From: Acidimicrobiales bacterium
GTDB taxonomy: Bacteria; Actinomycetota; Acidimicrobiia; Acidimicrobiales; GCA-2861595
Length of the DNA stretch: 32,463 bases
Reading direction: 5' to 3'
NCBI GenBank assembly: GCA_036262515.1
Contig: DATAIT010000045.1
Span: 1-32,463 of the forward strand
The position numbers were made by a program, and so were the translations under genes. Of the stretch, positions 1 to 32,463 are shown piece after piece (within the stretch, counting starts at the first letter, position 1; every line of letters starts with the position of its first letter). Under the pieces are notes generated by a model. That model did not search any database. It saw only the letters and a list, made by a program, of their open reading frames with translations, and was not told where the DNA came from.

Positions 1-240
1 GGATGTCGCCCACCTGCCAGGTGACCGGCTGTGACGTGGTGGCCCGCTTGGAGACCGACCACCGCCTCGACTGGGCCGACACCCACATGACCCTGCTCGA
101 GTGGCTCGAGCGCATGTGCACCGCCCACCACGACAAGAAGAACCTACGAGGGCTGGGCCCTGGTGGCCGGCAAGGGCAAGCGCGACATGGTGCCGCCCGA
201 CGACCCCCGGCACCCGAAGAACCAGGACCCGGGCGGATGA
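1..240 (+). pseudogene. HNH endonuclease, C-terminal fragment with a frameshift
   Basis: Only the 3' end lies in the window. The reading frame shows a CQVTGC cysteine pair, then LETDH, then CTAHHDKK. This is the usual order of the zinc-binding HNH nuclease domain found at the C-terminus of actinobacterial DUF222/13E12-type proteins. After the second AAG at 138-140 the frame must shift by one base, skipping A141, to continue as TYEGWALVAGKGKR and stop at TGA 238-240. 'HH-x-KT-x-GW' is the normal continuation in this family, so the two frames are parts of one gene. Either the gene is broken or one A is a sequencing error close to the window edge. Family confidence is good; whether it is functional is unknown. 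Confidence 0.7.
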
Positions 241-351
241 GACAGGACGGCCGGCTGCGCGGGGACCGCTGTGTGGCTGTCGAGTCCGAGAAGGCTCGGC
301 ACCTTCTGCGCTCGCCGGCGCCGGCTCCAACCCGCCGGCTCCAGCCCGCCA

Positions 352-393
352 CCGCCTCCGCCGCCGGCCCGGCGCCGCCTCCGCCGCCGGCCC
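352..393. repeat. short GC-rich direct repeat
   Basis: A 19-nt unit at 352-370 recurs at 375-393. It lies in a C-rich, low-complexity stretch (about 300-420) between the HNH fragment and the metalloprotease. Although frame 3 is open from 3 through the whole region, 241-461 reads as Pro/Ala/Arg-rich filler with no domain. I treat it as intergenic. Confidence 0.5.
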
Positions 394-449
394 CAGCCCG
401 GCGCCGGCTCGCAGCCCGGCTCCGGACCCACTGCGAGAGCGGCGAAGCG

Positions 450-455
450 TACATT
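450..455 (+). promoter_or_regulatory. candidate -10 box (TACATT), leaderless start
   Basis: TACATT ends 6 nt before GTG 462, so transcription would begin at or next to the start codon. No Shine-Dalgarno is visible. No recognisable -35 box was found. It supports GTG 462 as the start of the metalloprotease. Confidence 0.4.
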
Positions 456-461
456 CGGTCC

Positions 462-2093
462 GTGGGTCTTTCGGTCTCGCTGCTTGACTCCGAGCTGACA
501 GTCGACCCCGGAGGCTTCGTCCGCACGGAGGTGCGGATCCGCAACTCGGGCAGTCGCACAGCGCGGGTGCGTCTCCGCGTCGCCGGCCCGGCTGCGACGT
601 GGTCGTGGGTGGTGCCGCCCGAGCAGGACGTCGCCGCCGGTGCCGAGTCGGTGATGACGCTGGGGTTCCGGGTTCAACGGACCTCCATCCCGGCGGCAGG
701 CGAGCTCGCCTTCGAGGTGGTGGCGACCCCTGCCATCGGCCACGACTCCGAGAGCGGGGCGCGAGAGCGCATCGCCGAGGCGCTCGTCGGACGTGCCGCA
801 GGCAGCCTCACGGTCACCCCGTTCCGGGAGGTGATCGTCGAGCTGGACCCTCCGGATACCCGCACGGGCGTCCCGACCGACCATGTGGTGGTCGTCGACA
901 ACCGTGGGAACACCCCGATGGTCACGACCCTCGAGCCGAGGGGCGACGCCGCCGTGGAGATGGTGTTCGGATCGACCGAAGTGGAGACGTCGCCGGGCGA
1001 GCGGCACCCGGTTCCGGTCCGGGTACGGCCCCGATCGCAGCCGCTGTTGCGGCCGCGATCGCTCCCGTTCGCCGTGGCGGCCACGTCGGGGGACGGGGAT
1101 CCGGTCACATTGTCCGGGGAGCTGGAGCACCCGGCCCGGTTGTCGCCACCGACCGCCGTCGCCGTGGTCGTGGCTGTCCTGGTGATCGCGGCCGGCCTCC
1201 GGTTCAGCGTGCTGGCCCCCGACGACGCGCCGGCCACCGACGTGGCGGCGGCCGACAACGCCGCATCGGCCGGCACGGCGGAACGGGCCGCTTCGAGTGA
1301 CCTGTCCTCTGGGCACGGCCCATCCGGTGGCCACGGCGGTTGCGCCGCCGACGGCCACCGTGACACCAGGGCGACCGGGCTCACTCCGGACCAGATCCCG
1401 AGCCTTCCGCCCGACTACGCCTTCTTCCAGGTCGCGTCGGACAACTGCTCACCCGTGCGCTGGAACCCGTGCAAGCCCATCCACTACGTGATCAATCCGG
1501 CCAACGCCCCGGCCACCGGCGTGGCCGACACGCGGGAGGCGTTCAAGCGCCTCGCCGCCGCGACCGGCATGACCTACGTCGACGACGGGCTCACCGACGA
1601 GGACAGCCAGGGCGACCGGGCGTACCAGCCGGATCGCTACGGCGATGTGTGGGCGCCGATCCTCGTCCACTGGATGTCGAACAGCAGGGCCCAGGGCGAC
1701 ATCCAGGTGATCGGCGGCGGCTTCCCGACCCAGGTGGGGGACGTCTATGTGACGGGCAACCTCTTCCTCAACCCGAACGTGGTCACCAACACGGAGACTC
1801 GGAGCACGGTGGCCGGTGGATTCGACGACGGCTCGGTGGGAATCGGTGCCATCGGTCCCGAAGGCGTCACCTGGGGGCGGGTGATCCTCCACGAGCTGGC
1901 CCACATCACCGGCCTCGGGCACGTGAGCGTTCCCTCGAACCTCATGTACCCCGAGACCAGCGACCAGACCGGCGCGGCGGGGTTCTCGCAGGACGACCTC
2001 GCCGGCATGAAGCTGCTCGGCCGCGACGCCGGCTGCCTCGAGACCCCGAAGCCCGGCCCGTTGCCCGACCCCCGCACCGCCCGCCGCCCGTAG
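462..2093 (+). CDS. membrane-anchored matrixin-like zinc metalloprotease
   Basis: Predicted 543-residue protein. Residues about 5-90 and 110-220 look like two beta-sandwich/CARDB-type modules (for example VRTEVRIRNSGS). A hydrophobic stretch near 230-250 (AVAVVVAVLVIAAG) is the only membrane segment, followed by an Ala/Gly/Ser linker and a C-terminal catalytic domain. The zinc motif HELAHITGLGH is at residues 477-487 (His477, Glu478, His481, His487), with a Met-turn in NLMYPE around Met495, as in M10/matrixin peptidases. With no N-terminal signal, the N-terminal part should be cytoplasmic and the protease outside. GTG 462 was chosen because upstream sequence is low complexity and a TACATT box precedes it; an ATG at 237 overlapping the HNH stop is possible but poor. 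The linker at 1290-1385 reads better in another frame for about 20 codons, which may indicate compensating indels. Confidence 0.8.
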   Translation: MGLSVSLLDSELTVDPGGFVRTEVRIRNSGSRTARVRLRVAGPAATWSWVVPPEQDVAAGAESVMTLGFRVQRTSIPAAGELAFEVVATPAIGHDSESGARERIAEALVGRAAGSLTVTPFREVIVELDPPDTRTGVPTDHVVVVDNRGNTPMVTTLEPRGDAAVEMVFGSTEVETSPGERHPVPVRVRPRSQPLLRPRSLPFAVAATSGDGDPVTLSGELEHPARLSPPTAVAVVVAVLVIAAGLRFSVLAPDDAPATDVAAADNAASAGTAERAASSDLSSGHGPSGGHGGCAADGHRDTRATGLTPDQIPSLPPDYAFFQVASDNCSPVRWNPCKPIHYVINPANAPATGVADTREAFKRLAAATGMTYVDDGLTDEDSQGDRAYQPDRYGDVWAPILVHWMSNSRAQGDIQVIGGGFPTQVGDVYVTGNLFLNPNVVTNTETRSTVAGGFDDGSVGIGAIGPEGVTWGRVILHELAHITGLGHVSVPSNLMYPETSDQTGAAGFSQDDLAGMKLLGRDAGCLETPKPGPLPDPRTARRP

Positions 2094-2195
2094 CAGACGG
2101 CCGAACCCCCGAACCCCGAACCCCCGCACGGCCCGCCGCCCGCCGCAGACCTCCGCAAAGCCTGGCTCCCGTCGGGCCGGCGTCTCCGGCCCGGG

Positions 2196-3038
2196 TCAGG
2201 CGACGGGTCGCCGCCGGTCCATGGCCACCTGCAGGGTGACGAGCAGGACGATGGTCACGAGCAGGGCGACGACGAAGCTGGTGACGGCCCAGTCGGGCCC
2301 GACGAAGTCCCGACGCACCCGCAGGGCGCCGAGCCCAACGAGCACGAGCCCGAGGGTGGCCGTCTGCATCGGGATCCGGAAGCAGCTCCAGCGGTCCTCG
2401 AAGGCGAAGCACAGCCAGGTGACGGCCGGGAAGGCGACGAAGGCGCTGATCGACCGGGCCGTGAGCGGGGTGATCGTCCACGGAAAGGACTTGAGCGCCG
2501 CCTCGGGGTCGACGAACAGCGCGGCGGCCACACACAGCTGGCCCGCCCCGCCGAACGCCACGGCCCGGCGCAGCCCGGCAGGGATGCGCACGTCGCCGGC
2601 CTCGAGGCCGCCGGGGTCCGTCCGCTGGTTGTTCCGCCACAAGAGCGGGAGGAGTGGCGGCGTGATGATGTACAGGGCCAGCCACGCCCAGAACGAGACG
2701 TGGCCGTGGTTGAACTTGTCCCAGTGCAGGATCGTGGCCAGCAGGAGCATGCTCGTGAACACGGTGGTGGCGAGGAAGCCCACCGCCACCCGGTGCCAGC
2801 GCCGGTCCAGGGCGACCCGGAAGAAGAAGTAGGCCCCCGACACGTAGCCGCCGCCCATCACGATGGCCGACATCCTCGGCTTGATGGTCCACGCCCACAG
2901 CGCCTTGGTGTGGGTGGGAAACAGGTAGAGGATCGTCCACGCCGCCACCAGCACGGGCACGATGCACACGGCCGTCCACCAGGTGGGCGCGAGCAGACGG
3001 TCGGTGCGTTCGCCCCCTTGTGCCGTGACATCGGTCAC
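2196..3038 (-). CDS. polytopic membrane protein, unknown function
   Basis: 280 residues with about eight hydrophobic segments, starting with WWTAVCIVPVLVAAWTILY and ending with FVVALLVTIVLLVTLQVAM. Polar loops contain HWDKFNHGH, which could bind a metal or ligand, and a cytoplasmic WRNNQRTDPGG loop. I do not recognise a named family. The GTG at 3038 was chosen because the predicted protein then begins with a short polar segment before the first helix. TACAAC lies 8 nt upstream as a possible weak -10 box. An ATG at 3083 would add 15 Arg-rich residues. The gene diverges from the acetyltransferase at 3127 across 88 bp and converges with the metalloprotease. Confidence 0.75.
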   Translation of the reverse strand: MTDVTAQGGERTDRLLAPTWWTAVCIVPVLVAAWTILYLFPTHTKALWAWTIKPRMSAIVMGGGYVSGAYFFFRVALDRRWHRVAVGFLATTVFTSMLLLATILHWDKFNHGHVSFWAWLALYIITPPLLPLLWRNNQRTDPGGLEAGDVRIPAGLRRAVAFGGAGQLCVAAALFVDPEAALKSFPWTITPLTARSISAFVAFPAVTWLCFAFEDRWSCFRIPMQTATLGLVLVGLGALRVRRDFVGPDWAVTSFVVALLVTIVLLVTLQVAMDRRRPVA

Positions 3039-3111
3039 GCCTCGACGTTGTACCGGGTTTCTCGGACGCGCGCCAGAGAGCACCGGTTGTGGCGCCGAAC
3101 GAGCAGCGGAG

Positions 3112-3117
3112 TAATTT
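3112..3117 (+). promoter_or_regulatory. candidate -10 box (TAATTT)
   Basis: TAATTT lies 9 nt upstream of GTG 3127 in the 88-bp divergent gap. It is the most A/T-rich spot in the area. There is no clear -35 box. A start at or just before the GTG would give a nearly leaderless mRNA. Confidence 0.4.
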
Positions 3118-3126
3118 CGGCCGAAG

Positions 3127-3789
3127 GTGAGCGACGGGGCGATGGCGCGCGAGATCGAGGAGGGAGACGAAGCAGCAGCGCCCTACCCGCCCGGGCTGAA
3201 GGGCGACCTGGCCAAGCTCTTCTCGCCTACCGGCACGCACCAGGGCAAGCCCGACCTCCGGGCCGCCGCCCGTCGGGTCCTCACCCGGCCCGGCCCGCTG
3301 GCCCTGGTGCTGTACCGGACGTCCAACAAGCTGTGGACGTCCGGGCACCCGGCGCTGGCCGAGGGTGTCTGGCGGCTGAACCTCTTCCTCACGGGAGCCG
3401 ACATCCACCCGGCGGCCGAGATCGGCGGCGGTCTGCGCCTCACTCACACCTCCGGCCTGGTCATCGGCAGGGGCGCCCGGCTGGGATCGGACATGAACGT
3501 GCTGCACGGCGTCACCATCGGCGGGTCGGGCAAGCGGTGGTTCGACCCCTCCTTTGAGGACGGCCTGCCCGAGATCGGCGACGGCACCGAGATCTGGGCC
3601 GGGGCCAAGGTGCTCGGGGCGGTGAAGGTCGGCCGGCGGTGCCACATCGGCGCCAACGCGGTGGTGACCCGCGACCTGCCGGACGGCGCGTCCTATACGG
3701 TCGGCCAGCCCGTGCGCGACCTCCGCCGGCGGGTCGAGGAGCTGGAGGCGCAGGTGCGGGAGCTGCAGACGAAGCTGGAGAGTCCGTGA
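3127..3789 (+). CDS. serine acetyltransferase-like hexapeptide-repeat acyltransferase
   Basis: 220 residues. The central part is a left-handed beta-helix of the CysE type: ADIHPAAEIGGG, LTHTSGLVIG (His107 at the place of the catalytic histidine), HGVTIGG, then EIGDGTEIWAGAKVLGAVKV and HIGANAVV. CysE enzymes move acetyl from acetyl-CoA to the hydroxyl of serine, the first step of cysteine synthesis. The N-terminal helical domain is short (about 85 residues against roughly 140 in E. coli CysE), so another hydroxylated acceptor is possible. The C-terminus ends in a short coiled coil (RRRVEELEAQVRELQTKLES), which may oligomerise. No cysK lies beside it. Its stop overlaps the carbamoyltransferase start by 4 nt (GTGA), so the two are likely translated together. 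An alternative ATG start lies at 3142. Confidence 0.82.
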   Translation: MSDGAMAREIEEGDEAAAPYPPGLKGDLAKLFSPTGTHQGKPDLRAAARRVLTRPGPLALVLYRTSNKLWTSGHPALAEGVWRLNLFLTGADIHPAAEIGGGLRLTHTSGLVIGRGARLGSDMNVLHGVTIGGSGKRWFDPSFEDGLPEIGDGTEIWAGAKVLGAVKVGRRCHIGANAVVTRDLPDGASYTVGQPVRDLRRRVEELEAQVRELQTKLESP

Positions 3790-5465
3790 CCGCAGTCCTG
3801 GGACTCAACTGCTTCAGCCACGACACCTCGGCGTGCCTGCTGGTGGACGGGGCGGTGGTCGCCATCGGCGAGCAGGAGCGGTTCGACCGCGACCAGCACA
3901 CCAAGCACTTCCCCCACGCCGCCATCGCCTACTGCCTCCAGCAGGCGGGCCTCGGCATCGACCAGGTCGACGCCGTCGCCTTCGCCCACCACGGCGGCCT
4001 CGACTTCGCCCGGGGAACGGCCGATGCCGTGGCCCGGATGGCGCCCAAGCGGCTGGGCGCCCAGGCGTACACCGACGCACGTCTGGTGCTCAAGGAGCGC
4101 AGCTTCCGCCGCATCTGGGGCTACAAGGGGAAGGTCTTCCACGTCGGCCACCACGACGCACATGCGGCCAGCGCCTTCTTCTCGAGCCCCTACGACCGGG
4201 CGGCCGTGCTGACCCTCGACCGCGGCGGAGACTTCCTGTCGACGACCATGGCGGTGGGCGAGGGGAACCGGCTGCGCCAGATCGGCATGGTGCGCAACCC
4301 GCACTCCCTCGGCGAGGTGTACACCGCTTTCACCTGGCTGCTGGGCTTCCGGCCCAACGCCGACGAGGGAAAGCTCATGGGGCTGGCGCCCTACGGGCGC
4401 GACGTTCTGGCCAAGGACATCCGCGACCTCGTCCACCTCCGCGACGACGGGCGTTTCAAGGTCAACCTCCACTGGTTCCGCTACCAGCGCGAGGGTGGTT
4501 CGTTCTCCAAGGCCGGACTGGCCCGCTTCGGCCCGCCCCGGGTCCCCGAGTCCGAGATCACCGACCGCCACCAGGATCTGGCCTACGCCTGCCAGGATCT
4601 GGTGGAGGAGGCGGGGCTGCACGTGGCCCGGGCCGTGCGGAAGGCCACCGGCATGGAGCGGTTGTGCCTGGCCGGGGGCGTGGCGCTCAACTCGGTGATG
4701 AACGCCCGCGTCCTGGCCGAGGCCGGCTTCGACGAGATGTACGTGCAACCGGCGGCATCCGACGCCGGCAACGCCCTGGGCGCCGCCGCGTGGGTGTGGC
4801 ACCACGAGATGGGCCAGCCCCGGGGCTGGTCGATGGAGCACGCCTTCTGGGGCCCCAGCTGGACCGAGCGCGACTGCGCGGCGGCCCTGTCCGCCCGCGG
4901 CCTGGAGACCCGCAAGGTCGCCGACCCAGCGGCCGAGGCGGCTGAGCGAGTGGCGGCCGGGAAGGTCGTCGGTTGGTTCCAGGGGCGCTCGGAGATCGGG
5001 CCCCGTGCCCTGGGCGCCCGCTCGATCATCGCCGACCCCCGCCGGGCCGAGATGGTGGAGACGGTGAACGCCCGCATCAAGCGGCGGGAGGCGTTCCGTC
5101 CCTTCGCCCCGAGCGTGCTCGACGAGCGCGGCTCCGAGTACTTCGAGAACTACTCGCACAACCCGTTCATGCTGCTGGTGCTGCCGGTGCGCCCCGAGAA
5201 GCGCTCGGTGATCCCGGCCGTCACCCACGTGGACGGCACCGGCCGCATGCAGAGCGTGAGCCCGTCGTTCAACCCGGCGTACCACCGGCTGATCTCCGAG
5301 TTCGACCGCCGCACCGGCGTCCCGGTGGTCCTCAACACGAGCTTCAACCTCCGGGGCGAGCCCATGGTGAACCGGCCCGAAGAAGCGGTGGAGGACTACC
5401 TCAAGAGCCAGATGGACGCCCTGTTCCTCGGCGACCTGATGGCCGAGAAGGCGCCGGCGCCCTGA
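3786..5465 (+). CDS. carbamoyltransferase, NodU/CmcH/TobZ family
   Basis: 559 residues, typical for the family. The N-terminal Kae1/YrdC-related part starts GLNCFSHDTSACLLVDG and contains HVGHHDAHAASAF (metal/adenylate-site histidines) and TLDRGGDF. The C-terminal part has the signature GRSEIGPRALGARSI, then RREAFRPFAPSVL and LNTSFNLRGEPMV. Known members carbamoylate a hydroxyl of a natural product or sugar using carbamoyl phosphate and ATP. GTG 3786 was chosen because the protein then begins at the conserved 'xVLGLNxFSHDTSA' edge and overlaps the preceding gene by GTGA. No biosynthetic cluster surrounds the pair, so the acceptor is unknown; acetylation and carbamoylation of the same sugar or metabolite is an inference. 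Confidence 0.88.
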   Translation: MTAVLGLNCFSHDTSACLLVDGAVVAIGEQERFDRDQHTKHFPHAAIAYCLQQAGLGIDQVDAVAFAHHGGLDFARGTADAVARMAPKRLGAQAYTDARLVLKERSFRRIWGYKGKVFHVGHHDAHAASAFFSSPYDRAAVLTLDRGGDFLSTTMAVGEGNRLRQIGMVRNPHSLGEVYTAFTWLLGFRPNADEGKLMGLAPYGRDVLAKDIRDLVHLRDDGRFKVNLHWFRYQREGGSFSKAGLARFGPPRVPESEITDRHQDLAYACQDLVEEAGLHVARAVRKATGMERLCLAGGVALNSVMNARVLAEAGFDEMYVQPAASDAGNALGAAAWVWHHEMGQPRGWSMEHAFWGPSWTERDCAAALSARGLETRKVADPAAEAAERVAAGKVVGWFQGRSEIGPRALGARSIIADPRRAEMVETVNARIKRREAFRPFAPSVLDERGSEYFENYSHNPFMLLVLPVRPEKRSVIPAVTHVDGTGRMQSVSPSFNPAYHRLISEFDRRTGVPVVLNTSFNLRGEPMVNRPEEAVEDYLKSQMDALFLGDLMAEKAPAP

Positions 5466-5489
5466 GCGACGAGGCGGTGCGCAGGACGG

Positions 5490-5504
5490 CTCCCGCGCCG
5501 GGAG
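5490..5504. terminator. hairpin between convergent genes
   Basis: CTCCCG-CGC-CGGGAG forms a 6-bp GC stem with a 3-nt loop in the 40-bp gap between the carbamoyltransferase stop and the sigma factor stop. There is no T-run on either side, so it could be a weak bidirectional terminator. Confidence 0.3.
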
Positions 5505-5505
5505 G

Positions 5506-6459
5506 TCAGCCCTGCAGCGTCAAAAGGTCGCGCTGGCCCTCGGTGGAGGCCCGGCGCAGCTTGGCCAGCGCCTTCGACTCGATCTGGCGGATCCGCTCGC
5601 GGGTGACGTTGAACCGCTGGGCCAGCTCCTCGAGCGTGCGGGGGGCACCCCGGTCGAGGCCGTAGCGGAGGAACAGCACCTCGCGCTCGCGCTCGCCGAG
5701 GGAGGCCAGCATCACGCCGACGGCCTCCGGCAGCAGGCCGGCGAGGACCTGCTCGTCCGGCGCCGGCGCGTTGGCGTCCTCGACGGTGTCGCCCAGCTCC
5801 ATGTCGCCTTCGGAGCCGAGACTCTCGGAGAAGGACCGGGGCGAGCTGAGGTGGGGGAGCAGGTCCTCCACCTGGCGCAGCGGGAGGTCGACGATGGCGG
5901 CCAGCTCGGCCGAGCTGGGCTGGCGGCCGTGCAGCCGCTCGAACTCGGAGGTGGCCTTGCGCATCCGCATCACCTGGTCGCCGGTGTGCACGGGCAGGCG
6001 GATGGTGCGTCCGTTGTTGGCGATGCTGCGCGTCATGGCCTGGCGGATCCACCAGCTGGCGTAGGTGGAGAACTTGAACCCGCGTCGCGGGTCGAACTTC
6101 TCCACCGCCCGCAGCAGGCCCAGATTGCCCTCCTGGATGAGGTCCAGCATGGGAAGCCCCGACGAGCGATACCGGCGCGCCAGCGACACCACCAGGCGAA
6201 GGTTGCTCTGGACGAACTTCGTGGTGGCGTCGTCCCCGGCGCGAACGCGCTTCTTCAGGGCCTTGATACGGGCCGGCGTGGGAGCGGCCGCATCGGACAG
6301 TTCGGTGGCCGCCGCCTTGCCGTCGGCGACGAGCTCGCCGAGGCGGACTTCGTCATCACGGGTCAGCAGCGGATGGACGCTGATGTCCTGGAGGTAGATC
6401 CCCACCAGGTCGTCATCGCCCGTCTGCGCTCTGCTTGGTGCCAACCCACTCCTCCGCAT
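5506..6459 (-). CDS. RNA polymerase sigma-70 factor, group 2 (RpoD/HrdB-like)
   Basis: 317 residues. Region 1.2 (VGIYLQDISVHPLLTRDDEV) is followed by region 2 with NLRLVVSLARRY, LDLIQEGNLGLLRAVEKFD and FSTYASWWIRQAMTRSI, then region 3 and a region 4 helix-turn-helix (TLEELAQRFNVTRERIRQIE). It lacks the long acidic region 1.1 of a housekeeping RpoD, so it is a non-essential primary-like sigma of the SigB/HrdB type. Start is uncertain: ATG 6459 has no Shine-Dalgarno, whereas AGGAG inside its first codons (6453-6449) lies 4 nt before an in-frame TTG at 6444. A GATAAT -10 box lies upstream. It stands alone, convergent with the carbamoyltransferase. Confidence 0.93.
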   Translation of the reverse strand: MRRSGLAPSRAQTGDDDLVGIYLQDISVHPLLTRDDEVRLGELVADGKAAATELSDAAAPTPARIKALKKRVRAGDDATTKFVQSNLRLVVSLARRYRSSGLPMLDLIQEGNLGLLRAVEKFDPRRGFKFSTYASWWIRQAMTRSIANNGRTIRLPVHTGDQVMRMRKATSEFERLHGRQPSSAELAAIVDLPLRQVEDLLPHLSSPRSFSESLGSEGDMELGDTVEDANAPAPDEQVLAGLLPEAVGVMLASLGEREREVLFLRYGLDRGAPRTLEELAQRFNVTRERIRQIESKALAKLRRASTEGQRDLLTLQG

Positions 6460-6487
6460 GTAGTCGCGCCGCCAGCCCGGCGAGACG

Positions 6488-6493
6488 ATTATC
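6488..6493 (-). promoter_or_regulatory. candidate -10 box (GATAAT) for the sigma factor
   Basis: Reading on the minus strand, GATAAT is close to the TATAAT consensus. It would start transcription near 6481 and leave a 5' leader of about 20-35 nt. No convincing -35 hexamer lies 16-18 nt upstream, so the promoter may need another factor. Confidence 0.45.
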
Positions 6494-6542
6494 CATGATT
6501 CGGCACGACCCGGCTATCGACGGGCTGCCTTGGGGCGATTCG

Positions 6543-6782
6543 TCAGTTCCCGAGCGGTGTCCGGAGCAGGTTGAGGGCGAGGAGCAGCACGATGCCCCAC
6601 AGGATGAACCAGATGGATGCGGCCACGATCAGGCCGAGAAGGCACCCGGGCGGGAGCTCTCGCATGCGGGGAATGCCCTCGCTGAACGAGAAGCGCTCGC
6701 CCTCCTCGGAGAGGACGCCCGTGAAGAGGACGAACAGCACGCCGCCGAAGACGACGCACAGGACCACCAGAAAGATCAGCAA
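6543..6782 (-). CDS. small membrane protein, two helices
   Basis: 79 residues: an N-terminal hydrophobic segment (LIFLVVLCVVFGGVLFVLF), a charged loop of about 30 residues (SEEGERFSFSEGIPRMRELP) and a second hydrophobic segment (GLIVAASIWFILWGIVLLLA). No family is recognised. A stop codon lies three codons upstream in frame, so translation must start at TTG 6782, CTG 6779 or a GTG a few codons later; GAGG lies at a usable distance from the TTG. The hydrophobic pattern is clear only in this frame, which supports it over an overlapping Arg-rich ORF. It is divergent from the penicillin-binding protein and could be a small envelope factor, but this is only positional. Confidence 0.6.
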   Translation of the reverse strand: MLIFLVVLCVVFGGVLFVLFTGVLSEEGERFSFSEGIPRMRELPPGCLLGLIVAASIWFILWGIVLLLALNLLRTPLGN

Positions 6783-6925
6783 CCCGGTTCATCCTCATGC
6801 GCAGTCGGCCAGCCGTCCCCGGGCGCGGGACGACGCTGGATGTGGCGCCCGGCCGGGCGGCGCGGGCGGGCGCAGCCTACCCGGGACGGCCCCTCCGCGA
6901 CACTCGCCGCGACGAGCGCGCGTGA

Positions 6926-6931
6926 CAGACT
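6926..6931 (+). promoter_or_regulatory. candidate -10 box (CAGACT)
   Basis: CAGACT ends 8 nt before GTG 6940. The same hexamer with the same 8-nt gap precedes the GH99-like gene at 26826. It is weaker than TANNNT but keeps A2 and T6. A leaderless start is suggested. Confidence 0.35.
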
Positions 6932-6939
6932 GACCCCTC

Positions 6940-9138
6940 GTGGAGAGCCCGTTTCTCGCCCGAATCGCCGCCATCCTGCTCGCCTTCGCCGCTGCCGCAC
7001 CCGTCGTCGTCGTGGCCCTCGTGATGGTCGCGCTGACGACGCTGCCCGTTCCGGACAAGCTGCCGACGGCCCGGCCGCCGGGAGGCAGCCAGATCAGCCG
7101 CGTGTTCGACGTGAACGGCGAGGAGATCGGCCAGTTCACCGAGTTCGAGCAGAACCGCCCGGTGAAGCCGGCCGACATCCCCGACCACCTGAAGAAGGCG
7201 GTGGTGGCGGCCGAGGACAAGAACTTCTACTCCCACAGCGGCGTCGACTTCGCGGCCACGATCCGCGCCCTCATCGCCGACCTGCGTGGCCAGGAGGTCG
7301 TCCAGGGTGGTTCCACGATCACCCAGCAGTACGTGAAGGCGGCGTACACGACCGGTGAGCGCACCATCGCCCGCAAGGTCCGCGAGGGCATCCTGGCCCG
7401 GCAGCTGTCGCGGAAGGCGAACAAGGACGAGATCCTCTTCAAGTACCTGTCCTCGATCTACCTGGGCGAGGGCGCGTACGGGGTGGGGGCCGCCTCGGAG
7501 ACCTACTTCCGCAAGCAGGTGAGCGAGCTGACGCTGTCCGAGTCCGCCCTGTTGGCCGGGCTCATCCCGGCGCCCAGCCGCTACGAGCCGCGGGCCAACC
7601 CCGGGTCGGCCGAGGTCAAGCGCCAGTTGGTCCTCGACCGCATGCTCGAGGAGGGGTTCATCTCGGAGGAGGAGCACGCCAAGGCTTCACAGGAGCGCGT
7701 GTGGCTGGCCGCCAACGGGCCGCTCACCAGCCGGCCCGTCACCAACGTCTATCCCGCCCGGCAGAACTTCACCAAGTACCCCTACTTCGTCGACTACGTG
7801 CGCCGGTACCTCGAGGAGAAGCTGGGGCGCGACGCCGTGTACCGGGGCGGGCTGGAGATCCGCACCACCATCGACCCCCGGCTCCAGGACGCGGCCGAGC
7901 GGGCCACCTCCGAGAGCCTCATCGGGGTGGACCAGGCCATCGAGATGGCGCTGGTGTCCGTGGAGCCGCAGACGGGCTACGTGAAGGCGATGGTGGGCGG
8001 ACGTGACTTCCTGGCGCCCGGCGGCCAGGTCAACCTGGCCCTCGGGAAGTGCGCGCTGGCGCCTGCGGCGGTACGCAGCAAGGTCGACGTTCCGGCCTCG
8101 TGCTGGGACCCCAAGGCCGTCACAGTGGAGGGCGGTGGCACGGGCCGCCAGCCCGGATCGTCGTGGAAGCCGTTCGTGCTGGCCGCCGCCTTCGCCAAGG
8201 GGATCTCCGACAAGAAGGTGTACTCGGCGCCGAGCCACTACCGCATCCCGCACTGCACGGGGGAGAAGGGCTGCGTCATCGAGAACTTCGAGGGCACGTC
8301 CGGCGGTCGGGCCACCCTTCGGGAGGCCACGGAGCACTCCTACAACACCGTCTACGCCCAGGTGATCGGTGAAGTGGGCGTTCCCGAGGTCGGCGAGATG
8401 GCCAAGAAGCTCGGGATCACCTCGGCATGGGTGGCCAACCCCGAGGTGCACGGGCCGAGCTACGCGCTGGGAGCGCAGGAGGTGGCGCCTCTCGACATGG
8501 CGTCCGCCTTCGGCGTGTTCGCCAACAGCGGCATCCGCAACGACCCCACGCCGGTCGTGTGGGCGAAGCGGCCGGACGGGAAGTTCGCCGTGGACAACCG
8601 TCAGCCCCAGGGCCGGCGGGTCCTCGCCGAGATCATCGCCGACAACGTCACCGACGTCCTCAAGGGCGTCATCACCGGGGGCACCGGTACCAGGGCCAAC
8701 ATCGGCCGGCCGGCGGCCGGCAAGACCGGTACGGCCCAGGAGTTCCGCGACGCCTGGTTCATCGGGTACACACCCACGCTGTCCGCCGCCGTGTGGATCG
8801 GCAACAAGGCCAAGCCGACCCCGCTGCGCAACGTGAAGGGGTTGGAGCGCGTCACCGGCGGGTCGATCCCCGCCGAGACGTGGAAGCTGTTCATGGACGA
8901 GGCCATGAAGGACGTGCCCGTGTCGGACTTCCCGGTTCCCATTCCGCTGGAGTCGACCTCGACGACGGCCACCACGCTGTTCCCGCCCTCGACCACCACC
9001 GTCCCGTACCGGTACGAGGACACGACGACCACCTTCGACACGACGCCCACCACCCTGCCGGAGGAGACGACCACCACGACGTTCCCGGCGACGACCACGA
9101 CCACGATCAGGCGCTGCGGACTGCTGCTCGTCTGCTGA
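6940..9138 (+). CDS. class A penicillin-binding protein (transglycosylase/transpeptidase)
   Basis: 732 residues. After a short N-terminal membrane anchor (ILLAFAAAAPVVVVALVMVA) comes a GT51 glycosyltransferase domain with AAEDKNFYSHSGVDF near residue 92 and GGSTITQQYVK. It polymerises lipid II into glycan strands. The transpeptidase domain has SSWK (catalytic Ser407), SYN at 467-469 and KTGTA at 595-599, all intact, so it should cross-link peptidoglycan and bind beta-lactams. The last 60 residues are a Thr/Pro tail (repeated TTTT) ending in RRCGLLLVC, a low-complexity extension common in this bacterial group that may reach into the wall. GTG 6940 gives a natural short cytoplasmic N-terminus. 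It may be ponA-like, but I cannot tell which paralog it is. Confidence 0.95.
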   Translation: MESPFLARIAAILLAFAAAAPVVVVALVMVALTTLPVPDKLPTARPPGGSQISRVFDVNGEEIGQFTEFEQNRPVKPADIPDHLKKAVVAAEDKNFYSHSGVDFAATIRALIADLRGQEVVQGGSTITQQYVKAAYTTGERTIARKVREGILARQLSRKANKDEILFKYLSSIYLGEGAYGVGAASETYFRKQVSELTLSESALLAGLIPAPSRYEPRANPGSAEVKRQLVLDRMLEEGFISEEEHAKASQERVWLAANGPLTSRPVTNVYPARQNFTKYPYFVDYVRRYLEEKLGRDAVYRGGLEIRTTIDPRLQDAAERATSESLIGVDQAIEMALVSVEPQTGYVKAMVGGRDFLAPGGQVNLALGKCALAPAAVRSKVDVPASCWDPKAVTVEGGGTGRQPGSSWKPFVLAAAFAKGISDKKVYSAPSHYRIPHCTGEKGCVIENFEGTSGGRATLREATEHSYNTVYAQVIGEVGVPEVGEMAKKLGITSAWVANPEVHGPSYALGAQEVAPLDMASAFGVFANSGIRNDPTPVVWAKRPDGKFAVDNRQPQGRRVLAEIIADNVTDVLKGVITGGTGTRANIGRPAAGKTGTAQEFRDAWFIGYTPTLSAAVWIGNKAKPTPLRNVKGLERVTGGSIPAETWKLFMDEAMKDVPVSDFPVPIPLESTSTTATTLFPPSTTTVPYRYEDTTTTFDTTPTTLPEETTTTTFPATTTTTIRRCGLLLVC

Positions 9139-9174
9139 GGGCTCCGCCCGGCGCGCCGCCCCCGCCGGCGGCGA

Positions 9175-9771
9175 TCAGGGGACGGTGACGGTGAGGGGCA
9201 CGGTGGTCGTCGTGGTGGACGACGCCGTGGTCGTGGTGGACGGAGCCGCCGTCGTGGTGGTTGCCGCAGTGGTGGTTGTGGTGGCCGCCGTGGTCGACGT
9301 GGTGGACGACGAGCTCGAGGTCGTCGACGAGCTGGTGGACGTGGGCAGCGTGGTGGTCGCCGGGTCCTCGGTGCCGTCGTCGTCCTGGGCCTGCGCCCAG
9401 AGGACGACACCGAGCACGACGATCAGCAGACCCAGCAGGATCAATGTGGCCAGCGCCCAGTTGAACGGCGGCGGCCCGACCGGTGCGTACGCCGGACGAT
9501 CGTCGCGCCCGTCGTCGACGATCCGCTCCTCGCGCTCGACCGTCCGCGCCGTGGGAAGGACGCGCGTGGCGTCGGGCGGCGGGGGCGCAACCGGCGGGAC
9601 GGCGGGCGCCGTCGGCTCCGGTTCGGCCGGGACGGCGACGCCGCGGGGCGCTCCGCAGTTCGTGCAGAATCGCGCGTCAGGCGCGAGCTGCGCGCCGCAG
9701 GAGGCGCAGAACGCCCCTGCGCCGGACTCGCGGCCGGCGTCGGGGCCGGGCGGCGGCGGGTGGTCGCTCAT
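9175..9771 (-). CDS. zinc-ribbon membrane protein with Thr/Ser-rich tail
   Basis: 198 residues. The N-terminus carries a double CxxC zinc ribbon (FCASCGAQL ... FCTNCGAPRG), followed by a Pro/Ala linker with TARTVEREERIVDDG. A single membrane helix (WALATLILLGLLIVVLGVVL) comes next, then about 75 residues made almost only of Thr, Ser and Ala. The ribbon should face the cytoplasm and the tail the outside. Function unknown; such proteins may sense or scaffold envelope components. ATG 9771 was chosen because it places the zinc ribbon near the N-terminus; a GTG at 9816 would add 15 residues without similarity. It is convergent with the PBP gene, whose tail has the same composition. Confidence 0.75.
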   Translation of the reverse strand: MSDHPPPPGPDAGRESGAGAFCASCGAQLAPDARFCTNCGAPRGVAVPAEPEPTAPAVPPVAPPPPDATRVLPTARTVEREERIVDDGRDDRPAYAPVGPPPFNWALATLILLGLLIVVLGVVLWAQAQDDDGTEDPATTTLPTSTSSSTTSSSSSTTSTTAATTTTTAATTTTAAPSTTTTASSTTTTTVPLTVTVP

Positions 9772-9817
9772 GGGGGCATTCTTGCCCGTGCCGCGTCCCA
9801 ATGCCGTCACCGACACG

Positions 9818-9823
9818 TAGGGT
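9818..9823 (+). promoter_or_regulatory. candidate -10 box (TAGGGT), leaderless start
   Basis: TAGGGT is followed by exactly 7 nt and then GTG 9831. The same TAGGxT-7-start layout is seen at 12975 and 22837. There is no Shine-Dalgarno, so the MoxR gene is probably translated from a leaderless mRNA. Confidence 0.5.
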
Positions 9824-9830
9824 TGCGGCC

Positions 9831-10919
9831 GTGACCAGCCAGAACACCACGGTGGAGGCGCTCGGCGTGGCCGTCGCCGCCCAGGTGCCCGTTCTGCTGT
9901 GGGGTGCGCCGGGCACCGGGAAGTCGTCGGTCATCCGGGCCCTGGCCGACGCCATGGGCTGGCCGTGCGAGACCGTGATCGCCGCCATCCGCGAGCCCTC
10001 GGACTTCTCCGGCCTGCCCGTCGTCGTCGGCGGGGTGGTGCAGTTCGCGCCGCCTCGGTGGGCCGAGCGGCTGTCGGCGGCCGGACGGGGCCTCCTGTTC
10101 CTCGACGAGATCTCCACCGCCCCGCCGGCCGTCCAGGCCGCCCTGCTGCGCGTCGTGCTCGAGCGGGTGGTCGGCGACATCGAGCTCCCGGGCGACGTCG
10201 TCGTGGTGGCGGCGGCCAACCCGCCCGAGCAGTCGGCCGACGGCTGGGACCTCTCGGCGCCGCTGGCCAACCGCTTCTGCCACCTCGACTGGTCGGTGGA
10301 GCCGGCCGTGTTCGCCCAGGGCCTGGCCGGGGGCTGGGATCCCCCGGTGGTGCCCGCACTGCCCCCGGGATGGGAGCAGGGCGTGGGCCACACGCGCAGC
10401 CTCGTGTCGGCGTTCGTGACCGTCCGCCCCGGGCTCGCCTGCCAGGTGCCCACCGACGCCGCCCACGCCGGGCGGGGATGGCCCAGCCCCCGCACCTGGG
10501 ACATGGCGGCGCGCCTGTGGGCCGCCGCCCAGGCGGCCGGCGCCAGCACGGAAGCGGAGACCGCGCTCATCACGGGGTGCGTGGGCGACGGGCCCGGCGT
10601 CGAGCTCCTCATGTGGGAGATGGACATGGACCTGCCCGACCCCGAGGAGGTGCTGGCCGACCCCGACGGCTTCGAGCTGCCCGAGCGCGGCGACCGCACG
10701 TACGCCCTGCTCTCGGCGGTGGCGTCGGCCGTCGCCGCCCGCGCCACGCCCGAGCGCTGGCTGGCCGGCTGGCGGGTGCTCGGCCGGGCCGGCGAGAACA
10801 CACCGGACGTGGCCGCCGTGGCCGCCCGGGTGCTGGCCGGGTGCCGGCCCGCCGGCGCCGTCGCCCCGCCGGAGGTGAAGCTCTTCGCCCCCCTGCTCAA
10901 GGACGCAGGATTGCTGTGA
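9831..10919 (+). CDS. MoxR-family AAA+ ATPase
   Basis: 362 residues. Walker A is GAPGTGKSS (Lys31), Walker B is LLFLDEI (Asp92-Glu93) with STAPPAVQAALLRVVLERVVG after it, and a sensor-1 type AAANPPEQSADG follows. 'Dxxx-A-P-xxQAALL' and the substrate-loop layout are those of MoxR chaperone-like ATPases, which usually act with a VWA-domain partner encoded next door to mature or remodel a protein complex. The C-terminal lid region (about 200-362) is longer than usual and does not resemble the RavA LARA domain. It heads a unit with genes at 10953, 12198 and 12988; gaps are 33, 6 and 10 nt. GTG 9831 fits the TAGGGT box. Confidence 0.88.
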   Translation: MTSQNTTVEALGVAVAAQVPVLLWGAPGTGKSSVIRALADAMGWPCETVIAAIREPSDFSGLPVVVGGVVQFAPPRWAERLSAAGRGLLFLDEISTAPPAVQAALLRVVLERVVGDIELPGDVVVVAAANPPEQSADGWDLSAPLANRFCHLDWSVEPAVFAQGLAGGWDPPVVPALPPGWEQGVGHTRSLVSAFVTVRPGLACQVPTDAAHAGRGWPSPRTWDMAARLWAAAQAAGASTEAETALITGCVGDGPGVELLMWEMDMDLPDPEEVLADPDGFELPERGDRTYALLSAVASAVAARATPERWLAGWRVLGRAGENTPDVAAVAARVLAGCRPAGAVAPPEVKLFAPLLKDAGLL

Positions 10920-10952
10920 CCTGCGCAGCGGGAGGCCCGCCGGTGGTGCTCG

Positions 10953-12191
10953 GTGACTGACCCGTCACCCGCTCCTGCCGCCCCTTCCGGGCCTGTGCCC
11001 CTGGATGCCCGACGGCTGGCCGTGGCCCGGCTGTGGGCCGTCTCCCGGCATCCGTACCTGGCGGCGGCCATCTTCGCCTCTCCTGTCGTGGCGGTGCCGG
11101 GGCTGGGCAAGGTGACCGTCGACGAGTCGTGGCGGCTGTACGTCGACCCGGAGCTGGTCGAGGAGTGGAGCGTCGAGGTGCTCGGGAGCCTGCTCGTGCA
11201 CCACGCCGGGCACCTGGTGCGCGACCACGCCGGCAGGGCGCGCAGCCTGGGCGTGAGCGAGCACGTCACCAAGGACTGGGCGCTGGCGGCCGACGCCGAG
11301 ATCAACGACGACCTCGTCAACACCGGCCTGCGCCTCCCGTCGGACCCCGTGTTGCCGCAGTCGTTCGGGTGGGAGCCGAGCCGGCTGGCCGAGGAGTACT
11401 TCCACTGCGACCACCCCGACAGCGAGGCCGAGCCCGACTGCGGCAGCGGGGCGGATGCCCAGACGCGGTCCTGGGAGCTGCTGGCCGACCGCAAGAGCGG
11501 CCTTCCGCCCGGGGAGCGCCACCTCACCCGCGCCCAGGTGGCGTCCGACGTCCTGCGCTACTGCGAGGAGGGCAGGGGCCGGATGTCGAAGAGCTGGCTG
11601 CGGTGGGCCGAGGACATGCTCGACCCGCAGGTGGACTGGCGGCGGGTGCTGGCGGCCGAGATCCGCAAGGGCGTCGGCACCGTCGCCGGGCTGGTGGACT
11701 ACACGTACAAGCGGCCGTCCCGCCGGGCCGCCGCCACGCCCGCGGTGGTGCTGCCCGCCATGGAGCGGCCCGTCCCCGAGGTCGTGGTGCTGTGCGACAC
11801 GTCCGGCAGCATGGGGGAGCGGCAGCTGAGCCGCCTGCTGGCCGAGGTCGACGGCCTGCTGCGGGGCGTCGGACTGGCCCGCAGCCGCCTGCGCGTGCTG
11901 GCCGTCGACGCCGCCGTCCATGCCGTGCAGCGGGTGTCCAGCGGGCGCCGCCTGGAGCTGCTGGGCGGAGGCGGCACCGACATGGCCGCCGGCGTGCAGG
12001 CGGCGGCGAAGCTGCGTCCCCGCCCGTCGGTGATCGTCGTGCTCACCGACGGTCTCACGCCGTGGCCGGCCGCCGCGCCGAAGGGGATCGCCGTCGTCGT
12101 GGGCCTCATCGGCGGCGGGCGGGCCAGGGGCAACCGGGCCTGGCAGCCCCCAGAGTGGGCGCGGGTCGTCTCCATCGACGACGTCGCCTGA
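10953..12191 (+). CDS. VWA-like protein with DUF2201-type metallopeptidase domain, altered motif
   Basis: 412 residues. The N-terminal half resembles the putative metallopeptidase domain DUF2201: a helix with LLVHHAGHLVRDH and then WALAADAEINDDL. The expected HExxH reads HHAGH (His83-His84-Ala-Gly-His87), so the catalytic Glu is replaced by His and the domain may be inactive. The C-terminal half is a VWA domain with an intact metal site: DTSGS at 282-286, a Thr in GGGGTDMAAG and an Asp in VVLTDGLTPW. Proteins of this layout are paired with MoxR ATPases, as here. GTG 10953 gives a short Pro-rich N-terminus. Domain assignment of the VWA half is firm; the DUF2201 half is from pattern recognition. 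Confidence 0.82.
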   Translation: MTDPSPAPAAPSGPVPLDARRLAVARLWAVSRHPYLAAAIFASPVVAVPGLGKVTVDESWRLYVDPELVEEWSVEVLGSLLVHHAGHLVRDHAGRARSLGVSEHVTKDWALAADAEINDDLVNTGLRLPSDPVLPQSFGWEPSRLAEEYFHCDHPDSEAEPDCGSGADAQTRSWELLADRKSGLPPGERHLTRAQVASDVLRYCEEGRGRMSKSWLRWAEDMLDPQVDWRRVLAAEIRKGVGTVAGLVDYTYKRPSRRAAATPAVVLPAMERPVPEVVVLCDTSGSMGERQLSRLLAEVDGLLRGVGLARSRLRVLAVDAAVHAVQRVSSGRRLELLGGGGTDMAAGVQAAAKLRPRPSVIVVLTDGLTPWPAAAPKGIAVVVGLIGGGRARGNRAWQPPEWARVVSIDDVA

Positions 12192-12197
12192 GCCGCC

Positions 12198-12977
12198 GTG
12201 CCCGCACGAGACCGCTGGTGCCATCACGTGCCGCCCGCCACCGCCACCGTGGCCTGCAGCGGTGAGGAGCACCGGGTCAGCTGGCGGCGGGGGAAGCTGA
12301 AGGTCGAGGACCACGACCTGGCCGCCGAGCGCACCATGCTGGCCCTCGGCGGCGAGACACCGGCGTGCCTGCAGGTGATGACGCTGTGGCGGAACCTGCA
12401 CTCGTGGGCCATGTCGGGCCAGCTCCTCCTCCAGATGCAGTCGCGCCTCGGCCCCGACAAGCTCCTCGCCCCCGGCGACCTGCGCCGGGTCAGCGATCTC
12501 GGCCTCCTGCTCACCTGGGAGCGGGAGTGGCGGCGGTCCCGGTACTACTCCGAGCACGGCCGCCTGCTCCACGAGCAGCTGCGGTCGAGGGCCATGGCAC
12601 CGCTGCGCGAGCACCTCAAGTGCTGGCTGGCCCGCAACGGCTCCCGGAGGATTTCCAAGCTCGATCTCGAGCTCGGCCGGCGCGCCCAGCCTCCCTCGGT
12701 GCGCGGGCAGATGGACTCCGTGGGGGTGCGGGCCACCGCCACGCTGGGCGTGCGGTGGATGGTCGAGGTGTGGGCCAGGGGCCTCGACGTGGTCGACGGC
12801 GCGTTCGTCCTCGAGGTCAGCGGGCAGCCGGTGCGCAGCGTCCCCGAGGTGGCGCGCGTGCGGGCCGTGCGGTGGGACCCGCAGGGCCCGGACCGGTGGG
12901 GGCCGGTCGCCGCCCCGGCCCTGGTGCAGCGGCTCCCGGCGGGCGACTGGCGCCTGGAGTGGGATCGGGACCCGTAG
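12198..12977 (+). CDS. unknown protein in the MoxR/VWA unit
   Basis: 259 residues, rich in Trp, Arg and Leu. No domain is recognised. It begins with a Cys/His pair region (RWCHHV ... VACSGEEH). Its middle is strongly helical and basic (LLLTWEREWRRSRYYSEHG, EHLKCWLARNGSRRISK), and its end has beta character (GVRWMVEVWARG, FVLEVSGQPVRSV). No signal peptide or membrane helix is seen, so it should be cytoplasmic. GTG 12198 lies only 6 nt after the VWA gene stop, which argues for cotranscription and a role as substrate, adaptor or partner of the MoxR/VWA pair. This is inference from position only. Confidence 0.6.
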   Translation: MPARDRWCHHVPPATATVACSGEEHRVSWRRGKLKVEDHDLAAERTMLALGGETPACLQVMTLWRNLHSWAMSGQLLLQMQSRLGPDKLLAPGDLRRVSDLGLLLTWEREWRRSRYYSEHGRLLHEQLRSRAMAPLREHLKCWLARNGSRRISKLDLELGRRAQPPSVRGQMDSVGVRATATLGVRWMVEVWARGLDVVDGAFVLEVSGQPVRSVPEVARVRAVRWDPQGPDRWGPVAAPALVQRLPAGDWRLEWDRDP

Positions 12978-12980
12978 GCT
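12975..12980 (+). promoter_or_regulatory. candidate -10 box (TAGGCT) inside the operon
   Basis: TAGGCT overlaps the TAG stop of the preceding gene and ends 7 nt before ATG 12988. The intervening TGGAGTC has a GGAG too close to the ATG to work well as a ribosome site. An extra leaderless transcript for the last gene is possible. Confidence 0.45.
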
Positions 12981-12987
12981 TGGAGTC

Positions 12988-13731
12988 ATGCCGGCTCCGG
13001 TGCTCGACGCCACGTCCGGCCTGCTGGCGTTCATCCGCTACGGCTTCATGCCGAACCACCTCGGCTACTGCGGCGGCAACGACCAGGACGTCCTGTTCGA
13101 GTCCGCCGTCACCGGGCGGGCCGAGCGGGGGCTGGCGCCGCTGCTCGCCAAGTTCACCGGCGCGGTGCCGTATCTACGGACGATCGCCACCGCCAACGGC
13201 ATCGGCGACCCGTTCGAACGGCGCGTCGTCGACGCCTACTGGCTCGGCAACGACCTGCTCGACCATGTCGAGGCCAGCGCCCTGAGCCGCTCGCTCGAGG
13301 AACGCTTCGGCCGCCAGCTCACCGGCCGCTTGCGCGACGAGGTGCTGCGCAAGGCGCCCGAGGGAGCGCGGCCCCACCACCTGTTCCACGTCCTCGACGT
13401 CTACCGGCGACTGGAGGCCAAGGAGATCGGCATGGCAGCCATGGAGAGCTGCCGCATCAGCTGGGGCCGCGTGCGCGCCGTCGAGCCCGCCGCCCTCGTG
13501 GTCGAGCGCCAGCCCCTGGTCGAGCGGGCCGGGAAGCTCGAGCTCGGCCCCGTCGCCGTCGAACGGGTGCTGCGGACGCTGGAGGGCCAGGGGTTCACCG
13601 ACGACGTCGCCGTGGACGACTGGGTGTCGATCCACTGGGGCTGGGCGTGCGAGGTCCTCGACGACGGGCGGCTGGCCGGCCTGCGCCGCTGGTCGGCTTA
13701 CCACCTCGCCCTGGCCAACCAGACGATCTGA
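12988..13731 (+). CDS. DUF6390-like protein
   Basis: 247 residues, cytoplasmic, no known catalytic motif. The N-terminal signature LLAFIRYGFMPNHLGYCGGND, then LLAKFTGAVPYLRTIATANGI and VVDAYWLGNDLLDHV, resembles what I recall of DUF6390, a family of unknown function seen near [NiFe]-hydrogenase genes in actinobacteria. The C-terminal half has HHLFHVLDVYRR and paired VEPAALVVERQPLVERAG, ending DWVSIHWGWACEVLDDG. No hydrogenase gene is in this window, so its pairing here with MoxR/VWA is notable: MoxR/VWA systems often help metal-enzyme assembly. The family name comes from memory and needs a profile search. Confidence 0.6.
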   Translation: MPAPVLDATSGLLAFIRYGFMPNHLGYCGGNDQDVLFESAVTGRAERGLAPLLAKFTGAVPYLRTIATANGIGDPFERRVVDAYWLGNDLLDHVEASALSRSLEERFGRQLTGRLRDEVLRKAPEGARPHHLFHVLDVYRRLEAKEIGMAAMESCRISWGRVRAVEPAALVVERQPLVERAGKLELGPVAVERVLRTLEGQGFTDDVAVDDWVSIHWGWACEVLDDGRLAGLRRWSAYHLALANQTI

Positions 13732-13766
13732 CCGCCTCCTCCGGGAGCGAGCCGGAGAAGGGTCAG
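13728..13766. terminator. two-part hairpin between convergent genes
   Basis: CTGACC (13728-13733) pairs with GGTCAG (13761-13766), and CTCCGG (13739-13744) with CCGGAG (13752-13757). The structure overlaps both stop codons. There is no T-run, so it may be a rho-independent-like bidirectional pause or simply a transcript end structure. Confidence 0.4.
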
Positions 13767-14830
13767 CCGTCGAGTTGGGTCGTGGAGTAGAGCCCGCCCC
13801 GCAGGAGCCACCGGAAGGCCCGGAGGCGCTCGGAGGTGATGTTGAGCGACACCTCCACGCCGTCGGTGTCCGCCGAGCGGGCGGCGGCGAGCTCGCACAG
13901 TCTCCGGTAGATGGTGGCGTGGCGGTCGGCCTCCGCCTCGACGGTGGCGCGCGGCAGCCATCCGCTGCGGGCGAGAACGGCCCGCGTGTTCTCCGGGTCC
14001 GGGAAGCACAGGATGCCGCTCAGCACGGTGGGGTCGACCGCCTGGTCGTAGGGCGGCAGCTCATCGAAGAGCTCGAGGGTCCAGGCCAGGACGGCGGCAC
14101 CCTCGATCTGCCAGCTGCCGAAGGCCAACTCGGACTCCTCCACGCCGCCCGCCGGGCGTCGCAGGATCGTCGTCTCGTGCGGCTCGAGCTCAGCCGCCAT
14201 GCCGATCGACGTGATCCAGCGGGCGATGCCTTCGCGCGCCTCCTCCTGGTCCTTTCCGTCGTATTCGGTGAGCGTCCGGGCGGCCACCGCCAGCAGGGCC
14301 ACGAGACGCCCCTGGATGCGGACGTGCGAGGGGTCGAGCGGCTTGCCGCCGTCGGCCACGAGGAGGTCGGTGGAGCCGAGGACCTCGCCCATCATCGACA
14401 GCAGGCGGCCGTTGTGGAGATCGAGGATGAAGCCGTCCACCCGGGCGGCCACGTCGAGCGCCACGCTGGCCAACGGACCGGTGGGACGCAGGTCGTCCGG
14501 GTCGCCGGGCACGAACGACACGGCGATCTGGAGGTGGTGGATCGATTCCAGCACCCTCGGAAGCCCGGGCCCGCGGATCGACGAGACGACGTCGTCCCAC
14601 ACCTGGCGGCGGGCGGGGGTGGCCCGGTCGCCGTCGAAGGCTGCGGTGTCGATCTCGACGACGAGGGCGGGCGGCGTCCGGTGGAACACGCCCTTCTTCG
14701 CGCCGACCGTCACCCGGAACTTCGATCCCTTGCGCTCGACGGTCGCCCCGGGGAACGACCGGGCGACCTGGAGGGCGATGCGCCCGGGCTCGCCCTTGAG
14801 CCCGTACACCTGCAGCGGCGAGTCGGGCAT
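13763..14830 (-). CDS. DUF4272-domain protein
   Basis: 355 residues, no signal peptide. The C-terminal 190 residues match the pattern of DUF4272: a helical 'RLVALLAVAARTL ... ITSIGMAAELEPHE' segment, then the characteristic SWQIEGAAVLAWTLELFDEL and a late AEADRHATIYRRLCEL. The N-terminal half (LQVYGLKGEPGRIALQVARS ... VVEIDTAAFDGD ... HHLQIAVSFVP) is a separate alpha/beta region that I do not recognise. Function of the family is unknown. ATG 14830 has AGGGG 8 nt upstream. It is the last gene of a minus-strand operon and faces the MoxR/VWA unit head-on. Confidence 0.75.
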   Translation of the reverse strand: MPDSPLQVYGLKGEPGRIALQVARSFPGATVERKGSKFRVTVGAKKGVFHRTPPALVVEIDTAAFDGDRATPARRQVWDDVVSSIRGPGLPRVLESIHHLQIAVSFVPGDPDDLRPTGPLASVALDVAARVDGFILDLHNGRLLSMMGEVLGSTDLLVADGGKPLDPSHVRIQGRLVALLAVAARTLTEYDGKDQEEAREGIARWITSIGMAAELEPHETTILRRPAGGVEESELAFGSWQIEGAAVLAWTLELFDELPPYDQAVDPTVLSGILCFPDPENTRAVLARSGWLPRATVEAEADRHATIYRRLCELAAARSADTDGVEVSLNITSERLRAFRWLLRGGLYSTTQLDG

Positions 14831-14853
14831 GGCCAGCACCCCTGAGCCCGCCG

Positions 14854-15339
14854 TCACCGTGACATGGCCTGGAAGTCGAGGACGGCGGCGGCGACGTCGC
14901 CCAGCGCATCGCCCGGCGCCATCGTGGAGACCGACCCGCAGTACGCGGCCAGGGCGGCGAGGGCGTCGGGGTCGGGCTCCCGGGCCGTCCACACCAGTGC
15001 CAGCGAGGCGGGGTAGGCCAGCCCGGCGCGCAGCCCGTGGCCGTCGGTGACGACATCGCCCCAGAGCGACACCTGCCCGACCACGAGGGGCTCGGCCGGC
15101 GCCATGCACAGGCCCTGCCGGCGAAGGGCGTCGAGGCTCGGCTCGGCGTGGATGCCGCAGGCGCACCCGGGGGCCGGGGCGTCGTGGCCGCCGATGAGGC
15201 ACCTGGCCACCAGGGCCCGCCCGGGCGCCCACGTGACGCGCCGGTGGGTCACCGACCGGAGCAGGCCGTCGGGCCGCAGCTGCCAGTACCGCCACCCTGT
15301 CGCCGGGTCCGATGCCGGCCGCCGGTCGGTGGTGGTCAG
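14854..15339 (-). CDS. unknown actinobacterial protein with HDAPAPGCACGIHA motif
   Basis: About 161 residues. It starts TTTDRRPASDPATGWRYWQL and carries HDAPAPGCACGIHAEPSLDA, followed by VVGQVSLWGDVVTDGHG and LALVWTAREPDPDALAALA. I know similar unnamed proteins from actinobacteria by the 'GxxAPxxxCxCGIYA' and 'VxLWGxVVxHxxG' motifs; no function is known. There is no ATG, GTG or TTG at the natural start. A CTG at 15339 overlaps the upstream stop as CTGA, mimicking the usual ATGA coupling, so I propose CTG initiation by translational coupling. The next in-frame GTG would remove the conserved N-terminal tryptophan region. Confidence 0.6.
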   Translation of the reverse strand: MTTTDRRPASDPATGWRYWQLRPDGLLRSVTHRRVTWAPGRALVARCLIGGHDAPAPGCACGIHAEPSLDALRRQGLCMAPAEPLVVGQVSLWGDVVTDGHGLRAGLAYPASLALVWTAREPDPDALAALAAYCGSVSTMAPGDALGDVAAAVLDFQAMSR

Positions 15340-15578
15340 GTGGCCGGTCCCTCGGGCTCTGGCAGGTTCAGCCACCGCCCCGTCTCCGGGTAGAGCGGGT
15401 CGACCTCGCAGTAGGACTCCGGTTCCGGCTCCCACATCGCCGACGCCAGCGCCCAGCACTCGTCGTGGAACGCCATGGGCGCCGGGCACATCGACGAGCC
15501 GACCGCGAGCTCCTCGCGGTGGCCCTCGCCAGCGGGCACCTCCTTGCCGCACGCGTCGCACATATCGGACGCTTTCAC
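15336..15578 (-). CDS. small Cys-rich protein, probable zinc binder
   Basis: 80 residues. CDACGKE near the N-terminus, a further Cys in SSMCPAP and HDECWALA give four to five possible zinc ligands (CxxC ... C ... HxxC). The rest is acidic with many Pro and Trp (MWEPEPESYCEVDPLYPETG). No family recognised. GTG 15578 is preceded by AGGAGGC, where the perfect AGGAGG ends only 1 nt before the GTG; TAGCAT lies 7 nt upstream, so leaderless initiation at this GTG is plausible. ATG 15563 is the alternative but the AGGAGG is then 16 nt away. First gene of the three-gene operon ending with the DUF4272 gene. Confidence 0.6.
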   Translation of the reverse strand: MKASDMCDACGKEVPAGEGHREELAVGSSMCPAPMAFHDECWALASAMWEPEPESYCEVDPLYPETGRWLNLPEPEGPAT

Positions 15579-15584
15579 GCCTCC

Positions 15585-15591
15585 TATGCTA
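15585..15591. promoter_or_regulatory. overlapping divergent -10 boxes
   Basis: On the plus strand TATGCT (15585-15590) ends 9 nt before ATG 15600. On the minus strand TAGCAT (15591-15586) ends 7 nt before GTG 15578. The two boxes share five base pairs, so one site could drive both genes, with RNA polymerase choosing one direction at a time. Confidence 0.5.
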
Positions 15592-15599
15592 CCGCCGCG

Positions 15600-16622
15600 A
15601 TGGCTTCCACAGCACTGGTCACCGGCGGGAGCGGCTTCATCGCGTCGCACCTCATGCCCGCTCTCGTGCACCAGGGTTGGGACGTCCGCACCTGCGGCCG
15701 CCGGCCCCGCCCTGACGGCCTGGCCGAAGAGATCGGCTACTGCCAGGTGGACCTGGCCGACCCGTCGGCCGACCTCGGACCCGTGGTGGACGGGGTGGGC
15801 ACGGTGTTCCACCTGGCCGGCGCGTCCAGCTCCCGCTCCTCGGAGTCCGAGATGTTCCGCAACAACGTCGACGCCACCGCCCACCTGCTGGCGGCGGTGA
15901 CGGCCGCCGGCGTCGACGTCGTCGTGCACATGAGCTCCACCTCCGTCTACGGCGAGGAGGAGCAGCTGCCGTCGCCCGTCCCCGAGACGGTGGAGCCGCG
16001 GCCCAGCCGCGCCTACGGCAAGGCCAAGTGGCAGACCGAGCAGGTGGTGTGGCGGGCGGCGGAGGCGGGGCTCGACGTGGTGGTCCTGCGACCGGTGTCG
16101 GTGCACGGCCCGGGCGCGACCAAGTTGCTGGCCAGTGCGATCCTCGACGTGGCCATCGAGCGCTTCGCCGGCCTGGACACGGTGGTGATCGGACCGGTGC
16201 CCGTGGAGCAGCGGCTCCTGCACGTCGACGACCTCGTCGCCGCCAGCCTGTACCTCGCCGCGCACGTGCCGGCGCGCGGTCACGCGTTCAACGTCGCCAT
16301 GCCCACGCACCCGTCGAGCCACGACGTGGCCGCGCTGCTCGCCGCCGAGTTCGGGCTCGGCTTCGGGGTCGGTGACGACGCAGACTGCGGGCCCGGCACC
16401 GAGGAGCGTGCTGGAGCTCGCGACGAGATGCTGGCCAAGGGGATGACCGACGACATCCTCTTCACGCCCGAGCGGTTCCGGTTCATGCGCAAGGCGAACC
16501 GCAACAACCGCATCGATCTGGCTGCGCTGCACGGCACCGGGTTCGCGCTCGCCCAGACCGATCTCGGGGTCGCGGTGGCCGATCTCACCGCCTGGTACCG
16601 CGACCACGGCTGGATCCTGTGA
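15600..16622 (+). CDS. NAD(P)-dependent epimerase/dehydratase (extended SDR)
   Basis: 340 residues. The Rossmann motif TGGSGFIASHL is at the N-terminus, the acidic residue after beta-2 is replaced by a basic pair (CGRRPRP), which suggests NADP, and VFHLAGASS and MSSTSVYGEEE follow. The catalytic pair YGKAK is Tyr139 and Lys143. LRPVSVHGPG and RLLHVDDLVAA complete the family pattern of sugar-nucleotide epimerases/dehydratases and related reductases. Substrate cannot be read from the sequence. It stands alone, divergent from the small Cys-rich gene, with a probable leaderless start. Confidence 0.87.
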   Translation: MASTALVTGGSGFIASHLMPALVHQGWDVRTCGRRPRPDGLAEEIGYCQVDLADPSADLGPVVDGVGTVFHLAGASSSRSSESEMFRNNVDATAHLLAAVTAAGVDVVVHMSSTSVYGEEEQLPSPVPETVEPRPSRAYGKAKWQTEQVVWRAAEAGLDVVVLRPVSVHGPGATKLLASAILDVAIERFAGLDTVVIGPVPVEQRLLHVDDLVAASLYLAAHVPARGHAFNVAMPTHPSSHDVAALLAAEFGLGFGVGDDADCGPGTEERAGARDEMLAKGMTDDILFTPERFRFMRKANRNNRIDLAALHGTGFALAQTDLGVAVADLTAWYRDHGWIL

Positions 16623-16695
16623 GCTGACCAGCTGCCCCGGGACCGTCGGCCTCGGGCGTTTTGCCGGGGAAACCGTCGGCCGGTTGGAATGAAAT

Positions 16696-16708
16696 GGCAC
16701 TCTGTGCC
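16696..16708. promoter_or_regulatory. palindrome GGCAC-TCT-GTGCC, possible operator
   Basis: Perfect 5-bp arms around a 3-nt centre, one base upstream of a -35-like TTGAAC. Position just upstream of the promoter fits an activator site, or a repressor site that overlaps the polymerase footprint. No known regulator consensus is recognised. Confidence 0.4.
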
Positions 16709-16709
16709 G

Positions 16710-16738
16710 TTGAACCCGGTCACCGCCGGGCCTACCTT
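16710..16738 (+). promoter_or_regulatory. candidate sigma-70 promoter TTGAAC-17-TACCTT
   Basis: TTGAAC (16710-16715) and TACCTT (16733-16738) are separated by exactly 17 nt. Transcription would start near 16745, giving a leader of about 70 nt before ATG 16816. It is the only place in the window where both hexamers resemble consensus at ideal spacing. Confidence 0.5.
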
Positions 16739-16774
16739 TCAGAAGGCGGAGGCGGTCGGAGGGAGCGCGAGCAC

Positions 16775-16813
16775 ATGCGTACGGGGGCCACCGGGGGGCT
16801 GGGGGCGAGGTAG
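16775..16813 (+). CDS. possible 12-codon leader ORF
   Basis: ATG 16775 opens MRTGATGGLGAR and stops at TAG 16811-16813, two bases before ATG 16816. GGAGGG at 16758-16763 is 11 nt upstream, a usable but long spacing. The last codons (AGG TAG) overlap the GAGG ribosome site of the downstream gene, so ribosomes finishing here could affect initiation there. Could be chance; short GC-rich ORFs are common. Confidence 0.3.
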   Translation: MRTGATGGLGAR

Positions 16814-16815
16814 GG

Positions 16816-19008
16816 ATGCAGGCCCTCACGCGCCACCCGAACCGCCGGTCCGGGTTCCGTCAGGCGCACTCGCCCGCCGGCGAGGAGGGCCCGGCGCCGC
16901 TCGTGGTGGCGCTGCACGCACCCGAGTCGACCGACCCGGCGCTCACGGGCCGCAAGGCCGCCACGCTGGCGTCTGCCGCGCAGCAGGGGTTCCCCGTCCT
17001 CGACGGCTTCGTCATCACCACCGCCGGCAGCGCCGCCCTGGCTACGGCGGGCGGCGCCGGGCGGGCACCCCTCTTGGTGCGGGCCGCCATCGATGCGGCC
17101 TGGGCTGCGCTCTCCGCTGACGGCGGTCGCCCGCTCGTGGTGCGGTCGTCGTCCCCCGGTGAGGACGGGGCGACCTCGTCCATGGCGGGTCAGTTCACCT
17201 CGGTGCTCGACGTTCGCGGCCACGACGCCTTTCTCGCCGCCGTCGACCTCGTGATCGCCTCCGCCGCCGTGGCCCAGACCCCCGGAGCGGCCGACGACGG
17301 TGGCGGCGGGGCGGCGGAGGCGCCGATGGCCGTGCTCGTGCAGCCGCAGGTGTTCCCCCGCTGGGGCGGCGTGCTGTTCGGCGTCGATCCCGTCACCGGC
17401 CGCACCGACCGCCTGGCTCTCGCCGCGGTCGAGGGTGGCCCGGACCGCCTGGTCAGCGGCACGGTGGACGGCGCCCGTTCCACGCTGTCCCGGCGGGGCC
17501 GCCTGGTGGCCGTCGACCGGTCGGCGGGCGACGCCGCAGGCGCCGGGCCGGAGCTGCCGTGGCGTCGGCGCCGGGCGTTGGCCCGGCTGGCGGCGCGTGC
17601 GGCCCGCAGCTTCGGGGGCCCGCAGGACATCGAGTGGGCCGTCGACGGCGGGCTGGGCCTGCTCCTTCTGCAGAGCCGGCCCGTCACCGCTGTCGGGATC
17701 GCGCCCGATCCGTCGGCACCCGTGCTCGGGCCCGGCCCAGTGGCCGAGACGTTCCCTGACCCGCTGTCGCCGCTCGAGGCCGACCTGTGGCTGCGGCCGC
17801 TCCGCCAGGCGCTGGCCGAGGCCGTCCTGCTCACGGGCGCGTCGTCGCGCCGGCGGGTCGCCGACTCCCCGGTGGTCACCGCCGTCGGCGGCCGGGCCGC
17901 CGCCGACCTCGGCCTCCTGGGCATCGCGCCGCAGCGCCGGTCCCTGCTGGCCCGGCTCGACCCCCGCCCCTCGGCCCTGCGCCTGCGGGCCGCCTGGCGA
18001 ACGGGGCGCCTGCGCGTGGCCATGCCCGCGCTGGCCGCCGACCTGGTGCAGCGGGCCGATGCCGAGCTGTCGTCGGTGGGTTCCCCGGCGAGGATGTCCG
18101 ACGAGGTGCTCCTCGCCGTGCTGCGGGGGTCGCACCAGGCCCTCGTGTCCCTGCACGCCCACGAGATCCTGGCCGGGATGCTGAGCCCCGTTCCGGACGG
18201 CGACGGCCCCGGCGGAGCCTCGTCGGCCGGCGCCGCCCTGCACATCGTGGCCGCCGCTCGCGCCGAGCGCCTCTCGGACGCCGAGATCGTCTCGCGCCAT
18301 CCCGTCGTACTGGCGCTGCTGCCGCCCGCCATCGGGTCGCCCCCCGCCCTGCCCGACCTCCTCGTCCTGCCGCCCGGCACCGCCGACGGGGCGCCCGCTG
18401 ACCCGCTGACCGTCTGGCGCGAGGCGCTGCGGCTGCGCGGGCGCTGGGTGCAGGAGCTCACCAGCGTGGTTGCGCTGGAGCTGGGCCGCCGGCTGGTCGC
18501 CCGCCGCCTCCTCCCCGACGACGACGCCGTGCGATGGCTCCACGTCGACGAGCTGGAGGCAGCCGTGGCGCAGGGGATCGTGCGGGACGGCTGGGAGGCG
18601 CGTCGCACGGCACCCGCGGCGGCGCCGCTGCCGGCCGCCTTCCGCCTGGCCACCGGCGACGTGGTCGTCCCGCTCGAGATCGGCGCCGACGGCGCCGGTC
18701 GGGGTGCCGGCGGCGGCCGCGGGCTCGGTCGGGTGGTGCACGCGGGGACCGAGCTGCCTGCGCCGGGTGACGTCCTGGTGACCCGTACCCTCGATCCGGC
18801 CCTGGCCCCGCTGCTGCCCGGTCTGGGCGGGCTCGTCGCCGAGACGGGCAGCGTGCTGTCGCACCTCGCCATCCTGGCCCGGGAGCTGCGCGTCCCCACC
18901 GTGGTGGGCGTGGCCGGGGCCCTGGAGCGCTTCGCCGAAGGCACGGTGGTCGTCGTCGACGGGACCACCGGCGAGGTGACCGCCGTCCAGGCGGCGGAGG
19001 TGCCATGA
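16816..19008 (+). CDS. rifampicin phosphotransferase-like PEP-utilising dikinase
   Basis: 730 residues. The N-terminal ATP-grasp domain (PPDK_N type) has LTGRKAATLASAAQQGFPV and PLVVRSSSPGEDGATSSMAG, and ends with FGGPQDIEWAVDGG and LLLQSRPVTAV. A middle domain starts VAETFPDPLSPLEADLW. The C-terminal phosphohistidine domain has TGSVLSHLAILARELRVP with His683, then VVVDGTTGEVT. There is no PEP-binding barrel after it, so the order ATP-grasp / middle / His is that of Rph-type enzymes and not of PEP synthase. Rph moves the ATP beta-phosphate via His to an antibiotic hydroxyl; the true acceptor here is unknown because the middle domain differs between subfamilies. GAGG sits 5 nt before ATG 16816. 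The stop overlaps the next gene by ATGA. Confidence 0.82.
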   Translation: MQALTRHPNRRSGFRQAHSPAGEEGPAPLVVALHAPESTDPALTGRKAATLASAAQQGFPVLDGFVITTAGSAALATAGGAGRAPLLVRAAIDAAWAALSADGGRPLVVRSSSPGEDGATSSMAGQFTSVLDVRGHDAFLAAVDLVIASAAVAQTPGAADDGGGGAAEAPMAVLVQPQVFPRWGGVLFGVDPVTGRTDRLALAAVEGGPDRLVSGTVDGARSTLSRRGRLVAVDRSAGDAAGAGPELPWRRRRALARLAARAARSFGGPQDIEWAVDGGLGLLLLQSRPVTAVGIAPDPSAPVLGPGPVAETFPDPLSPLEADLWLRPLRQALAEAVLLTGASSRRRVADSPVVTAVGGRAAADLGLLGIAPQRRSLLARLDPRPSALRLRAAWRTGRLRVAMPALAADLVQRADAELSSVGSPARMSDEVLLAVLRGSHQALVSLHAHEILAGMLSPVPDGDGPGGASSAGAALHIVAAARAERLSDAEIVSRHPVVLALLPPAIGSPPALPDLLVLPPGTADGAPADPLTVWREALRLRGRWVQELTSVVALELGRRLVARRLLPDDDAVRWLHVDELEAAVAQGIVRDGWEARRTAPAAAPLPAAFRLATGDVVVPLEIGADGAGRGAGGGRGLGRVVHAGTELPAPGDVLVTRTLDPALAPLLPGLGGLVAETGSVLSHLAILARELRVPTVVGVAGALERFAEGTVVVVDGTTGEVTAVQAAEVP

Positions 19009-19883
19009 GGCCGCTGCGCTACGCCTTCCTCGTTGCCGCCGTCGTCGCTTCGGGCATCTACCTCTTCGTGTACCTGTTCCGGTGGGAGTGGCACCGGGCG
19101 GTCGTGGCGGGCGTGATCTTCGTGGCCGCCGAGGTGGCGTTGGCCGCCGCCGCCATACTCGACCGGCTCCGGTCGATCGAGGCCCGGCTGGCGTCGCGCC
19201 CCGGCTCGGCCCAGCCCGGCGCCGAGGTGGCGGCCGAGGCGCTGGGCCGCTTGCGGGAGACGGCGCCCGGGCCCCGCACCAGCTTCGACTGGTTGTCGCG
19301 CGAGGACACCGGGATGTCGGTCTTCGTGCCCCTGCTGCTCGGCGCCGGGGTGGTGCTGTCGGGAGCGGCCTGGGTCGTCGAGCGCGTCGCCAGGGTCACG
19401 GCCAAGCCGGTCCTCGAACGCGGGCTGGCCCTCAGGCTGGCGCCGCTCGGCCTTCCGGCCGGCACACTTGCCGGCACGGCGTCGCCACCGGCTCCCTTCC
19501 GGCGCCGGTCCGTCGTGCCCCACCTGGTGGCGGTGGCGGCGGCCGTGGCCGTGGCCACCGTCGGCATCGACGCCCTGGCCGACGCCTCTCAGAACCGTCC
19601 CGACACCGTGCTCGAGGGCACCACCAGCTCGGTGATCGTGGCCGTCGACCCCGGATCGGCCCGGTCGCCGGTCACGTCCACCAAGGCCCTGTGGGGCGCG
19701 TGCACCACGCAGCTGGGCGGCGGGTTCAAGGTCGTGGGCATGACCGAGCTGGAGGCCGGGCAGGTCCAGGTCCTCGTCACGCCGAGGATCGGCACCTACG
19801 CCGAGCGGCGGCTGCGCGGCTGTGTGGGTGACGCCACCACGGACCGCATCCGGGCCAGCGTGCGCTCGGTCACCACGCTCTGA
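19005..19883 (+). CDS. membrane protein coupled to the Rph-like gene
   Basis: 292 residues with about four hydrophobic segments: two at the N-terminus (LRYAFLVAAVVASGIYLFVY and VVAGVIFVAAEVALAAAAIL), one near residue 110 (FVPLLLGAGVVLSGAAWVVE) and one near 180 (VAVAAAVAVATVGIDAL). The polar loop between helices 2 and 3 holds a short helix (DRLRSIEARLAS). The C-terminal 100 residues form a soluble, probably extracytoplasmic domain with two cysteines (GACTTQLGG and RLRGCVGD). No family recognised. ATGA overlap with the dikinase gene indicates translational coupling, so the two may act together, for example if the dikinase product is membrane-linked. This is inference. Confidence 0.7.
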   Translation: MRPLRYAFLVAAVVASGIYLFVYLFRWEWHRAVVAGVIFVAAEVALAAAAILDRLRSIEARLASRPGSAQPGAEVAAEALGRLRETAPGPRTSFDWLSREDTGMSVFVPLLLGAGVVLSGAAWVVERVARVTAKPVLERGLALRLAPLGLPAGTLAGTASPPAPFRRRSVVPHLVAVAAAVAVATVGIDALADASQNRPDTVLEGTTSSVIVAVDPGSARSPVTSTKALWGACTTQLGGGFKVVGMTELEAGQVQVLVTPRIGTYAERRLRGCVGDATTDRIRASVRSVTTL

Positions 19884-19930
19884 CCGGGGCGCGGCGGAGG
19901 CACCCATAGGCGGGGCCGCCGCCCGGACCG

Positions 19931-20716
19931 CTACGAGCGGACGTTCACCCAGATGCGCCGGGGCGCGTCGAGCGTGCGGCTGATCGCCACCATCAGCGAC
20001 CCGGGTCGCGACGCGGCCCCGTTCTCGCTGAGCCCGGCGCTGAAGGCGAGCTGCTCCAACGACGGCGGACCCACCGTGAGGTTGCGCCGGAGTGCCTCGG
20101 AGGGGGTGGCCTGGCCCGTCTTTACCAGGTAGGCGGCCGACATCGTGCCCGTGCGCCCCACGCCGGCGCCGCAGTGCACGAAGGCCCGGCCCTCGCTGCC
20201 CTCGACGGCGGCGAGGAAGGAGGCGACCTGTGCGTCGGTCGGCGCCTGGCCGTCGCGCATCGGGAGGTGGACCCGGTGCAGGCCGAGCCGGGTGAAGAGC
20301 GCCTCGTCGACGTCGAGGTTGTCCTCGGCGCGCAGGTCGATCACCGTGGTGACGCCGTTGGCGGTGAGTGCCTCGAGCCCGGCCGGCGTGGGGGCGGCGC
20401 CCCGCCACAGACGGTCGTCGACCTGGGCGAAGTTCTTGATGGGCAGGACGACCGATGGCGACGCCGCGTTGCGCTGGGCGGCCAGGTGCAGGGCCAGGAT
20501 GGCCAGGTTCGGCAGGACGAGCATCCCGACGCCGAGGGCGGCCAGGCGCACGGCGACCACGCGCCACCGCCGTGTGCCGGCCGTGCGGGCAGGAGCCCGG
20601 ACGTCGTTCCCGACCACAGCGGCGATCACCATGGGATGGTCGACGAGGGCGCGGCCGCCCTTGAGCGGCGGTAGGGGCACTGTGTCGGGCTGGCGGCATT
20701 CGGGTGCAGCGAGCAC
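19931..20716 (-). CDS. membrane-anchored Cys-dependent (dual-specificity-like) phosphatase
   Basis: 261 residues. One membrane helix (LAALGVGMLVLPNLAILALH) near residues 57-77 precedes the phosphatase domain: VDDRLWRGAAPTPAGLEALT, TVIDLRAEDN, LPMRDGQAPTDAQ and the P-loop HCGAGVGRTG (Cys182, Arg188). The CxGxGxGR active site is that of PTP/DSP enzymes, and the general-acid candidate is Asp in MRDGQ. The domain should lie outside if the N-terminus is cytoplasmic, which raises the chance of a phospholipid or envelope substrate over a phosphoprotein. GTG 20716 has AGGTGA 6 nt upstream; Met at 20632 is an alternative. It is downstream of the CAP gene on the same strand, separated by two inverted repeats. 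Confidence 0.82.
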   Translation of the reverse strand: MLAAPECRQPDTVPLPPLKGGRALVDHPMVIAAVVGNDVRAPARTAGTRRWRVVAVRLAALGVGMLVLPNLAILALHLAAQRNAASPSVVLPIKNFAQVDDRLWRGAAPTPAGLEALTANGVTTVIDLRAEDNLDVDEALFTRLGLHRVHLPMRDGQAPTDAQVASFLAAVEGSEGRAFVHCGAGVGRTGTMSAAYLVKTGQATPSEALRRNLTVGPPSLEQLAFSAGLSENGAASRPGSLMVAISRTLDAPRRIWVNVRS

Positions 20717-20760
20717 GGCGGGTCACCTACCGGGTCGGGGGGCGCTTCGGGAGGTCGGCC

Positions 20761-20796
20761 CACATGCCGCCGCATGTGACCCGGTACCTTTGTACC
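20761..20796. promoter_or_regulatory. two adjacent inverted repeats
   Basis: CACATGC-CGCC-GCATGTG at 20761-20778 is a perfect 7-bp inverted repeat; GGTAC-CTTT-GTACC at 20783-20796 is a perfect 5-bp one. They lie in the 135-bp gap between the CAP gene stop and the phosphatase start. They could be tandem hairpins ending CAP transcription or operators for the phosphatase gene. No T-run follows. Confidence 0.45.
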
Positions 20797-20851
20797 CCGT
20801 CGCACCACGTCCATCCCAATCCGGACGGGCCGGTTCGGCGGGCCGACTCCG

Positions 20852-21865
20852 TCAGTTGCGCCGGCGGGGGACGACGCAGCATGCGGCCATGGCTCCGGCC
20901 AGCAGGAGGGCGGCGGCGGCACCCACGGCCGGCGTCGGTCGGTGGGCCGGAGCCGGCAGGGCCGAGGCGGCGTTGGAGGCCGTGTGCAGCTGCACCGCAG
21001 GCGTGGTGTCCGGGGGGGCGGCGGTGACCGGCACCACCGTCGTCGGGGCGGGGGCGACCGTCGTGGGAGGAGCGGCCGTTGTCGGCACCGGCGCCTTGCG
21101 GGACGCCGCCGGGGCCGCCACCCGGGGGGCGGCGGAAGGAGCGGCGGCGGCCGGTCGGGGAGCGCCCGCCGGCTGGATGAAGTCCTCGGTGACGAAGTAC
21201 CGGCCATCGGCGGCCTGGACCACGCCGATCCCGACCACCGAGAAGCGGGCGTCGAGGATGTTCGCGCGATGGCCGGCGCTAGCCATCAGCCGCACGTGCG
21301 TGTTGTCGATGTCGCCGTTGTAGGCGACGTTCTCGCCCCGGACGGCAGCATTGAGGAGGTTCTTGACCGCCGTCCCGAAGAAGCTGGTGCTGTGGAAGAT
21401 GTCACCCTTCGCCGCCATCTCCTGGCTGTGGGCGACGGCGATGGAGACGATGTCGTCCCGTGACGTGAGGCGGGAGAGCCCGGCCCGCTCGCGGTCGCCG
21501 TTGGCCAGGTCGAGGAGGCGCTGGGCTGCCGAGGGGACGACCTTGGTGACGCCACTGTCGAGGAGCGGCGGCAACGTCACCGGGGGGAGGGTCACGGGCG
21601 GTAGCTCGATGAGCGGCGCGGCGGTGGTCGGCGGCGTCGTCGGCGGCGTCGTCGTGGGGAAGCCGAGCACGATGCAGGAGGTGCCGAGCTGCAACGATCC
21701 GGCCGGGCAGCCGGCGGCATGGGCGCTCCCGGCGGCGATGACGCCGGACGCGACGCCCAGGCCGAGGCCGGCGGCGAGCACGGCGGTGATCCTGCGGTGA
21801 CGCCGCCCGGCCACCCGGACCGGTGCATCACCGTTACCGTTGTCCTGCCTAGTCAACCGGGCCAC
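20852..21865 (-). CDS. secreted CAP-domain (SCP/PR1-like) protein
   Basis: About 337 residues. The signal peptide is basic (GRRHRR) then hydrophobic, ending near AGSAHAAG. A Thr/Pro linker (FPTTTPPTTPPTTAAP) leads to a CAP domain with LLDLANGDRERAGLSRL, VAHSQEMAAKGDIFHS, GENVAYNG and MASAGHRANIL, the His/Glu pattern of bacterial YkwD-like proteins. A second Ala/Pro/Thr-rich stretch precedes a C-terminal helix and RRRN, a membrane anchor without LPXTG. Role unknown, possibly wall remodelling or adhesion. Two in-frame GTGs exist: 21871 has AGGGG directly touching it, 21865 has it 5 nt upstream, so 21865 is preferred. Confidence 0.85.
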   Translation of the reverse strand: MARLTRQDNGNGDAPVRVAGRRHRRITAVLAAGLGLGVASGVIAAGSAHAAGCPAGSLQLGTSCIVLGFPTTTPPTTPPTTAAPLIELPPVTLPPVTLPPLLDSGVTKVVPSAAQRLLDLANGDRERAGLSRLTSRDDIVSIAVAHSQEMAAKGDIFHSTSFFGTAVKNLLNAAVRGENVAYNGDIDNTHVRLMASAGHRANILDARFSVVGIGVVQAADGRYFVTEDFIQPAGAPRPAAAAPSAAPRVAAPAASRKAPVPTTAAPPTTVAPAPTTVVPVTAAPPDTTPAVQLHTASNAASALPAPAHRPTPAVGAAAALLLAGAMAACCVVPRRRN

Positions 21866-21932
21866 TGCCACCCCTGACGCTCGAATGTTCTCCCTTGCCC
21901 GTTTGTGTCGGGAGGGCAGGGCTCGGGCCTCA

Positions 21933-21950
21933 GGCCATTTCGAAGTGGCC
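21933..21950. terminator. near-perfect palindrome after the methyltransferase gene
   Basis: An 18-nt sequence with arms GGCCA and TGGCC around TTTCGAAG; the only unmatched pair is a T/G that can wobble in RNA. It starts 8 nt past the methyltransferase stop on the minus strand and about 70 nt upstream of the CAP gene. Could be a terminator stem without a T-run or a regulator site for the CAP gene. Confidence 0.35.
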
Positions 21951-21958
21951 CGGACGGA

Positions 21959-22789
21959 CTAGTTCCTCCGGGGGCTCCAGCTCACGATGGCGGCCGGCGT
22001 CGTGCGCACGGGCGGACGAAGCTGGCCCCGGTCCTTCACCAGCCACGCCGAGAGGAGAGCGCGCAGCTCGCGGCGCACGGATGCGTCGTCGGGGAGGACG
22101 AGCTGATCGCGGTATGCCTTCACCGCCGCACCGAGGTCCTTGTGGCGGGCCCGGGTGCGCAGCTCCACCACCTCGACGTCGGCACGGATGCCGAGCTCGG
22201 CCAGGACGGCCACCGCGTCGAGGTACGTCGGCCCCGGCCGGCGCGGCTTTCCGTGGAAGTGACGCCACAGGGGATCGGTCAGGAAGTCGAGGCTGGCTGC
22301 GCCCAGGTAGAGGAAGGCGCGCTCGGTGGTGCAGTCGTCCAGCTTGGCGAGGAACCTCTTGGCGTCGGCGACCAGGGGCAGGACGTAGGAGCACACCGAC
22401 ACGGAGGCCGGTGCGACGTCGACGTCCGGCCACCTGCCGACCAGGGCGTCCACGTTGGCCAGGCGCATCCGGCGGGCCTGCTTGTCGACGATGGCCACCA
22501 TGGCTGCACTGGCGTCGACGGCCACCACGTGCCGGACCCGGGGGGCGAGGGCGAGCGCGAAGCGCCCGGGCCCGGCGCCCACGTCGAGGACGGTCGAGTC
22601 GGGCCCCGTGGCCCGGCGCAGACGGGCGAACAGCGGGTCCCGCTCGGCCGTGCCCGCCATCGCGGCGGCGAACCGTTTGGCCCTGGCATCCCAGAACGCC
22701 GGGCCGACGGCGGCACGCTCGGGGTCCAACCGTTCCATCTCGGCCAGGCGTGCGTTCACGAGGGTGGACCAGCGGGTCGAAGCGAGCAT
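21959..22789 (-). CDS. class I SAM-dependent methyltransferase
   Basis: 276 residues. Motif I is VLDVGAGPGRFALALAP, followed by VVAVDASAAMVAIV (acidic residue after beta-2) and a motif-IV-like region VSVCSYVLPLVAD. This is the seven-strand fold of SAM methyltransferases. The substrate cannot be judged; 'AFWDARAKRFAA' before motif I is common in small-molecule methyltransferases of actinobacteria. ATG 22789 is preferred over ATG 22810 because GATACT lies 5 nt before it and the family usually begins near 'RWSTLVNARLAEM'. It diverges from the H1-like gene across 60 bp. Confidence 0.82.
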   Translation of the reverse strand: MLASTRWSTLVNARLAEMERLDPERAAVGPAFWDARAKRFAAAMAGTAERDPLFARLRRATGPDSTVLDVGAGPGRFALALAPRVRHVVAVDASAAMVAIVDKQARRMRLANVDALVGRWPDVDVAPASVSVCSYVLPLVADAKRFLAKLDDCTTERAFLYLGAASLDFLTDPLWRHFHGKPRRPGPTYLDAVAVLAELGIRADVEVVELRTRARHKDLGAAVKAYRDQLVLPDDASVRRELRALLSAWLVKDRGQLRPPVRTTPAAIVSWSPRRN

Positions 22790-22794
22790 GGGCA

Positions 22795-22800
22795 AGTATC
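22795..22800 (-). promoter_or_regulatory. candidate -10 box (GATACT)
   Basis: GATACT on the minus strand ends 5 nt before ATG 22789, slightly short for a leaderless start but within range. It sits inside the alternative coding start at 22810. Confidence 0.3.
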
Positions 22801-22836
22801 GCCCTGACATCGGTGCGTGGCCCCCGGGCGGACGCG

Positions 22837-22842
22837 TAGGAT
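22837..22842 (+). promoter_or_regulatory. candidate -10 box (TAGGAT), leaderless start
   Basis: TAGGAT is followed by 7 nt (all T/G) and ATG 22850, matching the layout at 9818 and 12975. No -35 hexamer is evident. Confidence 0.5.
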
Positions 22843-22849
22843 TTGGGGG

Positions 22850-24202
22850 ATGAAGAAGCCGCGTTTCGGGGGGGAAGGCCGCTCGTCGCGTGAGGACGCG
22901 GAGCGGGAGGCGCAGGAGGAGTTGAACCGGCTCTCGCGCCGGGGTGGCCCGCCGCCCCCGCCGGCTGGCGGAGGAGACCGTCCGCCCGCCTCGTCGGGTC
23001 GCTCGCCCTATGCGCAGCAGCGGTCCTCCTATGCGCCGCCGCCCGCCGCTCCCGGCCGCTCGTCCTACACCCCTCCGCCCCGACCCTCGGCCCCGCCCCG
23101 CGCCGAGTCGCGGTCACCCGGGTTCGGTGGTCGGGCCCCCGCCGCCGGGGACTGGGACGACGAGTACGACGAGGAGTACGACGACGAGGACGCCGAGGAC
23201 GACGACGACCTCTACAGCGGGCCCCGCAGCGCCAAGGAGGAGGAAGAGGCGGTCACCGGGCTCGCATTGCGTGACTGGGCGGCCGGCCGTGGGAAGGCCG
23301 ACCGGTTGGAGGAGTTCGCCCTTCCCCGTCTCGACCACTCGTCGATCGAGGCCCAGCGTGACCGGGCTCTCCGCGACATCATGGAGCGCCAGGAACGGCT
23401 GCAACGTGAGTACCGGGAGCAGAGGGCGCGGCTGCAGCCGGTGGAAGGCGCTCCTGAGGTGTCCGACGTGCGGGCCGCCCACCAGATGAACGTCCTCCGC
23501 CGGGGCAAGCCGCCGGGGATGATGAACATGGCGGCTGTCCAGACCGGCAACTTCAACCGCCAGCGGCGCGAGCGCATGGAGGCGGCCGAGGAGGCGGCGG
23601 CGGCCCCGCCTGCGGCGCCGGCCGGACGGGCCAAGAAGCCGGCGGCGGCCAAGAAGCAGGGGGCCGAGAAGCCGCTGCCCTCCGGGCGGCCCGCCCCGGC
23701 CGGGCGGGCGACGGCGAGGACGGCGAAGGCCGCCGGGTCTGCGAAGGCCGCGAAGACCGCTCCGGCGTCGAGGTCCGCCACGGCGAAGGCGGCGGCGGCC
23801 AGGGCGACGAAGCCGGCGTCCGCCGGGCGGGCGGGAGCCGACACGGCGAAGGCGGCCAAGACTGCGAGGCCGGCGCCCAGGACGGCGAAGACTCCGGTGG
23901 AGACGGCGGCCAGGACGGCCCGGGTCACCGCCGCCAAGACGGCTCGGGACACCACCGGGAAGAACGCCCGGGCCACCGCGGCGAGGGATGCCCAGGCCAA
24001 GCCGGCGAAGGCCCCGCCGGCCAGGGCTGCGAAGGCGCCGGCGGCCAGGACGGCGAAGGACGGGGAGTCCCGTCCTCCGACGGCGCGCCGGGCGGCGACC
24101 GGCACCGCAGCGCCGGCGCCGGGAGCAGCGAAGACGGCGCCGGGACCAGCGAAGACGGCGAAGCCGGCGAAGTCGGTGGCCAAGACGCCCCGTCGGGGCT
24201 AG
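22850..24202 (+). CDS. histone-H1-like Lys/Ala-rich protein with acidic patch
   Basis: 450 residues in four parts. Residues 1-100 are polar and Pro/Ser-rich. Residues 101-120 are almost all Asp, Glu and Tyr. Residues about 165-200 form a charged helix (RDIMERQERLQREYREQ). From about 250 to the end is a Lys/Ala/Arg/Thr/Pro tail with dozens of short units such as AKTA, AKAA and ARTA. The tail resembles histone H1 and bacterial H1-like or HupB-type C-terminal tails that bind DNA without sequence preference; binding of DNA or RNA is inferred. No signal peptide or membrane segment. It lacks the HU fold at its N-terminus, so it is not a HupB homolog. Its mRNA is probably leaderless. Confidence 0.7.
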   Translation: MKKPRFGGEGRSSREDAEREAQEELNRLSRRGGPPPPPAGGGDRPPASSGRSPYAQQRSSYAPPPAAPGRSSYTPPPRPSAPPRAESRSPGFGGRAPAAGDWDDEYDEEYDDEDAEDDDDLYSGPRSAKEEEEAVTGLALRDWAAGRGKADRLEEFALPRLDHSSIEAQRDRALRDIMERQERLQREYREQRARLQPVEGAPEVSDVRAAHQMNVLRRGKPPGMMNMAAVQTGNFNRQRRERMEAAEEAAAAPPAAPAGRAKKPAAAKKQGAEKPLPSGRPAPAGRATARTAKAAGSAKAAKTAPASRSATAKAAAARATKPASAGRAGADTAKAAKTARPAPRTAKTPVETAARTARVTAAKTARDTTGKNARATAARDAQAKPAKAPPARAAKAPAARTAKDGESRPPTARRAATGTAAPAPGAAKTAPGPAKTAKPAKSVAKTPRRG

Positions 24203-24218
24203 GCCGGGGGCCGGACAG

Positions 24219-24611
24219 GTGTCCTGGCTCGCAGCCGGCGAACGGGAGCTGGAAGGGGCCTGCGGCCAGGGGTTCCTGCAGGGAATCCTGCTCAGCGAGG
24301 TCTCTGCGCCCCGCTACACGACGGCCACCGAGCGTCGCATCGTCATGTGCGACGAGGTCACGCGCGACCGGCGCGGCAGGGTCAGCGTCACGACCATCGG
24401 CCTCCAGGTCCCGTGGAGCCGGGTGTGCGCGTACTGGGTCGGCGTGGTGCCGTTCCCCCCCGATATGTGGCGGGAGGGCCCGGAGGGTGAGGTCATCGTC
24501 TTCACCCTCGAGCCGGAGGCGGCCGACGGGCGCGACATCGTGGTGTGGCCGCGCAGCGATGGATGGATGGCCGCGGCGGCGGCCATGGGAGTCCCCGAGC
24601 TCAAGGACTGA
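24219..24611 (+). CDS. unknown protein downstream of the H1-like gene
   Basis: 130 residues, cytoplasmic. It has beta-rich segments (RRIVMCDEVTRDRRGRVSVT, SRVCAYWVGVVPFPPDM, EGEVIVFTLEPEA) and ends with WMAAAAAMGVPELKD. No family recognised. GTG 24219 is the most likely start, 16 nt after the previous stop; no clear Shine-Dalgarno is present, only ACAG before it. The short gap suggests cotranscription with the H1-like gene. It converges with the ABC exporter gene, 15 bp apart. Confidence 0.55.
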   Translation: MSWLAAGERELEGACGQGFLQGILLSEVSAPRYTTATERRIVMCDEVTRDRRGRVSVTTIGLQVPWSRVCAYWVGVVPFPPDMWREGPEGEVIVFTLEPEAADGRDIVVWPRSDGWMAAAAAMGVPELKD

Positions 24612-24626
24612 CGCGCCCGGTGACGT

Positions 24627-26543
24627 TCAGGGGCGGGCGAGCCGGTCGGACGCCGGACCTCGGCGGGAGCCGCCGGCTCCGTTGGCGGCGGGGCGCTCGA
24701 ACTGGATCCGGCACAGCTCCGCGTACAGGCCGCCGGCGCCCGCCAGGTCGTCGTGGCGGCCTCGCTCGACGATGCGGCCCTCGTCGAGGACGAGGATGTC
24801 GTCGGCGGCCGTCACCGTCGATAGGCGGTGGGCGATGACCAGGCTGGAACGGCCGTGCAGCGCCTCGGCCAGCGCGTTCTGGATGAGCAGCTCCGACTCG
24901 GAGTCCAGATGGGCGGTGGCCTCGTCGAGGATGACCAGCGCCGGGTCCTTCAACAGCAGCCGGGCGATGGCGACGCGCTGCTTCTCGCCACCCGACAGTC
25001 GGTGGCCCCGCTCACCCACCACGGTGTCGTAGCCGTCGGGCAGCGAGGCGACCAGGTCGTGGATCCGAGCGGCTCGCGCCGCCTCGATCATCTCGTCCTC
25101 GGTGGCGTCGGGGCGGGCGTAGAGGAGGTTGTGGCGGATGGTGTCGTGGAAGAGATGGGAGTCCTGCAACACCATGCCGACGGCGGCGGTGAGGCTCTCG
25201 ATGCCGACGTCCCGGACGTCGTGGCCCTCGATCCGCACCACGCCGGCGGTGGCGTCGTAGATGCGGGGCAGGAGCATGGCCACGGTGGTCTTGCCCGCCC
25301 CCGACGGGCCCACGAGGGCGACCCGACGGCCCGGCTCGATGGTGAAGGACACGTCCTTCAGGACCCACGCCCGCTCGTCGTAGCCGGCGTCGGTGAACTC
25401 GCCCTCGAGCGACTCGAGCGTGACGTCGGCGGCCCGGGGATAGCGGAACCACACCTCCGACAGCTCGGCCCGTCCGGTCGGGGTGTCGAGGGCGACGGCT
25501 CCGTCGCGCTCGGAGATGGCCGAGGGGAAGTCGAGCACCTCGAAGACCCGCTGGAACGACACGACGGCCCCGGCCAGGTCGATCCGCGCCCCGGCCAGCA
25601 TGGTCATCGGCCCGTACAGCTGGGTTAGGTAGGCGGTGAAGGCGACGATGGTGCCGAGCGTCAGCGTGCCGTCGATGGCCATGTGACCGCCGGCCCAGTA
25701 GACGACGCCGATGCCCACGGCGGCCACGAGCCCGAACATGCCGTGGAACACGCGGCCGTACACGGCGGTGTCGATGCCGACGTCGCGCAGGCGGGCGGCG
25801 CGCTGGGAAAAGCTGGCCGACTCCCGGCCCCGCTGGCTGAACAGCTTCACGAGCAGGGCCCCGCCCACCTGGAAGCGCTCGGTCATCTGGGCGTTCATGC
25901 CGGCGCTGGCGTCCATCTGCTCGGCCATGAGTTGGTGGAGCCGGCCGCGCATGCGCCGGGTGACGAGGATGAACAGCGGCGCGATGACGAGGGCCAGCAG
26001 CGTCAACCGCCACTCCAGCACGACCATGGCGACGAGGGTGACGGCGAGGCCGAGCACGGTGGACGCCATTGACGACGCCGTCTCCATGAAGGCCCGGTGA
26101 CCACCTTGGAGGTCGTTGGTGAGGCGGCTGGTGACGGCTCCCGTCTGCGATCGGGTGAAGAAGGCCACGGGCATGCGCTGGATGTGGTCGAACAGCGCGA
26201 CCCGCAGGTCGAAGATCACCCCCTCACCCACCTGGCTCACCAGCCAGCGGGTGGCCACCTGGGCGGCGGTTCCGGCGAACGCCACCAGCAGGATGGCCGC
26301 GCACAGGACGTTGAGCAGGCCGAGCCGCTTGTGCCCGATGGCAGAGTCGATCACGGCCCGGTACAGCAGCGGCGGCACGGCGCCGAGCACCGACGACGAC
26401 ACGATCAGGACGAGGACGGCGACGATCTTGCCCCTGTAGCGGCGGGCGAAGCCCCACACCCGGAGCAGCAGCTCTTTCGAGATGGTGGCGTCGACGTCGA
26501 CGGGGCCGCTATGGAGCATGCGCCACGCGGCGAACGTGTTCAC
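24627..26543 (-). CDS. ABC exporter half-transporter (fused membrane and ATPase domains)
   Basis: 638 residues. The N-terminal ABC_membrane domain has about six helices (e.g. IVAVLVLIVSSSVLGAVPPL, STVLGLAVTLVAMVVLEW). The C-terminal ATPase domain has Walker A GPSGAGKTT near residue 416, signature LSGGEKQRVAIARLLL, Walker B ALVILDEATAHLD and an H-loop IAHRLSTV, so all catalytic motifs are intact. It should act as a homodimer of the MsbA/LmrA type, or a heterodimer, exporting a lipid, peptide or drug. GTG 26543 has CATAAT 6 nt upstream; a Met eight codons later is an alternative. It diverges from the GH99-like gene across 282 bp. Confidence 0.92.
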   Translation of the reverse strand: MNTFAAWRMLHSGPVDVDATISKELLLRVWGFARRYRGKIVAVLVLIVSSSVLGAVPPLLYRAVIDSAIGHKRLGLLNVLCAAILLVAFAGTAAQVATRWLVSQVGEGVIFDLRVALFDHIQRMPVAFFTRSQTGAVTSRLTNDLQGGHRAFMETASSMASTVLGLAVTLVAMVVLEWRLTLLALVIAPLFILVTRRMRGRLHQLMAEQMDASAGMNAQMTERFQVGGALLVKLFSQRGRESASFSQRAARLRDVGIDTAVYGRVFHGMFGLVAAVGIGVVYWAGGHMAIDGTLTLGTIVAFTAYLTQLYGPMTMLAGARIDLAGAVVSFQRVFEVLDFPSAISERDGAVALDTPTGRAELSEVWFRYPRAADVTLESLEGEFTDAGYDERAWVLKDVSFTIEPGRRVALVGPSGAGKTTVAMLLPRIYDATAGVVRIEGHDVRDVGIESLTAAVGMVLQDSHLFHDTIRHNLLYARPDATEDEMIEAARAARIHDLVASLPDGYDTVVGERGHRLSGGEKQRVAIARLLLKDPALVILDEATAHLDSESELLIQNALAEALHGRSSLVIAHRLSTVTAADDILVLDEGRIVERGRHDDLAGAGGLYAELCRIQFERPAANGAGGSRRGPASDRLARP

Positions 26544-26549
26544 GCGGCC

Positions 26550-26555
26550 ATTATG
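26550..26555 (-). promoter_or_regulatory. candidate -10 box (CATAAT)
   Basis: On the minus strand CATAAT ends 6 nt before GTG 26543, one mismatch from TATAAT. The mRNA would be leaderless. No -35 hexamer at 16-18 nt. Confidence 0.4.
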
Positions 26556-26811
26556 GCGGCAGGGTTCCAGGACAGGATCACACCGCGTCGGCGACTCCAG
26601 ACCGATCGGGGCTGCGTCTCCCGAGGTCGAGTCGGGCATCGTGTGAGCGGTGCTGTAGTGGCTGCGCCCGGACCGGAGCGGCGGTTGCCGGTCCATGGGG
26701 CGGTGTCGGGCCGTCCGGCCCTGACCGCTGCCCGCCGGCTGCCGCACCGCGGCTGGGCCGCCGGCGGACCGGCGACGCAGCGCCTGTTCCGACGTGACCC
26801 TCGGGCTGGGC

Positions 26812-26817
26812 CAGACT
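26812..26817 (+). promoter_or_regulatory. candidate -10 box (CAGACT)
   Basis: CAGACT ends 8 nt before ATG 26826, the same box and distance as at the penicillin-binding protein gene. The remaining divergent gap, 26556-26811, holds no gene or clear motif. Confidence 0.35.
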
Positions 26818-26825
26818 CTCCGCCC

Positions 26826-28634
26826 ATGATGCGGCGGACGATTCGACATGTGGCCCTGGCCGTCGTCGTTGCGGCCGGTCTGACGGTGGGCCCGGGCGCC
26901 CGTCCGGCCGGGGCGGTGGCGGCACAGCCGGCGGCGCGCGGCTACTGGTTCGTGGGCGCCGACGGTGGCGTGTTCGGCTTCGGCGGGGCCCAGTTCTTCG
27001 GATCGACGGGCGCGATCACGCTCAACAAGCCGATCGTGGGCATGGCGACGACGCGGAGCGGGCGGGGCTACTGGCTGGTGGCGTCCGACGGTGGCGTGTT
27101 CGCCTTCGGCGACGCCGTGTTCCGGGGCTCGACCGGCGCTCTCGCCCTCAAGGCGCCGATCGTGGGCATGGCGGCCACGCCCTCGGGGGCCGGCTACTGG
27201 CTCGTCGCCTCGGACGGCGGGGTGTTCGCCTTCGGCGACGCCGTGTTCTCGGGATCCACCGGCGCCATCACCCTCAACAAGCCGATCGTGGGCATGGCGG
27301 GCACTCCTACCGGCCGTGGCTACTGGCTCGTGGCGTCCGACGGCGGGGTGTTCTCGTTCGGCGACGCCGTATTCCGCGGCTCGTCGGGCGCCATCAAGCT
27401 CAACAAGCCGATCGTCGGGATGGCGACGACGCCCTCCGGGCGGGGCTACTGGCAGGTGGCGTCCGACGGCGGGATCTTCGCCTTCGGCGACGCCGAGTTC
27501 AAAGGCTCCATGGGGGCTGTGCCCCTGAACAAGCCGATCGTTGCCATCGCATCCACCCCTCGCGGCGTCGGGTACTGGATGGTGGCGTCGGACGGCGGCG
27601 TGTTCAGCTTCGGGGACGCCGCCTTCGCCGGGAGCACCGGAGGGCAGCGACTGACCTCGCCGATCGTCGGCGTCGTGGCGCCGCCCGTGCGCACCACGCC
27701 CGAGGTCCCGGCGTTCTTCTACCCGTGGTACGGACGCCCGGACCGCGACGGCGAGTGGCGCCACTGGGAGGGCAACGGCCACATGCCGCCCGACGACTTC
27801 GCCGCCAACTTCGCGCCGGCCCGCGGGCTGTACAGCAGCACCGATCCCGGCGTGCTCGCCGCCCAGATGGCCGACATGGCGGGCGCCGGCATCGACCTCG
27901 TGGTCACCTCGTGGTGGGGGAGGGGCTCGTTCGAGGACAAAGGCCTCCAGGCCGTGCTGGCCGCCGCCGCCTCACGCCGGATGCGCGTCGCCGTCCACAT
28001 CGAGCCCTACGCCGGGCGCTCGGTGAGCACCGTCGAGCAGGACGTCGCCTACCTGCGGTCGCTCGGTGTGCGCGACGTGTGGCTGTACAACATCCAGGGG
28101 TTTCCGGCGGCCGAGTTGGCGCTGGCCAGGAGCCGGATGGGCGTCGACATGCGGGTGATGGGCAACGGCACGAATCCGGCGGCTTACCGGTCCGGAGCGT
28201 TCGCCTCGTTCGCCCAGGCAGCAGGCCTCGACGGCATCTACACCTACGACGCCGTCCGCTACACGCCGTCGGACTTCGCGACCGTGTGCGCGGCCGCCCG
28301 CCAGGCGAACCTGTTGTGCTCGGCGTCGGTGTCGCCGGGCTACGTGGCCAACCGCACCAAGCCGGGCGACGCCCAGGTCGTGTCGCGGGAGGGCGGAGCC
28401 CGATACGACGCCACCTGGGTCGGGGCGGTCAACGCCGCCTCCGACATCGTCAGCGTCACGAGCTACAACGAGTGGCACGAGGGGACCCAGATCGAGGGTG
28501 CCGTCCCGTTCTGCTTCCCGGAAGGGATCTGCTCGGCCGGGTACGACGGCGCGTACGGCACGGGAGGCGCGGCGGCCCAGGGCGCCTACCTGTCCCGTAC
28601 CGCGTTCTGGTCGTCGATCTTCCACGGCTTGTGA
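26826..28634 (+). CDS. secreted repeat protein fused to a GH99-like glycoside hydrolase
   Basis: 602 residues. The signal peptide starts MMRRTIRHVALAVVVAAGL and ends near AGAVAAQ. Residues 39-290 are six tandem 42-residue repeats (GYWLVASDGGVFAFGDA ... GSTGA ... PIVGMA), a hallmark of Acidimicrobiia surface proteins that probably folds as a beta-propeller. Residues about 295-602 resemble GH99/GH71-like hydrolases: AFFYPWYGRPDRDG at the start, DLVVTSWWGRGS, VAVHIEPYAGR, and the late SYNEWHEGTQIE, which holds the expected acidic residues of family GH99. Known GH99 enzymes cut alpha-mannose linkages endo-wise. The repeats may bind polysaccharide or the wall. Substrate is inferred only from family. 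It converges with the LPXTG gene. Confidence 0.85.
   Translation: MMRRTIRHVALAVVVAAGLTVGPGARPAGAVAAQPAARGYWFVGADGGVFGFGGAQFFGSTGAITLNKPIVGMATTRSGRGYWLVASDGGVFAFGDAVFRGSTGALALKAPIVGMAATPSGAGYWLVASDGGVFAFGDAVFSGSTGAITLNKPIVGMAGTPTGRGYWLVASDGGVFSFGDAVFRGSSGAIKLNKPIVGMATTPSGRGYWQVASDGGIFAFGDAEFKGSMGAVPLNKPIVAIASTPRGVGYWMVASDGGVFSFGDAAFAGSTGGQRLTSPIVGVVAPPVRTTPEVPAFFYPWYGRPDRDGEWRHWEGNGHMPPDDFAANFAPARGLYSSTDPGVLAAQMADMAGAGIDLVVTSWWGRGSFEDKGLQAVLAAAASRRMRVAVHIEPYAGRSVSTVEQDVAYLRSLGVRDVWLYNIQGFPAAELALARSRMGVDMRVMGNGTNPAAYRSGAFASFAQAAGLDGIYTYDAVRYTPSDFATVCAAARQANLLCSASVSPGYVANRTKPGDAQVVSREGGARYDATWVGAVNAASDIVSVTSYNEWHEGTQIEGAVPFCFPEGICSAGYDGAYGTGGAAAQGAYLSRTAFWSSIFHGL
26940..27695 (+). repeat. six tandem 126-bp repeats
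   Basis: Units of 126 bp begin at 26940, 27066, 27192, 27318, 27444 and 27570, each starting with GGCTACTGG or a close variant (GGGTACTGG in the last). Each encodes 42 residues. The middle units are most alike in DNA; the first and last have diverged, as expected for internal duplication within an array. Confidence 0.85.
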
Positions 28635-28690
28635 TCGTCGTCGAGCCCGCCGACCCTGGTCCCCCGCAGCCCGACGCAATGAGCGGGTCG

Positions 28691-28732
28691 GAAAATGACA
28701 GAGGGGCCGGCTCCCCGCCGGCCCCCCTGTCA
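28691..28732 (-). terminator. intrinsic terminator of the LPXTG protein gene
   Basis: Arms 28696-28711 and 28717-28732 form a 16-bp GC-rich stem with one mismatch and a 5-nt loop. On the minus strand it is followed by TTTTC (28695-28691), the best terminator in the window. For the plus-strand GH99-like gene there is no T-run, but the stem could still act. A second small hairpin (CCGCC-TTTC-GGCGG, 28738-28751) lies right after the minus-strand stop. Confidence 0.7.
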
Positions 28733-28752
28733 CCGTGCCGCCTTTCGGCGGA

Positions 28753-31449
28753 TCAGGAGGCCGACGTCCTGCGCCTGGTGGTGGCGAGGACGACGACGCC
28801 GAGCAGGACGAGGGCGAGACCGCTGAGACCGACGACGCCGAGGGCGGCTCCGGTCCGGGGGAGCTCCGGCGCCTCGAGCACGACGCCGAGGACGATGGCG
28901 ATGTTGGCCGCCGCCGAGGCCGTGACACGCTTGCCGAGGACGTCCGCCCCTGTGGCGGTACCGACATTGCGGGTCGGGCTGTCCGCCTCGATGGTCTGCG
29001 TCTTGGTCAGCGTGACCGACGCGGCTGGGGCAAGTGTGGCGATCACGCCGATGCCGCCGAGCACGTCGTCGCTGACGGCGATGTCGGTCAGCGTGGTGTC
29101 ACCGGTGTTGGTGACCGTATAGGTGAACGTGACATCGTCGCCCGGCGACACGGTCGTCGGGGTCGGCGTCTTGACGATGGTGAGCGCCGGGTGGATCACG
29201 GTCACGAACGTCTTGTCCGAGTCGCTCGACTGGCGCCCGAGGGCGTCGACGGCGTGCACGGAAGCGGTGTTCGTTGCCGACGTGGCCGCCGTGTGCTCGT
29301 AGGTGCAGTTGAACGAGGCACCCGGAGCGAGGGTCGAGCCGAGGCCCTGCGGGCAGGCGGCGGCGAAGCCGGCCTCGAGCGAGTCCTCCAGGCCGTCGAT
29401 GGTCACCGGGACGTCGCCCGTGTTCTTGATGGCGACGGTGTAGGTGAGCGGGTCACCGGCGTGCACGACGAGCGAATCGCCGGCTGTGGCGTGGTCGGCG
29501 CCGTTCACCTTCTTGTCGAGCGAGATCCCGGTGGGCTTGGCCGTATTGGTGAAGGCGACGGTGGCGGCCGCCGCCCCGATGGTCACCGTTCCGTCGGCGG
29601 GAACCGACGCCGACGAGAACGAGCCGGAGGCCCGCTCCGTCACCGTGCAGTCCGTGCCGGTCGGGATGCCGACGATCGTCTGCGTGCCGCTGTCGGTGAT
29701 GGTGACGGCCTGGTCGAAGGTCGTGCCGTCGCAGTCGACGTCGAAGGTGAACGTTCCGGATCCACCGGTGGTCAGCTTGGCGATCACCAGGTTGCCAGTG
29801 TCACGGACGTTGGTGAAGGCGACGATGTTGTCGCCGACCGTGATCGTCACGTTCCCGTCGGCCGGGACGGAGAACCCGCTGAACTCGCTGCTGTCCCGCT
29901 CGGTCACCGTGCAGTGCGTGCCCGTCGGGATGCCGGCGATGGTCTGCCTGCCGCTGTCGGTGATGGAAACGGCCTGGTCGAAGGGCGTGCCGTCGCAGTC
30001 GACGTCGAACGTGAACGTGCCCGACCCACCGGTGGTCACCTTGGTGATGACCAGGTCGCCGGTACGCCGGACGTTGGTGAAGGCCACCGTGTTGGTGCCC
30101 GTGGCGATGGTCACCTGACCGTTCGCCGGGTTCGACGAGGAGGCGAACAGGGCATCGGTGTCCTCGGTCACCGTGCACGCCGTGCCCGTGGGGATCCCGG
30201 AGATCGTCCGTGAACCGCTGTCGGTGATGGTGAACGTCTGGTCGAAGCTCGTACCGTCGCAGTCGACGTGGAACGTGAACGTCCCCGAGCCGCCGGTCGT
30301 CGTCTTGGACACGACCAGGTTGCCGGTGAGACGGGTGTTGGTGAAGGCCACCGTGTTGTTGCCCGAGGCGATCGTCACCTGGCCGTCGGACGGGTTCGAC
30401 GACGAGGCGAAGAGGGAATCGGCTCGCTCGGTCACCGTGCAGTGGGTCCCCACGGGGATGCCGGAGATCGTGCTCGAACCAGCGCCGGTGATGGCCACCA
30501 CCCCGTCGAACGCGGTGCCGTCGCAATCGACGTCGAAGGTGAAGATCCCGGTCCCGCCCGAGACGGCCTTGGTGATGATCAGGTTGCCGAGCTGCAGGTT
30601 GACGAACACGCTCACGGTCTGGGCCGCGCCGACCGGGATGACGAGATGGCGGGGGGTGGAGTCGAGCTGGTAGCCGGACGGCGCCGCCGTCTCCGTCACC
30701 GTGCAGGGGGTGCCCGACGGGCCGTTGATGGCGATGGCCCCCGTTGCCGCGATCCCGGCGGCGCTGACGGTCCCGTCACCGTTGGTGTGGCTGGTCTGGC
30801 TGAGGCCGGTGATGATCGTCGGCGGGAGGGTGACGGTGGGGGCGCACACGACGCTGAACGACGCGCCACCGAGCAGGGACCCGGTCGTGGAGCCACTGCG
30901 CTTCTCGATGCGGAGCCCACCGCCGACGGTGAAGCACGCCGGGCCCGCCTTGCGGTTGCTGGCCTGGGACTCCGACGGTGCGGCGGTGGTCTTGGCGTAG
31001 TTGCAGAACTGGGCACCCAGTGCCGTGTCAGGGGCGATCGGTACGGCGAAGCGCAGGGCGAAGTCGGTGGTGTTCGGCACGAACGACACGCTGTACTTGG
31101 CCACTGCGGCGTCGTTCACGAACACGCAGTCCGTGATGACGAACGTCGTGCGTCCGGCCACGTCGCTGGCGTCGACCGGGTAGTCGATGATGTAGCCGAC
31201 GATGCCACCCGGATCGAAGTTGCTGGCGAATGTCGGGTCGAGCCGCTTGCTCGTGTTCTCGCTTCCGGGCGTGGGGCGGACGCCGTTGCACCCGTTCACG
31301 CCGCCCTCGAGGGTGACGACGGGCGTGTCGCCCGCTGCCTGCGCAGGCGCCAGGGCGCCGAGGATCGCGGCGAGCATTCCGGCGACGACGAGCACGGCGC
31401 CCAGGCGACGCCCGCCACTCCGCCGTCGACCGTCAAAAGAAGTTCTCAA
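28753..31449 (-). CDS. sortase-anchored surface protein with four DUF5979 repeats
   Basis: About 898 residues. The signal peptide (RRRSGGRRLGAVLVVAGMLA, cut near AQAAG) is followed by a domain of about 170 residues (TPVVTLEGGVNGCNG...). A SpaA/prealbumin-like domain (GGLRIEKRSGSTTG) comes next, then four 88-residue DUF5979 repeats (GTFTFDVDCDG ... GIPTGTxCTVTE) at about 288-640. Two DUF11/CARDB-type domains (TYTVAIKNTGDVPV, FTYTVTNTGDTTLTD) follow, then the sorting signal LPRTG, a membrane helix and RRRTSAS. It should be linked to the wall by a sortase; none is encoded here. Each repeat has two Cys that could form a disulfide. Start is TTG 31449 or GTG 31458; upstream frame is open but not protein-like. 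Confidence 0.87.
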   Translation of the reverse strand: MRTSFDGRRRSGGRRLGAVLVVAGMLAAILGALAPAQAAGDTPVVTLEGGVNGCNGVRPTPGSENTSKRLDPTFASNFDPGGIVGYIIDYPVDASDVAGRTTFVITDCVFVNDAAVAKYSVSFVPNTTDFALRFAVPIAPDTALGAQFCNYAKTTAAPSESQASNRKAGPACFTVGGGLRIEKRSGSTTGSLLGGASFSVVCAPTVTLPPTIITGLSQTSHTNGDGTVSAAGIAATGAIAINGPSGTPCTVTETAAPSGYQLDSTPRHLVIPVGAAQTVSVFVNLQLGNLIITKAVSGGTGIFTFDVDCDGTAFDGVVAITGAGSSTISGIPVGTHCTVTERADSLFASSSNPSDGQVTIASGNNTVAFTNTRLTGNLVVSKTTTGGSGTFTFHVDCDGTSFDQTFTITDSGSRTISGIPTGTACTVTEDTDALFASSSNPANGQVTIATGTNTVAFTNVRRTGDLVITKVTTGGSGTFTFDVDCDGTPFDQAVSITDSGRQTIAGIPTGTHCTVTERDSSEFSGFSVPADGNVTITVGDNIVAFTNVRDTGNLVIAKLTTGGSGTFTFDVDCDGTTFDQAVTITDSGTQTIVGIPTGTDCTVTERASGSFSSASVPADGTVTIGAAAATVAFTNTAKPTGISLDKKVNGADHATAGDSLVVHAGDPLTYTVAIKNTGDVPVTIDGLEDSLEAGFAAACPQGLGSTLAPGASFNCTYEHTAATSATNTASVHAVDALGRQSSDSDKTFVTVIHPALTIVKTPTPTTVSPGDDVTFTYTVTNTGDTTLTDIAVSDDVLGGIGVIATLAPAASVTLTKTQTIEADSPTRNVGTATGADVLGKRVTASAAANIAIVLGVVLEAPELPRTGAALGVVGLSGLALVLLGVVVLATTRRRTSAS
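29533..30588 (-). repeat. four tandem ~264-bp repeats encoding DUF5979 domains
   Basis: Units start (minus strand) at 30588, 30324, 30060 and 29796, each opening with a Gly-Asn/Asp-Leu motif. Units 2-4 are most alike; unit 1 has diverged. Each encodes 88 residues, and the last runs one residue longer. Confidence 0.85.
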
Positions 31450-31845
31450 GTTTCCCACCCCCGGGTGCCGATGTTCCAGGTGGAGTTGGCCTGGGCCACG
31501 ACGCGCCCCGAATGGGCGTGTCTCTTCGGAGGGTGGCCGATTGGCGCGCTTCGACCAATGCTCAAACGGCGATTGACGAATTCGGTCTACCTCTGGGCGC
31601 GCGGTCGGGTCATCGTGGGGCGTTCTCGGTGGTTGTGTCCGGGGTTGACTGACCACGCCGCCCGGATGTCACCCGGGGTTGCGCCCCAGTTCGCCGGGTC
31701 GGCGTCTCGTGTCTCCGGAAGCGGCCCGGCCAGGGCATCAGTGGGGGAGGGTTGCGGGGGGTGCGGGGCGGTGTGTCCGGTTTCGTCGCGAGCGTCGTGG
31801 GGGTCCGTGGAGCGCCGGTCGGGCGTCAGTCGGGAGCGTTGCGGG
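31450..31845. other. non-coding stretch between the surface protein and the tRNA
   Basis: About 400 bp without a credible gene on either strand. It should hold the promoter and leader of the surface protein gene. The A/T-rich part at 31541-31590 has CGATTGGCG and CGATTGACG about 30 bp apart and is the likeliest promoter area, but I cannot name hexamers. CACCC-GG-GGGTG at 31456-31467 is a small palindrome over the ribosome-site region. Confidence 0.4.
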
Positions 31846-31851
31846 TAGCCT
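31846..31851 (+). promoter_or_regulatory. candidate -10 box (TAGCCT) of the tRNA gene
   Basis: TAGCCT ends 9 nt before the tRNA 5' end, giving a very short 5' extension. No clear -35 box. Confidence 0.35.
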
Positions 31852-31860
31852 GCCCGTGCT

Positions 31861-31935
31861 GGCGGCGTGGCCGAGTGGTTTAGGCAAGGGCCTGCAAAGC
31901 CCTGTACACCGGTTCGATTCCGGTCGCCGCCTCCA
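31861..31935 (+). tRNA. tRNA-Cys (anticodon GCA)
   Basis: The acceptor stem GGCGGCG (31861-31867) pairs with CGCCGCC (31925-31931), followed by T and an encoded CCA (31933-31935). The D arm is GCC...GGC around GAGTGGTTTA. The anticodon stem AGGGC/GCCCT encloses the loop CTGCAAA with anticodon GCA at 31894-31896. The T arm is ACCGG-TTCGATT-CCGGT. All arms are complete, so the gene should be functional. It inserts cysteine at UGC and UGU codons. Confidence 0.97.
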
Positions 31936-32355
31936 GAATAAGTCCTGTTCAGAGGCACAATTTGCCTGAGCGACCGAGACGGTCCAGACGCCAGCCCCCA
32001 CCAGCCCCCCATACGGGTGCGTAGGGGCCCCAAATTTCAGGCCCTCCGACCCCTGGCACTCCGCCGCTCCGGACCGACCTTGGGGGCGCCCTCAGAGGCC
32101 GTCCGGGGGGCTCGCGTACGGGCGACTTACGGGCTGACCCTCGTCGGCACCGCCGCCCGGTCGCGCCAGCCGGACACGGCGTCGGGCCTTCCTCAGCGAG
32201 CGATCGTGGGCCGCTCCTCAGCGGCGTCAAGGTCGTTCGTCCTCGCTGCGCTCCGGGCGCTCCACCTTGACCCCGCGGTCTGCGGCGGCCGGTCTCGCTC
32301 GCAGGAGGAAGGCTTCTGGTGGTCGACCGGTTGCGGGCGAGGGTCGGAGTCTGAC
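31936..32355. other. non-coding stretch downstream of the tRNA
   Basis: 420 bp without a credible gene. Shortly after the tRNA, AGGCA-CAATT-TGCCT and CCCC-TACG/CGTA-GGGG (32007-32027, one bulged A) could form hairpins that end the tRNA transcript. Farther on is the inverted repeat listed separately. Sequence style (repeated GCGAGCG/TCGCTGCGC words) differs from the coding regions. Confidence 0.45.
32226..32271. repeat. inverted repeat GTCAAGGT / ACCTTGAC
   Basis: Perfect 8-bp arms at 32226-32233 and 32264-32271 around a 30-nt GC-rich centre. It lies in the gene-free stretch after tRNA-Cys. Function unknown; could be a stem-loop, a recombination site or an insertion remnant. Confidence 0.45.
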
Positions 32356-32463
32356 CTACTCCCCTCGCAACGAGCGGAGTTCCGGAAGGGCGTCGCGATC
32401 CTTGGGGCGGTTCGCCCACTCCTTGCTGGCGATCACGTCGTCGAGCGCCGCCACCCGCACCAC
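32356..32463 (-). CDS. C-terminal end of a nucleotidyltransferase-like protein (partial)
   Basis: The last 35 codons of a minus-strand gene run off the right edge and stop at TAG 32358-32356. They read VVRVAALDDVIASKEWANRP followed by KDRDALPELRSL. The pattern 'VRVAxLxDVIxSKxxxxRPKDxxxLPEL' is common at the C-terminus of small nucleotidyltransferase-fold proteins, including those in AbiEii/MNT-type toxin-antitoxin pairs. The rest of the gene is needed to tell which. Position next to a tRNA fits an accessory gene. Confidence 0.55.
   Translation of the reverse strand: MVRVAALDDVIASKEWANRPKDRDALPELRSLRGE

Follow-up and report, generated by a model that had tools for sequence, protein, structure and literature searches.

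An undescribed three-gene MoxR–VWA–X module recurring across actinobacteria and on some plasmids

Genes and features of the locus

The window analysed here is the whole 32,463-nucleotide stretch of contig 45 (DATAIT010000045.1, assembly GCA_036262515.1) from the 3.41 Mb draft genome of an Acidimicrobiales bacterium. Between positions 9831 and 13731 it carries four forward-strand open reading frames that are all coding by codon usage and are separated by gaps of 33, 6 and 10 bp. The features of the locus are as follows:

9831–10919, forward: MoxR-type AAA+ ATPase P0001, 362 aa, GTG start, assigned by Pfam; member of the conserved triad
10953–12191, forward: DUF2201-type protein P0002, 412 aa, with a putative metallopeptidase-like N domain and a C-terminal VWA domain
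11199–11213, forward: HHxxH motif (H83–H87) in the DUF2201_N domain of P0002
11796–11810, forward: MIDAS motif DTSGS (D282–S286), intact, in the VWA domain of P0002
12198–12977, forward: X (P0003), 259 aa, third component of the triad, without a Pfam, NCBIfam or PADLOC family
12255–12368, forward: signature domain of X, C20-x4-H25-x13-H39-D40-x3-E44-x12-C57
12988–13731, forward: DUF6390 protein P0004, assigned by Pfam, a hydrogenase-linked passenger
13594–13668, forward: HypC/HupF-like segment towards the C-terminal end of P0004 (residues 203–227), a sub-threshold Pfam match
about 13763–14770, reverse: DUF4272 gene, convergent with the four genes (Pfam E 6e-14)

The initial annotation had described four tightly packed genes in one direction, with a third gene unlike any known family, a DUF6390-like fourth gene and no metal-enzyme client nearby. 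These points are borne out: no such client was seen among the genes neighbouring the four, no Pfam family matches X over its cut-off, and P0004 matches DUF6390 (PF19927) with 207.8 bits against a cut-off of 25 (E 2.4e-61), a family that tracks [NiFe]-hydrogenase. The start codon of P0002 is uncertain within 10953–11001. A pattern search, uninformative at this GC content, returned no promoter or terminator at the locus. On the other side of the MoxR gene, a divergent reverse-strand gene (9175–9775) has an apparent zinc-ribbon start and a Thr/Val-rich tail.

P0001 retains intact Walker A (GAPGTGKS, 9903–9926) and Walker B (LLFLDE, 10092–10109) motifs and is 90% identical to the MoxR protein of a genome of the same family (G003). 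It matches AAA_5 (E 1.9e-9) and bpMoxR (PF20030; E 2.8e-9, 36.8 bits, cut-off 27) over the Pfam cut-offs, the latter match being unspecific because AAA_5 and Sigma54_activat score equally high; PADLOC returned generic AAA matches only. P0002 is composed of a DUF2201_N domain (E 6.5e-27) followed by a DUF2201 (VWA) domain (E 3.8e-20) whose match reaches residue 409 of 412. It also matches VWA_CoxE over the Pfam cut-off, gives, like X and P0004, nothing beyond sub-threshold matches in NCBIfam and PADLOC, and is 84% identical to its G003 counterpart. The N domain of P0002 lacks the HExxH motif of an active metallopeptidase, the usual catalytic Glu being replaced by His. This HHxxH form occurs in the window and in most members from Acidimicrobiia and Solirubrobacteraceae, and HExxH in Streptomyces-type relatives. 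The pattern suggests that catalysis was lost and the metal ligands retained in the HHxxH clade, where this N domain probably serves as a platform for metal binding without proteolysis. AlphaFold modelled the VWA protein poorly (pLDDT 51.8), and that model was left unused.

The signature domain of X is nearly invariant among its homologues (C20 in 64/65, H25 in 64/65, H39 in 69/69, D40 in 63/69, E44 in 68/69 and C57 in 69/69). An AlphaFold model of medium confidence (pLDDT 75.9, pTM 0.55) places a beta-meander and a helix round the signature, together with one long helix and a C domain rich in beta structure. Since this model is of medium confidence, and a PDB sequence search and a fold search with X gave nothing significant, the case for metal binding is one of residue conservation; on that ground, the X domain, a proposed small docking domain, probably binds metal (C-H-H-C). 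In X proteins from Acidimicrobiia the signature lies near the N terminus. Streptomyces-like X proteins have 230–620 residues and carry it in their C-terminal half, in one case followed by ankyrin repeats. Profile comparison links the two groups over 78 columns (probability 95.7). A GTDB scan with a 14-sequence X alignment found close relatives in Acidimicrobiales/Acidimicrobiia and other Actinomycetota metagenome-assembled genomes (MAGs).

Conservation of MoxR, VWA and X

Adjacent MoxR, VWA and X genes were found at 38 loci, 36 by profile and two (L134 and L211) from reading neighbourhoods, with low-GC loci searched in six frames. Twenty-six lie outside Streptomyces-like genomes, in the order MoxR-VWA-X and including one Solirubrobacteraceae MAG; ten lie in Streptomyces-like genomes, in the order X-MoxR-VWA; and two are on Streptomyces plasmids, where tblastn with X had given no match and a later profile search detected them. 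Among the ten Streptomyces-like loci, only one pair has flanking genes in common, and the chromosomal sites differ. In one of these triads (L137, genome G457, 9324–11020) the MoxR gene is split across two open reading frames, possibly by a frameshift or an assembly error.

Within the order, 35 of 298 genomes contain X at E 0.01; within the phylum, X was detected in 15 of 396. With X taken at E 1e-5, 28 of the 298 genomes have both X and VWA, 4 only X, 5 only VWA and 261 neither (Fisher p 4.7e-30, uncorrected for phylogeny). X occurs without a detected VWA protein in G034, G202 and G229, the further X-only genome being a contig-end case; VWA occurs without X in four genomes of family f19 and in G258, and at three of the four f19 loci the third gene is clearly another one, of ~350 aa. 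Because either is found alone in some genomes, X and VWA are not strictly obligate to each other. Unlinked co-occurrence is seen in four f59 genomes and G090, where X and the MoxR-VWA pair lie on separate contigs. Tree distances correlate at 0.93 for MoxR/VWA, 0.94 for VWA/X and 0.83 for MoxR/X (uncorrected for phylogeny), and divergence rates increase in the order MoxR < VWA < X.

Clustering of neighbours within six genes of X left three gene families, those of MoxR, VWA and X, that span 10 or 11 taxonomic families of Actinomycetota; the remaining shared neighbours are limited to one to three. An undescribed three-gene MoxR-VWA-X module is thus common to many actinobacteria and to some plasmids. 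The initial annotation had proposed an undescribed four-gene unit facing a DUF4272 operon, to be checked by the joint conservation of its members. Genes 1–3 are conserved together, and the proposal of an undescribed module stands for them, but not for the four-gene set: DUF6390 adjoins only 2 of the 38 triads and is absent from G001, a genome of the window's genus whose neighbourhood is the same and whose triad is intact. The convergent DUF4272 gene is present in the window, but its status as a neighbour is limited to one family; as candidate partners, DUF4272 and the upstream PBP1 were rejected, their synteny being confined to family f1.

Relatives of the MoxR-DUF2201 pair also occur with other genes. 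Rhodococcus, Mycolicibacterium, Mycobacterium and Cellulosimicrobium plasmids (L220, L222, L223, L226 and L229) carry a related module without X, in the constant order MoxR, DUF2201 VWA, a ~60 aa protein, a ~390 aa protein and a helicase-like ATPase. On a Euzebya pacifica plasmid (L225, 4733–10672), the pair is immediately followed by a DNA cytosine methyltransferase, an AAA ATPase and the DNA-modification protein DpdB. Other third proteins at MoxR-VWA loci, found in f19 (L259, L260 and L261, ~350 aa) and f75 (L202 and L203), likewise have Cys/His clusters, e.g., CDWC and CRRC with His nearby. Phages (L228 and Thermus, Vibrio and Pseudomonas jumbo phages) encode distant DUF2201/VWA-like proteins as well; the one in phiFa lies close to a gene for an AAA+ ATPase.

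A candidate three-component machine and its alternatives

MoxR-VWA pairs are widespread, and few have an identified partner. Our best reading is that the triad is a MoxR-VWA machine outside the four published classes, with X-domain proteins as its clients or adaptors. That MoxR, the DUF2201/VWA protein and X form a self-contained three-component machine acting on an X-domain partner has, in our estimate, about an even chance of being correct. Established MoxR-VWA biology (PMC13036017, PMC7159879) leads us to infer a ring ATPase with a VWA co-chaperone for the triad: MoxR would, as usual, assemble into a hexameric ring, and the VWA protein, whose MIDAS site is intact, would use that site to grip a partner for remodelling by ATP hydrolysis. 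We propose the X domain as this partner because the machine is single and X can be multiple, and because the signature is constant and the remainder of the protein variable. Two genomes (G303 and G318) have six X matches each, some of them partial, versus one DUF2201 protein, and three f40 genomes (G044, G123 and G153) have three X versus one VWA each. At one G303 locus (L147, 6135–8757), three X genes lie in tandem 3' of a single MoxR-VWA pair. A single machine might accordingly serve diverse X proteins, switching or loading them, the client role of X and its metal binding both being predictions.

A more specific version of this proposal is offered tentatively, as it is rather less probable than the general one: the triad could represent a fifth MoxR-VWA ternary class, distributed over Actinomycetota and plasmids, in which a 40–50 residue Cys/His docking domain plugs diverse proteins into a shared DUF2201 pseudo-metallopeptidase ATPase. 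If so, those MoxR-DUF2201 relatives that come with another third protein would point to a general actinobacterial switch. The X family is now defined by a testable signature, and the triad is a naturally minimal three-gene system, some genomes combining one machine with several X proteins.

Some of the same observations would fit an accessory conflict or stress module, a mobile MoxR-VWA switch with X as its sensor or effector arm, much as in ternary conflict systems. The varied chromosomal sites and plasmid carriage of the triad agree with such mobility, as do the relatives that have a different third gene on plasmids of Rhodococcus and Mycobacterium and the Euzebya plasmid relative beside a DNA methyltransferase and DpdB; the rate order resembles the fast evolution of vWA and VMAP in those systems (PMC7159879), and the ankyrin-repeat fusion of one X points the same way. 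However, X has no PADLOC match and no VMAP, iSTAND or effector domain, defence genes are not conserved nearby according to the neighbour clustering, and single Acidimicrobiia-like families retain the neighbours of the locus, which looks vertical. We consider this explanation unlikely. A cofactor-insertion pair similar to CoxD-CoxE or NorQ-NorD, serving an unlinked metal enzyme with X as adaptor, is in our view about as unlikely. It draws on the VWA_CoxE match, on the precedent for MoxR-VWA metal insertion (PMC13036017) and on the possible metal site in X, but enzyme genes do not recur near the triad across 11 families and unrelated genes flank the X paralogues. The neighbours of lone X paralogues were rejected as clients: read by eye, they are unrelated enzymes, argininosuccinate synthase and orotidine decarboxylase being two examples.

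The remaining alternative concerns the fourth gene. DUF6390 occurs in 12 of 99 relatives searched and lies behind the triad only in the window genome (G000) and G003. All 12 DUF6390 genomes have a match to PF00374, compared with 39 of the 99 overall (hypergeometric p 4e-6), and so do all six further DUF6390 genomes. Close relatives of P0004 (65–77% identical) stand alone at other sites in four genomes. More distant ones have operon neighbours whose sequences, from which the subunits were named, read as a multi-subunit [NiFe]-hydrogenase, an endopeptidase and HypC. Weak HypC/HupF matches fall at the same C-terminal place in five DUF6390 proteins (E 0.069 to 4e-4, sub-threshold in Pfam), and hhalign aligns DUF6390 with a HypC-like profile over 24 columns (probability 79.5). 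Co-occurrence, operon context and this segment together link DUF6390 to hydrogenase, and the segment makes it a candidate for a diverged hydrogenase maturation protein. Searches of one literature library found no paper on DUF6390 and, for DUF2201/VWA-like wording, nothing relevant by title.

A unit of all four genes for maturing or repairing [NiFe]-hydrogenase, in which the triad remodels the enzyme and DUF6390 acts as a HypC-like helper, would further suit the presence of at least two [NiFe]-hydrogenases in the window's own genome and of DUF6390 in every f13 and f29 genome examined that has a close X, but is highly improbable given the rarity of DUF6390 beside the triad, the lack of a triad in 7 of the 12 DUF6390 genomes among relatives and the lack of a PF00374 match over cut-off in 15 of 20 further triad genomes. 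Because of this last count, the triad does not serve hydrogenase maturation in general, and the maturation role suggested at the outset falls in the hydrogenase case. At this locus DUF6390 is a passenger, at most co-transcribed with the triad; genome profiles give it a functional context separate from the module that it neighbours.

Comparison with known systems

Gene 4 resembles the DUF6390/HypC hydrogenase maturation proteins in its family, its tracking of hydrogenase and its HypC-like segment; the difference is that here it is no conserved part of the MoxR-VWA-X module.

Published MoxR-vWA ternary conflict systems comprise the VMAP, iSTAND, FtsH and beta-propeller classes (PMC7159879). The triad shares with them a compact block of MoxR, VWA and one class-defining third protein, the slowest evolution in MoxR and a bpMoxR match over the Pfam cut-off, and its X-MoxR-VWA order in Streptomyces-like genomes equals the VMAP-MoxR-vWA order of the VMAP system. 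It differs in its VWA protein, which is of the DUF2201 type (DUF2201_N followed by a DUF2201 VWA domain) without a beta-propeller or effector, and in X, which family searches show to be unrelated to VMAP-C, STAND and FtsH and in which effector domains were not found. Specifically, X has no VMAP-C domain over the Pfam cut-off, and neither X, by Pfam, nor any other conserved neighbour supplies a STAND NTPase or FtsH AAA+ protein. MoxR of VMAP systems has an N-terminal extension with WxhapG and PsWRxa motifs (PMC7159879); P0001 has 24 residues ahead of Walker A, both motifs being absent there. PADLOC defence models gave no match for VWA, X or DUF6390. The tested defining features of the four published classes are therefore absent, bar the unspecific bpMoxR match, which is the feature of the beta-propeller system.

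With NorQ-NorD, CoxD-CoxE and RavA-ViaA, the triad has in common the pairing of an AAA+ ATPase with a predicted VWA co-chaperone and the VWA_CoxE-like match. In contrast to the linked client enzymes of CoxD-CoxE and NorQ-NorD, the triad alone recurs among its neighbours, and it differs from all three systems in having no client enzyme gene nearby, and in its regular third protein X and the metallopeptidase-like N domain of its VWA protein.
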